Shown: positions 1 through 58,668 of the stretch, piece after piece
How the letters are laid out: each line of letters begins with the position of its first letter
Position numbering within the stretch: the stretch's first letter is position 1
Assembly (NCBI RefSeq): GCF_020103725.1
Contig: NZ_JAHXBG010000045.1
Span: 1-58,668 of the forward strand
DNA length: 58,668 nt
Direction: 5' to 3'
Source: Hyalangium gracile
Lineage (GTDB): Bacteria; Myxococcota; Myxococcia; Myxococcales; Myxococcaceae
Notes under the pieces: generated by a model
Database searches by the model: none
Told to the model about the DNA's origin: nothing
The model's input: the letters and a program-made list of their open reading frames with translations, nothing else
Made by a program: the position numbers and the translations under genes

Positions 1-114
1 GCTCTCGGCTCTTCATCATCCCGCCACCCTGCACCTCCAGAGCTCCGACTACCACCTGGGTAGGACCGGGGGTTTACCCTGAATCCGCCTGATCTTGCCC
101 AATGTCCACGCGTG

Positions 115-217
115 CCGGGTTTAGGCACCTTGGGCGGCATGATGCACGCCACACCAACCACCCGACAGCGGACGCGGCGGGCGCCCACTCTTCCCACCTG
201 GAAGGGGCGCGCGTACC
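115..217. repeat. Imperfect direct repeat, copy A
   Basis: This stretch recurs about 186 nt downstream at 301-405. Shared blocks include CCGGG, GGCACC, TGGGCG, CATG, CACGC, CGGGCGCCC and CTTCCCA. By eye the copies match at roughly two thirds or more of positions. The rest of 1-698 shows no gene I can support. A frame open across both copies has no recognisable protein and no convincing ribosome binding site. I do not recognise the repeat family. Confidence 0.5.
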
Positions 218-300
218 TGTTCACGGCAGCCCGCTGCTGTCTGCCGCGTTCCTGCCAAACCGGCCCAATTACGCCTAACTATACCTACTGCCCACCCGCC

Positions 301-405
301 CCGGGATTGGGCACCGTGGGCGCCATGGTTCACGCTACACAGAACGCCCCGCATCGGACGCGCCGGGCGCCCGCGCTTCCCAGGTGGGCAGCACGCGCCC
401 GCACC
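301..405. repeat. Imperfect direct repeat, copy B
   Basis: Second copy of the repeat at 115-217, in the same orientation. The two copies are separated by about 85 nt of unrelated sequence. No flanking duplication or terminal inverted repeat was seen, so there is nothing to call it a transposon. It lies upstream of the small helix-turn-helix gene of the island. Confidence 0.5.
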
Positions 406-698
406 TATCCAGCGGTGGCCAAGCCTGCCCAGCAGTGCCCAAGGCGGACAGTCGCGTTGACGGTGCGGCTCGGGACGCGAGACAACGCAGCCCGAGCAGT
501 GGGACGTGACGGCGGCCCCCGAAGCTGGGGACGGGCCGTGGTGAACGGCTCCCACAGCGCATCGTCTCTCCGTGCCACCGGAGTGCGCGCGGCTCGCCTC
601 CAAGGTTTCACGGCCTCTGGCCTCTCACGGCATGGCGTCATGCGTCCTGGAGACAGGCGCGCGGCGTCCCACCGTCAGCGGTCGGGAGACTTTCAGCC

Positions 699-1094
699 GT
701 GAAGGGGCAAGTCGAAGAACAGGACGACATCCTGCGGGCCATCTACGAGGAGCTGCGGGGGCTGCGCGAGTCCGTCAACGAGATCCACATGAAGATCAGC
801 CACGCGGCGCCTGCTCAAGTGGCGCGGGCGCGGGCTGTCTCGGTGGAGGACGTGCAAACGATACTCGGCTGCGGGCGCTCGCGGATCTTCGAATTGTTGA
901 GGAGCGGAGCGCTACGACGTGGGCCGAAGGTGGGAAGGGCCGCGATGATCTGCGCGAAGAGTCTGGAAGCGCTTCTGGAGCGCGTGGACCGCGAGCCAGT
1001 AACCCCCAGGCTCAAGCGGCGTCCCACGCGGCGAGACACTGGATGTGGGAGGAGTGAGAGCGAAGCAATACTCAGGCTGATACGCAGCGCTTAA
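699..1094 (+). CDS. Small helix-turn-helix DNA-binding protein
   Basis: A 131-residue protein starting at a GTG. It has an N-terminal amphipathic, probably coiled-coil segment (about residues 5-35, with EEQDDILRAIYEELRGLRES). A helix-turn-helix of the excisionase/MerR-like 'helix_turn_helix_17' type follows (about 46-90), with the pattern SVEDVQTILGCGRSRIFELL followed by a basic stretch. The C-terminus is Arg-rich. Such proteins often accompany tyrosine recombinases as directionality factors or element regulators, and an integrase lies 2.7 kb away in the same accessory region. That role is inference. The GTG start is chosen because GGGAGA precedes it at a usable distance. Confidence 0.6.
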   Translation: MKGQVEEQDDILRAIYEELRGLRESVNEIHMKISHAAPAQVARARAVSVEDVQTILGCGRSRIFELLRSGALRRGPKVGRAAMICAKSLEALLERVDREPVTPRLKRRPTRRDTGCGRSESEAILRLIRSA

Positions 1095-1353
1095 TCTATT
1101 CCACTTTTAACTTCCGACACGACATCGTTAAAGTCGATGGCGGACACAGGTGCACGTTTAGAGCGGCTCCAAGACTTGGCAGCTTCTTCCTCGGAGTTTC
1201 TTGCGTCTGGGGAGAGGGTTTCTCTCATAGGAGATCCTTCCGTCCGCGTCATAGCGAGACTGTACTACTTTGGTGGTATCGCCCCACGTTTACGCTCCTC
1301 CTATACAGATGATAGCCTGCAGACCCTTGGCAAAAGCCACAGAGGGGACAAAG
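1095..1353 (+). other. Spacer before the cargo genes
   Basis: Composition shifts here from GC-rich to AT-richer DNA. An 84-codon frame (1137-1391) runs through it with a short ARLERLQDLAASSSEFLASG stretch, but it has no ribosome binding site and overlaps the better-supported gene at 1354. It may be the remnant of a degraded gene. An AT-rich patch just after 1094 could hold the promoter of the cargo operon. Confidence 0.3.
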
Positions 1354-1728
1354 ATGTTGAAAATAACAAGCGCAACACTGCACAACATTAGATTGCAAAG
1401 GCAAGAAACATATATCAACAAACTACTGACCTTCATCCGAGGGCAGGCTCCCTTATTGTTCGCGAATCTACCAGATGCCGAAGCCCGAGTCAGAATTCGA
1501 GCTGCGGTCGAGTCCGCCAAGACCATCGGTGACATATCAGACGCTGGATTGGCGAAATACGCTGCATTGTGTATGCTCTGCGGGTTGGACTTTCTTCGCT
1601 CCCAAGAAATAATGTCTTTTTTCAATGAGCCAGGACGATCCTTTGACGTAAAGATCGAATGGCTGATCGCCAAAGTAACGGTCCAGTTAAGCGATGTTGC
1701 TTCTGTTCAGGACCTCCCTAGCCCGTGA
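1354..1728 (+). CDS. Small T6SS-effector-associated accessory protein (putative)
   Basis: A 124-residue all-helical protein. The ATG at 1354 is preferred because AGAGGGG lies seven bases upstream. Its pattern (Leu-rich start, an FIRGQAPLLF-like helix, then RIRAAVESAKTIGDISDAGL, AKYAALCMLCGLDF) resembles a family of about 100-150 residues. That family is commonly encoded between VgrG/Rhs genes and toxins, and usually reads like 'R...G...A..YGI..E.D...Y..LM...G..FD'. Membership is from memory of that pattern and is tentative. It ends 10 nt before the next gene, so the two are probably co-transcribed. Its base composition is clearly lower in GC than the chromosome around it, which suggests recent transfer. 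It may be an adaptor or chaperone for the effector encoded next. Confidence 0.5.
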   Translation: MLKITSATLHNIRLQRQETYINKLLTFIRGQAPLLFANLPDAEARVRIRAAVESAKTIGDISDAGLAKYAALCMLCGLDFLRSQEIMSFFNEPGRSFDVKIEWLIAKVTVQLSDVASVQDLPSP

Positions 1729-1738
1729 GGAGCACAAA

Positions 1739-2560
1739 ATGGGCGAACCTGCATTGCAACTGCTATCTACGGAAGCAGCGGTTGGTGAGGCCGCAGCGAA
1801 GCAGACAACAAGGTTGATAGTCATAGAAGGCGGGAAGAGAGCAGCACTAGCAACGGGCGAGGTTGCTGTTAGCGAAGGCGCTGTTTCAGCAGCGGCGCGA
1901 GGCGCCGGGTTGGTTCTCGGCAGCACCGCTGCAACGGTGGGAGCATTTCTTCTTGCACTGCTCTGGCCATCAAGCCTTGCGGATGGAACACTGAAGCAGC
2001 AACCGACGCAGGACGCAAACACTGCGTCCTCCGCAGTGCCACAAGCGAATGAGAAAGTCATTCAAGAATGCCCTGGGAACAAAAACTGCCCTCCGCACGA
2101 TTGGGTGGTATCGAAGCAAGGAAAATCGGTTGACGAGGCAAGAAAAGAGGCTAAAGAGCGAATTACAGAATTAAGCAAAAGCCCGTCCCAATCAGACACA
2201 ATGCGTGGCGTGGTATTCGAGCGGGATGCAATGGAACTGAACAACAAAAAGCGTCCCATCGAAACAGTTGGAACTGTCTTCAAATGTCGGCGCTGCGGGG
2301 TGGAGCAGGAAGTGGACATTATCTTCAAGGACGGGCAAATCGCTGAGTCAAAAAGCGCAAACCTGAAGTCGGTCAAAAAGAAGAGCAAGCAATCGCAACG
2401 ATTGCTCGATCTTCAATCGTTTCTGAACTGCAACAGGAGCACAAACTTCCAACCACTCGCCAAGTTAGATGCAAATCACAGCGAAGTCGACCCTGTCGCG
2501 CAAAAGTACCAGGAGCGTGGCTATGAAATTGAGCGTCTCAACACGTACACAACGAGATAG
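1739..2560 (+). CDS. Putative polymorphic/T6SS-type effector with PD-(D/E)XK-like nuclease domain
   Basis: A 273-residue protein starting at the ATG preceded by GAGGAG (1726-1731). Residues about 1-75 are Ala/Gly-rich with one hydrophobic segment (GAGLVLGSTAATVGAFLLAL), as seen in effectors that must cross or enter a membrane. The C-terminal half starts with ECPGNKNCPPHDW and carries a Cys pair (CRRC). It then has EVDIIFKDGQIAESKSA, whose D-x(n)-E-x-K arrangement matches the catalytic core of restriction-endonuclease-fold toxins. A Lys/Gln-rich helix follows. There is no signal peptide or lipobox, so Sec export is unlikely. The gene sits between a small accessory protein and a probable immunity gene (3-nt gap). 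The nuclease activity is predicted from the motif only. Confidence 0.5.
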   Translation: MGEPALQLLSTEAAVGEAAAKQTTRLIVIEGGKRAALATGEVAVSEGAVSAAARGAGLVLGSTAATVGAFLLALLWPSSLADGTLKQQPTQDANTASSAVPQANEKVIQECPGNKNCPPHDWVVSKQGKSVDEARKEAKERITELSKSPSQSDTMRGVVFERDAMELNNKKRPIETVGTVFKCRRCGVEQEVDIIFKDGQIAESKSANLKSVKKKSKQSQRLLDLQSFLNCNRSTNFQPLAKLDANHSEVDPVAQKYQERGYEIERLNTYTTR

Positions 2561-2563
2561 AGC

Positions 2564-3208
2564 ATGGCTCGCGACCTTACGTTTATCCTTTCAACCCCTC
2601 CCCTCACTTTGACCGATGCTGTGTATTTCATCGAGCGCGGCCTTGCAAAGGCTGGATATAAGCACGGGCCGACGATTTCACGCATTGACTTGAGCGACAT
2701 GCCTGGACTGAGTGCACACACGGAAGTGGATGTGTCTTTCGATGCTTCGCAACAAGGTGGCATTGCAGGTTGGCTAGCTCTTGTTATGGAATTTTTCTCG
2801 GACACATCCACCATAGACATCTCCGTAGCGCAATGGGATCAGAGATACACAAACATATACATAGACGCAAACGCAAACATCCTGTGGCGCAAGCCACGTG
2901 TCGATCATTTCAACATTTTCATTTCGACTGTCGTTGATATTGCGCGTTCCGTTCGGGCCTTGGGAGGGGTGGGCGGACTGATGTTCGACTTGAACAAAAT
3001 CACCCCGAACATGCTTCCGACCGCAATAATGAACAATGTGGCAAATCCTGGCTTTCCCTCGGAAATGGGGCTGATTGATGCTTCGGTTATGACTGAGAAC
3101 GCAGTTCATGCTACAGCAGGCAGCACCTTCGAAATCGAAACTCACGACGGCTATTGGCTTCTCTTAGCAAAGGATTTTGTGAGACTGCTTGAGACAGACC
3201 AATTATGA
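2564..3208 (+). CDS. Hypothetical protein, probable immunity partner
   Basis: A 214-residue protein whose ATG starts 3 nt after the stop of the effector gene, so the two are almost certainly translated from one mRNA. No signal peptide or transmembrane helix is evident. The sequence looks globular with alternating strand and helix (for example VDVSFDASQQGGIAGWLALV and TNIYIDANANILW). I do not recognise a family. Position directly after a toxin-like gene, similar low GC content and cytoplasmic character are what an immunity protein would show; that is inference. The reading frame ends in DQL followed by TGA. The DNA just after it still reads like protein in a shifted frame (see findings). Confidence 0.55.
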   Translation: MARDLTFILSTPPLTLTDAVYFIERGLAKAGYKHGPTISRIDLSDMPGLSAHTEVDVSFDASQQGGIAGWLALVMEFFSDTSTIDISVAQWDQRYTNIYIDANANILWRKPRVDHFNIFISTVVDIARSVRALGGVGGLMFDLNKITPNMLPTAIMNNVANPGFPSEMGLIDASVMTENAVHATAGSTFEIETHDGYWLLLAKDFVRLLETDQL

Positions 3209-3775
3209 TCGGCCTGGCCCCAAGGACTGGGCAGCTCTCTTTGGGGTTAAACAGAGCGCAGGAGTCGATTTCGACTACCAAACTCAATGGGTCGCGCAAA
3301 ACTGGGGAAATACTGTCGCAAGTTGCAACCCGCCGCTAGCCTAGAGTAGCGCGGACTTTGGCTCAAAATGCTCGGATGCTTTTGCTTGAAGGGCAGCGCA
3401 CCATCCGGCTGACTTGGGGTTTCACTGCATGCGTGGATCGACATTGATGCCCATGGGCGGATGCTTATGTTTTTCATTCTCCCACAACTCTATCGCGGCA
3501 AACCCAAGTTGAGAACTCATCAATCCTAAGATGGAAGACACGCATTGGGTAAAGCCCTGTGCTTCAAGCAAAGATTCAGGTTGATACGTCCACGCTTTCT
3601 GTCCCTCGCCGCTCGCATTTATGCGACTGTACTCCCCAATAGCTTCACTCCGCCCTATTGTGCTGCTCTTACCTAGCCAGTTCGCCAAGAGACAGCATAC
3701 ACTAGGCGTTTAGCTCCCATGCCCAAAGCGGTCACGTACCCGGTGAGGACACCGGACGGGAAGGGGACACGATAC
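3209..3775. other. Gap between cargo and integrase; no confident gene
   Basis: About 570 nt of AT-richer DNA. From 3207 to 3341 the +1-shifted frame reads KDWAALFGVKQSAGVDFDYQ and WVAQNWGNTVAS before a stop, which looks like decayed coding sequence. On the minus strand an 88-codon frame (3422-3688, TTG start, no clear ribosome binding site) has no recognisable domain. The integrase gene ends at 3776. Confidence 0.35.
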
Positions 3776-4969
3776 TCAGGCAGATTCGGCCAATTTGAGC
3801 GCAGCACGGCGGACAGGCAGCACGACGGGATCCTCTGGGTGCTCCAGCTTGATCGGGATCTTGATCATCGGGGGCACCTTCACGTTCTCGTAAAACCGTT
3901 TCGTGGTCTGCGCGGAATGGTGGCCCACTACGGCAGCAACAGCCGACAGGGGCAGCCCTCCCGACTTGGGCCGCACTTCCTGTCCGCACTCCGAGGCCCA
4001 CGTTACGAAGCTATGGCGCAGTTCTCCGAAGCGCACCAGAGGCAGCCGCGCCGCCTTGCACGCACGACGCACCACGCGGCGGATATGGCTGTCCACGGGA
4101 GCCGCGCCGCGCGCCTGGAGACGTTGCACCGCTCCCAACGTCTGACGGTCGATGCTCTGGCGGTGGACCTGTCCGCTCTTGTGAATGAACGTGACGGTTG
4201 CGGCGATCTCGCCCGTTTCTTCCACGAGGGACACCTTGCCCTCTCCGCTCGCCAGCCGTTCGATCTCCGTGCCATGCATCCCCGTTTTGGCGTGGATGCA
4301 CAGCACGTCCCGCACGCATTGAACGTCCGTGCGGCGCCGCGTCTCCTCGCGGTTGAAGTTGGCGAATTCCCACCCACTGATCGCCCGGTACAGCCGCTCG
4401 ATCGTTTCGATGCTGTAACCCTTCTCCCGCACGGACTTCTCGGGACGGGCCACAGGGATTTTCAGCGAGATCGACGCGTCCTCGCCCGCAGTCAGTGCGC
4501 CCTCTACCTCCCGCAGCCACGCGCAGAAGGACTTGAGCGCGGTAATCCGGTTCTTGCGTGCGGTCTTGTGCTTCTTCAACTCCCGCAGCAGGTCCTGAAG
4601 AGTGACGGTGCGCAGGTCGCGCCCCGCGAAGTCTTCCGCCCACGCGGCCAAGTAGAAACCGACGTTCTTAGCGTAGCGCTCGGTTGTCCCCTTGCTCTGC
4701 ATGTGCTCCAGGTAGCGGGCTACGCTGGCCGCGTCCATGTAGACGGCGGACTCGTTTTTGATCTTCTGCGCCTCGCCTCGCGTGCGGTAGCCCTCGGGAT
4801 CCCTCAGGAAGAGGGCAAGCTCCGCTTCCGCTTCCGCCTCGCTGCGTGCGTCCAGGTGGATCGTGTAGTTCCGCCCGTTGATCATCTTGCGCAGCACATA
4901 GACGGGTCGCCCGTCCTTGCCCGCGAACATCCGCCCCCCCTTCCACTTGCCGATCCACTCCTTGCCCAT
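3776..4969 (-). CDS. Tyrosine recombinase / phage-type integrase
   Basis: A 397-residue site-specific recombinase. An N-terminal arm-binding-type region (about 1-70) is followed by a SAM-like core-binding domain (about 75-170, YLEHMQSKGTTERYAKNV) and a C-terminal catalytic domain. Catalytic elements visible are LRHSF (Arg about 318), VVGHHSAQTTKRFYEN with the His box, and the nucleophile Tyr about 360. Two usual positions differ. The first Arg, normally in TGxRxxE, is His232 (TGMHGTEIERL), and the His of HxxR is Gly (FGELR). The start at 4969 is chosen over an upstream ATG because GGAGG precedes it. It lies at the right edge of the accessory island beside TTTGGTCC repeats and a tRNA-like sequence, so it probably mobilised the island. 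Confidence 0.85.
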   Translation of the reverse strand: MGKEWIGKWKGGRMFAGKDGRPVYVLRKMINGRNYTIHLDARSEAEAEAELALFLRDPEGYRTRGEAQKIKNESAVYMDAASVARYLEHMQSKGTTERYAKNVGFYLAAWAEDFAGRDLRTVTLQDLLRELKKHKTARKNRITALKSFCAWLREVEGALTAGEDASISLKIPVARPEKSVREKGYSIETIERLYRAISGWEFANFNREETRRRTDVQCVRDVLCIHAKTGMHGTEIERLASGEGKVSLVEETGEIAATVTFIHKSGQVHRQSIDRQTLGAVQRLQARGAAPVDSHIRRVVRRACKAARLPLVRFGELRHSFVTWASECGQEVRPKSGGLPLSAVAAVVGHHSAQTTKRFYENVKVPPMIKIPIKLEHPEDPVVLPVRRAALKLAESA

Positions 4970-4986
4970 GTCGTTACCGCCTCCGG

Positions 4987-5026
4987 TTTGGTCCTTTTTT
5001 GGTCCCAAAAAACCGGATTTGGTCCC
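4987..5026. repeat. Three TTTGGTCC direct repeats upstream of the integrase
   Basis: TTTGGTCC occurs at 4987-4994, 4998-5005 and 5018-5025, in the same orientation, immediately upstream of the integrase start. Clustered short direct repeats next to int are typical of arm-type or regulatory binding sites of integrases. That function is inferred. Confidence 0.45.
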
Positions 5027-5089
5027 GAAATGCAAGCGCCGCCCCCATTCTCAGAGGACGGCGCCTTGAAAGCGGCGGGTTGCTCGGCT

Positions 5090-5165
5090 TGGAAGCGGCG
5101 GCAATCGAACCCGCCGCTCGATGCCCTCCGACGAGAGCGGGCCAGCTCGGTCGAGCGCCGTTTCC
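5090..5165 (-). other. Degenerate tRNA-like sequence, possible attachment site
   Basis: Read on the minus strand this 76-nt stretch begins GGAAACG and ends CGCTTCC-A, which pair as a 7-bp acceptor stem with one mismatch. Before the 3' strand lies GCGGG-TTCGATT-GCCGC, a T-arm with the TTCGATT loop and four of five stem pairs. The 3' end looks like that of a selenocysteine-type tRNA (…CCGCTTCC). The D and anticodon arms are not formed and no CCA is encoded, so it is not a functional standard tRNA. It lies 121 nt upstream of an integrase reading in the same direction, the classic tRNA-int arrangement, so it may be an att site or a decayed tRNA. Confidence 0.4.
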
Positions 5166-5531
5166 GTAAGACTGCCCAGCACGCCTCTCCCAGAGCGGGC
5201 TTGGCGGAGTTCCATGGGAGTCCATCGGTAGTGTGTGCCCTGCTGCCCCCGGCTACTTTCTCCTGAGCGTGGGCACTGTCTTCTCTCAATGCGAAGGCCG
5301 AGTCTCCATTGGCGTGGAGCTCCTGTTGGGCTGTGGAGTACGGCTCACCTGCTTCGGACCGGGCCCTCACCACTAGACGCGCCCGACTGTGAACGATCTG
5401 GAGGCGAGGGGAACCTCTACGCCGGCGCCCGGGACGCTTGTCTATGTGCTTGATTGCGTGCCATGCTTTAACAGAGACGGAAACCCACCCTGAAGGAAAC
5501 TCGGAGGCACGTTGCTCAGAAGAAAGCCCTC
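5166..5531. other. No gene recognised
   Basis: About 370 nt to the right of the tRNA-like element. Short open frames exist on both strands but none has a ribosome binding site with a recognisable product. The composition is intermediate. The stretch probably marks the junction between the island and the chromosome. Confidence 0.4.
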
Positions 5532-6008
5532 GTGAGGCTCTTGCTGCTCGTCGTTGTGGGGGGAGGGGCGGGCTATCAATATTATCAGATCATGCATGCC
5601 TCTGTGCACGTTGCTCCTCGTGAAAGCGTCTCCTTGGGCCAGCCACCAAGCCAACGGGATGGGGGGAGGGAAACAATCCAGGCGATGCAGGAACCGGCGA
5701 GAGCATTGAGGTGATGCCCTTTGATGGGAGCGTCCTCGACGCTGCTGGGACAAGGGACTTCAGCAACAGGTATCTTTCAACAGTGATTATCTCGCTCCAG
5801 CCACCCTTGGAAGGAGCGGACTGTAGCGGCGTTGTTGTCGGGCCCAGGCAGGTGCTCACCGCTGCTCATTGTGTCTGCAAGCCCAAGCCTCCCTCTGCCA
5901 CCCATGGCAAGCCTGCGGTGGTGGACAGCAGTCACTGTCCGGAGCAGGCGTATGCGACGACAGCCCGCGGCGACATGGAGAACCGCATCAAGGAGCAGCA
6001 ACTGGGTC
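5532..6008 (+). pseudogene. Broken trypsin-like (S1) serine protease
   Basis: A GTG-started frame encodes a short hydrophobic anchor (RLLLLVVVGGGAGYQYYQ, from 5532). The continuation lies in another frame after a run of six G residues near 5659-5664, consistent with a frameshift. The second frame contains NRYLSTVIISLQPP and CSGVVVGPRQVLTAAHCVC, the strand and catalytic-His motif (TAAHC) of chymotrypsin-fold proteases. Similarity stops near 6008. The catalytic Asp and Ser regions are absent, so only the N-terminal third of the protease remains and it cannot be active. The break coincides with a stretch that resembles a transposase tail. Confidence 0.6.
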
Positions 6009-6138
6009 TGTCAAGGTGGCCGCCATCGTCCGCGTCAGCGTCCGCCGCGTCGCGCTCTCGCTGAGCGCGGCGGCGCCGGTGCGTGAGCTCTTCGCACGCG
6101 TCGCCGAACAGCTCCGCGAAGTCCCCACTCCCTCCTGA
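6009..6138 (+). pseudogene. Possible transposase C-terminal remnant
   Basis: The frame ending at 6138 reads VKVAAIVRVSVRRVALSLSA then APVRELFARVAEQL. This basic-strand plus 'ELF.RV...L' ending resembles the last 40 residues of IS4-type DDE transposases. Nothing upstream in that frame belongs to a transposase. It sits exactly where the broken protease stops, so an insertion followed by deletion is plausible. The rest of the gap to 6319 shows nothing else. Confidence 0.25.
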
Positions 6139-6319
6139 CGCCTCGCAGTTCTTTGACAACCTCGATGGACCCCAACGCCGGCCGGTGCACGCCTCTGTCA
6201 TGCCCGCAGCACGCTGCCGAGCGGCCATTTGCCACGCGCGGCGCGCAGATGCCGCCAATTGATGCCGCTCTGCACGACGCGCTCCTTCGTGTGACAGATC
6301 CGGGCTAGCTTCGCGCCCC

Positions 6320-9013
6320 ATGCGCCGGTTCCTCCTGCCGCTCCTGGCCCTCGTCACCCTCCACTGCGCCCACGCTCCCGAGTCCCCTGCTCCGGCGGCC
6401 CCCCTGCCCTCCCCCGCCACCCCGAGCTGGCCCGAGCCGCAGCCTCCCGCTCTGCGGCTGAGCGAGGCGGTGCGCCCGGTGCGATACACGCTGGACCTGA
6501 CGATGCTCCCCTCCGAGCCCACCTACTCCGGCACCGTCACCATTGATCTCGACGTGCGCGAGCCCGCGCGTCAGGTGTGGCTGCACGCTCAGGATCTGGA
6601 AGTCACCCAGGCGCGAGTCCTCACCGGAGGCCGCGCGGTGGAGGCCAGGCCCGTCACCGCCAGCGAGGGCCGGCTGGGTGTCCTGCTGGCCGAGCCGCTC
6701 GGCCCCGGACAGGCCCAGCTCATCCTCTCGTTCCAGGGGCACACGGAGCGCGAGCGCAGCCAGGGCATCTACTCCGTCGAGGAGGGAGGCCAGCCCTACC
6801 TCTACACCTTCTTCGAGCCCATCGACGCGCGGCGGGCCTTCCCGTGCTTCGACGAGCCGGGCTTCAAGGTGCCCTGGCGGCTGCGCTTCACGGTGAAGCA
6901 GGAGCATGTGGCCCTGGCCAACTCGCCCATCGCCTCGGAGGAGCAGCTGCCCGGCGGCCTCAAGCGCGTCACCTTCGCCGAGAGCCACCCCATGCCCAGC
7001 TATCTGGTGGCCTTCGTGGTGGGCCCGTTCGAGCTCGTGGAGGCCGGCCTCATCGGCCGCAATCCCGTGCCGCTGCGCTTCATCGTTCCCCGAGGCCGAG
7101 GTGCCGAGACGGCCTACGCGGCCAGGGTCACCCCGCGCATCATCACCCTGCTCGAGGACTTCTTCGATCAGCCCTATCCCTACGAGAAGCTCGATGTGGC
7201 GGTGGTGCCTCGCTACTGGGGGACCATGGAGCACCCGGGCATCGTCGCGCTCGGCCAGCCGCTGACGTTGATCCGCCCGGGCGAGGAGACGGTCATGCGC
7301 CGCAAGGCCTACGCGAACATCGCCATCCATGAGCTGGGCCACTACTGGTTCGGAAACGTCGTCACCTGCCGGTGGTGGGATGACATCTGGCTCAACGAGT
7401 CCCTCACCTCGTGGCTGGACACGAAGATCACCGACCAGTTCGAGCCATCCTGGAACTTCGCGCTGGACGGACAGGCGAACTCGCTCGCGTATGCGCTTCG
7501 AGTGGACTCGCTCACCGCCACGCCGCCCCTGCGCAAGCCCATCACCACGAACGATGACATCATCGGCTCGTTCGACAACGGCACCACGTATGCGAAGGGC
7601 GCCGCGCTGCTCAACATGTTGCAGGGCTGGCGCGGCCCGGAGCCCGTGCGCGACATGCTGCGCGCCCACGTGAGGGAGCACGCCTGGGGAGTCGCCACCA
7701 CGGAGGACTTCGTGGCCACGGTGGACAGGACGCTGGGCACCGACACGGCTCGCGTCTTCCAGAGCTTCATCGAGCAGCCAGGCGCGCCGCGCGTCTCCGC
7801 GACGCTCGAGTGCAAGGCGGGAGCGCAGCCCCTGCTGAAGCTCTCGCAGGAGCGCTTCCTGCCCGCCGGCTCCACCGGCTCGAAGGCACAAAAGTGGAAC
7901 GTCCCCGTGTGCGTGCGCGCGGGCCGGGGCAAGGACACCACGCGCGAGTGCACGGTGCTGGCGGCGGAGACGGGCGAGCTGCCCCTGTCGCTGTCCGGCT
8001 GCCCCTCGTGGGTGCTGCTCAACGCGGAAGGAACCGGCTACTACCGCTCGGGCTATACGCGAGAGCAGCTCGCCCCCCTGTTGGCGACCGCGGCTGGCAC
8101 GCTCACGACCTCCGAGCGGCTGACGCTCCTGGGAGACATGAAGGCCGGAGTGGACCGGGGGGACGTGCTCCTGGGCGAGGCGCTGAAGGTGGTTCCCTCC
8201 ACCGCCTCGGATCCCAGCCGTCTCGTCCTCGAGGGAGGTGTCCAGTTCCTGTCCTCCATCCGCATCGAGCTGCTCCCCGAGGCGGACCAGGAGCGTTTCC
8301 GGAAGTGGGTGCGAGCCCTCTACGGCCCCCGGGCTCGCGCGCTGGGCTGGAAGAGCGCCCCCGGAGAGAGCGATGACGTGAAGGCCTTGCGCCAGCAGCT
8401 CCTCATGCTCGCGGCCGGGATGGGGCAGGACCCCGCGCTGAGCCAGGAGGCGGGGCGACTGGCGAGGGCGTGGCTGGCGGACCGCAAGGCCGTGGAGCCG
8501 GAGCTGGCCCGGCCGGCGTTGCAGATCGCGGCTCGCAACGGAGACGCGAGCCTCTTCGAGAAGATCCTCACACAGGCGCGTCAGGCGCAGGACCGCAACG
8601 AGCGCGCGGAGTTGCTCGGCCTGCTCGGAGGCTTCCGAGAGCCCGCGCTGGCGAAGAGGGCCCTGGAGCTGGTGGCGGGGGATGAGTTCGACGTGCGCGA
8701 CACCCAGCACATCCTGCGCACGGCCCTCTACAGATCGGAGACCCGCGCACTGGCCTGGGAGTTCTACCAGCGGAACTTCGACGCGCTCGCGAGCAGGCTG
8801 CGCTCGGACGAGGCAGGCCGGCTCATCGGCGTCACGGGAGTCTTCTGCGAGGAGTCGCGGCGCGCGGAGGTGGAAGCGCTGCTGAAGCCTCGCGTGGCGC
8901 GGCTCGAGGGCGGCCCGCGAGAGCTCACCCGCTCGCTCGAGGCCATCCGCGTGTGCGTGGAGTCCGAGCGCCGCAACCAGCCTGGAGTCCTGGAGTTCCT
9001 GCGCCGCCAGTAG
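6320..9013 (+). CDS. M1 family metallopeptidase (aminopeptidase N-like), exported
   Basis: An 897-residue zinc aminopeptidase. The N-terminus (MRRFLLPLLALVTLHCAHAP) is a signal sequence. The Cys could be lipidated but the lipobox is poor. Residues about 45-230 form the N-terminal beta domain (YTLDLTMLPSEPTYSGTV). The substrate-anchoring exopeptidase motif appears as GTMEHPG. The zinc site is HELGH (337-341) with the third ligand Glu360 in NESLTSW, the HEXXH-18-E spacing of the M1 family. The C-terminal half (about 550-897) is an ERAP1_C-like helical domain. It should remove N-terminal residues from peptides outside the cytoplasm, useful for a predatory or proteolytic lifestyle (inference). 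It stands alone, convergent with the MarR-GNAT gene. Confidence 0.88.
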   Translation: MRRFLLPLLALVTLHCAHAPESPAPAAPLPSPATPSWPEPQPPALRLSEAVRPVRYTLDLTMLPSEPTYSGTVTIDLDVREPARQVWLHAQDLEVTQARVLTGGRAVEARPVTASEGRLGVLLAEPLGPGQAQLILSFQGHTERERSQGIYSVEEGGQPYLYTFFEPIDARRAFPCFDEPGFKVPWRLRFTVKQEHVALANSPIASEEQLPGGLKRVTFAESHPMPSYLVAFVVGPFELVEAGLIGRNPVPLRFIVPRGRGAETAYAARVTPRIITLLEDFFDQPYPYEKLDVAVVPRYWGTMEHPGIVALGQPLTLIRPGEETVMRRKAYANIAIHELGHYWFGNVVTCRWWDDIWLNESLTSWLDTKITDQFEPSWNFALDGQANSLAYALRVDSLTATPPLRKPITTNDDIIGSFDNGTTYAKGAALLNMLQGWRGPEPVRDMLRAHVREHAWGVATTEDFVATVDRTLGTDTARVFQSFIEQPGAPRVSATLECKAGAQPLLKLSQERFLPAGSTGSKAQKWNVPVCVRAGRGKDTTRECTVLAAETGELPLSLSGCPSWVLLNAEGTGYYRSGYTREQLAPLLATAAGTLTTSERLTLLGDMKAGVDRGDVLLGEALKVVPSTASDPSRLVLEGGVQFLSSIRIELLPEADQERFRKWVRALYGPRARALGWKSAPGESDDVKALRQQLLMLAAGMGQDPALSQEAGRLARAWLADRKAVEPELARPALQIAARNGDASLFEKILTQARQAQDRNERAELLGLLGGFREPALAKRALELVAGDEFDVRDTQHILRTALYRSETRALAWEFYQRNFDALASRLRSDEAGRLIGVTGVFCEESRRAEVEALLKPRVARLEGGPRELTRSLEAIRVCVESERRNQPGVLEFLRRQ

Positions 9014-9068
9014 CGCATGGACGCGAGCGGCCAGCGCGACGTGCTCTGGCCTGGAGACGTGTTCTGCT

Positions 9069-10025
9069 CTACCCCCTCGGTCGGTACGACATCGCCACGT
9101 CGCATCGCTCGTAGCGCGCCCCAAACAGCCGCATGATCTCGGCGTCGTGCACGAAGCCCCGCTTCTCATAGAGATGGATGGCCGCCGCGCACTTCTTGTT
9201 GGTCAGCAGATAGACCTTGCCGAAGCCCAGGCTGGAGGCGCGCTCCAGGGTCTTGGCGAGCAGGAACTCGCCGACCTTCAGGCCCCGGGCGCTCTTCAGG
9301 ACACCCATCTTGGTCAGCTCGACCCAGCCGTCCTTGGACACCATCAGGGCACAGGTCCCGACCACGCCCAGCTCCGGCGTCTCGGCGAACAGCACCACCC
9401 CGCCCTTGTCGAGGATCAGCTCGCGCGGCCTCGACAGGAGGGCGATGTCGTTCTCCTCGAGGGCGAACATGTCCTCGATCCATTCGGCGTTGATCCGATA
9501 GAAGGCGTCGGCCAGGTCGTCGGAGAAGTCACGCGCCCACATCGCGGGCGGACCGGCGGCCTCGATCCGGCTCAGCAGCGAGGACTCGGCCAGCCGCGCC
9601 TCCACCTGGGCCAGGCCCTGCATGAAATCGCCCGACAGCCCCTCGACCAGCGAGGCGGCGGCGGGCTCGATGCGCGGCAACAGCTGCGTCTGGATGCGGA
9701 CCATCAAGGCCTCGCCCTTCTTCGTCAGCGCCAGGCGCTTCGAGCGCTGGTCGCCCGGCGAGCGCTGCGCTTCGACGAAGTCTTCCAGTGTCCCGAGAGC
9801 GCGGGTCACCGTGGGTTGGGCCAACTGTAAGCGCTCGGCCAGCTCGCCCACCGTGATCGGGCCATGCAGGCGGATTGTCATCAGCAGCGAGATCTGGGCC
9901 GGCTGGACCGGCAGGTCCAGCGATCGGGCCACTTCGGCGGCGTCGGCCTGCATCCGCTCGGCCAGGCGCTTGAGCCGGCTGCCCAGGAAGCCCACGCCAA
10001 ACCCCGCCAGAAGATCGATTTCCAT
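9069..10025 (-). CDS. MarR-family regulator fused to a GNAT acetyltransferase
   Basis: A 318-residue two-domain protein. Residues about 10-150 are a MarR winged helix (LLMTIRLHGPITVGELAERL, then QPTVTRALGTLEDF and a wing with SPGDQRSKRLALTKKG). Residues about 165-318 are a GNAT fold (GVVGTCALMVSKDGWVELTK, LKVGEFLLAKTLERASSLGF, LYEKRGF). The ATG at 10025 is preferred to one six codons upstream because GGAG lies eight bases before it. Fusions of this architecture are known; the acetyltransferase substrate is unknown. A palindrome with ATAGC half-sites lies just upstream at 10041-10066, so autoregulation is likely. Confidence 0.85.
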   Translation of the reverse strand: MEIDLLAGFGVGFLGSRLKRLAERMQADAAEVARSLDLPVQPAQISLLMTIRLHGPITVGELAERLQLAQPTVTRALGTLEDFVEAQRSPGDQRSKRLALTKKGEALMVRIQTQLLPRIEPAAASLVEGLSGDFMQGLAQVEARLAESSLLSRIEAAGPPAMWARDFSDDLADAFYRINAEWIEDMFALEENDIALLSRPRELILDKGGVVLFAETPELGVVGTCALMVSKDGWVELTKMGVLKSARGLKVGEFLLAKTLERASSLGFGKVYLLTNKKCAAAIHLYEKRGFVHDAEIMRLFGARYERCDVAMSYRPRG

Positions 10026-10040
10026 GCCACGTCTCCATTT

Positions 10041-10066
10041 CATAGCGCGCTATATAGATAGCTATG
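10041..10066. promoter_or_regulatory. Palindromic operator upstream of the MarR-GNAT gene
   Basis: The site has outer inverted arms CATAGC (10041-10046) and GCTATG (10061-10066). Within it lie the perfect palindrome ATAGCGCGCTAT (10042-10053) and a second ATAGCTAT (10059-10066). The patch is far more AT-rich than its surroundings. Its position 16 nt from the start codon fits a MarR-type autorepressor site overlapping the promoter. Confidence 0.6.
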
Positions 10067-10172
10067 AAACGGGCCGGAGCGCAAGAGGGCCAAGCAGTTC
10101 TTCATCAGGTTCTGGGCGCGGATCCGCCTCGCGATGACGGAACTCCCGGAGCGGGCCCGGCGACTGGTTCCG

Positions 10173-10225
10173 AACTGGTATGACAAGCAGACCAGTTCAG
10201 ACCGGTCGCGCCCGACAGGGCCTCC
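10173..10225 (+). repeat. Interspersed palindromic repeat, copy 1
   Basis: Inverted arms AACTGGTATG and CAGACCAGTT (one mismatch) flank the spacer ACAAG. They are followed by a second conserved block ending CGACAGGGCCTCC. The same arrangement recurs at 14644-14697, and the left half recurs at 58577-58591. It lies between the MarR-GNAT promoter and the sigma-factor gene, 46 nt before the latter's start. Function unknown; see findings. Confidence 0.65.
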
Positions 10226-10271
10226 TTCCGCCCTGTAAGTCCCCGGCGCGTGCGGTGTCTGATGGGGCGAG

Positions 10272-10781
10272 ATGGATGCCACACGCCGCGAAGAGCTGTT
10301 CCGAACTTGGGCCCATGAGCACCTCGGCATCCTGCTCAAGGTGGCCCGGGCCTTCGCGCTCTCCCCCACGGATCGGGAGGATTTGCTGCAGGACCTGCTC
10401 TCCACGCTCTGGGAGGCGCTCCCCTCCTTCCGGGCGGGGAGCAAGGCGTCCACCTTCATCTACCGCGTGGCCCACAACCGCGCCCTCAACTGGCAGCGCA
10501 GCCGCACCCGGTACTGGCGGCGCATCCAGCCGCTGGAGGCGCTGCCCGATGCCGAGCTGCCAGGCCCCCCGGAGGACGACTCCCGCGAGCGGCTGACACT
10601 GCTCTACGAGGCCATCCACGCCCTGGCGCCCCTGGACCGGACGCTCGTCCTGCTCTCGCTCGACGGCCTGCCCTATAGCGAGATCGCCGAGGTGACGGGG
10701 CTGACCGAGAACCACATCGGCGTGCGGCTCACCCGGGCGCGCCAGCGGCTCAAGGACACACTCTCTCAGCGGAGGCAATGA
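10272..10781 (+). CDS. ECF-type RNA polymerase sigma factor
   Basis: A 169-residue sigma-70 family protein with only regions 2 and 4. Region 2 (about 12-80) shows SPTDREDLLQDLLSTLWEAL and ASTFIYRVAHNRALNWQRS, the usual core-binding and -10 recognition helices. Region 4 (about 108-162) shows RTLVLLSLDGLPYSEIAEVT and GVRLTRARQRLKD, the helix-turn-helix for -35 recognition. GGGGCGAG precedes the ATG. The gene overlaps or abuts the downstream membrane protein gene, as sigma/anti-sigma pairs do. Target promoters cannot be deduced. Confidence 0.9.
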   Translation: MDATRREELFRTWAHEHLGILLKVARAFALSPTDREDLLQDLLSTLWEALPSFRAGSKASTFIYRVAHNRALNWQRSRTRYWRRIQPLEALPDAELPGPPEDDSRERLTLLYEAIHALAPLDRTLVLLSLDGLPYSEIAEVTGLTENHIGVRLTRARQRLKDTLSQRRQ

Positions 10782-10783
10782 CC

Positions 10784-11398
10784 ATGGATCCCCTCGAAGC
10801 CGTGTGGAGCACCCAGGAGCAACACGCCGCGCGGGCCGTGCAGCGCTTCGCCGTCGAGGAACTCCTGCAAGGGCTGCGGCGCCGCCAGCGGCTGCGGAGC
10901 TTCGCACTCGTCTACGTCCTCCTGGCGGGGATGAGCACGCTTGTGCTCGCGGGTTATGTGGCCGCCACACGCCTGGCGGGGGACTGGGTGAGCCTGGCCG
11001 TGCTCACGCTGCTGCTGGTGCCGCTCTTCGTCCTCGTCTCCTCGCGGGTCCGGGCGTACACCGAGGAGCGGCGGGAAGCCAGACGCCTGGAGGACTCCGT
11101 GGCCACAGCGACCCGAGCCTCGCTCGCGGCGGTCGACTCGGAGCTCCGGGCAGCCCGGTACCTGCAGCGCGCCCAGCTCTTCACCGCCGCCGTCCTGCCC
11201 CTGGCCCTCTGGCGCGAGCACGCACTGGGACTCGCGAGCCCCTCGCACCTGTTGAGCCAGGCGCTCCTCTTCGGAGTCATGCTCGCGCTCGCCGCGGGAG
11301 TGCTGCACTACCGCGCCGTGCGCATCCTCCAGCCTCGCAGGGAGCGGCTGCACTCGCTCCTGGAGTCCCTGGAGAACCCGCTCCGGGAACCTCGTTGA
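10784..11398 (+). CDS. Membrane protein paired with the sigma factor, possible anti-sigma factor
   Basis: A 204-residue integral membrane protein with about four predicted helices: about 38-60 FALVYVLLAGMSTLVLAGYV, about 68-90 SLAVLTLLLVPLFVLV, and two near 130-175. A soluble N-terminal segment (QEQHAARAVQRFAVEELLQG) could bind the sigma factor, and a basic C-terminal tail follows. The ATG at 10784 has GGAGG eight bases upstream. An ATG two codons earlier overlaps the sigma stop codon but sits too close to that site. No zinc-binding HxxxCxxC anti-sigma motif is present, so the role rests on gene coupling alone. Confidence 0.6.
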   Translation: MDPLEAVWSTQEQHAARAVQRFAVEELLQGLRRRQRLRSFALVYVLLAGMSTLVLAGYVAATRLAGDWVSLAVLTLLLVPLFVLVSSRVRAYTEERREARRLEDSVATATRASLAAVDSELRAARYLQRAQLFTAAVLPLALWREHALGLASPSHLLSQALLFGVMLALAAGVLHYRAVRILQPRRERLHSLLESLENPLREPR

Positions 11399-11405
11399 CC
11401 CGGGC

Positions 11406-11441
11406 GTAGCCCAAGAGCGGACCTGCGCGCTCTGGGGCTAC
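11406..11441. terminator. Bidirectional hairpin between convergent genes
   Basis: GTAGCCC-A-AGAGCG (11406-11419) pairs with CGCTCT-G-GGGCTAC (11428-11441) across an 8-nt loop. It lies between the stop codons of two convergent genes and includes the stop of the gene at 11438, so it probably ends both transcripts. There is no long T-run. Confidence 0.6.
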
Positions 11442-12487
11442 TTGAGCCGGTAGGTCGCCACGACCGCGTCGTGGTCGGAGTGGAGGCGGCGCTCGTACTG
11501 CGTCCGGACGTGCTTCAACTCCGGGTCCCGGGTGTGCATCAGGTAGTCGAGCGTGCTCTTGCCGTGGGTCCCGACGTTGAGCTTGTTGTCGTAGACCACG
11601 TCGTTACCGAGCACCTTGTAGTGGTTGCGGTTGAAGTCGCCGCCCACCACGACCTTGTGCCCCTGCTTCTCGAAGCGCTCGACCATCGAGTCGAGCTGCG
11701 CCATGTGCTTCTTCCACATCTCCTGCCGCCAGGGGGTGGAGGGACGGTCCAGCTTGGACTTCGTCCAGGCGCCGGAGACGAGGTGCGTGTTCATCCGGAC
11801 GACCTCTTCCCCCGTCTCCTTGTTCTTCAGCTTCACCCAGGTGATGTACCGGTGCGGCGACACCTTGGCCTTGCCGTTGTGGGTGCGCTTGAAGCCCGAG
11901 TCCTGGAGGTCCCACTCGGACTTCTTCCAGGAGATCGGAACCGGGATGCGGAGGTTGCCGTCCTTCGGCATGTAGTGGCCCCACTCCTTGCCGAGCCCCT
12001 TGATCGCGTCGAAGTACCGGGAGGGGCCAATCTCCTGCCAGCCGATCAGATCGCCCTGCGCCGCGGCCTTGCGCACGTCGTGGACGACCTGGCTCTGCGG
12101 CATCTCCGGGTTGGATTTGATGTTCGCGGTCACCGTCCGGAACGTCCCGGTCTTGCCGGTGTCGCCCGCAGTGTTCGGCGCGTGGGTTCCGGTGCCACCG
12201 TTGCCTCCGTGCACCTGGCCGCCGCCCGGGTTGGAGCCTCCGCCCTCGAAGCGATCGCCGAGGTTGAGCTTGTTCCAGATCCAGCTGCCAACCTTCCCGT
12301 CCTCCTTGCGGTCATTGCGGTGCTCGAAGCGCTTCACCGCTTCGGCCGTCCGCTTGTCGTAGCGTCCGTCGGCGGGACCTTTGAGCAGCCCCTGCTCCTT
12401 CAGTTCGTTCTCGAGTTTCCGCACCGCCGGGCCGTGCGAACCGGCCTTCAGGATGACGGCCTTGGGACCAATCTTGTGATGTGCCAT
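11438..12487 (-). CDS. Peptidoglycan-binding domain fused to endonuclease/exonuclease/phosphatase (EEP) domain
   Basis: A 349-residue protein. Residues about 10-75 are a peptidoglycan-binding-like domain (LKAGSHGPAVRKLENELKEQ, DGRYDKRTAEAVKRFE). A Gly-rich linker with GGG/HGGNGGTG (about 80-115) follows. Residues about 118-349 are a DNase I/EEP fold with the metal and catalytic elements TANIKSN (Asn), IGWQEIG (Glu), MNTHLVSG (His), GGDFNRN (Asp/Asn) and SDHDAV (Asp-His). No Sec, Tat or lipoprotein signal is visible, although the first domain should act in the cell wall. It could cleave DNA or a phosphoester outside the cell. Without a signal it may be released by another route (inference). 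Confidence 0.8.
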   Translation of the reverse strand: MAHHKIGPKAVILKAGSHGPAVRKLENELKEQGLLKGPADGRYDKRTAEAVKRFEHRNDRKEDGKVGSWIWNKLNLGDRFEGGGSNPGGGQVHGGNGGTGTHAPNTAGDTGKTGTFRTVTANIKSNPEMPQSQVVHDVRKAAAQGDLIGWQEIGPSRYFDAIKGLGKEWGHYMPKDGNLRIPVPISWKKSEWDLQDSGFKRTHNGKAKVSPHRYITWVKLKNKETGEEVVRMNTHLVSGAWTKSKLDRPSTPWRQEMWKKHMAQLDSMVERFEKQGHKVVVGGDFNRNHYKVLGNDVVYDNKLNVGTHGKSTLDYLMHTRDPELKHVRTQYERRLHSDHDAVVATYRLK

Positions 12488-12690
12488 GCAGTGATTCTCG
12501 GTTTTTGAGGGTCCAAGGTTTCGTCCTCTTCCACCGAAATTTTTCCAGCCTCTCCGCCGCTCATCACTCGGCGCTCCATGTAAATCATGCTTAGCTGACT
12601 TAGAAAGTAATACGTGATAGCTGGCGTCCCCCGCAGTGCTTGCCCGCGCATGGACCCGAGGTGGAGTCCTGGCGCTCGGAGGTCGCCCCC

Positions 12691-14136
12691 ATGAAGAAAC
12701 CCTCGCGTTTCCCGGCCCTTGTCTTCGTGAGCGCCGTCTCGGCGTTCGCTTCCGGCTGTGGGTATGAAGGTCCCGGCCCCCAGGAGGGCGACGAGTCCCT
12801 GTCCACCGTGGGTGACGCGCTCGCCTGCAGCACGCGTGTCACCTACGGCGACCGGTGGATCCGTCCCTCCGGCCACCCGGCCCAGTACGACATCGCGGCG
12901 AATCTGGTGACGTGGGACGGCACCTGCGTCAACGAGGGCACCAACTCCTACGCCGTGCTCTCGAATGGCTGGAAGCCGTACTTCACCGGCAACAACGCCT
13001 GCGTGCTGGCGCTCGACACGGACTGCTCGGGCGCCACCACGTGCTCCACGCGCATCTCCTACAGCGCGGCGTGGCTGCCCCCCGCGGGGCACACGGCCCG
13101 GTTCGATGACGTGGGCGGACGCGTCTTCTGGGACCGGGGCTGCACCAACGAGGGCACCAACTCCTACGCGACCCTCTCCAACGGCTGGAAGCCGTACTTC
13201 ACCGGTAACAACAAGTGCGGCATGTCGTTCCGGTACACGGGCTGCGGCGGGCTGTACCAGAACCCCGTCGTCCCCGTGGGCTGCGCGGACCCGGGCGTCA
13301 TCCATGACGGGACGCGGTACGTGGCGGCCTGCACGTCGGGCGGCGCCGCCAACGCCTTCCCCCTTCGCACCTCCCAGGACCTGGTGAGCTGGACGTCCGC
13401 CGGCCACATCTTCCCGTCCACCGGCAAGCCCACGTGGGCCACGGGCGACTTCTGGGCGCCGGAGATCCACAAGGTGGGCACGCGCTTCATCGCGTACTAC
13501 ACCGCGCGGCACTCGAACGGAAAACTGTCCATCGGCGCGGCCACCTCGGCCAGCGCGCTGGGGCCCTTCACCGACCTGGGCCGGCCCCTGGTGCATGACA
13601 CCGCCATGGGCATGATTGACGCCACCTACTTCAAGGACACCGCCGGCACGCCGTACCTCGTGTGGAAGGCGGACGGCAACGCGGTGGGCCAGGCGACGCC
13701 CATCTATGGCCAGCAGCTGTCGGCGGACGGCCTGTCGTTGGTGGGCACGCGCCGCACGCTCATCAGCAACAACCTCGCCTGGGAGGGCGGCGTCGTCGAG
13801 GCGCCGTGGGTCGTCGCGCGGGGCGGCTACTACTACCTCTTCTACAGCGGCAACGCGTACTACAACAGCACCTACGCGGTGGGTGTGGCCCGCGCCACCA
13901 GCCCGCTGGGCCCGTACACGAAGCTCGGCGCGCCCATCCTCAAGACGGGCGCCGGGTGGGTGGGCCCGGGGCACAACTCGGTCGTCACCGGGCCCGGGGG
14001 CGACACGTACATGGTCTACCACGCGTGGGACAGCGCCCATACCGACCGCATGATGCTGGTCGACGCCATCACCTGGCCCAACGGCTGGCCCGCGGTGCCC
14101 GAGGGGCCCTCGGCCGACTCGCGGCCCATGCCGTGA
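12691..14136 (+). CDS. GH43-family glycoside hydrolase lipoprotein with duplicated N-terminal module
   Basis: A 481-residue lipoprotein with the ATG preceded by GGAGG. The signal peptide ends in the lipobox ASGC (Cys23). Residues 46-104 and 118-176 are two copies of a 59-residue module that share C(S)TR, GH-A, V-WD, NEGTNSYA and LSNGWKPYFTGNN and end in Cys. Residues about 190-481 form a five-bladed GH43 propeller. Visible are CADPGVIHDG (catalytic-base Asp about 200), GMIDATYF (Asp) and EGGVVEAPWV (acid Glu), with TGDFWAPEIH. It probably cleaves arabinan or xylan side chains at the cell surface. The paired modules may bind carbohydrate, but I do not recognise the family. Confidence 0.82.
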   Translation: MKKPSRFPALVFVSAVSAFASGCGYEGPGPQEGDESLSTVGDALACSTRVTYGDRWIRPSGHPAQYDIAANLVTWDGTCVNEGTNSYAVLSNGWKPYFTGNNACVLALDTDCSGATTCSTRISYSAAWLPPAGHTARFDDVGGRVFWDRGCTNEGTNSYATLSNGWKPYFTGNNKCGMSFRYTGCGGLYQNPVVPVGCADPGVIHDGTRYVAACTSGGAANAFPLRTSQDLVSWTSAGHIFPSTGKPTWATGDFWAPEIHKVGTRFIAYYTARHSNGKLSIGAATSASALGPFTDLGRPLVHDTAMGMIDATYFKDTAGTPYLVWKADGNAVGQATPIYGQQLSADGLSLVGTRRTLISNNLAWEGGVVEAPWVVARGGYYYLFYSGNAYYNSTYAVGVARATSPLGPYTKLGAPILKTGAGWVGPGHNSVVTGPGGDTYMVYHAWDSAHTDRMMLVDAITWPNGWPAVPEGPSADSRPMP

Positions 14137-14160
14137 GGCCGTAGCGAGCGCCCAGGAGAA

Positions 14161-14182
14161 CACCGGCCCGTGCTGGCCGGTG
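14161..14182 (+). terminator. Hairpin after the GH43 gene
   Basis: CACCGGCC (14161-14168) and GGCCGGTG (14175-14182) form a perfect 8-bp stem with a 6-nt loop, 25 nt after the GH43 stop codon. No U-tract follows. Confidence 0.45.
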
Positions 14183-14300
14183 CCGCTGGAGCCATCCAGC
14201 AGCTGCTTCTGCTCACACCGGCGGCGCACCTGGCGAGGAACCAGAAGTACCTTGCCCGGGGCGACTCCGTTTTCACGGCCCGCGGAGCGGGTGGCGGCGT

Positions 14301-14469
14301 TCAGCTCGACTCGTCCCCCCAGTTGCCCAAAAAGTCGCCCATGGTGAGTCGCCGCTTCACCGCTGCCACTGGCAACGGCATGGTCCGCTGCTTTCATCAA
14401 CTGCGTTTTCAAGTTGGTCAGTCCGCGGACGAAGACGCCAGCAGATAGCTCGTAGGCATTCAAAGACAT
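14301..14469 (-). pseudogene. DUF1993 protein remnant with internal deletion
   Basis: The ATG at 14469 opens with MSLNAYELSAGVFVRGLTNL and KTQLMKAADHA, the typical N-terminus of DUF1993 (DinB-like) proteins. About 35 codons later the similarity is lost. In another frame, shortly before 14301, the DNA reads MGDFLGNWGDESS and stop, which resembles the C-terminal 'GKxDFLG' of the same family. A normal member has about 165 residues, so the middle is missing. The flanks (14183-14300 and 14470-14643) hold no supportable gene, although a frame near 14560-14640 (DGGMQASGNIVDLPMECRPD) may be further decayed coding sequence. Confidence 0.45.
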
Positions 14470-14643
14470 GGCGCACCCCTGACCACCCGGGCTACGGCGA
14501 CTCCCACGGCTTCCATGTGCGCATCGGCTGGCCGGCCGCACGGGGTGTGCCTGGGGGAGCCTGGACTGCGCGCACGACGGCGGGATGCAGGCCTCTGGCA
14601 ACATCGTGGACCTGCCCATGGAGTGTCGGCCGGACCAGGGCCC

Positions 14644-14697
14644 AACTGGTATGACAAGCATACCAGTTCGCTCCGGCCCCGCCCGGACAGGGCCTCC
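14644..14697 (+). repeat. Interspersed palindromic repeat, copy 2
   Basis: Perfect inverted arms AACTGGTATG (14644-14653) and CATACCAGTT (14659-14668) flank ACAAG. A second block with CCGGCCCCGCCCGGACAGGG and CCTCC follows. It lies downstream of the GH13 gene, between it and the DUF1993 remnant. Compare 10173-10225 and 58577-58591. Confidence 0.7.
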
Positions 14698-14768
14698 TCT
14701 CTCGAGCTGGAGCAAGACTGGGAGCGGCGGCAAGCGACGCCCGCCGCCCCTGTCAGCCACCGGCGGCG

Positions 14769-17700
14769 CTACACCTTCTTGAACACCACGTAGCCCGCGG
14801 AGGGGATGTTCACCGGCGTCGCCCCTCCCCCGTTCAGCGTGGCGCCGAAGTTGCCGAAGTTCTCGCCGCCGTACGCCTGGGCGTCGCTGTTCAGCACTTC
14901 CTTCCAGTTCCCCGGCGGCAGCGGCATCTTGTAGCCGTTCAGGTCCTGCCGGTTCAGGCTGCCGACGACCAGGTACTCCTCGTCCCCCCACTTGCGGGTG
15001 AACGCCATCACCGAGTCGTCGTTGTGCGTGTACACCCGGTTCACCTCGGCGTCCGCGCGGAACGCCGGGCTCGAGTTGCGCAGCGCGAGCGCGTCCTTGA
15101 AGAACTGGAACTGCTGCCGCTGGGTGATGTCCAGCATCGCCTCCTTGCGCCGCGCCGGCTCCATGCCCGCCAGGGTGTTGAACACCTGCTTGTCCTGCGC
15201 CGACAGGCCCTTGTACGCCCCGTCCTGCTCGCGCGTGCGCGGCGGCAGCTCGAAGAGCCGCTCGTAGGTGGCCTTCCGCGTGTCGTTGAACGTCACCTGC
15301 TTCCAGTCCCAGTCCTTGCCCAGCGACTCCCAGCTCCAGTCGCTGTCCCACGTGGACGGGTTGCCCCACCGGAAGTCGTTCTGCGCGCCGAACTCATCGC
15401 CCTGGAAGAACATCGGGATGCCCGGCGACGCGAAGCCGATGCCCGCCGCGAACCGCGCCGCGTCGCGCGACCACTGCACCGGGAAGTCCGTGGGCTGGTT
15501 GCCCTCGGCCGTGTTCATCGTCCGCTGCGCGTTGCCCACCTCGTCGTGGTTGGAGATGATCGTCAGCGCCGTCTTCCACCCGTCCAGCCCGCGCGGGCTG
15601 GTGAGCAGGTTCACGAACGCGTCCATGTCCGTGCGCATGCCGCGCGCCGCCGCCTGCACCAGGCCCGGCTTGCTGTTGTCGTTGATCAGCCGGTGTTGGT
15701 ACTCGGTGTACCACTGCGCGTCGAAGCCGCCGCCCGTGCCGTCCGACTGCGCCGGCTTCGTCAGCGACGGGTCGTAGTCGAACTGCTCCGCCACCGTCCA
15801 CACGTTGGGGTTCAGGAAGTGCACCTGGCGGTTGATCTCCCGGAGCATCTCCCAGCCGTCCTTGCCGCCGGTGCCCTTGATGGGCTCGGTGAAGTCGAAG
15901 CGCAGGCCGTCGAACTTCAGCTCGGCGATCTGCTGCACCGCGTGGTCCACGAAGAGCTGCTTCACCTTGGGCTGGTGGTACGCCGGCACCGCGCCCCACG
16001 GCGTCTCCCGCTGCTCGTACTTGCCCGGCTCCTGCGACCAGTTGAAGTACGGGTTGCTGGGGCCGCCCATGTTCCACAGGCCGTTGTAGTCGCCGAACAC
16101 GTGGTTGTAGACGACGTCCGAGATGACGTTGAGCCCCTTGCCGTGCGCCTCGTCGATGAAGCGCTTGAGCGCCTCGGGGCCGCTCACCCACTTGCCGTTC
16201 TCGTCCTCGAAGCCCAGCGAGCTCTCCGACGCCAGGCCGTTGACGCCCAGGTAGCCCCAGTTGCGGCTGCCCTCCACCTCGTTGGTGGGCAGCAGCTCCA
16301 GCGTGTTGACGCCCAGCTCCTTGAAGTAGTCCAGCTTCTTCAGCAGGTCCTCGATGGTGGAGCGGTCCGAGTTCTTCGCCTCGCCCAGGAAGCTGCCCGC
16401 GTGCAGCTGGTACACCACCCACTTGTTGCGGTCCGTCTCGCGCGGCGCCTTGTCGTGCTTCCACTGGAACGTCGTCGGATCCGTGATGATGGAGCCGCGG
16501 AAGGACACGCCGCTCTCCTTGGTGATGAGGTCGCTCCACGGATCATTGAAGCCCGAGCCCCGGCGCTCCACCGCGCTGTACTTGCCGTCCCGGTTGGCGT
16601 CGTCGCGCAGCTTGAGCTGGCCCTGCGCGTCCTGCTCGAACACCTGGAACTCGTAGCGCAGCCCCACCAGCTTCTCGGGGTTGTTCACCAGCGCCGACCA
16701 GGCGCCCCCCTGGTTCGTCAGCTTGATGCGGCCGTCCGGCTCGATGTTCTTCGACCACAGGTCGTTGAACTTGCCGCCGTGCAGCTTGTCGATCAGCGTC
16801 GAGTCCATCTCGCCGATGCGCTGCAGCAACGCCTCCTTGCTCATCGGCTTGCCGTCCGCGTCCTTGAAGACCAGGTAGGCGCTGTGGGCGTCCTCCTCGT
16901 CGTCGATGTTGAAGCGCATCAGCTCCTGCACGCCGGGGAAGTAGCGGTTCTCCTCGCGGCCCTTCACCGGGTCCAGGTACAGCCGGTCGAGGCCGCGCTG
17001 CTCGCCCATCATCTCCCGGGCGTACGGGTCCGGCCGGTCGCTCGTGGCGCCCGTGGAGTCCACCACCTCGTAGACGTAGGACTTGCCCTCGAGCTGCTTC
17101 CAGCCGCCCTTCACCTCGGCGGCCCAGTCGCCGTTCTCCGCCCGCTGCATGGGGATGCGCTGGGTGTTGCCCTCCTGGTCCGTCACCCTCACCTGCACCG
17201 CGCGCGCGTCCGGCGCCCAGAGCTTGAAGGAGATGTCCTCGCCGCGCTTCTGCGAGCCCATCTCGTGGTACGTCGTCGGAGAGTAGGAGGCCGTGGGCTT
17301 GCTGAGGTCCAGCTTGAGGTTGCCCTCGCCCATCAGGCCCCACTGATCGTTGCCGCTGGGGCCGTCCACGGTGACGCCCCACTCCCAGTTACGCGGCAGG
17401 CCGTCATCCTGCAGCTCCACCGTGGCCTCCCACTTGCCGTTGCCCAGCGAGCGCATGGGGATGGAGCCGGCCTCCCACTGGTTGCTGAACTTGCCGGAGG
17501 CGTCCCAGCTGCCCTTCAGCTTCACGTCCGTGAGCGCCTTGTCGGGCCCGGCGTCGTAGACGAAGGTGACGATGCGCTTCTGCGGCTGGGCCACCGTGGC
17601 CTGGGAGGCACCCACCGCCGCCGGGGCCTGGGGGCCCGCCACGCCCTGCCGGGAGGCGGGCGCCTGGGTCTCGAAGCCGTCCGTGCCCCGCTTGCTCACC

Positions 17701-17879
17701 CGGGCGGTGGACTCGAAGCCGTCCTTGCTCTGCACCGCTCCGGTGGCCGCCTTCTTCGCCGAGGCCGCTGACGGCGTCTCCTTGCGCGGCTCCACGGCAT
17801 TCGAGGAGGCGTTGCCCTTCGTTGAAGCCGGCGTCTGGGCGGGGGTCCGGCCCTGGCGGTTGATCTTGGTGTCGCTCAT
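14769..17879 (-). CDS. GH13-family alpha-glucan-active enzyme (alpha-amylase/branching-enzyme-like)
   Basis: A 1036-residue protein. The ATG at 17879 is preferred over a GTG four codons upstream because GGAGG sits five bases before it. Residues 1-100 are disordered, rich in Ala/Ser/Thr/Lys, with two similar motifs (DGFESTARVSKRG and DGFETQAPASRQG) and no standard signal peptide. Two beta-sandwich domains follow (about 105-200 starch-binding-like, about 205-300 CBM48-like). The catalytic barrel spans about 480-900 with DVVYNH, GLRFDF (nucleophile Asp about 662), TVAEQF (acid Glu) and IISNHDEVGN. A C-terminal all-beta domain ends the protein. The four conserved regions are complete, so it should be active on starch or glycogen; the exact specificity is uncertain. 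An AT-rich promoter candidate lies at 17890-17950. Confidence 0.82.
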   Translation of the reverse strand: MSDTKINRQGRTPAQTPASTKGNASSNAVEPRKETPSAASAKKAATGAVQSKDGFESTARVSKRGTDGFETQAPASRQGVAGPQAPAAVGASQATVAQPQKRIVTFVYDAGPDKALTDVKLKGSWDASGKFSNQWEAGSIPMRSLGNGKWEATVELQDDGLPRNWEWGVTVDGPSGNDQWGLMGEGNLKLDLSKPTASYSPTTYHEMGSQKRGEDISFKLWAPDARAVQVRVTDQEGNTQRIPMQRAENGDWAAEVKGGWKQLEGKSYVYEVVDSTGATSDRPDPYAREMMGEQRGLDRLYLDPVKGREENRYFPGVQELMRFNIDDEEDAHSAYLVFKDADGKPMSKEALLQRIGEMDSTLIDKLHGGKFNDLWSKNIEPDGRIKLTNQGGAWSALVNNPEKLVGLRYEFQVFEQDAQGQLKLRDDANRDGKYSAVERRGSGFNDPWSDLITKESGVSFRGSIITDPTTFQWKHDKAPRETDRNKWVVYQLHAGSFLGEAKNSDRSTIEDLLKKLDYFKELGVNTLELLPTNEVEGSRNWGYLGVNGLASESSLGFEDENGKWVSGPEALKRFIDEAHGKGLNVISDVVYNHVFGDYNGLWNMGGPSNPYFNWSQEPGKYEQRETPWGAVPAYHQPKVKQLFVDHAVQQIAELKFDGLRFDFTEPIKGTGGKDGWEMLREINRQVHFLNPNVWTVAEQFDYDPSLTKPAQSDGTGGGFDAQWYTEYQHRLINDNSKPGLVQAAARGMRTDMDAFVNLLTSPRGLDGWKTALTIISNHDEVGNAQRTMNTAEGNQPTDFPVQWSRDAARFAAGIGFASPGIPMFFQGDEFGAQNDFRWGNPSTWDSDWSWESLGKDWDWKQVTFNDTRKATYERLFELPPRTREQDGAYKGLSAQDKQVFNTLAGMEPARRKEAMLDITQRQQFQFFKDALALRNSSPAFRADAEVNRVYTHNDDSVMAFTRKWGDEEYLVVGSLNRQDLNGYKMPLPPGNWKEVLNSDAQAYGGENFGNFGATLNGGGATPVNIPSAGYVVFKKV

Positions 17880-17979
17880 GTTCGCCTCCACAAAATCATG
17901 TGGGATAATGTATGGTGCCCGTATCTTCGCACCTTACCCATCCAAAGTTGCGTCTCTCCGGAGACAGAGTGTCGAAAAG

Positions 17980-18771
17980 TCAGTGTGCGTGCGCCGCGAT
18001 GTAGAGGAGGAGATCCACTGGGAGTGAGTTGATCCCCAGCCCGATGGAGGCGTGGAAGGGGCTGCCCACGGACATGCCGCCTCCGAGGTTGAGGTGGCCG
18101 ATGGAGCCCAGGCAGAGCTTCACGCCCACCTCCAGCCCCGCGTTGAAGGTGCGCTTCTGGAAGGCTCCCCCGAGCAGCAGGGTGCCGTACGGCACGACCT
18201 CCGAGGTGAGGAAGTGCTGGTAGCCCACCGAGGCGTTGAGCTCGACGGCTCTGTCATCAGCGCCGGCGAAGTGGACGCCCAGGGTCATCCGGCGGGACCA
18301 GAACTCCATGGGCTGGAAGGAGTAGGCAAGGGCGTATTGGAGCTCCCCGGTGATGGTGGGGCGCCACCAGAACATGACCTCGCGCGGCGGCTTGTCGATG
18401 GCGGGGGCATCCCAGGACAGCTGGCGCACCCGCGCCTCATCTCCGGGCGCGCGGCGGGCCTGGTAGAGGTCGATCAGGGCCAGGGTGGCCGGCTGGCTCT
18501 CGGCCTCGTAGCCCTTGATCAGCGGGGGCTCGGCGCCGTCCAGCTCTCCGCGCTCCATCATGAGCTGGCCCTGGGTGATGCAGTCGTCGACGAGGCCGTT
18601 CTCGCACGCGCGGCCGAAGGCGTTCTCGGCCTGCTGCGGCTCGCCCTGCTGGAGGAGCTGCTGGCCCCAGGAGCTGCAGGCGTACCCGTTGCCCTGCTCG
18701 CAGGCGGCTCCCAGGTTGCCAGCGGGGGTAGCGCAGGCGATCCACAGGAGCGGAAGCACTCCCACGAGCAT
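17980..18771 (-). CDS. Sel1-like lipoprotein with outer-membrane-type C-terminal region
   Basis: A 263-residue protein. The start at 18771 follows GGAGG and gives a classic lipoprotein signal (MLVGVLPLLWIAC). Residues about 28-110 are Cys-containing helical repeats resembling Sel1/TPR units (CEQGNGYACSSWGQQLLQQG, CENGLVDDCITQGQLMMERG). From about residue 140 the sequence becomes alternating amphipathic strands (ELQYALAYSFQP, RMTLGVHFAGADD, GLEVGVKLCLGSIGHLNLGG), as in a small beta-barrel. No known function. It may scaffold a surface complex or be an outer-membrane component. It is encoded just upstream of the GH13 gene in the same direction. Confidence 0.6.
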   Translation of the reverse strand: MLVGVLPLLWIACATPAGNLGAACEQGNGYACSSWGQQLLQQGEPQQAENAFGRACENGLVDDCITQGQLMMERGELDGAEPPLIKGYEAESQPATLALIDLYQARRAPGDEARVRQLSWDAPAIDKPPREVMFWWRPTITGELQYALAYSFQPMEFWSRRMTLGVHFAGADDRAVELNASVGYQHFLTSEVVPYGTLLLGGAFQKRTFNAGLEVGVKLCLGSIGHLNLGGGMSVGSPFHASIGLGINSLPVDLLLYIAAHAH

Positions 18772-18900
18772 CCGCAGGGCCCTCCGTGAGGAGGCGGGGG
18801 AGCGGGGGGATGGGACACGGTGGGGGGACACGAGCGCCGTTCTCCAGGAGAGCCGGCCGGGAGGATACCGCATCCGCTGACGCTCCTTGGAGCCGGGGCG

Positions 18901-19497
18901 TCAGAACTCCACGCCGTCCAGTTTCTCCAAGACGGCTCTGATGGCCTCTGGGGTGGTGTCGTACGACTTCGCGAGCTCCGGCGCCGAGTATGTGACAGCC
19001 GCCGTCTCAGGCAGCCGCTCGGCGAAGCCTTCCACTTTCCGACCCAACCCTCCAGGCCAGGGGACGGCGCTCAGCTCACGCCATCTGCGCACTGGCTCGA
19101 AGAGGGTAAAGCATGGCCAGCGAGGGAAGCGGATCGTTCGGACATCGCATGCGATGAACCGGCAGCCATCCAGGTACGCATCCGTGAAGTCACACCCCTC
19201 GATCCCCCCCTCGGTAGGCCGCTCTGGCCAGGCACCGAAGTCATTGCCAATGAACCGGCCCTTGAATCGACAGCCCTTCAAGTGGGCGGAGTTCCATTGA
19301 AAGTTTGTCAACTGCCGCTTCGCTTCGATCGTGCAGTCGATGAGGTGGGTTCGAGCGATCACCAGCGCCCGAGCGGGGACTTTGATGATGAGGGTGCAGT
19401 TCCGCAGCGTCAGCTCATGGCCCAGGTAGGAGACCTCGGTCGCGCTGTCCAACACGAGCCGTTCGTTCTCGATCTCCCGATCGCTGAATTGAATCAT
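18901..19497 (-). CDS. Pentapeptide-repeat-like protein, probable immunity to the upstream SitA-like toxin
   Basis: A 198-residue cytoplasmic protein starting at the ATG 34 nt after the toxin stop. Residues about 15-120 show loose pentapeptide-type periodicity (LTLRNCTLIIKVPARALVIA, HLKGCRFKGRFIGNDF, IEGCDFTDAYLDGCRF), expected to form a right-handed quadrilateral beta-helix. The C-terminal 70 residues look helical. Cognate immunity proteins follow sit toxin genes directly, and this is the only gene in that position. Immunity is inferred from context. A longer upstream start would overlap the toxin gene and is not used. Confidence 0.6.
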   Translation of the reverse strand: MIQFSDREIENERLVLDSATEVSYLGHELTLRNCTLIIKVPARALVIARTHLIDCTIEAKRQLTNFQWNSAHLKGCRFKGRFIGNDFGAWPERPTEGGIEGCDFTDAYLDGCRFIACDVRTIRFPRWPCFTLFEPVRRWRELSAVPWPGGLGRKVEGFAERLPETAAVTYSAPELAKSYDTTPEAIRAVLEKLDGVEF

Positions 19498-19531
19498 GGC
19501 ACTCCCGAACTCCGCCGGCTTTGTTGGCCAC

Positions 19532-21013
19532 TCAGAAGGTGATGAGCCGAAAGAACTCTTCCGCCATCCGTCGACCGTGCCGTTCCATGTTCGAGTCTGT
19601 TCCCGAGAGCACCTCGTAGCGGAGCCCCGTCGCTGCGTCATCCGCATCGACCCCGGTCCGGTTCCAGCGCAAGTCCCTGAACTCCGCTCTCAGCATGTTC
19701 TCCACCCATTGCCCTCGGAACCTGCGCTCCATGAGGTGTGCCTCCAGGTGCTTGCCCTGGGCTCTGGCCTCATTGATCGCGTCAACCTGCCTATCCGTCA
19801 ACTTGCCACGGCTCCACTCCCTGGCCACGCGTTGGGCCGCCACCTGGAGCTGGTCCCCGACTGGATCCTTGGCCGGTATCTCCCCGATGGAGCGTTTGGC
19901 AGGGACGTGCCAGCGTTGACCGTTGAAGAAGACCTGCCGGTTACCTCCCTGATGGCGGATGACGGTGGTGATGCCCATCCGCATCCGCGCCGTCTCTGCC
20001 GCCCCAACAGCAGCGCGGCCTCCGGGATGGCGCACCATGAAGGTGAAGCTCCCCTCCTCGGCCACCGCAACCGCCTCCACCTCCCCCGCCAGCTTCAGGC
20101 CCTGCGCCTCGGCCCACGCTGCCGCTCGCTCGAAGCCCGGCAGCTTCGGGAGCTTCGCGACGAACTGCGCCGTGCTCCCGGCCAGCACCGCCGTCACGAG
20201 CATGACCAGCACTCGCGCGGTGTTCTCTCCCATCGTGCGGCTGAAGCGCCCGCTGGCCTCCTCTATCTGTTCATACGAGGTGGCCCGATCCACCTCGTGC
20301 ACCATGAGGCCCCAGCCATCCATCAAGCTCCAGACGCTGTGCACCGGCAGCCATGCCAGCAACGCCAACGTGAGGCTCGCCGCCACCGCCTTGGAGACGG
20401 GCTCGGGCAACAACCAGAGCAGCAGGTAGAAGCAGCCGGTCCATACGATCATCCCGAGGAGCGCCCGCGGAGACATCATCTCCTTGAGCGCTACTCGCGT
20501 CTCCCGGAGCACTTGTCTCAAGGACAGTGCCAGCCCGAGGGAGCGCAGATCATTCCTGGTGAGGAGGTTCCCATCGGCGAGCAACCCCAGACAATCGCCC
20601 CCGCCATACTCCTGCTGACACAAGGCGAGGTACTTGCGCTTCACCTCAGCCGCCGAGGCGACCTCGAGCGGGCTGTCGTCCTCCATGGGCGTCAACCGCA
20701 CTACTCGTCCGCGCTCCACCTCCGCCAGGAGGTCGGCCTGCAGCGAGCCCTCCACCAGCCAGCGCGACGTCTCCATGGCATCATCGAAAGGCGGCATGCC
20801 TTGAATCAGCCATCGCATCGCTTGCTGGAAGGACTCTCGGCGCACTTCCATTGGCGAGGTCTGGCCCTGCTCCGAGGTGAGCACTCGCAGCTCGTAGCGG
20901 GCCGCCGTCAGCTCCGCTTCGTACCGGTCGGCGCTCCCGGCCCATCCACGCGGCGTACCGGCACAGGCGGTGAGCCAGGCCAGGAGCAGAGCTCCCAGTT
21001 GACGGGGTTTCAT
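19532..21013 (-). CDS. SitA-family-like polymorphic toxin lipoprotein
   Basis: A 493-residue lipoprotein with lipobox LTAC (Cys17). Residues about 25-150 are a helical region (YEAELTAARYELRVLTSEQG, RWLIQGMPPFDDAMETSRWL). Two to three hydrophobic segments follow at about 185-275 (ALLGMIVWTGCFYLLLWLLP, VLVMLVTAVLAGSTAQFV). The C-terminal toxin region ends in YEVLSGTDSNMERHGRRMAE and FFRLITF, an ending shared by many polymorphic toxins. This layout matches the SitA toxins of myxobacteria (nearest in my memory SitA5), outer-membrane lipoproteins passed between kin by TraA/TraB outer-membrane exchange. The downstream gene is the likely immunity factor. The subfamily and toxin activity are not certain. 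Confidence 0.72.
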   Translation of the reverse strand: MKPRQLGALLLAWLTACAGTPRGWAGSADRYEAELTAARYELRVLTSEQGQTSPMEVRRESFQQAMRWLIQGMPPFDDAMETSRWLVEGSLQADLLAEVERGRVVRLTPMEDDSPLEVASAAEVKRKYLALCQQEYGGGDCLGLLADGNLLTRNDLRSLGLALSLRQVLRETRVALKEMMSPRALLGMIVWTGCFYLLLWLLPEPVSKAVAASLTLALLAWLPVHSVWSLMDGWGLMVHEVDRATSYEQIEEASGRFSRTMGENTARVLVMLVTAVLAGSTAQFVAKLPKLPGFERAAAWAEAQGLKLAGEVEAVAVAEEGSFTFMVRHPGGRAAVGAAETARMRMGITTVIRHQGGNRQVFFNGQRWHVPAKRSIGEIPAKDPVGDQLQVAAQRVAREWSRGKLTDRQVDAINEARAQGKHLEAHLMERRFRGQWVENMLRAEFRDLRWNRTGVDADDAATGLRYEVLSGTDSNMERHGRRMAEEFFRLITF

Positions 21014-21181
21014 GAAGCACCTCGGCGATGAAGCAGCCTAGGGTAGAAGGTCCGCCGATAGGGAGCGAGAACCCTTCAGGTCATCGGCAAGGGACCTGGA
21101 TGACGGGAGCATACGACAGACCGGACTCGCGCTCCGGACCCGGGCTCGCTAGCCTGTGCCCCTCTACTGGAGGGGGCTTCC

Positions 21182-23497
21182 ATGCTCGTTGTCCCGGCCG
21201 TCCTGGACGCGGTGACGGTCCACGCTGACGGCGCGCTCTGCACCCGTGTGGCGACACTCGCGGCCGAGAATGGCCGACTGCCCACGCAGGTGCGCATCAA
21301 TGGCCTGCCGCTGGGGCTCACCACCGGCTCGCTGCGCGCATCCATCCTTCAAGGCCCCGCCGGGCTCGCCGTCCGGGACATCCGCCCCAGCTTCGATGTC
21401 CAGCTCCCGCCCGAGCCCGACGTGCCAGTGGAGCAGCGCGCCCTCGAGGAGGCTCAAGAGGCGCTCGCCCGCATCTCCACCCAGCTCCAGCAGGTGAATC
21501 AGGAGCTGGAGGCCCTGCGGCGGCTCGGGCCCTCCTTCCCGAAGCCCAGGACGGGCGACGAGCCCCGCGAGGCGTCCCCCAAGGCCCTCCTGGCCCTCGG
21601 CGGCTTCCTCGACGAGGAGCTGGCGGCCCTCCACGCCCGGAGGCTGGAGCTGGATCGCCAGCACCGAGACGCGGTGGCGGAGGTGACGCTGCGCCAGCGG
21701 CGGCTGCAGGAGGGCTCGTCCTCCGTGCGCGGCCAGCGCGCGGTGCTGTACCGCGCCGCCCTCATCACCCTGTCGGAGCCCGGCGCGGCGGGCGAGGCAC
21801 GGCTCGCGCTCGAGTACGCGGTGCGCGGGGCGCGCTGGGTGCCAGGGTACGAGCTTCGGATGCCGCGCTCGCTCGACGGCGGGACGCTGCGGATGCGCGC
21901 CTCCGTCGTCCAGCGCACCGGCGAGGACTGGCGCAACGTGAAGCTGTCCCTGTCCACCGCGGAGCTGAACCGCCGCGCGGACGTGCCAGAGCTCAAGGCC
22001 CTGCGCATCGGCCGGCGCCAGCCTCCTCCGGCGCGCTCGGGCTGGCGTGAGCCCCCGCCCGGGCTGGATGAGCTCTTCGCTGGCTATGACGCCGCGGGCA
22101 GCCCAGCGCCGCCCCCTCCTTCCGCCGTGGCCATCGTCTCCAAGCCCATGGGCGCCGTTCGCGACCGGACCAGTACCGGGGAGATTCCTCGGATGGAGCC
22201 GGTTCCCCAGGCGGCCTTCGCTCCCCCTGCACAGGTGGCCCTCCCCGAGCCCTTCGACGAGGACGCGGCAGCGCCCGAGATGGACGAGGCACCGCCCGAG
22301 ATGGAGGAGATGACCCGCTCCGCGCCGATGAAGAAGAAGTCGGGAGGCTTCTTCGGAGCCGCCCCCGGCGCGCCGCCGCCCCCTCCTCCCGCTCCCTCGG
22401 CCGCGGCCCCCATGCGCCGCCCCATGGCCAAGGGAGGTGGAGGCATGACTCGCTCGCAGAGCTCCGGCCTCCAGAAGGAGCGGCGGTCCATGGACCTGTC
22501 GAGCGACGAGGGAGCTCCCCCGATGAGCGCGTGGGCCGAGGAGAGCGACTCCCTGGGCGCCTACGGCGGAGCACCTCCGATGGAGCCGGAGCCCCCAGCG
22601 GGACTCGAGCCCGAAGGCAGCCTGCTGGACTACGACTCGCTGCGGCTGGCTCCCGCGAGCCAGCGCGGCCTGCGAGGCAAGCTCCAGCCGGCCCCCACCG
22701 CGTTCGCCCAGGAGCTGTTCGCGCTGACGGCGGTTCACATCCAGGTGGACATCGTCTCGCTGCTCGCCGTGCGCCAGCAGAGCATGAACGACGTCTATCA
22801 CCTGCCCACGCCCACCTGGGCCGTGGCGCCCCGCGTGTCCTCTCCGTTCTTCGACTACCGCTATGACGTGGAGACGCGGATGGACCTGCCCTCGGATGGC
22901 GCGTGGCACACGGTGTCGGTGTTCTCCGCGCCGGTGGGGCTCGTCGCCGAGTACCTCTGCGTGCCCTCCATGGAGCCGCAGGTGTTCCGCACGGTGAAGG
23001 TGGAGAACCGCACGCCGCACGCGCTGCTCGCCGGCCCGGTGGACGTGACGCTGGGGGACGAGTTCCTGATGACGTCTCCCCTGCCCACGCTGGCCCCGGG
23101 CGCCACGCAGCGGCTGGGGCTGGGCGTCGAGGAGTCCATCAAGGTGTCTCGCAACACGCGCTTCGACGAGGCCTCGGGCGGTGTGTTCGGCGGCTCGGCC
23201 GTGCTCACGCACCGCGTCTCGGTGGAGGTGGCCAACCGCCTGGGCCGACCGGCGACGGTGGAGATCCGCGAGCGAGTGCCCGTGGTGCCCAAGGACGAGA
23301 AGGACATCAAGGTGGAGGAGGCGGAGGTCCGCCCGCCCTGGCGCGCGCCGGAGCCGCTGCCGGGAGACACTCCCGTGGACGGCGAGCGGGCGTGGCGGGT
23401 GACGGTGCAGGCCGGAGAGAAGCAGTCGCTGGACGCAACGTGGGTCGTGCGGATTCCCTCGAGCAAGATGCTCCGGGGCGGAAACCGGAGGACGTAA
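21182..23497 (+). CDS. DUF4139/MuiA-like protein with long Pro-rich insert
   Basis: A 771-residue protein preceded by GGAGGGGG. The N-terminal DUF4140-like beta domain (about 1-75, DAVTVHADGALCTRVATLAA) is followed by a coiled coil (about 85-200, QRALEEAQEALARISTQLQQ). The DUF4139 region (about 215-771) includes YAVRGARWVPGYELRMPRSL and LRMRASVVQRTGEDWRNVKL, as in the 'mucoidy inhibitor A' family. It is interrupted by a disordered Pro/Ala/Met-rich insert of about 220 residues (about 290-500). There is no signal peptide. Its stop codon directly abuts the GTG of a shorter homologue, so the two probably form a complex. Function in bacteria is not established. Confidence 0.75.
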   Translation: MLVVPAVLDAVTVHADGALCTRVATLAAENGRLPTQVRINGLPLGLTTGSLRASILQGPAGLAVRDIRPSFDVQLPPEPDVPVEQRALEEAQEALARISTQLQQVNQELEALRRLGPSFPKPRTGDEPREASPKALLALGGFLDEELAALHARRLELDRQHRDAVAEVTLRQRRLQEGSSSVRGQRAVLYRAALITLSEPGAAGEARLALEYAVRGARWVPGYELRMPRSLDGGTLRMRASVVQRTGEDWRNVKLSLSTAELNRRADVPELKALRIGRRQPPPARSGWREPPPGLDELFAGYDAAGSPAPPPPSAVAIVSKPMGAVRDRTSTGEIPRMEPVPQAAFAPPAQVALPEPFDEDAAAPEMDEAPPEMEEMTRSAPMKKKSGGFFGAAPGAPPPPPPAPSAAAPMRRPMAKGGGGMTRSQSSGLQKERRSMDLSSDEGAPPMSAWAEESDSLGAYGGAPPMEPEPPAGLEPEGSLLDYDSLRLAPASQRGLRGKLQPAPTAFAQELFALTAVHIQVDIVSLLAVRQQSMNDVYHLPTPTWAVAPRVSSPFFDYRYDVETRMDLPSDGAWHTVSVFSAPVGLVAEYLCVPSMEPQVFRTVKVENRTPHALLAGPVDVTLGDEFLMTSPLPTLAPGATQRLGLGVEESIKVSRNTRFDEASGGVFGGSAVLTHRVSVEVANRLGRPATVEIRERVPVVPKDEKDIKVEEAEVRPPWRAPEPLPGDTPVDGERAWRVTVQAGEKQSLDATWVVRIPSSKMLRGGNRRT

Positions 23498-25051
23498 GTG
23501 AGCACCACCGTCACGCTTCCCGTCATCAAGGTCACCGTCCTGGAGGACCGCGCGCTCGTGGAGCGCCGAGGCGAGGTGACGCTCCCCGCCGGCCCGCAGC
23601 GGCTGCGCGTGGAGGGCCTGTCCCCCCTCGCGGTGGACCGTTCGCTCCAGGTCTCCCTCTCCGGGGGCAACATCGTGGGCGCACGGGTGAGCCGCGTCTG
23701 GAAGGAGCAGCCCAAGGAGGGCCTGCGCGAGCACCGCACGGAGCTCGGCCGCCGCGTCGAGTCGCTCGAGCAGGCGGTGCGGGTCGCCACGGGTGACGTG
23801 CTGCGCCTGGAGCGCAGGCTGGGCGTGGCGCAGGCCGCGAGCGAGGACGTGCTGCGCTCCATCTCCGAGCGGGTGGGCGCCGGCAAGGCCGAGCCGGACA
23901 CCTGGCGCGAGCACCTGGCGACGGTGAGGGCGGAGGTGGGCGCGACGGAGGAGGCGTTGCGCCAGGCCCGCAAGCGCGAGGCGGTGGCCCAGCAGCGGCT
24001 GGCGGAGGCCCGGGCGGCGCTGGCGCAGGGCGAGCAGCCGGAGACGAAGCTGCTCACCTCGGCGGAGATGGAGGTCAACCACCCCACGGGCGGCGCGGTG
24101 ACGGTGGGCGTGGCGTACCTGGTGCCGTGCGCCGTGTGGCGGCCGGCCTACCGCGCCACGCTGCGGCCGGTGGAGGGCGGCGAGGCGGTGACGCTGGAGT
24201 GCGAGGCGGTGGTGTGGCAGCGCACGGAGGAGGACTGGAAGGACGTGGAGATGGCCTTCTCGACGGCGCGGCCCACGCTGGGGGCCGCCCCGCCGCGGCT
24301 GGTGGAGGACCGGCTGTACCTGCGAGACAAGACGCAGCAGGAGAAGCAGGTGGTGGAGGTTTCCATCCGGGAGGAGTCCATCCAGACGACGGGCGAGGGG
24401 GGCGCGAAGCCCACCTCGGAGATGCCCGGCCTGGACGACGGCGGCGAGGCGCTGACGCTCAAGGCGGCCCACCGCGTCACCCTGCCCTCGGACGGCTCGC
24501 CGCACCGCGTGCCGCTGTTCCAGTTCACCGCGCCGGCCACCTCGGAGCTGGTGGGCACGCCGGAGCACTCGCCGCTGGTGCACCGAGTGGCGCGCTTCGA
24601 GAACAAGGGGCCCTCGGTGCTGCTGGCGGGCCCGGTGGATCTGGTGCGCACGAGCGGCTACGTGGGCCGGGCGCAGCTCACCTTCGCCGGCGTGGGCGAG
24701 CGGGTGAAGCTGGGCTTCGGCAGCGAGGACGCGCTGCGCATCGCCCGCCAGGTGGAGACGAAGCTGGACACGAACCGCCTCACCGGCCGCAAGACGCGGA
24801 CGCACTTCGTGAAGCTGTTCCTCTCCAACACCGGCAGCCGGCCCGAGCAGATCGCCATCGAGGAGCGGATGCCGGTGTCCGAGGTGGAGGCGGTGGAGAT
24901 CGAGCTGCTCAAGGAGAAGGCGAAGCCCGCCCCGGCGAAGGTGAGCCAGGACGGCATCATCCGCTTCGAGCTGCCCTCGCCCGCTCGCTCGCAGCAGGAG
25001 CTGAACTTCGCCTACACGGTGTCCAGCTCCTCCAAGGTCGCCGGCCTCTGA
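23498..25051 (+). CDS. DUF4139/MuiA-like protein, short paralogue
   Basis: A 517-residue protein starting at GTG immediately after the upstream stop, with GGAGG before it. It has the same order of parts as its neighbour: DUF4140 (about 1-85, ITVLEDRALVERRGEVTLP-type strands), coiled coil (about 75-185, RTELGRRVESLEQAVRVATG) and DUF4139 (about 195-517, VPCAVWRPAYRATLRPVEGG, VWQRTEEDWKDVEMAFSTAR). It lacks the large disordered insert. The pair probably arose by tandem duplication and divergence. No signal peptide, so probably cytoplasmic. Confidence 0.78.
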   Translation: MSTTVTLPVIKVTVLEDRALVERRGEVTLPAGPQRLRVEGLSPLAVDRSLQVSLSGGNIVGARVSRVWKEQPKEGLREHRTELGRRVESLEQAVRVATGDVLRLERRLGVAQAASEDVLRSISERVGAGKAEPDTWREHLATVRAEVGATEEALRQARKREAVAQQRLAEARAALAQGEQPETKLLTSAEMEVNHPTGGAVTVGVAYLVPCAVWRPAYRATLRPVEGGEAVTLECEAVVWQRTEEDWKDVEMAFSTARPTLGAAPPRLVEDRLYLRDKTQQEKQVVEVSIREESIQTTGEGGAKPTSEMPGLDDGGEALTLKAAHRVTLPSDGSPHRVPLFQFTAPATSELVGTPEHSPLVHRVARFENKGPSVLLAGPVDLVRTSGYVGRAQLTFAGVGERVKLGFGSEDALRIARQVETKLDTNRLTGRKTRTHFVKLFLSNTGSRPEQIAIEERMPVSEVEAVEIELLKEKAKPAPAKVSQDGIIRFELPSPARSQQELNFAYTVSSSSKVAGL

Positions 25052-25064
25052 GCTCGAGGCCGGC
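25040..25064. terminator. Bidirectional hairpin between convergent genes
   Basis: GCCGGCCTC (25040-25048) and GAGGCCGGC (25056-25064) form a perfect 9-bp stem. It overlaps the stop codon of the DUF4139 gene and ends just before the stop of the convergent molybdenum-hydroxylase gene, so it likely terminates both. Confidence 0.6.
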
Positions 25065-25066
25065 CG

Positions 25067-27265
25067 TCACGCCGTCAGCAGCTTGTCCAACGTGAGGGGC
25101 AGCGCTCGGATGCGCTTGCCCGTGGCGTGGTAGACGGCATTGGCGATGGCGGCGGCGACGCCCGTGATGCCGATCTCGCCGATGCCCTTGGCGCCGATGT
25201 CGTTCACGTACGGGTCATTCTCGGGAACGAACGTGACGTCGATGTCCGGGATGTCCGGGTTGACCGGCACGTGGTAGTCCGCGAGATCCTGGGTGATGAA
25301 GCGCCCGGTCCGCGTGTCCACCACGGACTCCTCCATCAGCGCCATGCCGATGCCCATGATGATGCCGCCCATCATCTGGTTGCGGGCGGTCTTCGCGTTC
25401 AGGATCGTCCCGGCCCCGTACGCGCCCACCCAGCGGCTCACCCGGACCGTTCCGAAATCCGGATCCACCCGCACCTCGGCGAACTGGGCGCCGAACGAGT
25501 GCATGGAGTACTGACCGCTCTGCGGCCCGGGCCCGGCGGTCTCCTGCGCCTCGAGCGACGGGAGCTTCTGGCGCTTGAGCAGCGCGGCATAGCTCTCCTT
25601 CTTCGCGCCCGAGACGAGCTCGCCGTTCTCCACCTGCACCTGCTTGGGATCGCTCCCCCGCAGCGGAGAGGCCGTATCCGCCACCGCGAGCGCGATGGCC
25701 TTGTCCCGGAGCGCGAGCGAGACGCGCTTCACCGCCGAGCCCACGCTGGAGGCCGTCCACGAGCCTCCCGAGACGGGCGTCTCGGGCATCTGGGTATCCC
25801 CCAGATCGAAGCGGACCTTGTCCGGCGGGAGCCCCAGCGCGTCCGCGGCGATCTGCGTCATCACCGTATAGGTGCCGGTGCCGATGTCCTGCGAGCCGGC
25901 GACGACGCGCACGGTTCCATCCGGCATGAGCGTGGCCTTCGCGGTGGCCTTCATCTGGCGGGCCGGGTACGTGGCCGTGGCCATGCCCCAGCCGATGAGG
26001 GTCCTCCCGTCCTTCATCGAGCCCGGGACGGGGTTGCGGCGGGCCCAGCCGAACTTCTCGGCCCCCACGCGGTAGCACTCCTTGAGCGACTTGCTGCTCC
26101 AGGGCTTCCCCGACTCGGGGTCCTTGTCCGCGTGGTTCTTGAGCCGCAGCTCCACCGGGTCCATGCCGAGCTTGTAGGCCAGCTCGTCCAGCGCGGACTC
26201 GAGCGCGAAGGTGCCGGAGGACTCGCCGGGAGCGCGGGTGAACGTCGGCGTGCCCATGGTCAGCCTCACGAGCCGGTGCGAGGTGATGATGCGCTCGCTG
26301 TCGTACAGCATGCGCGTCTGCATGCCGCACGGCTCGGTGAACTCATCGAACGTGGAGGTCGAGCTCGTCGACTCGTGACGGACGAGCAGCAGCTTCCCAT
26401 CCTTGCGGGCCTGGAGTTGCACCCGCTGCTCCGTCTCGGGGCGGTAGCCCACGGGGCCGTACATCTGGTCGCGCCGGAGCACGAGCTTCACCGGCCGGGA
26501 GACGGCCTTGGCCGCCAGGGCCGCGAGCAGGGTGTGGGACCACACGGAGCCCTTGCTGCCGAAGCCACCACCGACGAACTTGCTGATGACACGCACGTTC
26601 TCCGGAGGCAGCCCGAGCAGCGCGGCCAGCCGCGCCCGCGTGCCGAAGACGCCCTGGGTGGAGTCGTACACCGTGAGGCGCTCACCCTCCCAGTGGGCGA
26701 TGGTGGCGTGAGGCTCCATGGGGTTGTGGTGCTCGTACGGCGTCACGTACGTGGCGTCGATCTCGGCGTCCGGCTTCTCCTCCGAGGCCTTGCCATGATC
26801 GTGGTCGGCGGGCCTGCCGAGGATGTTCGCCGGCTTGTACGCCTGGGCCTTGGCGGCCTTCATGTTCGCCTTCGGCTTGTCCGCCCGGTACTGCACCTTC
26901 ACCAGCGCGGCGGCGTGGGTGGCACGCTCGAAGGTGTCCGCGACGACCAGGGCCACGGGCTGGTGCTGGTAGTCCACGCGCCTGGTCTGCAGCGCGTGCA
27001 CCACCTTGTCCACGGGGGTCTGCTTCTTGCTGGAATCGGTGGCGAGCTTCGGAGGCTTCTCCGGCGAGAGCACCGCGAGCACGCCCGGCGCCTTCTCGGC
27101 GGCCGTTGTGTCCATGCGCGTGATGGTGCCGTTGGCGATGGTGCTAGTCACGAGCACCGCGTGCGCCAGCCCCTGCAGCGGAAACTCGGCGGAGTACTTC
27201 GCCCCGCCTGTCACCTTCAGTCGCCCATCCACCCGGTCCAGCGGCTTTCCTACGGACTTGTCCAT
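25067..27265 (-). CDS. paoC: Molybdenum hydroxylase large subunit (PaoC/YagR-like aldehyde oxidoreductase)
   Basis: A 732-residue xanthine-dehydrogenase-family molybdopterin-binding subunit. The N-terminal a/b-hammerhead domain (about 1-120, KPLDRVDGRLKVTGGAKYSA) precedes the Mo-cofactor domains. GGFGSKG (about 230) is the conserved cofactor loop. The C-terminal KGIGEIGITG carries the catalytic Glu of the family. Length and layout match E. coli PaoC. There is no signal peptide of its own, so it probably travels with the Tat-bearing iron-sulfur subunit. It is the last gene of a three-gene operon, 17 nt after the FAD subunit. The likely reaction is oxidation of aldehydes to acids; the substrate is unknown. 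The symbol is by similarity. Confidence 0.85.
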   Translation of the reverse strand: MDKSVGKPLDRVDGRLKVTGGAKYSAEFPLQGLAHAVLVTSTIANGTITRMDTTAAEKAPGVLAVLSPEKPPKLATDSSKKQTPVDKVVHALQTRRVDYQHQPVALVVADTFERATHAAALVKVQYRADKPKANMKAAKAQAYKPANILGRPADHDHGKASEEKPDAEIDATYVTPYEHHNPMEPHATIAHWEGERLTVYDSTQGVFGTRARLAALLGLPPENVRVISKFVGGGFGSKGSVWSHTLLAALAAKAVSRPVKLVLRRDQMYGPVGYRPETEQRVQLQARKDGKLLLVRHESTSSTSTFDEFTEPCGMQTRMLYDSERIITSHRLVRLTMGTPTFTRAPGESSGTFALESALDELAYKLGMDPVELRLKNHADKDPESGKPWSSKSLKECYRVGAEKFGWARRNPVPGSMKDGRTLIGWGMATATYPARQMKATAKATLMPDGTVRVVAGSQDIGTGTYTVMTQIAADALGLPPDKVRFDLGDTQMPETPVSGGSWTASSVGSAVKRVSLALRDKAIALAVADTASPLRGSDPKQVQVENGELVSGAKKESYAALLKRQKLPSLEAQETAGPGPQSGQYSMHSFGAQFAEVRVDPDFGTVRVSRWVGAYGAGTILNAKTARNQMMGGIIMGIGMALMEESVVDTRTGRFITQDLADYHVPVNPDIPDIDVTFVPENDPYVNDIGAKGIGEIGITGVAAAIANAVYHATGKRIRALPLTLDKLLTA

Positions 27266-27282
27266 GACGAGCTCCGCTCCGT

Positions 27283-28269
27283 TCAGGCGATTTCAGCAAC
27301 CATCGACAGGGCACGCACGAGCGTGCGCCTGGCGAGTTCGACCTTGAATGCGTTGTGCGTCCGAGGCTTGGCGCCCTTCAGCGCGGCGGCGGCGGCGGCC
27401 TTGAAGCGCACCTCGTCCGCCGGCTGGCCGATGAGGGCCTTCTCGGCCTCGCGGGAGCGCCAGGGCTTGGTGCCCACGCCGCCCAGTGCCACGCGCGCGT
27501 CCTTGATGGTCTTGCCGTCCAGCTCGACGGCCACCGCCGCCGAGGTGAGGGCGAACGCGAACGAGGCCCTGTCCCTCACCTTCAGGTAGCGGGAGCGGGC
27601 TGCGAAGCGAGAGGCCGGCAGCGTCACGTGGGTGATGAGCTCGCCGGGCTGGAGCACCGTCTCGCGCTCGGGGTGCGCGCCGGGCAGCAGGTGGAAGTCT
27701 CCGAACGCGACCTTGCGCTCGCCCTTGGGGCCGAGGACGTGCACGGTGGCATCCAGCACCGCGAGCGCCACGTTCATGTCCGAGGGGTTCGCGGCGATGC
27801 ACTTGTCGCTGGTGCCCAGCACCGCGTGCATGCGGTTGAAGCCCTCGAGCGCTCCGCAGCCGGAGCCGGGCGCGCGCTTGTTGCAGGGCTGTGAGGTGTC
27901 CCGGAAGTACGCGCAGCGTGGGCGCTGGAGGATGTTGCCGCCCACGGTGGCCAGGTTGCGGACCTGCGGAGAGGCCCCGGCGAGCAGGGCCTCGGAGAGC
28001 ACCGGGTAGCGCTCGCGCACGAGCGGGTGGTTGGCCAGATCGCTGTTGCGCACCAGCGCGCCGATGCGCAGCCCACCGTCCACCTCCTGAACCTCGCCGA
28101 GCGGCAGCCCGTTGATGTCCACGAGGAGGGCGGGGTTCTGCACGTGCAGCTTCATCAGGTCCACGAGGTTGGTGCCCCCGCCAATGGGCGCGGCATCCGT
28201 GGGCCGGGCGGCCAGCTTCTCGAGGGCGCCCTTCGCGTCCTGGGCAGCGGTGTAGTCGATGTGTCGCAT
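27283..28269 (-). CDS. paoB: Molybdenum hydroxylase FAD subunit (PaoB/YagS-like)
   Basis: A 328-residue FAD-binding subunit of the CO dehydrogenase/xanthine dehydrogenase medium-chain type. PIGGGTNLVDLMKLHV and ATVGGNILQRPRC are the FAD-binding loops. The Cys-rich insert RCAYFRDTSQPCNKRAPGSG followed by Cys matches the extra [4Fe-4S] cluster of the PaoB subgroup. The C-terminal CO_deh_flav_C domain spans about 215-328. It transfers electrons between the iron-sulfur subunit and FAD. It lies between the 2Fe-2S gene (12-nt gap) and the large subunit gene. Confidence 0.85.
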   Translation of the reverse strand: MRHIDYTAAQDAKGALEKLAARPTDAAPIGGGTNLVDLMKLHVQNPALLVDINGLPLGEVQEVDGGLRIGALVRNSDLANHPLVRERYPVLSEALLAGASPQVRNLATVGGNILQRPRCAYFRDTSQPCNKRAPGSGCGALEGFNRMHAVLGTSDKCIAANPSDMNVALAVLDATVHVLGPKGERKVAFGDFHLLPGAHPERETVLQPGELITHVTLPASRFAARSRYLKVRDRASFAFALTSAAVAVELDGKTIKDARVALGGVGTKPWRSREAEKALIGQPADEVRFKAAAAAALKGAKPRTHNAFKVELARRTLVRALSMVAEIA

Positions 28270-28281
28270 GACCGTGCCTCC

Positions 28282-28950
28282 TCAGGCCTTCTTGCCGCGT
28301 CCGTCACGGACGGCGGCCACGATGTGGGGGTAGGCGCCGCAGCGGCAGATGTTGCCGCACATGCCCTCGCGGATGTCCGCGTCGGTCTGGCCCCAGGGCT
28401 CGCTGGCGAAGCCCACCGCGCTCATGATCTGCCCCGGCGTGCAGTAGCCACACTGGAAGCCGTCGTGGGCGAGGAAGGACTGCTGCATCGGGTGGAGCTG
28501 ATCGCCCTGTGCGAGCCCCTCGATGGTGGTGATCTTCCTGCCCTGCTGCATCACCGCGAGCGTGAGGCACGAGTTCACGCGGCGACCGTCCACGAGCACG
28601 GTGCACGCGCCGCACTGGCCCATGTCGCAGCCCTTCTTCGTGCCGGTGAGCTGGAGCTGCTCCCGGAGCGCATCGAGCAGGGTGACGCGCGGCTCGACCT
28701 CGAGCGCGTGCTCCTTGCCGTTGACCTGGAGCTTGATGGGAACGGGGGGAACCGGGGGGCCCTCGATGCCCGGGGGCAGAGGGCTCGCCTCGGCGGTGCC
28801 GGGCAGGGAGAGGAGGCCGGTGGCGAGCAGGGCCCCGCCCACCACCGCGGTGCCGACGAACTCGCGTCGGGTCACCTTGCCATCTTCGAGGAATCCTGGC
28901 GTGCCGCCAGGCGCGCCATCGTCGTGGGGAGGCTGCTTCGGGTCGGACAT
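28282..28950 (-). CDS. paoA: Molybdenum hydroxylase 2Fe-2S subunit with Tat signal (PaoA/YagT-like)
   Basis: A 222-residue subunit. The start at 28950 has GGAGG upstream; an earlier in-frame start is less convincing. A Tat signal (TRREFVGTAVVGGALLATG, about 25-50) sends the folded complex to the periplasm. The ferredoxin domain has CDMGQCGACTVLVDG with a later Cys (first cluster). The second helical domain has CGYCTPGQ and CRCGAY (second cluster). Same order of genes as E. coli paoABC. This is the first gene of the operon; the region 28951-29100 upstream would hold the promoter. Confidence 0.85.
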   Translation of the reverse strand: MSDPKQPPHDDGAPGGTPGFLEDGKVTRREFVGTAVVGGALLATGLLSLPGTAEASPLPPGIEGPPVPPVPIKLQVNGKEHALEVEPRVTLLDALREQLQLTGTKKGCDMGQCGACTVLVDGRRVNSCLTLAVMQQGRKITTIEGLAQGDQLHPMQQSFLAHDGFQCGYCTPGQIMSAVGFASEPWGQTDADIREGMCGNICRCGAYPHIVAAVRDGRGKKA

Positions 28951-29101
28951 GCGTGCAAACCCTCCAGGAGCCCGTGCGTAGCGCTCCGCGAGTGAACGCG
29001 ACACGGCCCGGTGGCCGCGGTGTCCGTTTTACGACCTTGGGACAGTGCCTGAGTCAGACACTGCACATTGGCGGAGATAGGGCCGCATCCTGAGAACATG
29101 A

Positions 29102-29374
29102 GTGACAGGCCCCCACGGCGAACTGCCTCGTACGGTATGCGAAGTGTTCTCGCCCTCCACCGAGACGCTGGATCGGACCCGGAAGATGGGCTCGTACGCG
29201 CGCGAGGACGTCCAGCACCTGTGGCTCGTGGATCCGCGGCTGAGCCTGCTGGAGGTGTATTGGCTGGAGGCCGGGCGTTGGTCACGGCTGGGCGCTCGCC
29301 AGGGCACCCTCGCCGTACGTGCCGAGCCCTTTGAAGCCCTCGCCCTGGAGCTGGGCCTCCTGTGGGAGCGCTGA
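29102..29374 (+). pseudogene. Uma2 (DUF820) family C-terminal fragment
   Basis: The frame reads LPRTVCEVFSPSTETLDRTR, SYAREDVQHLWLVDPRLSLL and EVYWLEAGRW. This is the strongly conserved second half of Uma2-type PD-(D/E)XK proteins (core 'CEVxSPST…K…YA…GV…WLVDP'). Those proteins have about 185-200 residues. Here only about 90 remain and the N-terminal half with the first catalytic Asp is absent, so the gene is truncated. The flanking 29005-29101 shows no start region for it. Confidence 0.6.
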
Positions 29375-29411
29375 ACTACCCTCCGCAGATGGGGAACGTG
29401 CTGGTGCGCAC

Positions 29412-30149
29412 TCAGGATGCGCGCTGCATCAGCACTCCGGCGCGATCCAGCAGCTCGCGCACGCGAAGACCCAGGGCAATGTGTTCGGAGTTTGCGGCTG
29501 TGAAGCGTTCGGGCGTCAGGACGACGAGAGTGCCCGATGTTCCCACTGGCTTGATGCTCACGGGAGCGGGGAGCGGGGGGACGGTGCCGCGGCGCCGCGC
29601 GAAGTACGTCATCCACCCCACGCGCGACTCTTCCTTCTGAGCCTTGGGAATGAGGTCCATGGCGTACTGGGTGCTGACAATTCCCCAATCAGGCTCCCAG
29701 GCCGTGACCATGCATTCCAACATCTGAACCAACACCGGGGTGGTGAGCATCCGCTCCGCCGCCGCACCCTGCCATGGCAGGTCCAACAAGCAGACATTGT
29801 TGACCCACTCGCTGTAGCTGCCACAGGTGACTCGTAGCTTCGTCGCCTTGGAATCCGGCGACTGGTTCCAGAGCTCGAGGCTGAACCCGAGGTCTTCGAT
29901 CACCTCCTTATCCTCATCCGTCCGGTTTCTGCCTCGCAGGAGCAGCGTCTCCAACTCCCCTCGGTCATCTATCCGCACCGGGTGGCCCGGGGAGCCGCGC
30001 GCCGCGCGGCCTTTGCGGAACCACTGCCCCAGCGATGGATCACAGCGGGCCAACATGTGGAGGAAGAGCTCCGCACGCTGAGCGCACGTATGGACGCTCT
30101 CCTGTCTCACCCCCCAATAAGCCCCCACGTAGTAGGACTCTCCGTGCAT
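29412..30149 (-). CDS. Imm52-family immunity protein
   Basis: A 245-residue cytoplasmic protein. The opening ESYYVGAYWGVRQESVHTCA, then AELFLHMLARCDPSLGQWF, LLLRGRNRTDEDKEVIEDLG and EPDWGIVSTQY match what I recall of Imm52, the partner of Tox-REase-5 nucleases in polymorphic toxin systems. It starts 14 nt after the end of a Tox-REase-5 reading frame, the expected pairing. Although the toxin gene is interrupted by an insertion remnant, this gene is intact, so it may still protect against the same toxin delivered by relatives. Confidence 0.75.
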   Translation of the reverse strand: MHGESYYVGAYWGVRQESVHTCAQRAELFLHMLARCDPSLGQWFRKGRAARGSPGHPVRIDDRGELETLLLRGRNRTDEDKEVIEDLGFSLELWNQSPDSKATKLRVTCGSYSEWVNNVCLLDLPWQGAAAERMLTTPVLVQMLECMVTAWEPDWGIVSTQYAMDLIPKAQKEESRVGWMTYFARRRGTVPPLPAPVSIKPVGTSGTLVVLTPERFTAANSEHIALGLRVRELLDRAGVLMQRAS

Positions 30150-30163
30150 GCAATGTTCCCTCT

Positions 30164-31226
30164 TCAGGGTATTGGCGGAGTGAAGATGACCTGGATGTTC
30201 TCGATACCTGCTTGAGCGAAGTGCCTGCGGAGAATCCCGACCAGCTCGCGTTCAGCCACATGCCATTGGAGCGGGATACCCCGGGCCGCCCTCACCTGAT
30301 TCTGAGCCTGGCTGATCAGCTCCTTGAAGTTTCCTGAACTCACGTACCACGGCTTGGGTTGTCCATTCTTCTCGAAGAACTCGAGGTAGCCTTCCGCCTT
30401 GGCCTCCCGGAGAATGCCCGCCTCGAACCCGTCGTACTCCACCTTTCCAACGAAGTAGACGTCATCCGCGGAGCGTCCGGTGATCTGCTCCTGATAGCGC
30501 CTGGCTCGTTCCGAGCCCGCGAACTTCTTGTGCTTCCATGCCCCAGGCTCTGTCCCGGCCTCGGGGCTGTCACCCTCCCTCGGAGCTCCCTCGGCAGCCA
30601 TGAGGACATAGACGGCACCCGCGCCTGTCCCCAGCGCGGCCGTCGCGGAGCCTCCGGGCACCAACACCTGCTCGATCGTCAAGGCTCCTTCCGCCGTCAG
30701 CGACAGCACTGGCAGCTTCGACCCTAGAGCACCGAATGGTTTGGAATCCCAGCTAAGCGGCTTTGAGGAGGGGACGCTCCTCGTGCCGCTGCCAGGACTC
30801 AAGGTTCTGGATCGCGGCCGCACGGCGCAGGTCGAACGTGTTCTTGCGCACTCCTCGATAACGGGCTCGCGGTCCCTGGCGTCGAGCCACGTGCGCTAAT
30901 CGATGTTCGACTCCCACCCGCTTCCTCAACCGCTGTCGGCCTGCCGGCGCCTCTTGGAGGAGTTGGAACTCGTCCTGCTTCTCACCAAGGAAGCCCAAGA
31001 GGCCGGAGCCGCCTCCGTCCTCCTTGGGCTCGGAAGATGGGCCACTTGCCGGGCGCGTGGCGGGAGATTCCCAGCCCATCCCAGGACGGGAGGACAGGAG
31101 GGCCCCACGCTCACTCTGGGCCCCCGTGGTGGAACAACCCGCCAACCACCCCACCGCCACCAATGCGAGCAGCCGGCGACAACCGCCTCGTCTGCTCGCC
31201 GCCCCGTCCCCGGCGCCATGGCTCAC
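30164..31226 (-). pseudogene. Tox-REase-5 polymorphic toxin lipoprotein gene, interrupted
   Basis: Two separated parts are visible. From 31226 (GTG overlapping the upstream stop) a lipoprotein N-terminus reads LLALVAVGWLAGC and then a Ser/Gly/Pro-rich stretch to about 30970. From about 30750 to 30164, in another frame, lies the downstream half: VLSLTAEGALTIEQVLVPGG, a Gly/Ala hydrophobic stretch, then the Tox-REase-5 nuclease. The nuclease has RYQEQITGRSADDVYFVGKV, EYDGFEAGILREAKAEGY and PLQWHVAERE, giving the D-x(n)-E-x-K core. Between them is a transposase C-terminal remnant. The nuclease domain itself looks complete but is no longer joined in frame to its export signal, so the full toxin is probably not made. 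Confidence 0.65.
30753..30970 (-). mobile_element. IS1182-type transposase C-terminal remnant
   Basis: The frame shows LLQEAPAGRQRLRKRVGVEH, RLAHVARRQGPRARYRGVRK and NTFDLRRAAAIQNLESWQ up to the stop at 30753. This is the typical end of IS1182-like DDE transposases (VEH…LAH…QG.RARY.G..KN.FDL.R…N). Only about 70 codons are left; the transposase core and the IS ends cannot be seen. By chance it stays in frame with the lipoprotein N-terminus, giving a spurious fusion. Confidence 0.7.
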
Positions 31227-33523
31227 GCGCAGGTGAATGACCAGCGGCACTTGTCCGACAGGCACTCACGGTCCGACGCGCACGCCGCGCCGCGGGACTT
31301 CTTGTTCTGGCACTTGCCCGAGTTCGTCCCCCAGCCGCAGTACTGGTTCGTGGCGCAGTGCGAGTCGCTGTCGCACAGGCACGAACCCGTCGGGTTGATG
31401 TAGCAGTCCGCGCTGCACCGGTCCGTGGTGCACTCGCGATCCGCCTTGCACGCCTGCCCGTACGCCTTGGAGCGCGGCGTGTAGCACCACCCCGTCAGGT
31501 TCGCGCAGCCACCGCACGCCCCGGACTGGCACTGCCCATCCCGGCTGCACGAGTCCCAGTTCGCCTTCTTCGGCTTGCAGTCGTTGTCGCCAGGGCCCGG
31601 CGCCTCCTCCTGGCAGTAGCTCGCCGAGCCGCAGTCCCCATCGTCATTGCACACGCATCGCCCATCGAAGGTCGCGCACAGCACCGAGGTGCACTGGTCG
31701 CTCTGGCACTCTCCGTCGAAGCGGCAGCCCTGCCCCAGCACCTTCGAGTCCGGCGCGTACGCCGCTCCGCACACCGTGGGGTACTGCGCCTCGCGCGTCT
31801 CCTTCGACACGTAGGGGAGGATGCCGCTGGTGTCGATGTCGTTGGCCGGATCCGCCATGCCCGTGCGCACCGAGGTGGCGCGCTCCCACGTGCGGATGAA
31901 GGCTTCGGCCGAGTTCTCCAGCGCCGTGGTGTTCGCCCCCACCCGCTTCAGGTCCCGCACCAGGTCCGGCTCCAGGCCGATGTGCGCCAGGCCCTTCTCG
32001 TCGAACTCCGTCCCCAGCCGGCCCGGAGCGGTGATCGTCTGCTGGTAGGCCTGGGCGTCCGCCTCGGCCTGGAAGCCCGCCGAGCACGCCCCGTTCGGCC
32101 CGAAGCGCGGCCGCGTCTGCTGGATGAAGCCGTTGAGATCGCCTCCCAGCGCCATGGGCACCTTCAGCCCCTGGCGGCCGAACTCGTACGCCTGCGCCAG
32201 CGAGCGCGTGGAGCCCTGGCAGTTGTTGGGCACGCCGGACTTCGTGTACGTGAGCGTCTCGTCATGCGCGGTGCGCAGGCCGAAGATGCCGCCCGTCTGC
32301 CGCAGGTAGCGCACCACCCACGCCGGCGTCGTCTTCTCGTCGTCCGCCAGCTTCGGGTTCATCACCTCGCGGAAGTGGCCGTGGGAGATGATCAGCGGGT
32401 AGTACGTGTTGGCCTGCGCGATGGCGTACGTGTCCTGCACGCTGCGCTCGGACATGTGCGCGATGTCCACGAGCATGCCCTTGTTCATCATCGCCTGGAC
32501 CAGCGCCTTGCCGTCCGCCGTCAGCCCCTTCACGTTGCGGCACGCGGAGTTCACGTCGAAGCCCAGCGTGAACGCGCCCGTCGTGATGCCGCAGTCGAAG
32601 TCGATGTGGCAGTTCTCCAGGAACTCGGCGGCCTGGAAGATGGCGTTGTGCGGCGCCGCGCCCGAGAAGCGGTTGTCCAGCTGGTGCACCGGCTGCAACG
32701 AGCGCACGCCCAGGTTGTAGAAGCGGTCCAGCTCCGCCCGCCAGTCCTTCGTCCCGAACAGCTTGCTCGTCTCGATGGAGAGCACCATCGCCATCCGGCC
32801 CGAGGAGATGATCTGCCGGGCGTGCGCCGGCGTGAGCGCGATCTCCACCCAGTCCGTGCGCGCATCGAAGGCCCGCGCCATCTGCACCTGCGCCTCGATG
32901 TCCGCCATCTCGTCACAGGGCCGCTTGAGGTTCTGGTACGGCAGCGCCTTGCAGAGGAACTCGTTGCTCACCAGCGAGACCACCACCAGGCTCAGCCCAC
33001 CGGTGTGCGCCTGGCGCAGCCAGCCCTCCCACGACTGCTGGTGGCCGATGGTGTCCCAGCGAGGCCACTCGGAGGGCACCTCGCGCCGCCCCATGTGCAG
33101 GCCCGTGTCGCCCTGCGTGCCCTCGATCTTCCCGATGAACTCCGAGCCCACCGCGCCACCGATGCCGAACAGCGCCGCCAGCAGCGGGTTGGTGCTCAGG
33201 TCCACCCCGCCCGAGTTCGGGCACAGGTTCAGCATGCTGCTCAGGTCCATGCGCACCCGGGCATGGCTGCTCTCCGGCATGCCGCCGTCACAGCGGTTCA
33301 GCGTGCCCGTGTAGCTGCCGTGGAACCACCCGCCACCAAAGGCCTCCTCGGCGAACATGTGGTGGTGCAGATCCGCGAAGCCCGGAACGCCCACCCCCTG
33401 CGCGCTCGTCCCCAGCTCCTGGGGAGCCGACTCTTCTTCCACGGGAGCACAGCTCGGGAGGAGGACGAGCGTCAGCCCGAGGCTCAGGAGGCTCGGATAC
33501 GCGTGGCGGAGAAGTCGCTGCAT
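31223..33523 (-). CDS. Surface lipoprotein with membrane-dipeptidase (M19)-like domain and Cys-rich C-terminus
   Basis: A 766-residue lipoprotein (lipobox LLPSC). Residues about 45-590 form an amidohydrolase/TIM-barrel domain beginning GFADLHHHMFAEEAFGGG, with the DLHxH metal motif, and later LVDIAHMSERSVQDTYAIA and IISHGHFREV, matching the His positions of the M19 renal dipeptidase family. Residues about 600-766 contain many Cys in short repeats (GQGCRFDGECQSDQC, CSRDGQCQSGACGG, CKADRECTTDRC, CASDRECLSDKC), like Dickkopf/EGF-type modules. It may hydrolyse dipeptides or related substrates at the cell surface; substrate unknown. Its stop codon overlaps the GTG of the toxin lipoprotein gene. 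Confidence 0.75.
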   Translation of the reverse strand: MQRLLRHAYPSLLSLGLTLVLLPSCAPVEEESAPQELGTSAQGVGVPGFADLHHHMFAEEAFGGGWFHGSYTGTLNRCDGGMPESSHARVRMDLSSMLNLCPNSGGVDLSTNPLLAALFGIGGAVGSEFIGKIEGTQGDTGLHMGRREVPSEWPRWDTIGHQQSWEGWLRQAHTGGLSLVVVSLVSNEFLCKALPYQNLKRPCDEMADIEAQVQMARAFDARTDWVEIALTPAHARQIISSGRMAMVLSIETSKLFGTKDWRAELDRFYNLGVRSLQPVHQLDNRFSGAAPHNAIFQAAEFLENCHIDFDCGITTGAFTLGFDVNSACRNVKGLTADGKALVQAMMNKGMLVDIAHMSERSVQDTYAIAQANTYYPLIISHGHFREVMNPKLADDEKTTPAWVVRYLRQTGGIFGLRTAHDETLTYTKSGVPNNCQGSTRSLAQAYEFGRQGLKVPMALGGDLNGFIQQTRPRFGPNGACSAGFQAEADAQAYQQTITAPGRLGTEFDEKGLAHIGLEPDLVRDLKRVGANTTALENSAEAFIRTWERATSVRTGMADPANDIDTSGILPYVSKETREAQYPTVCGAAYAPDSKVLGQGCRFDGECQSDQCTSVLCATFDGRCVCNDDGDCGSASYCQEEAPGPGDNDCKPKKANWDSCSRDGQCQSGACGGCANLTGWCYTPRSKAYGQACKADRECTTDRCSADCYINPTGSCLCDSDSHCATNQYCGWGTNSGKCQNKKSRGAACASDRECLSDKCRWSFTCA

Positions 33524-33604
33524 GCGGGGACTCCTGCTCTGACGGGGGAGGCGACCCTCATAGCGCCTCTCTCCCCCCCGGACGCAAGGTCCCTGGGGAT
33601 TCCC

Positions 33605-34669
33605 CTAATCGGGTGTCGACACGAAGGGTCCACGCAGGCCTGAGCGGAAGATCGCCAGGCAGATCAGCGTGGGGATGGCGGAGAAGAGGACCAGCCCCAC
33701 CTTGCCTCCCGTGGAGAGCGGCTCCCCGGACGTGTCCGGAAGGAAGAGGGCCGCGGCCACCGCCAGCCACCAGATGCCGCACAGCGACAAGCCCAGGCCG
33801 CCCATCGCCAGCTTGAGCCAGGACCAGAGGGTGCGCTCGGGCCGAGCGCGCCGGAGGGCGTACGCCGGCGGCTCCGTGACGCGCACGGTCATCGCGGCCT
33901 CCACTCCGCCCGCCATCATGCCCCCGGGCGTGACGACCACCCGCTCCGCCATCACCACCGAGCCAGCCACCAGCGGCCCCGCCGCCATGGCTGGACTGGC
34001 CACCTGCTGCTCGGCCTGCAGCGTCTTGTACAGCCGCCGCCCCCAGTGAACCTCGATGAAGAGGACCAGGAGCGCCAGGAAGGCATAGCCCGAGCCCGTG
34101 AACAGGAAGACGTCATAGGCGCCGTGCAGGAAGATGGCCGCGCCGAGCCCCGCCCAGAGCAGCCCGGTGCGCTGCTCCGGCTCCGCGAACCGCGCGCGCC
34201 CCAGGAACGCTCCCATCACCACGCCGGTGAAGGCGTGCCCCGGCACGGCGGTGACGGCGCGCAGCACGGCGACGCCCACGCCGTGCTCCCCCACATAGAG
34301 GATGTTCTCCAGGGTGGCGAAGCCCAGCGAGGCCGTGGCGCCGTAGACGACGCCGTCCAGCGGCTCGTCGAAGTGGTGCTTGCGCCACACGTACGCGCGC
34401 AGCACGAGGAACTTGAAGAGCTCCTCGGGGATGGCGGCGCCCAGCACGCCCTTCACGAAGGCGCTGCCCCACATGTCCCCGGCCATCCCCTGCCCCATGC
34501 CCTCGAGCAGCATCGCCACGGGCACCACGGGGATGCAGATGAGCGCGCCGAGCAGGAACGTCTTCAGCAGCATGCCCCGGGGCTCGGGGTTCTTGTCCCT
34601 CGCGTAGACGTACCAGAGCAGCAGCAGCGACGGGACGACCGCGGAACCCCCCAGCACGAGCACGGACAT
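33605..34669 (-). CDS. PrsW-family intramembrane metalloprotease
   Basis: A 354-residue membrane protein with about eight helices. Active-site motifs of the PrsW/CPBP superfamily are present: PEELFKFL (EExxK), SLGFATLENILY, VPGHAFTGVVMGAFLG and FLHGAYDVFLF. A soluble segment of about 60 residues (about 215-285, Val/Ala-rich) precedes two further helices near the C-terminus, an arrangement not typical of the shortest PrsW proteins. PrsW proteases cut membrane anti-sigma factors in Bacillus; the substrate here is unknown. It is encoded just downstream of a histidine kinase in the same direction (57-nt gap), so the two may serve one signalling route (inference). Confidence 0.82.
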   Translation of the reverse strand: MSVLVLGGSAVVPSLLLLWYVYARDKNPEPRGMLLKTFLLGALICIPVVPVAMLLEGMGQGMAGDMWGSAFVKGVLGAAIPEELFKFLVLRAYVWRKHHFDEPLDGVVYGATASLGFATLENILYVGEHGVGVAVLRAVTAVPGHAFTGVVMGAFLGRARFAEPEQRTGLLWAGLGAAIFLHGAYDVFLFTGSGYAFLALLVLFIEVHWGRRLYKTLQAEQQVASPAMAAGPLVAGSVVMAERVVVTPGGMMAGGVEAAMTVRVTEPPAYALRRARPERTLWSWLKLAMGGLGLSLCGIWWLAVAAALFLPDTSGEPLSTGGKVGLVLFSAIPTLICLAIFRSGLRGPFVSTPD

Positions 34670-34726
34670 GCGCCCACGCTACCAGAGCCCGGACAGCCGA
34701 CACGAGCGCCCCTCCGAGCCAGCAGC

Positions 34727-35992
34727 TCAGGCGCCGCTGGACACGGCCTTCTCGGCCGGCGGCTGCAGCGGCAGGTAGACGGTGAAGCAGGAGCCCTCGC
34801 CGGGCTTGCTCCGCACCGCGACGCGGCCTCCATGCGCGGTGACGATGCCGTGCACCACCGCCAGCCCCAGCCCGGTGCCCATCCCCAGCGGCTTGGTGGT
34901 GAAGAACGGCTGGAAGAGCCGGGAGAGCACCTCCGGCGACATGCCCGAGCCCGTGTCCCGCACCTCCATCCGCACCTGGTCTCCCTCCTGCCGCGTGGTG
35001 AGCTGGACCCGCCCGCCCGGCCCGGTGGCCTGCCCGGCGTTCACCAGCAGGTTCACCAGCACCTGGGCGATCTGCCTCGGCCGCCCCACCACCTTGCTCA
35101 GCTCTCCCAGGTCCGCCTCCACCTTGCAATGGCCGAGCTGCCCGTGGGCGATGCGCAGCGCCGCGCGCGCCTCCTCGTTCAGATCGTACTCGGTGGGGAT
35201 CTCCGCATCGCCTCGGGAGAAGCGCCGCAGATCCGACACGATGGCGTTCACCCGGCGGATGCCGTCCAGCGTCTCCGGCAGCACCTCCGTCACGTACTCC
35301 TGGAGCGGGCCCGGCAGGCCCGGCTGCCGCTGCAGCTCCTTGTAGAGCGAGCTGACGTTGCTGGTGACGAAGCTCATCGGGTTGTTGATCTCGTGCGCGA
35401 CGCCCGCGGCCATCATGCCCAGGCTGGAGAGCTTCTCCTGCTCCAGGGCGCGCTCGTGCGCCTTCTGCAGCTGCTCCTGCTGCACCAGCACCCGCCGCAG
35501 CATGATCTGGTGCAGGGCCGTCCGCCGGTCCGCCACCTGGAACGCGATGGCCGCCAGCACCGTGAAGGCCACGGGCAGCAGGGGATCGCATCCCCCCAGC
35601 AGCGCCACCGCGTCGACGAAGACCAGGTAGGCCAGGGCCCGCAGGCGCTCCCACCGCCCCTCTCCCTCGAACCAGAGCATGTTGAAGGGCACGTAGATCC
35701 AGAGCAGGACGGACCACTTCACCAGGGGGCCCAGGATCAAGAAGGACAGCGCGCTCACGCCCAGCCGCACCGTCTCGGCCCACGGGTACCCCACCCTGCG
35801 CCACACCCACTGGACGACCAGCGTGTTGCTGATGCCCACCACCAACAACACCGCCGCGAGCACGCCCACCACCCGCCACTGCCCCCAGAACTGGAAGATG
35901 AGCAGCAGGAACATGCCGAACCCGCCAATCCTCCGCAGGGAGTCGAGTTCACGGCGGAGGTAGTCGGGGCTGACTTCTGGAGGCGTGCTCAT
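34727..35992 (-). CDS. Membrane sensor histidine kinase
   Basis: A 421-residue kinase; the ATG at 35992 is chosen because the upstream in-frame extension is low-complexity and non-conserved. About five transmembrane helices (about 22-165, GMFLLLIFQFWGQWRVVGVL, ILGPLVKWSVLLWIYVPFNM) have no large periplasmic sensor domain. A short coiled coil follows (LVQQEQLQKAHERALEQEK). The dimerisation box is GVAHEINNPMSF with His200. The ATPase domain shows NLLVNAGQA (N box), VRDTGSGM (G1) and GTGLGLAVVHGIV (G2). No response regulator is adjacent, so it is an orphan kinase, common in myxobacteria. Confidence 0.88.
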   Translation of the reverse strand: MSTPPEVSPDYLRRELDSLRRIGGFGMFLLLIFQFWGQWRVVGVLAAVLLVVGISNTLVVQWVWRRVGYPWAETVRLGVSALSFLILGPLVKWSVLLWIYVPFNMLWFEGEGRWERLRALAYLVFVDAVALLGGCDPLLPVAFTVLAAIAFQVADRRTALHQIMLRRVLVQQEQLQKAHERALEQEKLSSLGMMAAGVAHEINNPMSFVTSNVSSLYKELQRQPGLPGPLQEYVTEVLPETLDGIRRVNAIVSDLRRFSRGDAEIPTEYDLNEEARAALRIAHGQLGHCKVEADLGELSKVVGRPRQIAQVLVNLLVNAGQATGPGGRVQLTTRQEGDQVRMEVRDTGSGMSPEVLSRLFQPFFTTKPLGMGTGLGLAVVHGIVTAHGGRVAVRSKPGEGSCFTVYLPLQPPAEKAVSSGA

Positions 35993-36090
35993 CGGTTGGG
36001 TCCAGCGACGAGCAGGAGCAGCACCGCGGGAGGCAACGAGGAGCGGTTGCTTCTGCCTGCCTGGAGCATAGCCCGCCGCGCGGACGCCAA

Positions 36091-36110
36091 ATATCGGGGC
36101 CCGTCGATAT
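36091..36110. promoter_or_regulatory. Inverted repeat upstream of the kinase gene
   Basis: ATATCG (36091-36096) and CGATAT (36105-36110) are perfect inverted arms around eight G/C-rich bases, about 100 nt upstream of the kinase start. It could be a regulator site for the kinase or the divergent sulfur operon; nothing more can be said. Confidence 0.25.
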
Positions 36111-36216
36111 CCACGGACATGGCCGGGCCCACCTGCCCTTCCAGACGGAGCGTCAAGCGGAGTTCTCATCCAACGACGCCCGGCTCCACACCTCCCCGGC
36201 GGGAGGGCCGGCGGCG

Positions 36217-36263
36217 TCCGCTATAGCGGATGAGTTGACTCCGTCCGTTATAGCGGATATTTG
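36217..36263 (+). promoter_or_regulatory. Twin palindromic operators and candidate promoter of the sulfur operon
   Basis: TCCGCTATAGCGGA (36217-36230) is a perfect 14-bp palindrome. TCCGTTATAGCGGA (36244-36257) is a second copy with one mismatch, centred 27 bp later. A -35-like TTGACT (36235-36240) lies between them and a weak -10-like TATTTG starts at 36258, so the second palindrome would fill the promoter spacer. That is a classic repressor layout. The regulator is not encoded in the window. Rrf2/CymR-type control of sulfur genes would be one possibility (inference). Confidence 0.6.
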
Positions 36264-36272
36264 TTGACCATA

Positions 36273-36305
36273 ATGACGTATCCCGAATCGAAACGCGCTC
36301 GCTGA
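36273..36305 (+). CDS. Possible leader peptide of the sulfur operon
   Basis: A 10-codon frame, MTYPESKRAR, lies between the promoter candidate and the leader hairpins. No good ribosome binding site is seen and it contains no Cys or Met run, so translation-coupled sulfur sensing is not obvious. Recorded because of its position only. Confidence 0.2.
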   Translation: MTYPESKRAR

Positions 36306-36328
36306 GCCCACGCCTGCCTCCTGTTGCT

Positions 36329-36425
36329 CCGCGCGGTGCCGGGCAGCAGGCAGCAGCCTGGTCCTCTCCCGTGTCTTCGTCACCGCGCGGCCCGCCCTCC
36401 CTGCGAGGTGGCGGGCCTTTTGTTT
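36329..36425 (+). terminator. Leader hairpins with intrinsic-terminator form before cysH (possible attenuator)
   Basis: CCGCGCGGTG (36329-36338) is the exact complement of CACCGCGCGG (36381-36390). Next, GGCCCGCC (36389-36396) pairs with GGCGGGCC (36410-36417) and is followed by TTTTGTTT (36418-36425), a standard intrinsic terminator shape. It stands in the 5' leader, 15 nt before the cysH start, so unless read through it would stop the whole operon. The two stems share only two bases. This suggests attenuation, but no riboswitch consensus is recognised. Confidence 0.5.
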
Positions 36426-36440
36426 CTCTTGGAGTTCCCG

Positions 36441-37181
36441 ATGTCGCTGGCGCCCCCCTCTGCCGCAGTGCTCTCCCAGGAAGAGCTGGCCATCACCGCT
36501 CACGAGCTGAAGTCCGCGCCTCCCGAGCGCGTGCTGGCCTGGGCCGAGCGTCGGTTCGGCGCCAACGCGGTCATCGCCTCGAGCTTCGGCGCGGAGGACG
36601 TGGTCCTCATCGATCTGGCGCGCCAGCACGCCCCCAGCCTGCGCCTGTTCACGCTCGACACGGGCCGGCTGCCCCCGGAGACGTACGAGCTGATGGAGAC
36701 GATCCGTAAGCGCTACGGGCTGGAGGTGGAGACCTACTTCCCCCAGCGCGAGCGGGTGGAGGCGCTCGAGTTCTCGCAGGGCTACTTCTCCTTCCGCAAG
36801 AGCATCGAGGCGCGCAAGGAGTGCTGCGCCATCCGCAAGGTGGAGCCGCTGCGGCGCGCGCTGGCGGGCCGGCAGGCGTGGGTGACGGGGCTGCGCCGGG
36901 AGCAGTCCGTCACCCGGACGGGCGTGGAGGTGCTGGAGCTCGACAAGGACCACGGCGGGCTGGTGAAGCTGAACCCGCTGGCGGCGTGGAGCGCGAAGCA
37001 GGTGTGGGCGTACATCCGGGAGAACGGCGTGCCGTACAACGCCCTGCATGATCGCGGCTACCCGTCCATCGGCTGCGCCCCGTGCACCCGCGCGGTGAAG
37101 CCCTACGAGGACGAGCGCGCCGGCCGCTGGTGGTGGGAGTCGGCCGAGAACCGCGAGTGCGGGCTCCACGTGAGCCGCTGA
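36441..37181 (+). CDS. cysH: Adenylyl-sulfate (APS) reductase, CysH family
   Basis: A 246-residue thiol-dependent reductase that converts APS to sulfite and AMP. The PP-loop-type nucleotide site shows ASSFGAEDVVLIDL, with LFTLDTGRLPPETY. The [4Fe-4S] ligands that mark the APS-using type are present: Cys128-Cys129 (KECCAIRK) and Cys212/Cys215 (GCAPCTR). The C-terminal catalytic Cys is in ENRECGLH. TTGGAG precedes the ATG. First structural gene of the operon, directly after the leader terminator. The cluster cysteines argue for APS rather than PAPS as substrate. Confidence 0.93.
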   Translation: MSLAPPSAAVLSQEELAITAHELKSAPPERVLAWAERRFGANAVIASSFGAEDVVLIDLARQHAPSLRLFTLDTGRLPPETYELMETIRKRYGLEVETYFPQRERVEALEFSQGYFSFRKSIEARKECCAIRKVEPLRRALAGRQAWVTGLRREQSVTRTGVEVLELDKDHGGLVKLNPLAAWSAKQVWAYIRENGVPYNALHDRGYPSIGCAPCTRAVKPYEDERAGRWWWESAENRECGLHVSR

Positions 37182-37199
37182 GCCGCCAGGAAACCCGCC

Positions 37200-37853
37200 A
37201 TGGCCTCGCCTGACACCGCCACCGACTTTCCCGTGTGCCTGCGCCTGCGCGGCAAGCGGGTGCTGCTCATCGGCGCTGGGAACATCGCCGAGGGCCGCGC
37301 CCTCCAGCTCCTGGAGACCGGGGCGCGGCTGCGGATGATCGCGCCCCAGGCCACCGAGACGCTGCGGCGCCTCGCCACCGAGGGACGGCTGGAGCTGCTG
37401 GAGCGCCCCTATGCCCGGGGAGACCTGGACGGCCAGGCGCTCGTCTTCGTCGCCACGGATGATCGGCGGGTGAGCGAGGCCGTGGCGGAGGAGGCCCGGG
37501 CGCTGGGCATCTGGCTGAACGCGGCGGACGAGCCGGACCTGTGCGACTTCACGCTGCCGTCGGTGGGCCGACGCGGCGCCATCACCGTGGCCGTCTCCAC
37601 CAGCGGCCAGGCCCCCGCGCTGGCGAGAGCGCTGCGGCAGCGGCTGGTGGAGCAGATCTCCCTCCACCACGTGCAGCTGGCCCGGCTCAGCGGGTGGCTC
37701 CGAGAGCGCCTGCCTCGGGGCCCGGCTCGCGGCCGGCTGCTGCGGCTGCTGGTGGAGGACGACATTGGCGGACAGCTGGCGAGAGGCCAGCGCCGGGCGG
37801 CCTGGGCCCGGCTCCGCGCGGAGCTGGAAGCGTTGGGAGAGCAGAGACCATGA
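37200..37853 (+). CDS. Siroheme synthase N-terminal type: precorrin-2 dehydrogenase / sirohydrochlorin ferrochelatase
   Basis: A 217-residue protein equal to the N-terminal half of CysG (like Met8/SirC). The Rossmann NAD site is RVLLIGAGNIAEGRALQLLE. PSVGRRGAITVAVSTSGQAP matches the conserved CysG segment that contributes to the active site. It oxidises precorrin-2 to sirohydrochlorin and may insert iron, giving siroheme for the sulfite reductase encoded downstream. Its stop overlaps the ATG of cobA (ATGA), indicating translational coupling; together the two genes replace one fused cysG. Confidence 0.87.
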   Translation: MASPDTATDFPVCLRLRGKRVLLIGAGNIAEGRALQLLETGARLRMIAPQATETLRRLATEGRLELLERPYARGDLDGQALVFVATDDRRVSEAVAEEARALGIWLNAADEPDLCDFTLPSVGRRGAITVAVSTSGQAPALARALRQRLVEQISLHHVQLARLSGWLRERLPRGPARGRLLRLLVEDDIGGQLARGQRRAAWARLRAELEALGEQRP

Positions 37854-38647
37854 GCAGCCGTACGAAGGGATGTGTGTACCTGGTGGGAGCGGGGCCGGGA
37901 GATCCGAGCCTGCTGACGCTGCGAGCCGCGAGGCTGCTCGCGAGCGCGGACACCGTGGTGCACGACCGCCTCATCCACCCGGGAGTGCTGGAGCACGCGC
38001 GTCCGCATGCTCGCCTCATCTACGTGGGCAAGGAGGGTGGCGGGGACTCGGTGCGCCAGGAGGACATCCACACGCTGCTCATCAGCCAGGCCCGGCTGGG
38101 CCGCGCGGTGGTGCGGCTCAAGGGCGGAGACCCGTTCGTCTTCGGCCGCGGAGGCGAGGAGGCGCTCGCGCTCGAGGAGGCCGGCGTTGCCTATGAGGTG
38201 GTGCCGGGTGTCTCCAGCATCGCGGCGGTGCCCGCGGCGGCGGCCATCCCCATCACCCACCGGGGCCTGTCGGGCTCGGTGACGTTCGCCACCGGGCACC
38301 TCGTGGAGGACACGCCGGACTGGGAGCACCTGGCCCGGGCGGAGACCCTGGTCCTCTTCATGGCGGGCCGGCGGTTGGAGGAGGCCACTCGCGCGCTGCT
38401 CTCCGCCGGGCAGTCGCCCGCCACGCTCGCCGCCGCCGTGGAGGCGGGCACCTGGGAGCACCAGCGCGTGGTGGAGGGGACGCTGGCGGACATCGCCTCG
38501 CGCGTGCGAGAGGCCGAGCTCGGCTCTCCCACGCTCCTCGTCGTGGGCGCGGTGGTCTCGCTGCGCTCGCGGCTGCACTCCCTGGCCGCCCAGGCCGGGG
38601 CGGCGGAGCTCGCTCCGCCGCGCGTCGCGGAGGCCGGTCATGAGTGA
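37850..38647 (+). CDS. cobA: Uroporphyrinogen-III C-methyltransferase
   Basis: A 265-residue SAM-dependent methyltransferase. [20 protein letters not shown] is the N-terminal tetrapyrrole-methylase signature, [19 protein letters not shown] the second, and [20 protein letters not shown] the third. It methylates uroporphyrinogen III twice to precorrin-2, feeding the enzyme encoded just upstream. The ATG at 37850 overlaps the upstream stop. Its own 3' end overlaps the start of cysD by 8 nt, so the whole block is tightly coupled. Confidence 0.92.
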
Positions 38648-39557
38648 GTCCTCGTTCTCGCGTCTGTCCCACCTCTCGGTGCTGGAGGCGGAGAGCATCC
38701 ACATCCTCCGCGAGACGGTGGCGGAGTTCGCCAACCCGGTGATGCTCTACAGCATCGGGAAGGACTCGCAGGTGCTGCTGCACCTGGCGCGCAAGGCCTT
38801 CCACCCGGCGCCCCTGCCCTTCCCGCTGCTCCACGTGGACACCACGTGGAAGTTCCGGGACATGTACGCCTTCCGGGATCGCTTTACCGCGCAGCACGGC
38901 TTCCGGCTGCTGGTGCACCAGAACCGCAAGGCGCTGGCCGAGGGCATGAACCCGTTCGATCACGGCAGCCAGAAGTACACGCACGCCGTGAAGACGCAGG
39001 CGCTGCTCGAGGCGCTGGCGATGCACGGCTTCGACGCGGCGTTCGGCGGGGCGCGGCGGGACGAGGAGAAGTCCCGCGCCAAGGAGCGGGTGTTCTCGTT
39101 CCGGGATCGCCACGGGCAGTGGGAGCCGCGCCGGCAGCGGCCCGAGCTGTGGAACCTCTACAACGGCCGCATCGACACAGGCGAGAGCATGCGCGTCTTC
39201 CCGCTCTCCAACTGGACCGAGCTGGACGTGTGGCACTACATCCTCGAGGAGCGCATCCCCGTGGTGCCCCTGTACTTCGCCGCCGAGCGCCCCGTGGTGG
39301 AGCGCAGCGGCAACCTCATCATGGTGGACGATGAGCGGATGCGCCTGAAGCCGGGCGAGCACCCGGTGATGAAGCGGGTGCGGTTCCGGACGCTGGGCTG
39401 CTACCCGCTGAGCGGCGCCATCGAGTCGTCCGCCACCACGGTCGAGGCCGTCATCGACGAGATGGTCAACGCCCGCCAGTCCGAGCGGCAGGGCCGGCTC
39501 ATCGATCACGACGAAGAGGGCTCCATGGAGCTCAAGAAGCGCGAGGGCTACTTCTAA
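38640..39557 (+). CDS. cysD: Sulfate adenylyltransferase subunit 2
   Basis: A 305-residue ATP-sulfurylase catalytic subunit of the PP-loop family. [19 protein letters not shown] is the SGGKDS-like PP motif (here SIGKDS). [16 protein letters not shown] and [19 protein letters not shown] are conserved CysD segments, and [14 protein letters not shown] completes the match. With CysN it makes APS from sulfate and ATP, driven by GTP hydrolysis. The start overlaps cobA and the last base of its stop codon is the first base of cysN. Confidence 0.94.
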
Positions 39558-41299
39558 TGGATACCGCACTCCAACCCACGCGAGACATCCAGGAGTTCCT
39601 GGCCGAGCACGCCCGCAAGGAGCTGCTGCGGCTGGTGGTGGTGGGCTCGGTGGACGATGGGAAGTCCACGCTGATCGGCCGTCTGCTCTACGAGTGCGAC
39701 GGGCTGTTCGAGGATCAGATCTCCGCGGTCCGCCGCGCCACCGCGAAGCGCGCTGCGGCCAACGAGGGCGCCACCCACACGTCGGAGCTGCTGGCCCGAG
39801 GGCTCCAGGCCGCGGCCAGCGCGGAGCTGCCACGCGAGGAGGAGATCGACTTCTCGCTCTTCACCGACGGCCTGCGCGCCGAGCGCGAGCAGGGCATCAC
39901 CATCGACGTGGCGTACCGGTACTTCTCCACGCCGCGCCGCAAGGTCATCGTCGCGGACACGCCGGGACACATCCAGTACACGCGCAACATGGCCACGGGC
40001 GCCTCCACGGCGGACGCGGCGGTCATCCTGGTGGACGCGCGGCTGGGCGTGCTGCCGCAGACGCGGCGGCATGCGTACATCGCCTCGCTGCTGGGCATCC
40101 CGTACCTGGCCGTCGCGGTGAACAAGATGGACCTGGTGGACTTCGACCGGGTCATCTTCGAGCGAATCGGCGCGGAGCTGGCCGAGTTCGCCCGGACGCT
40201 GGGGTTCACGCAGGTGCGCCTGTTCCCCGTCAGCGCGAGCAAGGGGGACAACATCACCCGCGCGAGCGCCCGTACGCCCTGGCATGAGGGCGGCACGCTG
40301 CTGGGCTGGCTGGAGTCCCTGCCCCACCAGCGCCGGCAGGACGAGGCCCCGTTCCGCTTCCCCGTCCAGTACGTGCTGCGCCCGCACCTGGACTACCGCG
40401 GGTTCGCCGGGCAGATCGCCTCGGGCACCGTGCGCGTGGGGGATGAGGTGATGGTGCTACCCTCGCAGCGGAGGACCCGGGTGGCGGCCATCGACACCTT
40501 CGAGGGCTCGCTCCAGGAGGGCAGCGCGCCCTTCTCCGTGACGCTGCGCCTGGCCGACGAGGTCGACGTCAGCCGCGGGGACGTGATTGCCCACATCGCC
40601 CAGCCGCCCAGGGCGCTCCAGCGCCTCGACGCGATGCTGGTGTGGTTCGGCGAGCAGCCCCTGGATGGCGCTCGCCGCTACCTGGTGAAGCACACCTCGC
40701 GCACCGTCCCGGCGACGCTGGAGAAGATCCTCTGGCGCAAGGACCTCGAGAACCTCACCGAGGTTCCCGCCGAGACGCTGTCGCTCAATGACATCGGCAA
40801 GGTGCGGCTCGTCTGCAAGCGCCCCCTGCTGTGCGACCCCTACCAGGACAACCGGACCACCGGGGCGTTCATCGTCATCGACGCGCTCACCCACGACACC
40901 GTGGCGGCGGGGATGATCCTCGGCGCCGCGGAGTCGGAGAGTGGCGCCCCGACGGGCTCGCTCGTCACCGCCCGGGAGCGCCGCGAGCGGCTGGGCCAGC
41001 GCGGTGGAGTCGTCCTCCTGCCGGAGGCGCCGGAGGCCGAGGAGCGGGCGTTCCAGCTGGAGCGTCGCCTGTTCGACCAGGGCCGGCACGTCACGGTCGT
41101 CCGAGGTGACACGGAGGTGGCGCTGACGCTGGCGGAGACGGGACTCATCGCCCTGCTCCACACCGTGGCGCCGCAGGCCCGGCGCGCGCTGAGAGATCAG
41201 CTCCGGGATGCCGGGCTTGGCGGCGTGGAGCTGGAGCCCTCGGCCGAGCTCGACGGCTGGGTGCGTCAGGTCCAGGCCGCGCAGGAGAAGGACTCATGA
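39557..41299 (+). CDS. cysN: Sulfate adenylyltransferase subunit 1 with vestigial APS-kinase-like tail
   Basis: A 580-residue GTPase. Residues 1-465 are CysN: GSVDDGKSTLIGRLLY (P-loop, about 30), EREQGITIDVAYRYF (switch), DTPGHIQYTRNM, NKMDLVDF, then EF-Tu-like domains 2 and 3. Usual CysN proteins have about 475 residues. The extra residues from about 469 follow the layout of APS kinase (GQRGGVVLLPEAPEAEERAF, ERRLFDQGRHVTVVRGDTEV, LAETGLIALLHTVAPQARRA). The kinase P-loop GxxGxGKS is gone (PEAPEAEER instead) and the domain is short. It is therefore probably a decayed CysNC fusion in which only the GTPase part is active. Confidence 0.92.
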   Translation: MDTALQPTRDIQEFLAEHARKELLRLVVVGSVDDGKSTLIGRLLYECDGLFEDQISAVRRATAKRAAANEGATHTSELLARGLQAAASAELPREEEIDFSLFTDGLRAEREQGITIDVAYRYFSTPRRKVIVADTPGHIQYTRNMATGASTADAAVILVDARLGVLPQTRRHAYIASLLGIPYLAVAVNKMDLVDFDRVIFERIGAELAEFARTLGFTQVRLFPVSASKGDNITRASARTPWHEGGTLLGWLESLPHQRRQDEAPFRFPVQYVLRPHLDYRGFAGQIASGTVRVGDEVMVLPSQRRTRVAAIDTFEGSLQEGSAPFSVTLRLADEVDVSRGDVIAHIAQPPRALQRLDAMLVWFGEQPLDGARRYLVKHTSRTVPATLEKILWRKDLENLTEVPAETLSLNDIGKVRLVCKRPLLCDPYQDNRTTGAFIVIDALTHDTVAAGMILGAAESESGAPTGSLVTARERRERLGQRGGVVLLPEAPEAEERAFQLERRLFDQGRHVTVVRGDTEVALTLAETGLIALLHTVAPQARRALRDQLRDAGLGGVELEPSAELDGWVRQVQAAQEKDS

Positions 41300-43149
41300 G
41301 CTCGCTTCCCGCCAAGGGGCCGGCGCGACCCTCCGGGCAGGCGCCCTCCGTCACGCCGTTCGTGACCGCGCTGCTGGGTGAGGAGCGGAGCGCGCTCCTC
41401 CAGCGGGTGGTGGAGGGGCTCGCGCCCGAGACGCTGAACTGGCTGAGCGGCTATCTCGCGGGGCTGGCCGCGCAGCGTGGCCCTCAGGAGCTCACGGCGG
41501 CCCCCGTGCCCCAGGCCGCCCCCGAGCAGTGGCTGACCATCGTCTATGGAACCCAGACGGGGAACAGCAAGCTGCTGGCCGAGCGCCTCAAGCACCAGGC
41601 GGAAGCCGCGGGCCTCTCGGTGCGCTTCTACCGGGCGGGGGAGTACCCGGTCCGGGAGCTGCAGAAGGAGCGCCTGCTCTACGTCGTCATCAGCACCCAG
41701 GGAGACGGAGATCCGCCGGACGACGCGCGCGGCTTCGTCGAGTTCATCCTCGGCAAGCGGGCCCCGAAGCTCGAGCAGCTCCGCTTCTCGGTGCTGGGGC
41801 TTGGGGACACGAGCTACCCCAAGTACTGCGAGATCAGCCGCAAGCTCGATGCGCGTCTCGCGGAGCTCGGGGCCACCCGCCTGCTGGATCGCGCCGACTG
41901 CGACGTGGACTTCGAGCCCGTGGCGAAGGGCTGGCTCGACCAGGCCGTGGGCCGCGCGAGCGAGACACTCGAGGCCCGGACCACCGCCGTGGTCACCCCG
42001 CTGCGCGGCCCCGCGCCCGCTCCGGCGCCCCGGTTCGGGCGTGACGCTCCGTACTCGGCGGAGCTCCTCGCCAACCAGCGCATCACCGGCCGTGGTGCCC
42101 TCAAGGACGTGCGGCACCTGGAGGTGTCGCTGGGCGACTCAGGGCTGAGCTACGAGCCCGGAGACTCGCTGGGCGTGTGGCCTCGCAACCCGCCCGAGCT
42201 GGTCGGCGAGTTCCTGTCGGTGCTCTCGCTCGACGGCGGCGCGGAGGTCTCCCGTGATGGGCGCACCCAGCCCCTGCAGCAGTGGCTGGAGCAGGAGCTG
42301 GAGCTCACCCGGCTGAGCCGCCCGTTCCTGGAGCGACATGCCGCGCTCGCTGGCAGCACGGAGCTCCAGCGCATGCTGACTCCGGAGGGCGCCGAGACGT
42401 TCCGCGCGCTCCTCAAGAGCCACCAGGTCATCGATCTGCTCCGCTCCTGGACGGCGCCGTGGACGGCGGAGGAGCTGGTCCGCACGCTGCGGCGGCTGAC
42501 GCCCCGGATGTACTCGATCGCGTCCAGCCAGAAGCGGGTCGGCGCGGAGGCGCACCTCACCGTGGCGGTGGTGGACTACGAGGCCTTCGGGACGCGGCAC
42601 CGCGGAGCGGCGTCGACCTTCCTGGCCACCCGGGCGGACGGACAGGACCGGGTGCCCGTCTTCATCGAGTCCAACGATCGGTTCCGCCTGCCCGCGGATC
42701 CGGACCGGGACATCATCATGATCGGCCCGGGGACCGGCGTGGCGCCCTTCCGCGCCTTCGTGCAGGAGCGCGCCGAGGTGGGCGGACGCGGCCGCAACTG
42801 GCTCTTCTTCGGCGAGCAGCACTTCCGCTCGCAGTTCCTCTACCAGACGGAGTGGCAGGAGGCCTTGAAGAAGGGCGAACTGCACCGCATCTCGCTGGCC
42901 TTCTCCCGCGACCAGGCGGAGAAGATCTACGTGCAGCAGCGCCTGCGCGAGGCGGGCAAGGACGTCTACGCGTGGCTGGAGGGCGGCGCCCACCTCTACG
43001 TGTGCGGCGAGGCCCAGCGGATGGCGCCAGACGTCCACGCGGCGCTCCTGGACATCATCTCCACCCAAGGGGGCCGGAGCCGCGAGGACGCGGCGGCCTG
43101 GCTCGACACCCTGCGAGACGAGCAGCGGTACCAGCGCGACATCTACTGA
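41296..43149 (+). CDS. cysJ: Sulfite reductase flavoprotein (alpha) subunit
   Basis: A 617-residue diflavin reductase. The flavodoxin-like FMN domain (about 75-220) starts IVYGTQTGNSKLLAERL and includes STQGDGDPPDDA. A linker and FAD domain follow with RMYSIASSQ and the segment after VAVVDYEAFG. The NADPH domain has MIGPGTGVAPFRAFVQE and LFFGEQHFRSQFLYQTEW. The C-terminus DTLRDEQRYQRDIY is the family's usual end. It passes electrons from NADPH to CysI. The start overlaps the cysN stop (ATGA). Confidence 0.94.
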   Translation: MSSLPAKGPARPSGQAPSVTPFVTALLGEERSALLQRVVEGLAPETLNWLSGYLAGLAAQRGPQELTAAPVPQAAPEQWLTIVYGTQTGNSKLLAERLKHQAEAAGLSVRFYRAGEYPVRELQKERLLYVVISTQGDGDPPDDARGFVEFILGKRAPKLEQLRFSVLGLGDTSYPKYCEISRKLDARLAELGATRLLDRADCDVDFEPVAKGWLDQAVGRASETLEARTTAVVTPLRGPAPAPAPRFGRDAPYSAELLANQRITGRGALKDVRHLEVSLGDSGLSYEPGDSLGVWPRNPPELVGEFLSVLSLDGGAEVSRDGRTQPLQQWLEQELELTRLSRPFLERHAALAGSTELQRMLTPEGAETFRALLKSHQVIDLLRSWTAPWTAEELVRTLRRLTPRMYSIASSQKRVGAEAHLTVAVVDYEAFGTRHRGAASTFLATRADGQDRVPVFIESNDRFRLPADPDRDIIMIGPGTGVAPFRAFVQERAEVGGRGRNWLFFGEQHFRSQFLYQTEWQEALKKGELHRISLAFSRDQAEKIYVQQRLREAGKDVYAWLEGGAHLYVCGEAQRMAPDVHAALLDIISTQGGRSREDAAAWLDTLRDEQRYQRDIY

Positions 43150-43161
43150 GCGAGCAGAGAC

Positions 43162-44850
43162 ATGAGCACGAACAAGCCCCCGGCGCTCTCCGAGACCGAG
43201 CACATCAAGGCGAAGAGCAACTTCCTGCGCGGGACGCTCGCCGAGAGCCTGGCCGACCCGGTGAGCGGCGGACTGGCCGCGCCCGACACCCAGCTCATCA
43301 AGTTCCACGGCAGCTACCAGCAGGATGATCGGGATCTGCGCGAGGAGCGCCGGCAGCAGAAGCTCGAGCCGGCCTACGACTTCATGATCCGCACCCGCCT
43401 GCCTGGAGGCGTCTGCACGCCGGCCCAGTGGCTCGCGCTGGACGCGCTCTCGAAGCGGTATGCGAACGGCACGCTGCGCATCACCACGCGCCAGGCCTTC
43501 CAACTCCATGGCGTCATCAAGACGGACCTCAAGCCCACCATCGCGGGAATGAACGCGGCGCTGATGGACACGCTGGCCGCCTGCGGAGACGTCAACCGCA
43601 ACGTGGTGTGCAACCCGAACCCGGTGGACTCGCGCGTGCACGAGGAGGTGTACCGCTGGGCGGTGCGCCTGTCCGAGCACCTGCTGCCGAAGACGCAGGC
43701 CTACTACGAGATCTGGCTGGACAAGGAGAAGGTGGCCGGCGGCGACGAGGAGCCCATCCTCGGCTCCACCTACCTGCCCCGGAAGTTCAAGGCCGCTATC
43801 GCGGTGCCGCCCATCAACGACGTGGACGTCTTCTCGCAGGACCTGGGCTTCATCGCCATCTACGAGGAGGACCGGCTGCTCGGCTTCAACGTCGTCGTCG
43901 GCGGCGGCATGGGCGCCACCCACGGCGACGCCGCCACCTTCCCGCGCCTGGCGGACGTCATCGGCTTCGTTCCGCCCGAGCAGATGCTCGTGGTCGCGGA
44001 GAACGTGGTGAAGGTCCAGCGGGACTTCGGGGACCGGACCAACCGCAAGCACGCGCGGCTGAAGTACACCATCGAGGATCGAGGCATCGCCTGGTTCGTG
44101 TCCGAGTTGGAGAAGCGGCTCGGCTTCTCCCTGCAGCCCGCGCGTCCCTTCACCTTCGAGCACAACGGCGACCTGTTCGGGTGGAAGCAGGGCCATGACG
44201 GGCGCTGGCACCTGACGCTGCGCCTGGAGAGCGGCCGGGTGGCGGACCTGCCCGGCGCGAAGCTGCTCACGGGGCTGCGGGAGATCGCCCGGGTGCACAA
44301 GGGCGACTTCCGGCTCACGCCGAACCAGAACCTCGTCATCGCGGGCATCCCGCCCGAGTCTCGCGCGGAGATCGAAGCGCTCGTGGCGGCCCATGGCCTG
44401 GATGGCTTCCTCCGCTCGAGCCCGCTGCTGCTCAACGCGCTCGCCTGCGTGGCGCTGCCCACGTGCGGCCTGGCCATGGCCGAGGCCGAGCGCTACCTGC
44501 CCACGATCGTCAGCCGGATCGAGGAGCGCCTGGCGGTGCATGGCCTGGAGAAGGAGAAGCTCCTCCTGCGCATCACGGGATGTCCCAACGGTTGTGCGCG
44601 CCCCTACCTGGCCGAGATCGCCCTCGTGGGAAAGGCTCCAGGCCGCTACAACCTGTTCCTGGGCGGAGATGTGCGTGGCCAGCGCCTCAACCGCCTTTAT
44701 CGCGAGAACATCGACGAGGCCGGCGTCCTCGGGGCGCTCGAGCCGCTGTTCGCCGCCTACGCGCGGGAGCGCCAGCCCGGTGAGGGCTTCGGCGACTTCA
44801 CGGTGCGCGCGGGCCACGTCTCCTCCCCTCCTCCTTCTCTTCCGAGCTGA
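43162..44850 (+). CDS. cysI: Sulfite reductase hemoprotein (beta) subunit
   Basis: A 562-residue siroheme/[4Fe-4S] protein. Two ferredoxin-like plus catalytic repeats are present: [39 protein letters not shown], and later [15 protein letters not shown]. The cluster and siroheme ligands are in [20 protein letters not shown] (Cys-x5-Cys) and [19 protein letters not shown] (Cys-x3-Cys). It reduces sulfite to sulfide with six electrons from CysJ. It starts 12 nt after cysJ. Siroheme would come from the two tetrapyrrole genes upstream in the operon. Confidence 0.94.
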
Positions 44851-44853
44851 CCT

Positions 44854-45921
44854 ATGTCCCCCATTGCTCATGAGCGCCGCTCCCTCTCCTGGCTGCTGAG
44901 CTCCTCCCTGCTGATCCTCCTGCCCGGCCTGCTGCTGGCGCTGAGCGCGTGCTCGAAGCCCAGCAACGCGGCGGGCGAGCCCCTTACCCTGCTCAACGTC
45001 TCCTACGACCCGACGCGGGAGCTCTACGAGGAGTTCAACGCCGCCTTCGCGAAGCACTGGGAGGCGACGCACGGCACGAAGGTGTCCATCAAACAGTCCC
45101 ACGGCGGCTCGGGGAAGCAGGCGCGCGCCGTCATCGACGGGCTGGATGCGGACATCGTCACGCTGGCGCTCGCCTATGACGTGGACATGCTCCACGACAA
45201 GGGGAGCCTGATCCCGGAGAACTGGCAGACGCGGCTGCCGAACAACAGCTCGCCGTACACCTCCGCCATCGTCTTCGTGGTGCGCAAGGGCAACCCCAAG
45301 AACATCCGCGACTGGGAGGATCTCATCCAGCCGGGCCTCGCCGTCATCACTCCCAACCCGAAGACCTCGGGCGGAGCGCGGTGGAACTACCTGGCGGCCT
45401 GGGGCCACGCCCTGCGCAAGGCCGGCGGTGACGAGGCCAAGGCCCGCGAGTTCGTCTCCAGCCTCTACCGCAACGTCCCGGTGCTGGACTCGGGCGCGCG
45501 AGGCTCCACCACCACCTTCGCCGAGCGCGGCCTCGGGGACGTGCTCATCGCCTGGGAGAACGAGGCGCTCCTGCTCACCGACGAGGTGGGCAAGGACAAG
45601 TTCGAGATCATCGTCCCGTCCGACACCATCCTCGCCGAGCCGCCCGTCACCATCGTGGACAAGAACGTCGATCGGCGGGGGACCCGGGCGGTCGCGGAGG
45701 CCTACCTCCAGTACCTCTACTCGGACGCGGGCCAGGAACTGGCCGCGAAGCACCACTACCGCCCGCGCTCGCAGGCCATCGCCGCGAAGTACGCCAGCCA
45801 CTTCCCCACCGTGAGCCTCTTCACCATCGATGAGGTGCTCGGCGGCTGGAAGAAGGCGCAGAAGGCGCACTTCGACGACGGCGGCGTGTTCGATCTCATC
45901 TACGCTCCCAAGGCGCAGTGA
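44854..45921 (+). CDS. sbp: Sulfate ABC transporter substrate-binding lipoprotein
   Basis: A 355-residue periplasmic binding protein of the Sbp/CysP family with a lipobox (LALSAC). [20 protein letters not shown] is the family's N-terminal signature. Sulfate-contacting segments include [34 protein letters not shown] and [15 protein letters not shown]. It captures sulfate (or thiosulfate) for CysTWA. It begins 3 nt after cysI stops. I use sbp because the family cannot be split from CysP by eye. Confidence 0.9.
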
Positions 45922-46775
45922 GCCGCAGCCCCGCCATGGCCTCCCGCGCTCGCCGCCGCATCCTCCCCGGCTTCGGACTGTCGCTGGGCATGAGCTGGCT
46001 CTACCTGGGCCTGCTCGTGCTCCTGCCGCTGTCCGGCCTGTTCCTGAAGACGTTCACCCTGACGTGGGCGCACTTCTGGGAGGCCGTGGCCTCGCCGCGA
46101 GCCCTGGCCGCGTACCGGCTCACCTTCGGAGCCGCGGCGGTGGCCGCGCTGCTCAACGCCGTGTTCGGTCTGCTCGTGGCCTGGGTGCTGGTACGCTACC
46201 GCTTCCCCGGCAAGAGCCTGGTGGATGCCCTGGTGGACCTGCCGTTCGCCCTGCCCACGGCGGTCGCGGGGCTGACGCTCACCAGCCTGTACTCGCGCAA
46301 CGGCTGGTATGGGCACTACCTCGAGGCCGCTGGCATCCAGGTGGCCTTCACCTCCCTGGGTGTGGTGGTGGCGCTCACCTTCATCGGGCTGCCCTTCGTG
46401 GTGCGTACCGTGCAGCCGGTGCTCGAGGACATCGACGCGGACGTGGAGGAGGCGGCCGCCACGCTCGGGGCGACGCCCTGGCAGACCTTCACGCGCGTCA
46501 TCTTCCCCGCCGTCCTGCCGGCGCTGCTGAGCGGCTTCACCCTGGCACTCGCGCGAGCCATCGGTGAGTACGGCTCCGTCGTCTTCATCTCCGGCAACAT
46601 GCCCATGCGTACGGAGATCGCTCCGCTGCTCATCGTCACGCGGCTGGAGCAGTACGACTACGCGGGTGCCACGGCCATCGCGGTCGTGATGCTCACCGCC
46701 TCGTTCGCGCTGCTGCTGGCCATCAACCTGCTCCAGCGCTGGACCCAGCGCCGGTTCGAAGTCCGGCCCGGATAG
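45918..46775 (+). CDS. cysT: Sulfate ABC transporter permease CysT
   Basis: A 285-residue inner-membrane permease with six helices (for example [40 protein letters not shown]). The EAA loop is [20 protein letters not shown], which contacts the ATPase. The GTG at 45918 overlaps the sbp stop (GTGA) with AAGG just upstream. An ATG at 45936 is an alternative. It forms the channel with CysW. Confidence 0.92.
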
Positions 46776-46780
46776 CTCCC

Positions 46781-47629
46781 ATGCATGCCCCCTCGCTCCA
46801 ACTCCAACGCAGGGCCCATGTCCAGGCCAGCTCCGCGCCGCTGCGCTGGCTGCTGATCGGTGGCGCCCTGCTGTTCATGGGGCTGTTCCTGTTCGTCCCG
46901 CTGGTGGCGGTCTTCACCTTCGCCTTCCAGAAGGGCGTGGGTGAGTACCTGAGCGCCCTGGCGACGCCAGAGGCCTGGGCCGCCATCCGGCTGACGCTGC
47001 TGGCGGCGGTGATCGCCGTCCCCATCAACCTCGTCTTCGGCCTGGCCGCCGCGTGGCTCATCGCCCGGTTCAAGTTCCGCGGGAGGGACCTGCTCCTCAC
47101 GCTGATCGACCTGCCCTTCAGCGTCTCGCCGGTGATCGCGGGCCTCATCTTCGTGCTGCTCTTCGGGCGGCAGGGGTGGCTGGGGCCGTGGCTGGCCGAG
47201 CATGACATCCACATCATCTTCTCCGTGCCCGGCATCGTGCTGGCCACGCTCTTCATCACGTTCCCCTTCGTGGCGCGCGAGGTGCTGCCGGTGATGCAGG
47301 CCCAGGGCAGCGACGAGGAGGAGGCGGCCCTCACGCTGGGCGCGAGCGGCTGGACCACGTTCCTGCGCGTGACGCTGCCGAAGGTGAAGTGGGGCGTGCT
47401 CTACGGCGTCATCCTCTGTAACGCGCGAGCGATGGGCGAGTTCGGCGCCGTGTCGGTGGTGTCCGGGCACATCCGCGGCGTGACCACCACGCTGCCGCTC
47501 CACGCGGAGATTCTCTACAACGAGTACGACTTCGTCGGCGCCTTCGCCGCGGCCTCGCTGCTGACGGTGCTCGCGCTCGTCACCCTGGTCTTGAAGAAGT
47601 ACGTGGAATGGAAGGCGGAAGCCTCATGA
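46781..47629 (+). CDS. cysW: Sulfate ABC transporter permease CysW
   Basis: A 282-residue permease with six helices (LLIGGALLFMGLFLFVPLVA and others). ALTLGASGWTTFLRVTLPKV is the EAA motif and LCNARAMGEFGAVSVVSGHI the conserved CysW segment. It begins 5 nt after cysT, and its stop overlaps the cysA start (ATGA). It partners CysT. Confidence 0.92.
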   Translation: MHAPSLQLQRRAHVQASSAPLRWLLIGGALLFMGLFLFVPLVAVFTFAFQKGVGEYLSALATPEAWAAIRLTLLAAVIAVPINLVFGLAAAWLIARFKFRGRDLLLTLIDLPFSVSPVIAGLIFVLLFGRQGWLGPWLAEHDIHIIFSVPGIVLATLFITFPFVAREVLPVMQAQGSDEEEAALTLGASGWTTFLRVTLPKVKWGVLYGVILCNARAMGEFGAVSVVSGHIRGVTTTLPLHAEILYNEYDFVGAFAAASLLTVLALVTLVLKKYVEWKAEAS

Positions 47630-48720
47630 GCGTCATCGTCGAGAGACTGACCAAGCGCTTCACCACCGGGGGCACTCCGGCTGTCTCGGACGTGTCCTTC
47701 CGGGCGCCAGCGGGCGCCATCACCACGCTGCTGGGCCCGTCGGGCGCCGGCAAGTCCACGCTCCTGCGGCTCATTGCCGGGCTGGAGTTCCCGGACGAAG
47801 GCAGCATCCAGATCGACGGGGTGGACTGCACGAGCCTGCCCGTGCAGAAGCGCGGCATCGGCGTGGTGTTCCAGAGCTACGCGCTCTTCAAGCACATGAC
47901 GGTGCGGGAGAACATCGCCTTCGGGCTGAGCGTCCGTCGGCTCCCGCGCGCGGAGTCCGAGGCGCGCGTGGACGAGATGCTCAAGCTGGTGCAGCTCGAG
48001 GAGCTGGGGCAGCGCTACCCGGGCCAGCTCTCGGGCGGACAGCGGCAGCGCGTGGCGTTCGCGCGAGCCCTGGCCATCCGTCCGAAGCTGCTCCTGCTGG
48101 ACGAGCCCTTCGGAGCGCTGGACACGCGCGTCCGCGTGGAGCTGCGCGAGTGGCTGCATGAGCTCCACGTACAGACCGGTGTGACGACGCTGCTGGTGAC
48201 GCACGACCAGGAAGAGGCGCTGGAGATCTCCCAGCACGTGGTCGTCATGGAGGAAGGCCGCGTGGCCCAGGCCGGCTCGCCCGCGGACATCTACGACCGG
48301 CCCGCCACGCCGTTCGTCGCCTCCTTCGTCGGCGGCACGAGCATCCTGAAGGGCCACGTCCGCGAGGGCCGGGCCGAGCTGGGCTCGCTCATCGTCGCCG
48401 CGCCCGAGAGCGCGCAAGAGGGCCAGGCCGTGCGCGCGTTCGTCCGGCCGCACGACATCAAGCTGGCGAAGAAGCCGCACGGCAACACCGTGAATGGCGT
48501 CAACGGCACCCACGGAGCCAATGGGGTCTCCACGGGCCGTGTGGAGCGGCTCAAGCCCGTGGGCGGACACGTGAAGGTCCTGCTCAAGCTGCCCACGGGA
48601 GACACCGTGACGGTGGAGGTGCCACGCAACGAGTTCGATCAGCTCGGCGTGGTGGAGGGAGACTCCGTGCACGCGGACGTGCGCACCGCCCGCGTCTTCG
48701 TGGGAGACTTCTCCATCTGA
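47626..48720 (+). CDS. cysA: Sulfate ABC transporter ATP-binding protein
   Basis: A 364-residue ATPase. Walker A is GPSGAGKST, the signature LSGGQRQRVAFARALA, Walker B LLLLDEPFGALD, with the switch His in LLVTHDQEEAL. The C-terminal TOBE-type region (about 280-364) contains an unusual Asn/Gly-rich linker (HGNTVNGVNGTHGANG). It energises sulfate import through CysTW. The start at 47626 overlaps cysW. It is the last gene of the operon. A weak hairpin at 48793-48807 (CGCCC/GGGCG) is the only terminator candidate before the next gene. Confidence 0.92.
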   Translation: MSVIVERLTKRFTTGGTPAVSDVSFRAPAGAITTLLGPSGAGKSTLLRLIAGLEFPDEGSIQIDGVDCTSLPVQKRGIGVVFQSYALFKHMTVRENIAFGLSVRRLPRAESEARVDEMLKLVQLEELGQRYPGQLSGGQRQRVAFARALAIRPKLLLLDEPFGALDTRVRVELREWLHELHVQTGVTTLLVTHDQEEALEISQHVVVMEEGRVAQAGSPADIYDRPATPFVASFVGGTSILKGHVREGRAELGSLIVAAPESAQEGQAVRAFVRPHDIKLAKKPHGNTVNGVNGTHGANGVSTGRVERLKPVGGHVKVLLKLPTGDTVTVEVPRNEFDQLGVVEGDSVHADVRTARVFVGDFSI

Positions 48721-48913
48721 GCGCTGTTCGCCTCAGCCCCTGGTGACTGCGCCCCTCACAGTGGGGGGGTGCGCCCTCTGCGGTGCGACACCCGCCCTCC
48801 TCGGGCGATATCTCCAAGGCGCTGGGATTCCTGAAAACCATGCACGCACTATGGAGGCGCGGAAGTTGCTCTTCCGCACGCTCCCTTGGCCTCGGTTCTC
48901 CAGGAGTGCATGC

Positions 48914-50626
48914 ATGCGCAGACACCTGTTCATCGCCTTGATGGTCCTCGCCACCGGCTTCGTGGGTTGCACCTCGTCTCCCGAGGAAGAGGAGACACCG
49001 GACGGAGGCACCGGCGCGGACGCGGGTGGACAGGATGGGCCAGATGGGGGCCTCCACACGGGCCCCGGAGATGGAGGCACGGATGGCGGAGTGCCTCCCT
49101 GCGAGGCCTTCGGGCGCTTCGGGGCGCCGACGAACACGTTCACGCTGCCTGCGCCGAACAGCGGCGGCGAGCTCTACATCCCGGACGTGCAGGCGCGCTT
49201 CCCCTCGGTGGACTGGAGCACGCTGGATCGGCTCTACGTCCAGGCGGGGAACTACACGCTCATCAACCTGGGCAACCTGCCGACGCGCACGGCGGACCGG
49301 CCGCTGATCATCACCAACAAGGGCGGGCAGGTGCTGATCCGGCCTCGGGCGGGAAGCACGCAGGGCTACATCTGGTCGATGGGGGGCGGCAGGAACTGGG
49401 TCCTCACGGGCCGGTACGATCCTGTCTCGGGCACTGGCCACGAGGACTTCCCGGGCCACCGGTGCGGCGCCTACGCGACGTCGCGCAACCGCTATGGCTT
49501 CCTGAGCGATGACATATTCCTGAACGGCGGGCACATGGGCCTGGGGATCGGCGATGCCAGCCACTTCGAAGTGGAGTTCGTGGAGATCACCCGCTCGGGC
49601 TTCGCGGCGCTGCGCATCAACCGGGCTGGCAGTGGAGGAACGGTGCCGCCGCTCGAGGGCATCAAGCTGCACGATCTCTACATCCACGACACGGCCAGCG
49701 AGGGCATCTACGTCGGCTCGACGCAGGCCCCGCCGACGCCGCTTGGGGCCCAGCTGAAGGTCTACAACAACCGGTTCGTGCGCACCGGCACCGAGGCGCT
49801 CCAGGTGCAGAACCTGGGAGAGGGCGCGGAGATCCACCACAACGTCTTCGCCTTCGGCGCGATCGACTGGCGTGCGGCCTTCCAGACCTACCAGGACAAC
49901 AACTCGCAGGCGCAGGTGCGGGGCGGGGACATCCGCTTCCACCACAACGTCTTCCTGGGCGGGGCGGGCGCGCTGCTGAACTTCTTCGCCGGCCCGGAGG
50001 CAGGGGACGCGCCGCTGAACGTGCGGTTCACCGACAACTACTTCGCGGACACGCTGAGCCTGGGGCTCTACTTTGGCGGCACGTCCGGTGCGGGCTCCAG
50101 CTACCTCTGGGAGCGCAACGCGTTCCGCGGGCTCGACTTCGGCTACTCGAGCGTCTACCCGACCGCGACGGATCCGGGTGTCGTCTTCAGGCTCGCGGGC
50201 ACGATCACCTCTCCCGTCACGTTGAAGGACAACCGGTGGGAGGGCCCGCGCAAGCTCGTCCAGGGGCTCAACGGAGGGAGTGGCAGCGCGGGAGTGGTAA
50301 CCGCGACCGGCAACGTGAACGGCACCGTCCCGGTGCTGCAGTTCGTCAACACAGGGCTGCCCGCGGGAACCACCACGCGACAGCTCGAGATGTGGACGGA
50401 CCGCGCCACCCTGGCCCCGAACACTCCGGAGGTGACGTACCCGGCGGGCGCGCTGGTGATGCACGACGGGCAGCTCTACCGGGCGCGCTCCACCAACACC
50501 AACAAGGTGCCGCCGGAGAATCCAGCCCTCTGGGAGCTCCTGCCTCTGCCGGTCGATGACTTCCGCACGGAGCGCGGCAGCGAGTGGGCCCAGCGAGGGG
50601 TCGGCCTGCTGGACCCCGCGCCCTGA
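48914..50626 (+). CDS. Lipoprotein with right-handed parallel beta-helix and C-terminal CBM5/12-like module
   Basis: A 570-residue lipoprotein (signal MRRHLFIALMVLATGFVGC). An Asp/Gly-rich linker of about 45 residues follows the lipid Cys (TPDGGTGADAGGQDGPDGG). Residues about 75-480 are a beta-helix of the pectate-lyase/NosD-like type, with recurring strands such as LHDLYIHDTASEGIYVG, LKVYNNRFVRTGTEALQVQ and IRFHHNVFLGGAGALLN. The last 60 residues (GALVMHDGQLYRARSTNTNK, then W) match a CBM5/12 chitin- or cellulose-binding fold. It may bind or cut a polysaccharide at the surface. Catalytic residues cannot be assigned. Confidence 0.7.
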   Translation: MRRHLFIALMVLATGFVGCTSSPEEEETPDGGTGADAGGQDGPDGGLHTGPGDGGTDGGVPPCEAFGRFGAPTNTFTLPAPNSGGELYIPDVQARFPSVDWSTLDRLYVQAGNYTLINLGNLPTRTADRPLIITNKGGQVLIRPRAGSTQGYIWSMGGGRNWVLTGRYDPVSGTGHEDFPGHRCGAYATSRNRYGFLSDDIFLNGGHMGLGIGDASHFEVEFVEITRSGFAALRINRAGSGGTVPPLEGIKLHDLYIHDTASEGIYVGSTQAPPTPLGAQLKVYNNRFVRTGTEALQVQNLGEGAEIHHNVFAFGAIDWRAAFQTYQDNNSQAQVRGGDIRFHHNVFLGGAGALLNFFAGPEAGDAPLNVRFTDNYFADTLSLGLYFGGTSGAGSSYLWERNAFRGLDFGYSSVYPTATDPGVVFRLAGTITSPVTLKDNRWEGPRKLVQGLNGGSGSAGVVTATGNVNGTVPVLQFVNTGLPAGTTTRQLEMWTDRATLAPNTPEVTYPAGALVMHDGQLYRARSTNTNKVPPENPALWELLPLPVDDFRTERGSEWAQRGVGLLDPAP

Positions 50627-50812
50627 TCCGCGCATCCAAGGAGTGGTCCCAGGGAGAGCGGGACGCCGGGGCGGGCGGACCCGTCAGCGACGGGGGGACC
50701 CGCCCCGCAGCGAGGGACCCGCGACCTGTGTTCCCGGGCTGTGGGTCCGTGAGCTGCTCTGCCCGAGCCCGTACGGCGCCACCCGGACCGCAGGCCGAGG
50801 GTGCGAATCAGC

Positions 50813-53119
50813 TCAGACGTGGAGCTCCCGGCTGAGAGGGAGCTCGCGGTAGCGCTTCCCGGTGAGCGCGAAGATGGCGTTCGCGATGGCCGGAGCCACG
50901 GGCGGCACCCCCGGCTCGCCGATGCCTCCCGGCGGCCCGTCGCTCTGGATGATGTCGACGTGGATCTTCCGCGGCGCATCGCCGATGCGCACCAGCTTGA
51001 AGTCGCGGAAGTTCGACTGCTGCGTCACGCCGCCCTTCATCGTGATGGCGCCGTGGAAGGCGATGCTCATCCCGAAGACGACCGAGCCCTCCATCTGGGA
51101 GCGGACGCGATCCGGGTTGATGACCGTGCCGGCATCCACCACGACCCAGGCCTCGTCCACCGAGATCTTCCCGCTCTTGTTGCGCACCACCGACGCCACC
51201 ACCGCCACGTACGAGAGGAAGCTCCGGTGCGCCGCGAGCCCCAGGGCCCGGCCGTCCTTCTTCCGGTCGCTCCAGCGCGACAGCTCCGTGACGCGCTCGA
51301 CCACGCGGCGCAGGCGCCCGGCGTCCACCGGGTGCTGCTCCACGGACATGCCGTAGTTCGGCAGCTTCTCGATGCCGAGCTCCTTCAGCGTCGCCACTCG
51401 CGGCGGCCCGATCAGCTCCAGCCGCACGTCGCGAGGATCCTCCGCCCGGGCGTGGGCGAGCTCGTCGATGAACGAGTTCACCGAGAACGCGTGGAAGATG
51501 TTGTACACGGACCGCAGCCAGCCGATGCGCGTATAGGCGGTCGCATCGCAGGCCTCCGCGCGGACGTTGGGCACCGAGAGCGCGAGATCCAGCACGCCCT
51601 GCTGCAGATCTCCCGCCCCGGGCTTACCCGGCGCGCCGAAGAGCGTTCCGATCGATGGGAACGCCGTACGATGCCGCCAGGCGACGACCTTGCCCTGGGC
51701 GTCGAGACCCGCGCTCAGCCGCTGCGCGCTCACGGAGTGGTAGAAGTCGTGCTGGACGTCGTCCTCGCGCGTCCACTGCACGCGCACCGGCACGCCCACC
51801 TCCCTGGCCAGCCACGCCGCCTCCGAGACGAAGTCCGCCTTGGACTTGCGCCCGAAGCCGCCTCCCAGGAACGTGACGTGGACCTGGACCTTGTCCTCGC
51901 CGAGCCCCAGCACACGCGCCGCCTCCGTGCGCGCCGCCTGCGGGTTCTGCGTGGGGGCCCACACCTCGCAGGCGCCGTTCTCGAAGCGGGCCACCGCGAC
52001 CGGCGGCTCCATGGGCACGTGCGGCAGGTGGGGGATGTGGTAATCGGCCTCGATGACGCGCGCGGCCTTGGCCAGGGCGCTGTCGACGTCACCCACGTTG
52101 CGGACCGGAGTCCCCGGCGCCTGGATGGACGCGATCAGCGTCTGCTTGTACTGCTCGGAGTCATAGACGGCGTTCTCGCCATTCTCCCAGGTGATCTCCA
52201 GCTCGGCCCGGCCCTTCATGGCCGCCCACGTGTTCTCCGCGAGCACCGCGACGCCGCCCCAGGGCTGGAAGACGTAGGGCTTCTTCGGCACCGGGAGCTC
52301 GATGACCTTCTTCACGCCCGGGATGGCCAGCGCGCGGTTGGCGTCATACTTCGTCACGCGGCCGCCCACCACCGGCGGACGAGCGATGACCGCCGTGAGC
52401 ATGCCGGGCAGCTTCACGTCGGCGCCAAACACCGCCTTGCCCGTGACGTAGGCCGGACCGTCCAGCAGCGGCAGCGCCTGTCCCACCCGGCGCAGCTCGG
52501 ACTTCGGCCGCAGCTTGACGTCCGTGGGCTTGGGCACCGGCAGCTTGCCCGCCTCGAGCGCCAGCTCTCCGAAGGCGAGCTTGCGCTGGCTCCCCTTGTG
52601 CGTCACCACGTGGTCGGCCGCCACGCAGTCGTCCGGAGACACCTTCCACCGCTTCGCCGCGGCGGCCACCAGCATCGTGCGCACCGTGGCGCCCACGCGG
52701 CGCATGTCCTCGTAGATGCCACGCACGCTGTTGGAGCCGTCCGTGTTCTGGTCTCCGTAGGCCTTGTCGCCATCGGCCTGGACGATCTTCACCCGCGCCA
52801 TGTCCGCGCCGATCTCATCGGCGATGAGCACGGGCAGCGAGCTGCGGATGCCCTGCCCCATCTCGGAGCGGTGACAGACGATCGTCACCAGCCCGTCGGG
52901 GGCCACGTGCACGAAGACGTTCGGGTTGAGGCCGGGGGCGGACTTCTCCACTTCCGGAGAGCTCGTCTTCGGCTTGGGCGAGGCGCTGCCGGAGGGCTCG
53001 TTCGTCGCCTTCTGCGCCTCGCTGTCAGTCGAGAAGAAGCCGAGGGCCAGACCCCCGACGGAGAGGTTCAGCCCCGCGAGGAAGGACCGCCGGGCGATCA
53101 ACATGGGCCTGTCGCTCAT
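50813..53119 (-). CDS. Molybdenum hydroxylase large subunit (isoquinoline 1-oxidoreductase beta-like), Tat-exported
   Basis: A 768-residue molybdopterin-binding subunit of the IorB-type branch. The N-terminus has a Tat-like signal (LIARRSFLAGLNLSVGGLAL). CHRSEMGQGIRSSLPVLIAD and VTFLGGGFGRKSKADFV are cofactor segments typical of this branch. GGIGEPGVPPVAPAIANAIF carries the catalytic Glu. No FAD subunit is encoded, as usual for this type. Electrons go from the 2Fe-2S subunit to a cytochrome, and a diheme cytochrome gene is indeed upstream. The substrate (an N-heterocycle or aldehyde) is unknown. Last gene of the three-gene operon. Confidence 0.83.
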   Translation of the reverse strand: MSDRPMLIARRSFLAGLNLSVGGLALGFFSTDSEAQKATNEPSGSASPKPKTSSPEVEKSAPGLNPNVFVHVAPDGLVTIVCHRSEMGQGIRSSLPVLIADEIGADMARVKIVQADGDKAYGDQNTDGSNSVRGIYEDMRRVGATVRTMLVAAAAKRWKVSPDDCVAADHVVTHKGSQRKLAFGELALEAGKLPVPKPTDVKLRPKSELRRVGQALPLLDGPAYVTGKAVFGADVKLPGMLTAVIARPPVVGGRVTKYDANRALAIPGVKKVIELPVPKKPYVFQPWGGVAVLAENTWAAMKGRAELEITWENGENAVYDSEQYKQTLIASIQAPGTPVRNVGDVDSALAKAARVIEADYHIPHLPHVPMEPPVAVARFENGACEVWAPTQNPQAARTEAARVLGLGEDKVQVHVTFLGGGFGRKSKADFVSEAAWLAREVGVPVRVQWTREDDVQHDFYHSVSAQRLSAGLDAQGKVVAWRHRTAFPSIGTLFGAPGKPGAGDLQQGVLDLALSVPNVRAEACDATAYTRIGWLRSVYNIFHAFSVNSFIDELAHARAEDPRDVRLELIGPPRVATLKELGIEKLPNYGMSVEQHPVDAGRLRRVVERVTELSRWSDRKKDGRALGLAAHRSFLSYVAVVASVVRNKSGKISVDEAWVVVDAGTVINPDRVRSQMEGSVVFGMSIAFHGAITMKGGVTQQSNFRDFKLVRIGDAPRKIHVDIIQSDGPPGGIGEPGVPPVAPAIANAIFALTGKRYRELPLSRELHV

Positions 53120-53126
53120 CGCGTCC

Positions 53127-53591
53127 TCATCCCCCCTCGGGCAGCCCGGCGGCCTTCTTCACGGCCGCGCGGATGCGCGTGTACGTGCCGCAACGGCACA
53201 GGTTGCCCGCCAGGGACTGATCGATCTCGGCATCCGTGGGCTGGGGCTTGTTCTTCAGCAGCGCCGCCGCCGTCATGATCTGCCCCACCTGGCAGAAGCC
53301 ACACTGCGGCACGCCCATGTCCACCCAGGCGCGCTGCAGCGGGTGGTTGCCGTCCGGCGACAGCCCCTCGATGGTCGTCACCGACTTACCCTCCGCGCGG
53401 CGGATGGGCGTCACGCACGCGCGCACCACGCTGCCATCCACGTGCACGGTGCACGCACCGCACAGCGCCTGGCCGCAGCCGTACTTCGTGCCCGTCAGGC
53501 CCAGCACATCGCGCAGCGCCCAGAGCAGCGGCATTTCCGGATCGACATCGAGCTCCTGCTCGACGCCATTGATGCGAACTCGAATGCTCAC
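53127..53591 (-). CDS. Molybdenum hydroxylase 2Fe-2S subunit (IorA-like)
   Basis: A 154-residue subunit from a GTG with GGAGG upstream. The first cluster is [17 protein letters not shown] with a later Cys, the second CGFCQVGQ and CRCGTY. It lacks its own signal peptide, unlike the 2Fe-2S protein of the operon at 28282, so it likely rides with its Tat-tagged large subunit. It overlaps the cytochrome stop (GTGA) and ends 7 nt before the large subunit start. Confidence 0.87.
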
Positions 53592-54283
53592 GGCCGTGCC
53601 TCCTCGCTCGGGCACTCCGCGCCCGTCTCCACCCATGCGGCGACAATCGCCCCGAAGCGTTCCTGCGTCCCAGGAGCCGGCTCACGCCCCGCGCCCGGCC
53701 TCCAGCCCCAGCCCACCAGCTCGTCGTGCGCGTTGTGCTCGACGATCTGCGCCAGCGTCTTGCCGCCGTTGCGGGACTTGTCCTTCATCTGCTCGCACAC
53801 CGCGCGCGGCGTGCGCCCCACCCAGGCCATCTCCCGGGGGGCCAGGTGCCAGTTGGGCGCGCCGGGCACCCGCGCCAGCTCCACGTTCCGATCCTGGTGG
53901 CAGCTGGTGCACTCCATGCCGACGACGCCCTTGTCCTGCGGGCCGCGCGTCACGGGCGGATAGTGCGGCTTCCAGTCGGCGCCAGCGCCCTGATACGGCG
54001 AGTCACCGTCCGGGTGGCAGTTCGCGCACCGCGGGTGGAGCAGCACCCGGCTGGCCTCCAGGAAGAGCGCCTTCGAGCGCTCGGAGGGGTCCGCGATGAC
54101 CGCGAACGCCTCCGGCGAGCGGAGCTCGTTCGGAGCGACGGGGGAGAGAACATCGGAGAGACGCCCGATCGGCTCGGACGGACGCCGACTGCAGCTCACC
54201 GCCGCCACCAGGACGACGACTGACGTCCCGAGGAGAAGCGACGGTCTCATCCGAGAGAAGGACCACCGGTTCGTTTTCGACAT
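53588..54283 (-). CDS. Diheme c-type cytochrome lipoprotein of the hydroxylase operon
   Basis: A 231-residue protein. The signal region ends in AAVSC, a lipobox-like site. Two heme motifs are present: CANCH (about residue 97) and CTSCH (about 135). The rest matches cytochrome c-like proteins found next to IorAB-type enzymes ([36 protein letters not shown]). It should accept electrons from the 2Fe-2S subunit and pass them to the respiratory chain. Starts at 54283 or 54250 are both possible; neither has a strong ribosome binding site. First gene of the operon. Confidence 0.75.
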
Positions 54284-54448
54284 CCGTGGTTTGCCGTCCC
54301 GAGAAGGTGTGGCGGAGGAGATTACGAGCCGGGTTCCCCAAGTCAACGCCCAATGGCCCTCGCGCCGCCGCGGGGCTCGCGGCTGTTCAGGAAGAACCAC
54401 GCCGCCGGGACTGGACCGTGACACGCACGCCGGGCTACGAGCGCTCGC

Positions 54449-54913
54449 GTGGAAAATCCCAGGCTGCACTGGCAATGGAAACGGTTCGAGGAGCTGACGC
54501 TCGAGGAGCTCTACCGGCTGCTCGCGCTGCGCCAGCAGGTCTTCGTGGTGGAGCAGACGTCCATCTACCAGGACGCGGACGGATATGACCGCGGCAGCCA
54601 TCACCTGCTCGGCACCGTCCCCGGTGGACAGGAGCCCGTCCTCGCGGCCTATCTCCGCGTGCTGCCTCCGGGCTTGAAGTACCCGGAGGCCAGCTTGGGC
54701 CGAGTGGTCACCGCCCCCGGCATGCGCCGCTACGGATACGGCAAGCTCCTGGTGGAGAAGGCCCTGGCCTTCATCGACACGAGCTTCCCGGGAGCGCCCG
54801 TCCGTATCGGCGCCCAGCACTACCTGCGGCGGTTCTACGAGGGGTTCGGCTTCCGAACCATCAGCGACGTGTACGACGAGGACGGGATACCCCACATCGA
54901 CATGCTCCGCTGA
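54449..54913 (+). CDS. elaA: GNAT family acetyltransferase, ElaA-like
   Basis: A 154-residue protein starting at GTG. LTLEELYRLLALRQQVFVVE followed by QTSIYQDADGYD is the ElaA N-terminal signature. LAAYLRVLPP, GRVVTAPGMRRYGYGKLLVE (acetyl-CoA loop) and YEGFGFRTISDVYDEDGIPH complete the fold. Length agrees with the family. The substrate is unknown. It lies divergently from the cytochrome gene. Confidence 0.88.
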   Translation: MENPRLHWQWKRFEELTLEELYRLLALRQQVFVVEQTSIYQDADGYDRGSHHLLGTVPGGQEPVLAAYLRVLPPGLKYPEASLGRVVTAPGMRRYGYGKLLVEKALAFIDTSFPGAPVRIGAQHYLRRFYEGFGFRTISDVYDEDGIPHIDMLR

Positions 54914-54962
54914 GCCCGAGGGCCATGCACAACTGCCGGGCACGGCCCTCGGCGCCGCGCGC

Positions 54963-57218
54963 TCAGCGATCCGCGTGGCACCAGCCCCCGCCAATCAGGC
55001 GGCAGGGCAGTGGCACGCGCGTGGGCACCAGGTGGTAGGGCGACACTCCAGCTCCAAGGACACCGGACCAGTTGTTGCCCCAGCCCACCAGACTGCCATC
55101 CGTCCGCAGCGCGTGGACATGAAGCCCACTGGCGGCGAGGGACGCCACCCCCGTCAACCCGGGCACCTGCGAGCCCCCGGGAGGAACGGCCAGCTCCGAC
55201 ATGAAGCCACGCTCGCCATGGAGGTTGCTGCCCACGTTCCAGACCGTTCCGTCCACGCGGAGCACCTGGACGGTGTTCCTGCTCCGAGCCACGCCCACCG
55301 CGTCCGAGAAGCCCACCACTTGCTGAGGCGGCGTCTCCTGTCCCGGGAGGCGGAGGGTCCACTGCCACACGGTGCCATCGGCAAGCAGGGCCACGAGGTC
55401 CGTGGACCTCAAGGCCACCGCCGTGACGTTCGCCAGCCCCTCCACCCGGGCCGGGGCGCGCGGCTGCCCGTCCCAGGCGCTGGAGTGGCCGCCCCAGCGC
55501 CATACGCTGCCGTCACTGCGCAGGGCCACCGAGAGGCCCCCGCTGGCATGAATGGCCACCACCCCTTCGAGCCCCTGCACCTGCACCGGCGTGGAGCGCA
55601 CCTGGGTCGACACATCCCCCAGCTGCCCATAGCTGTTGGCCCCCCAGGCCCACACCGTCCCGTCCGCACGCAACGCCAGCGAGTGGGCGCTACCCGCGGC
55701 CACGGCCACCGCATTCGACAACCCCACCACACCCCCTGGGGTAGCCCGGTCCTGCGCCGTTCCATCGCCCAGCTGGCCGCGCCCGTTCTGCCCCCAGGCC
55801 CAGACCGTCCCGTCCGCGCGCAACACCAGCGAGTGCTGGTCACCGGCAGCGCTCTTCACTGCGCCTTGCAGGCCCTGCACTCGCACCGGCGCAGGCTGGT
55901 GACTTCCTCCGAGCGGATCCGCCCCCCACGTCCACACCGAGCCGTCCGCCCGGACGGCCACCAGGTGTGCCTGCCCAGCCGCCGCCGCACGCACGTCCCT
56001 CAACCCCACCACCGGTGTGGGCGACATCCGACGATCCGTGCCGGTGCCGACCTCTCCCTCGGCGTTGGTGCCCCACGCCATCAAGGAACCATCCCGCCGC
56101 AGCGCCATCGAGTGGTTCATGCCCGCGCCCACCGCCACCACGCCGCGCAGTTCCGGCACCTGCCGGGGAGCGGTTCCCCGGTCCAGCGTCCCGTCCCCGA
56201 GCAGCCCGCCACTCGTGAGGCCCCACGTCCACACCGTCCCGTCCGCGCGCAGCGCCAGCACATGGTTCGGTCCCGCCGCCAGGGAGACCATGCCCGTCAG
56301 CCCGGGCACCTGCACCGGCGCGAACACCCTGTCACTCTCCAGCGCCGTACCGACCTGGCCCAGGGAGTTCTGCCCCCAGGCCCAGACCGAGCCATCCGCG
56401 CGCAGGGCATACGAAGTCTCCCCACGCGACTCGATGGCCACCACTCCCGTCAGTCCCGGCACCTGGATGGGCTGGAGCCGCGTGTCCTGCGTCCCATCGC
56501 CCAGCTGGCCCAGCAAGCCCTCGCCCCAGGCCCAGACCGTCCCGTCCGAGCGCAACGCCATCGAGTGGAACAAGCCCGCGGTCACCGCGACGACTCCCGT
56601 CAGTCCCTGGACCTGGACCGGGAGCGTCCGATCGACCGTCGTCCCATCACCGAGCTGTCCCGCGTAGTTCGAGCCCCACGTCCACACCGTCCCATCCGCG
56701 CGCGCCGCGACCGAGTGCGCGCACCCTGCTGCCACGGACACCGCCCCCGTCAGACTCGCCACCGTCACCCTCCCCGTCCGCGGCAGAGTCGTCCCATCTC
56801 CCAGCTGGCCCCACAGGTTGCCGCCCCAGGATTGCACCGTGCCGTCCTCGCTCAAGGCCAGCGAGTGGAACAGCGCGACGCAGCCGGACATGGAGACGGA
56901 GACGGCCTTCTTCATCCCCTGCACACGCTCAGGCGTGGGACTCACGACCTTACGCTCGGCCCACACCTCGAAATCCTCGCCCGCGCTGCTCCCCCACTGC
57001 CACAGGGAGCCGTCCTCCGCTACCGCCAGCGAGTAGCCTCCATTACCTGCCAGCACACGACGGGTCGACCTGCGCCGCTGGCTGTCCTGCGAGGCGCTCT
57101 CCGTGGGCGCCTCGGGCTCGCGGGGAGACTCGGCGCCGGCATTCACACTCCAGAGCAGGACGGCGAGTACGCCCGTCGTCCATTTCATCCGCGTTGCATA
57201 CCTGGGTGTCGCTGTCAT
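54963..57218 (-). CDS. Exported RCC1-repeat protein, 14 repeats
   Basis: A 751-residue protein with a signal peptide (MKWTTGVLAVLLWSVNAGAE region). Starts at 57218, preceded by GAGG, and 57188 are both possible. About 14 RCC1-type repeats of 48-52 residues follow, with the pattern 'vaaG..HslalraDGtVWaWGxNxxGQLGDGt': for example VWTWGSNYAGQLGDGTTVDR and VWAWGQNGRGQLGDGTAQDR. Two seven-bladed propellers would fit. The DNA of the repeats is also alike, so recombination may change their number. The family is common in myxobacteria; the role is unknown, possibly surface binding. Confidence 0.85.
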   Translation of the reverse strand: MTATPRYATRMKWTTGVLAVLLWSVNAGAESPREPEAPTESASQDSQRRRSTRRVLAGNGGYSLAVAEDGSLWQWGSSAGEDFEVWAERKVVSPTPERVQGMKKAVSVSMSGCVALFHSLALSEDGTVQSWGGNLWGQLGDGTTLPRTGRVTVASLTGAVSVAAGCAHSVAARADGTVWTWGSNYAGQLGDGTTVDRTLPVQVQGLTGVVAVTAGLFHSMALRSDGTVWAWGEGLLGQLGDGTQDTRLQPIQVPGLTGVVAIESRGETSYALRADGSVWAWGQNSLGQVGTALESDRVFAPVQVPGLTGMVSLAAGPNHVLALRADGTVWTWGLTSGGLLGDGTLDRGTAPRQVPELRGVVAVGAGMNHSMALRRDGSLMAWGTNAEGEVGTGTDRRMSPTPVVGLRDVRAAAAGQAHLVAVRADGSVWTWGADPLGGSHQPAPVRVQGLQGAVKSAAGDQHSLVLRADGTVWAWGQNGRGQLGDGTAQDRATPGGVVGLSNAVAVAAGSAHSLALRADGTVWAWGANSYGQLGDVSTQVRSTPVQVQGLEGVVAIHASGGLSVALRSDGSVWRWGGHSSAWDGQPRAPARVEGLANVTAVALRSTDLVALLADGTVWQWTLRLPGQETPPQQVVGFSDAVGVARSRNTVQVLRVDGTVWNVGSNLHGERGFMSELAVPPGGSQVPGLTGVASLAASGLHVHALRTDGSLVGWGNNWSGVLGAGVSPYHLVPTRVPLPCRLIGGGWCHADR

Positions 57219-57549
57219 GGGACCTCGTGGGTAGAGAGAGGACTGCACAGCCACGGATGACCCCGAGACGTTGGCCTTCGGGGAGCTGCCCTCATCCGTG
57301 GCATCGAGTCACAGAGCACCCGGTGTGCCACCTGCGCCTGATCGCGGAGGTCCGCGAGATTCCATGCCTGGCGCCCCGCGCATCGGAGCGAAGTGACATT
57401 TTTTGTGCCCGAGGTGACGCAAATGCGCGGGCGCCGGAGGCGAGCGGGAGCCAGGCTCGACGCTCTACCGAGGGTTGGGACATACTCCGCGGCGCGGAGC
57501 GGGCGTGCGCGTCCCTCCCTTCTCCCCTTGTCCCACATCCGAGAAAGTC
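57219..57549. other. Intergenic, no gene recognised
   Basis: A 331-nt divergent region between the RCC1 gene and the esterase-like lipoprotein gene. Short frames exist but none looks coding. An AT patch near 57396-57405 (ATTTTTTGTG) may lie in the promoter of the rightward gene. Confidence 0.4.
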
Positions 57550-58482
57550 ATGCGCCGCTTCCTGTGGACAGCCCTCCTCGTCCTGTGTGCCTCCGCCTGT
57601 TCCGAGGATCCCAAGCCGCCCCCCACCGACATGCCTGATGCGGGCGAGCTGCCCGATGGCGGACTGCCCGATGGCGGACTGCCGGACGCGGGGACGGATG
57701 GAGGAACCACCCCGACCAGCTCCCACGGCTCGGGCAAGGTGCCCTGCGAGAGCACGGGCACGGTGGCCAACGCCACCACGACGTACACCTACTGTGTCAC
57801 GACCGTCGCCGGCTCCCAGCTCAAGATCATCGAGCCTCAGGACACCACGCCCGGCCAGCCGCTGCGGCTGGCCATCTACCTGCACGGTGACGGAGCGCGC
57901 ACGCACGATAACAACACCGCCCCGCGCATCCAGGCACCATGGACCTTCACCCACCGCACGCTCTACGTCTCGGCGCGAGCGCCCAACAAGTGCGCGTGGT
58001 GGACCAAGCCGACAATCACCACCTGCGTCGACGACTCGGGCCCCGAGGCGAGGGACCTCGAGGGCCTGAACGCCGAGGTATTCGTGCAGGTGCTCAACGC
58101 CCTGCGCGGGGGCTGGGATCTGCTCGATGAGCCCATCCTCTTCGGAGGCTCCTCGGGCGGCGCGGTCTTCCTCACGGCGAGCTTCCTGCCGAAGTACGGC
58201 CACCAGTACCGTGGCGTCTACGCCCTCGGCTGCGGCGGCGAGGCGTCGTGGTCGGGCAAGCTCGACTGGGACAGCACCCAGCCCGCGCTGCGTGGGCCGA
58301 CGAAGCTCGTCTACACGTACGGCGATCTGGACCCGTACCTCGCCGACATCCAGGGCAGCGTCTCCTTCTTCGGCGCGCGTTTCTTCCCCGTCGAAGAGAC
58401 GATCGTGCCCAACGCGGCCCACTGCCAGTTCGACCACGTCGGCCGCGTGACCGAGGTCTGGGGACAGGCCACGGGCAACTAA
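57550..58482 (+). CDS. Lipoprotein with alpha/beta-hydrolase (esterase-like) fold
   Basis: A 310-residue lipoprotein (signal MRRFLWTALLVLCASAC). A linker with tandem DGGLPDGGLPDAGTDGG follows. The hydrolase domain has LRLAIYLHGDG (oxyanion region), LFGGSSGGAVFL (nucleophile Ser in GxSxG), TYGDLDPY (possible Asp) and PNAAHCQFDH (His). The order Ser-Asp-His fits PHB-depolymerase/esterase-like proteins. The substrate is unknown; it probably acts at the outer surface. Confidence 0.75.
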   Translation: MRRFLWTALLVLCASACSEDPKPPPTDMPDAGELPDGGLPDGGLPDAGTDGGTTPTSSHGSGKVPCESTGTVANATTTYTYCVTTVAGSQLKIIEPQDTTPGQPLRLAIYLHGDGARTHDNNTAPRIQAPWTFTHRTLYVSARAPNKCAWWTKPTITTCVDDSGPEARDLEGLNAEVFVQVLNALRGGWDLLDEPILFGGSSGGAVFLTASFLPKYGHQYRGVYALGCGGEASWSGKLDWDSTQPALRGPTKLVYTYGDLDPYLADIQGSVSFFGARFFPVEETIVPNAAHCQFDHVGRVTEVWGQATGN

Positions 58483-58576
58483 GCAGGTCCGAAGAAGCTC
58501 CTGCACACAAGAGAGCGGCGCCTGCCCCAGGGGAACGGACTGACCAGGGAGACCCCCTGGGAGCGAACCGGTCCCC

Positions 58577-58591
58577 AACTGGTATGACAAG
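58577..58591 (+). repeat. Interspersed palindromic repeat, copy 3, left half only
   Basis: AACTGGTATGACAAG matches the left arm and spacer of the repeats at 10173 and 14644. The right arm is missing because a different sequence begins at 58592. The stretch before it (58483-58576) has no gene. Confidence 0.65.
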
Positions 58592-58668
58592 GAGCCTGTC
58601 GAAATAAGCTGTAGGGTAACGTAGGAGGTAGGTGACAAGGGGATCGACTTGGAAGGTAGGGCGTGGTT
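58592..58668. mobile_element. Probable insertion-sequence end at the window edge
   Basis: From 58592 the sequence (GAGCCTGTCGAAATAAGCTG onward) breaks the palindromic repeat. It is AT-richer and looks like a terminal inverted repeat plus leader of an IS. Only 77 nt are in the window, so no transposase can be read and the family stays open. Confidence 0.4.

Follow-up and report, generated by a model that had tools for sequence, protein, structure and literature searches.

A short palindrome that recurs throughout the genome of Hyalangium gracile belongs to a dispersed, mainly intergenic family and is also part of a multi-copy gene for a FadR-like protein of the GntR type. We favor, with about even confidence, the view that the palindromes were dispersed with mobile GntR units and that the palindrome is most likely the binding site of the GntR protein.

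The palindrome family and its copies in the window

The window (the whole stretch of 58,668 nucleotides that was analyzed) contains exact matches to AACTGGTATGACAAG at 10173, 14644, and 58577, the last a half copy, just as a preliminary description of this DNA had reported; at up to three mismatches the expectation from shuffles is 0.32, and none of 100 shuffles reached three matches. That these might be the only copies is contradicted by the 11.7-Mb genome (a draft of 81 contigs), in which we counted 210 copies at one mismatch or fewer and none with the reversed control. Since 105 copies lie on each strand, the common orientation of the window copies, which had been put forward as a feature, carries no meaning. 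The same 15-mer occurs 41 times in H. versicolor (G006) and zero to one times in each of five other Hyalangium genomes. Palindromes of an AACCTGT type are found as well, both in H. gracile and in H. versicolor. Of the nine matches in named genomes, two had unrelated flanks and were taken as chance, one being in a Klebsiella MAG and the other in an alphaproteobacterial MAG; among the virus contigs searched the GntR protein had no relative and the palindrome pattern no match.

The first window copy (10173..10197, plus strand, AACTGGTATGACAAGCAGACCAGTT) has the structure AACTGGTATG-ACAAG-CAGACCAGTT and lies between divergent genes at 9069-10043 (minus strand) and 10272-10781 (plus strand). The second (14644..14668, plus strand, AACTGGTATGACAAGCATACCAGTT) has a 5-nt loop and lies between convergent genes at 12661-14136 (plus strand) and 14769-17891 (minus strand). 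The symmetry ascribed to the arms is perfect over 10 bp in the second copy, whereas the 10-bp arms of the first differ at one position. With their less conserved surroundings the two copies extend over 10143..10230 and 14614..14701 (both plus strand); an 87-nt piece of the former folds at -46 kcal/mol (z -4.36), and a 107-nt piece of the latter gives a z of -3.16. Both stretches include the trailing block ACAGGGCCTCC, exact at 10215-10225 and 14687-14697. The block had been described as conserved together with arms and spacer, but over 70 classed copies only the core is conserved, and ACAGGGCCTCC alone at one mismatch is near chance (five found against 2.35 expected).

The third copy consists of left arm and loop (58577..58591, plus strand) and is interrupted after the loop by the end of an IS1182-family element (58592..58668, plus strand), which reaches the end of the contig. 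Its left part, of the group I type (58483..58591, plus strand), starts with GCAGGTCCGAAGAAG, directly next to the stop codon (58480-58482) of the gene at 57550-58482, and this start is similar to left ends resembling inverted repeats that some longer copies have. All ten IS-interrupted palindromes that we found are cut at or beside the same loop, and uninterrupted palindromes are the rule among the copies examined. Partial transposase proteins of the IS1182 type matched NF033551 at E values of 9.7e-40 (B) and 2.2e-15 (A), below the 270-bit cut-off, and contained domains PF13751 and PF05598; the transposase was assigned on another copy of the element, at L085, where a partial protein matched PF05598 and NF033551. 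The other ends of two IS elements were not seen among the contig ends fetched, a subset of those of the 81 contigs.

Conservation is concentrated in the core. Among the 70 classed copies, which were gathered with the exact 15-mer so that conservation of the core is inflated, the right arm, outside the search word, had a mean majority frequency of 0.94-0.98, and the 40 nt on either side of the core one of about 0.65-0.75. A profile with the core masked recovered the exact core in 61 of 64 matches, the searched sequence itself having been collected by that core. A set of 31 distinct palindromes has 31 cells with changes on both sides, against a shuffle mean of 17.5, and 87.1% pair, against 79.7% in shuffles (in both cases 0 of 500 shuffles as high); the counts of pairs changed on both sides and of pair types were not above shuffles (209 and 197 of 500), and all these statistics ignore the relatedness of the copies. 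We infer that selection acts on the palindrome core. Some single copies fold as long hairpins. A conserved outer stem was considered and rejected: when 35 chosen copies were combined into a consensus, only an apical hairpin had support.

We examined the context of 74 of the 210 copies, 69 of which lie outside the GntR gene; the dispersed, mainly intergenic family that had been proposed is thus confirmed. Positions between convergent genes are in excess among the 68 copies whose context was called, with five further copies at sequence edges: 28 were convergent, 31 tandem, and nine divergent, against about eight, 42, and 18 expected from the numbers of spacers in 800 kb of three genomes (G004, G005, and G020). 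Four of these 68 apparently intergenic copies in fact lie within a GntR open reading frame that the gene caller had missed (L014, L042, L047, and L061; that at L050 was called), leaving 27 convergent, 28 tandem, and nine divergent. Copies inside a conserved gene had been named as a possible objection, and five of the 74 do lie inside one gene, which, however, is the very unit that is dispersed.

The GntR gene unit

Around five of the first 70 loci the palindrome sits in the 3' part of a GntR open reading frame, which is borne on a dispersed repeat of about 1.4 kb. The outer flanks of these five units differ, and the unit encodes one recognizable protein. Its N-terminal winged helix-turn-helix matches PF00392 (E 1.6e-13; 50.5 bits, cut-off 27), and its C-terminal domain has no match in Pfam. 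The predicted structure (pLDDT 84.6) has a FadR-like helical C-terminal domain, and the best fold match is E. coli FadR (1hw1; E 2.8e-7, TM 0.64, 17% identity).

At E 1e-15 the gene has 17 matches in H. gracile, 44 in another Hyalangium (G005), nine fragments in G002, four each in G006 and G009, three in G020, and one each in G013 and G018, about 83 in all; 26 of the 34 genomes, G001, G003, and G004 among them, have no match at this threshold. The palindrome was present in all 25 copies that could be anchored, from six genomes, out of 28 loci examined, and it belongs to GntR genes in other genera too. In 24 of the 25 it lies within the open reading frame; at L347 it follows the stop codon, and in all three G020 copies it is read in another frame, which argues that it is kept at the level of DNA. 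Its loop has a single orientation relative to the gene in the anchored copies. The single copy of G013 contains TGGT-N3-ACCA, and at L333, the distant match in G018, the palindrome is absent at up to six mismatches.

Solitary palindromes occur in gene-bearing genomes (two in 400 kb of G005 and two in 200 kb of G020), and none was found in genomes that lack the gene (200 kb of G004, 83 kb of G001 loci, and 81 kb of G003 loci). The solitary sites of G005 and G020 differ from those genomes' own gene copies at inner positions.

The suggestion that the palindrome is mobile gains indirect support from the strong differences in copy number among congeners and from the five units with different outer flanks. 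A clean empty site or target duplication was obtained neither at the two window copies nor at the L247 copy at 17258, because the window and L247 stretches differ from their relatives by more than the element. In the empty-site comparison the L052 region was poorly conserved.

Possible roles of the palindrome

We infer that the GntR protein binds the palindrome and that the unit moves by transposition. The palindromic site would belong to a dispersed, presumably mobile, GntR gene unit; if it is the protein's putative binding site, the unit would sow binding targets of the regulator it encodes across genomes, and copies would survive mainly at the 3' ends of genes, where they may do least harm. 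Separately, IS1182-family elements insert at the loop. Several observations run against parts of this reading. The palindrome lies in the 3' part of the open reading frame and not in a promoter, its loop orientation is fixed to the gene, and species specificity is loose, as judged by the solitary sites of G005 and G020 and the AACCTGT-type palindromes. As to a mobile unit, its limits were judged by eye and from few copies. More tentative still, and in our judgment rather unlikely, is a selfish transcription factor: a mobile FadR-like gene that disperses its own candidate binding site to gene ends in the hundreds, with the protein and its site co-diverging between lineages, and so rewires or organizes the host chromosome.

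Alternatively, the palindrome could serve a transposon structurally, as a hairpin or cruciform that movement requires, with the GntR protein a non-binding passenger or regulator and the short copies MITE-like and moved by some other transposase. We consider this unlikely but deserving of weight. Of the 61 group I copies, eight have an inverted-repeat-like left end, 12 a right end, and two both (AGGTCCGAAGAAG and CTTCTTCGGACCT ends), against 0 left and 1 right in shuffles; by eye, some long units of H. gracile show TTCAGGGAAG-type ends and some G005 units similar inverted ends. The constant orientation of the loop and the insertion of IS1182 there in all ten cases also fit. Yet most group I copies have no recognizable ends while their core is conserved, and a limited search found no transposase linked to the GntR units.

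A role at the RNA level, in which the palindrome would form a 3' hairpin that terminates or stabilizes transcripts of convergent and tandem genes, is improbable. The excess of convergent copies and the fold z of five pieces (-3.43, -1.71, -4.36, -3.16, and -1.03) would agree with such a role, but the palindrome's place inside the GntR open reading frame, its strong lineage restriction, and the lack of any Rfam match at the gathering threshold in six sources speak against it. The convergent bias may instead stem from selection against insertions into promoters; known REPs are likewise biased, by the account in PMC3733652.

Very improbable is a classical REP/REPIN family mobilized by a RAYT (Y1 transposase), which size, palindromic core, copy number, and mainly intergenic 3'-end location would fit, since PF01797 had no match in the draft genome (the positive control matched in five of 14 known genomes). 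Hardly credible is that the palindromes are IS1182 landing sites and nothing more: all ten IS copies lie at the loop, and IS1272, a member of the IS1182 family, reportedly targets inverted repeats (PMC5678879), but most of the copies examined are uninterrupted, and GntR genes of other genera contain the palindrome too.

Comparison with known systems

To our knowledge, the dispersed palindromes of bacteria either come with RAYT transposases or lack a recognized partner. Here the partner is instead a multi-copy, FadR-like regulator whose gene contains the site, and whether a mobile element can seed sites for a DNA-binding protein of its own thereby becomes directly testable.

Rickettsia palindromic elements are palindromic repeats that occur in frame inside genes. 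The Hyalangium palindromes can likewise be read in frame inside genes, but the coding copies found all lie in one protein family, which is itself dispersed. Like MITEs, some longer copies have inverted-repeat-like ends; unlike them, most copies have none, and conservation lies in the internal palindrome. In FadR-type operators TGGT and ACCA are 3 nt apart. The resemblance to such sites that had been noticed in the window holds for the half-sites (AACTGGT and ACCAGTT) and extends to the multi-copy gene around the site, which encodes a GntR-domain protein with a FadR fold. It does not hold for the spacing, which is N11 in the H. gracile copies, and the sites number in the hundreds and lie away from the promoter of the regulator.

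REPs and REPINs are described as high-copy short palindromes, mostly intergenic and often between convergent or tandem genes, with a family of RAYT genes that shares the palindrome (PMC3116915, PMC3733652). As far as these accounts go, the Hyalangium family is alike in its many short, imperfect, mainly extragenic palindromes, but differs in that the linked gene is GntR/FadR-like, the palindrome lies inside that open reading frame, and no PF01797 was found; no GTAG or CGTC tag is apparent to the eye beside the core, and the ends of the element are poorly defined. Finally, the insertions at one loop recall what is described for IS1272 (PMC5678879), an IS1182-family element in a palindrome in either case. 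In the present case the elements hit a dispersed repeat, with one end seen per IS, and the family offers a natural target set for learning how IS1182 elements choose palindromes.

A dispersed palindrome and its surroundings

The palindromic sites noted in the preliminary description at 10173, 14644 and 58577 of the window are all present as described, and the family extends far beyond these three. In the H. gracile genome (11.7 Mb, 81 contigs), a search with AACTGGTATGACAAG allowing at most one mismatch returned 210 copies, as 105 forward and 105 reverse matches, and its reversed control returned 0. Among the 100 matches listed, every copy was exact and all were located on contigs 1-10. The same word was present in seven of the 59 genomes searched, H. 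gracile included, with 41 matches in H. versicolor (G006) and one or two in each of five others; where genomes were named, seven of nine matching stretches belonged to H. versicolor H56D21.

A 25-bp core is common to the copies and has two principal versions, ...CAGACCAGTT and ...CATACCAGT; the flanks in which it is embedded are of lower conservation. The right arm, which lies outside the word used to collect copies, had a mean majority frequency of 0.983 in group I (n = 52) and 0.944 in group II (n = 18); the values for the adjoining 40 nt on each side were 0.655 and 0.649, and 0.692 and 0.746, respectively. Some longer copies carry inverted-repeat-like ends (left 8, right 12, both 2; n = 61). 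At the end of H. gracile contig 8 (locus L186), two palindromes with a different loop, ACAGC, are neighbors at 253-277 and 313-337. Synteny with H. versicolor breaks at both intact window copies (10085-10230 and 14151-14742), where the flanks match different H. versicolor contigs.

With a simple codon-based gene caller, 28 of 74 copies were assigned to convergent, 31 to tandem and 9 to divergent spacers, with 5 at edges and 1 within an ORF. Four copies called intergenic are really inside a GntR ORF that the caller missed, and the corrected intergenic counts are 27 convergent, 28 tandem and 9 divergent. In three other genomes (G004, G005 and G020), 800 kb contained 47 convergent, 244 tandem and 101 divergent spacers; relative to this background, convergent spacers are over-represented and divergent ones under-represented among the copies. 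A similar bias is described for published REPs (PMC3733652).

Elsewhere in the window, an inverted repeat, TTTCATAGC...GCTATGAAA (10038-10069), lies where a MarR-GNAT fusion gene (9069-10043, minus strand) starts; mostly retained in H. versicolor (L249), it is a possible operator of the MarR type. A stretch at 55491-56882 holds 6-7 direct repeats, 93-129 bp long and mostly spaced at 150 bp, which perhaps encode an RCC1-type repeat protein, at a guess. Two similar segments (28413-28544 and 53264-53392) are separated by ~25 kb.

A multicopy GntR gene containing the palindrome

Among the first 70 loci, L014, L042, L047, L050 and L061 have in common a repeat of ~1.4 kb, and their outer flanks differ. 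The repeat codes for a GntR protein (PF00392), and the palindrome is inside the ORF. The best structural match of the protein model (257 residues, pLDDT 84.6) was E. coli FadR, which was also among 28 solved GntR-type sequences matched in a profile search. At a threshold of E 1e-15, the gene had matches in eight of 34 genomes: 17 in H. gracile (14 at 93-100% identity, two at 64-66% and one fragment with stops), 44 in G005, nine fragments in G002, four each in H. versicolor and G009, three in G020, and one each in G013 (with a stop) and G018.

We checked 28 of these approximately 83 matches for the palindrome. It was present in all 25 loci in which the anchor was located, inside the ORF in 24 and immediately 3' of the stop in L347. 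Two loci lacking the anchor, L349 (G009) and L331 (G013), do have a palindrome; in the third, L333 (G018), none was found at up to six mismatches. Within the sampled genomes and loci, palindrome and gene are associated. The arms were AACTGGT...ACCAGTT in six of six H. gracile copies, GACTGGT...ACCAGTT in three of four from H. versicolor (AACCTGT...ACAGGTT in the other), AACCTGT...ACAGGTT with at most one arm mismatch in G005 (n = 6), AACCTGT or AAGCTGT with ACAGGTT or ACAGCTT in G020 (n = 3), and AACCGGT...ACAGGTT in G009 (n = 3). The three G002 copies (L332, L350 and L353) carry two or three imperfect palindromes in tandem, spaced 123 nt apart. In all three G020 copies the palindrome is read in a different frame, and its conservation is therefore at the DNA level. 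Pairing was seen in 87.1% of cells across 31 distinct palindromes, versus a shuffle mean of 79.7%, and both-side changes occur in 31 cells versus 17.5 in shuffles (0-10 in slid structures); counts of pairs and of pair types were not above shuffles. Such symmetric change fits a hairpin and the operator of a dimer equally well.

Solitary copies and IS insertions

Small samples yielded two clear solitary palindromes in 400 kb of G005, two in 200 kb of G020 and none in 200 kb of G004, a genome without a gene match; reversed controls at seven mismatches gave 0, 0 and 1. In non-random samples, G002 had one solitary copy (L284); in G001 and G003, which likewise lack gene matches, loci totalling 83 and 81 kb contained no such copy. 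Genome-wide, G004 had one match to the H. gracile word. In both G005 and G020, solitary sites are similar, not identical, to those in the gene copies of the genome concerned, and AACCTGT-type sites are present in H. gracile and H. versicolor too; gene and site therefore correspond loosely from species to species.

The third window copy passes at 58592 into GAGCCTGTCGAAATAAG, the end of an element designated IS A; CAGACCGTCGAAATACGG, from a second element, IS B, was found at other contig ends. Both encode IS1182-type (partial) proteins, and all ten copies found, five of each, interrupt the palindrome, a single end being seen for each IS. The IS A junction is directly 3' of ACAAG or CTTGT in all five. 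In four IS B copies the first six IS bases are identical to the arm after the loop, so the position of the junction has an uncertainty of six bases there; in L089, the fifth, a one-base difference indicates the loop edge. Inverted repeats are reported as a target of IS1272, also of the IS1182 family (PMC5678879).

Interpretation and known systems

The fold, half-site resemblance and association with the gene suggest that the GntR protein binds the palindrome. Our best explanation, that palindromes are dispersed with presumed mobile GntR units, probably as predicted binding sites of the protein, stands at an even balance, having been lowered because of the looser species match and small samples. 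These same considerations raised a rival, now possible if rather doubtful, in which the palindrome is a structural part of a transposon and the GntR protein a passenger or a regulator that does not bind it. They lowered the proposal of a selfish transcription factor, a mobile FadR-like gene dispersing its own predicted binding site, which we also regard as rather doubtful.

In the titles and opening abstract lines of literature on repeats in Myxococcus, Hyalangium and myxobacteria generally, on multicopy GntR genes in Myxococcus and on GntR genes with palindromic repeats, a body including few subscription journals, no matching description was found. An older repeat, RMX, belongs to Myxococcus xanthus. 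Both the spacing and the position of the palindrome described here argue against a classical FadR operator.
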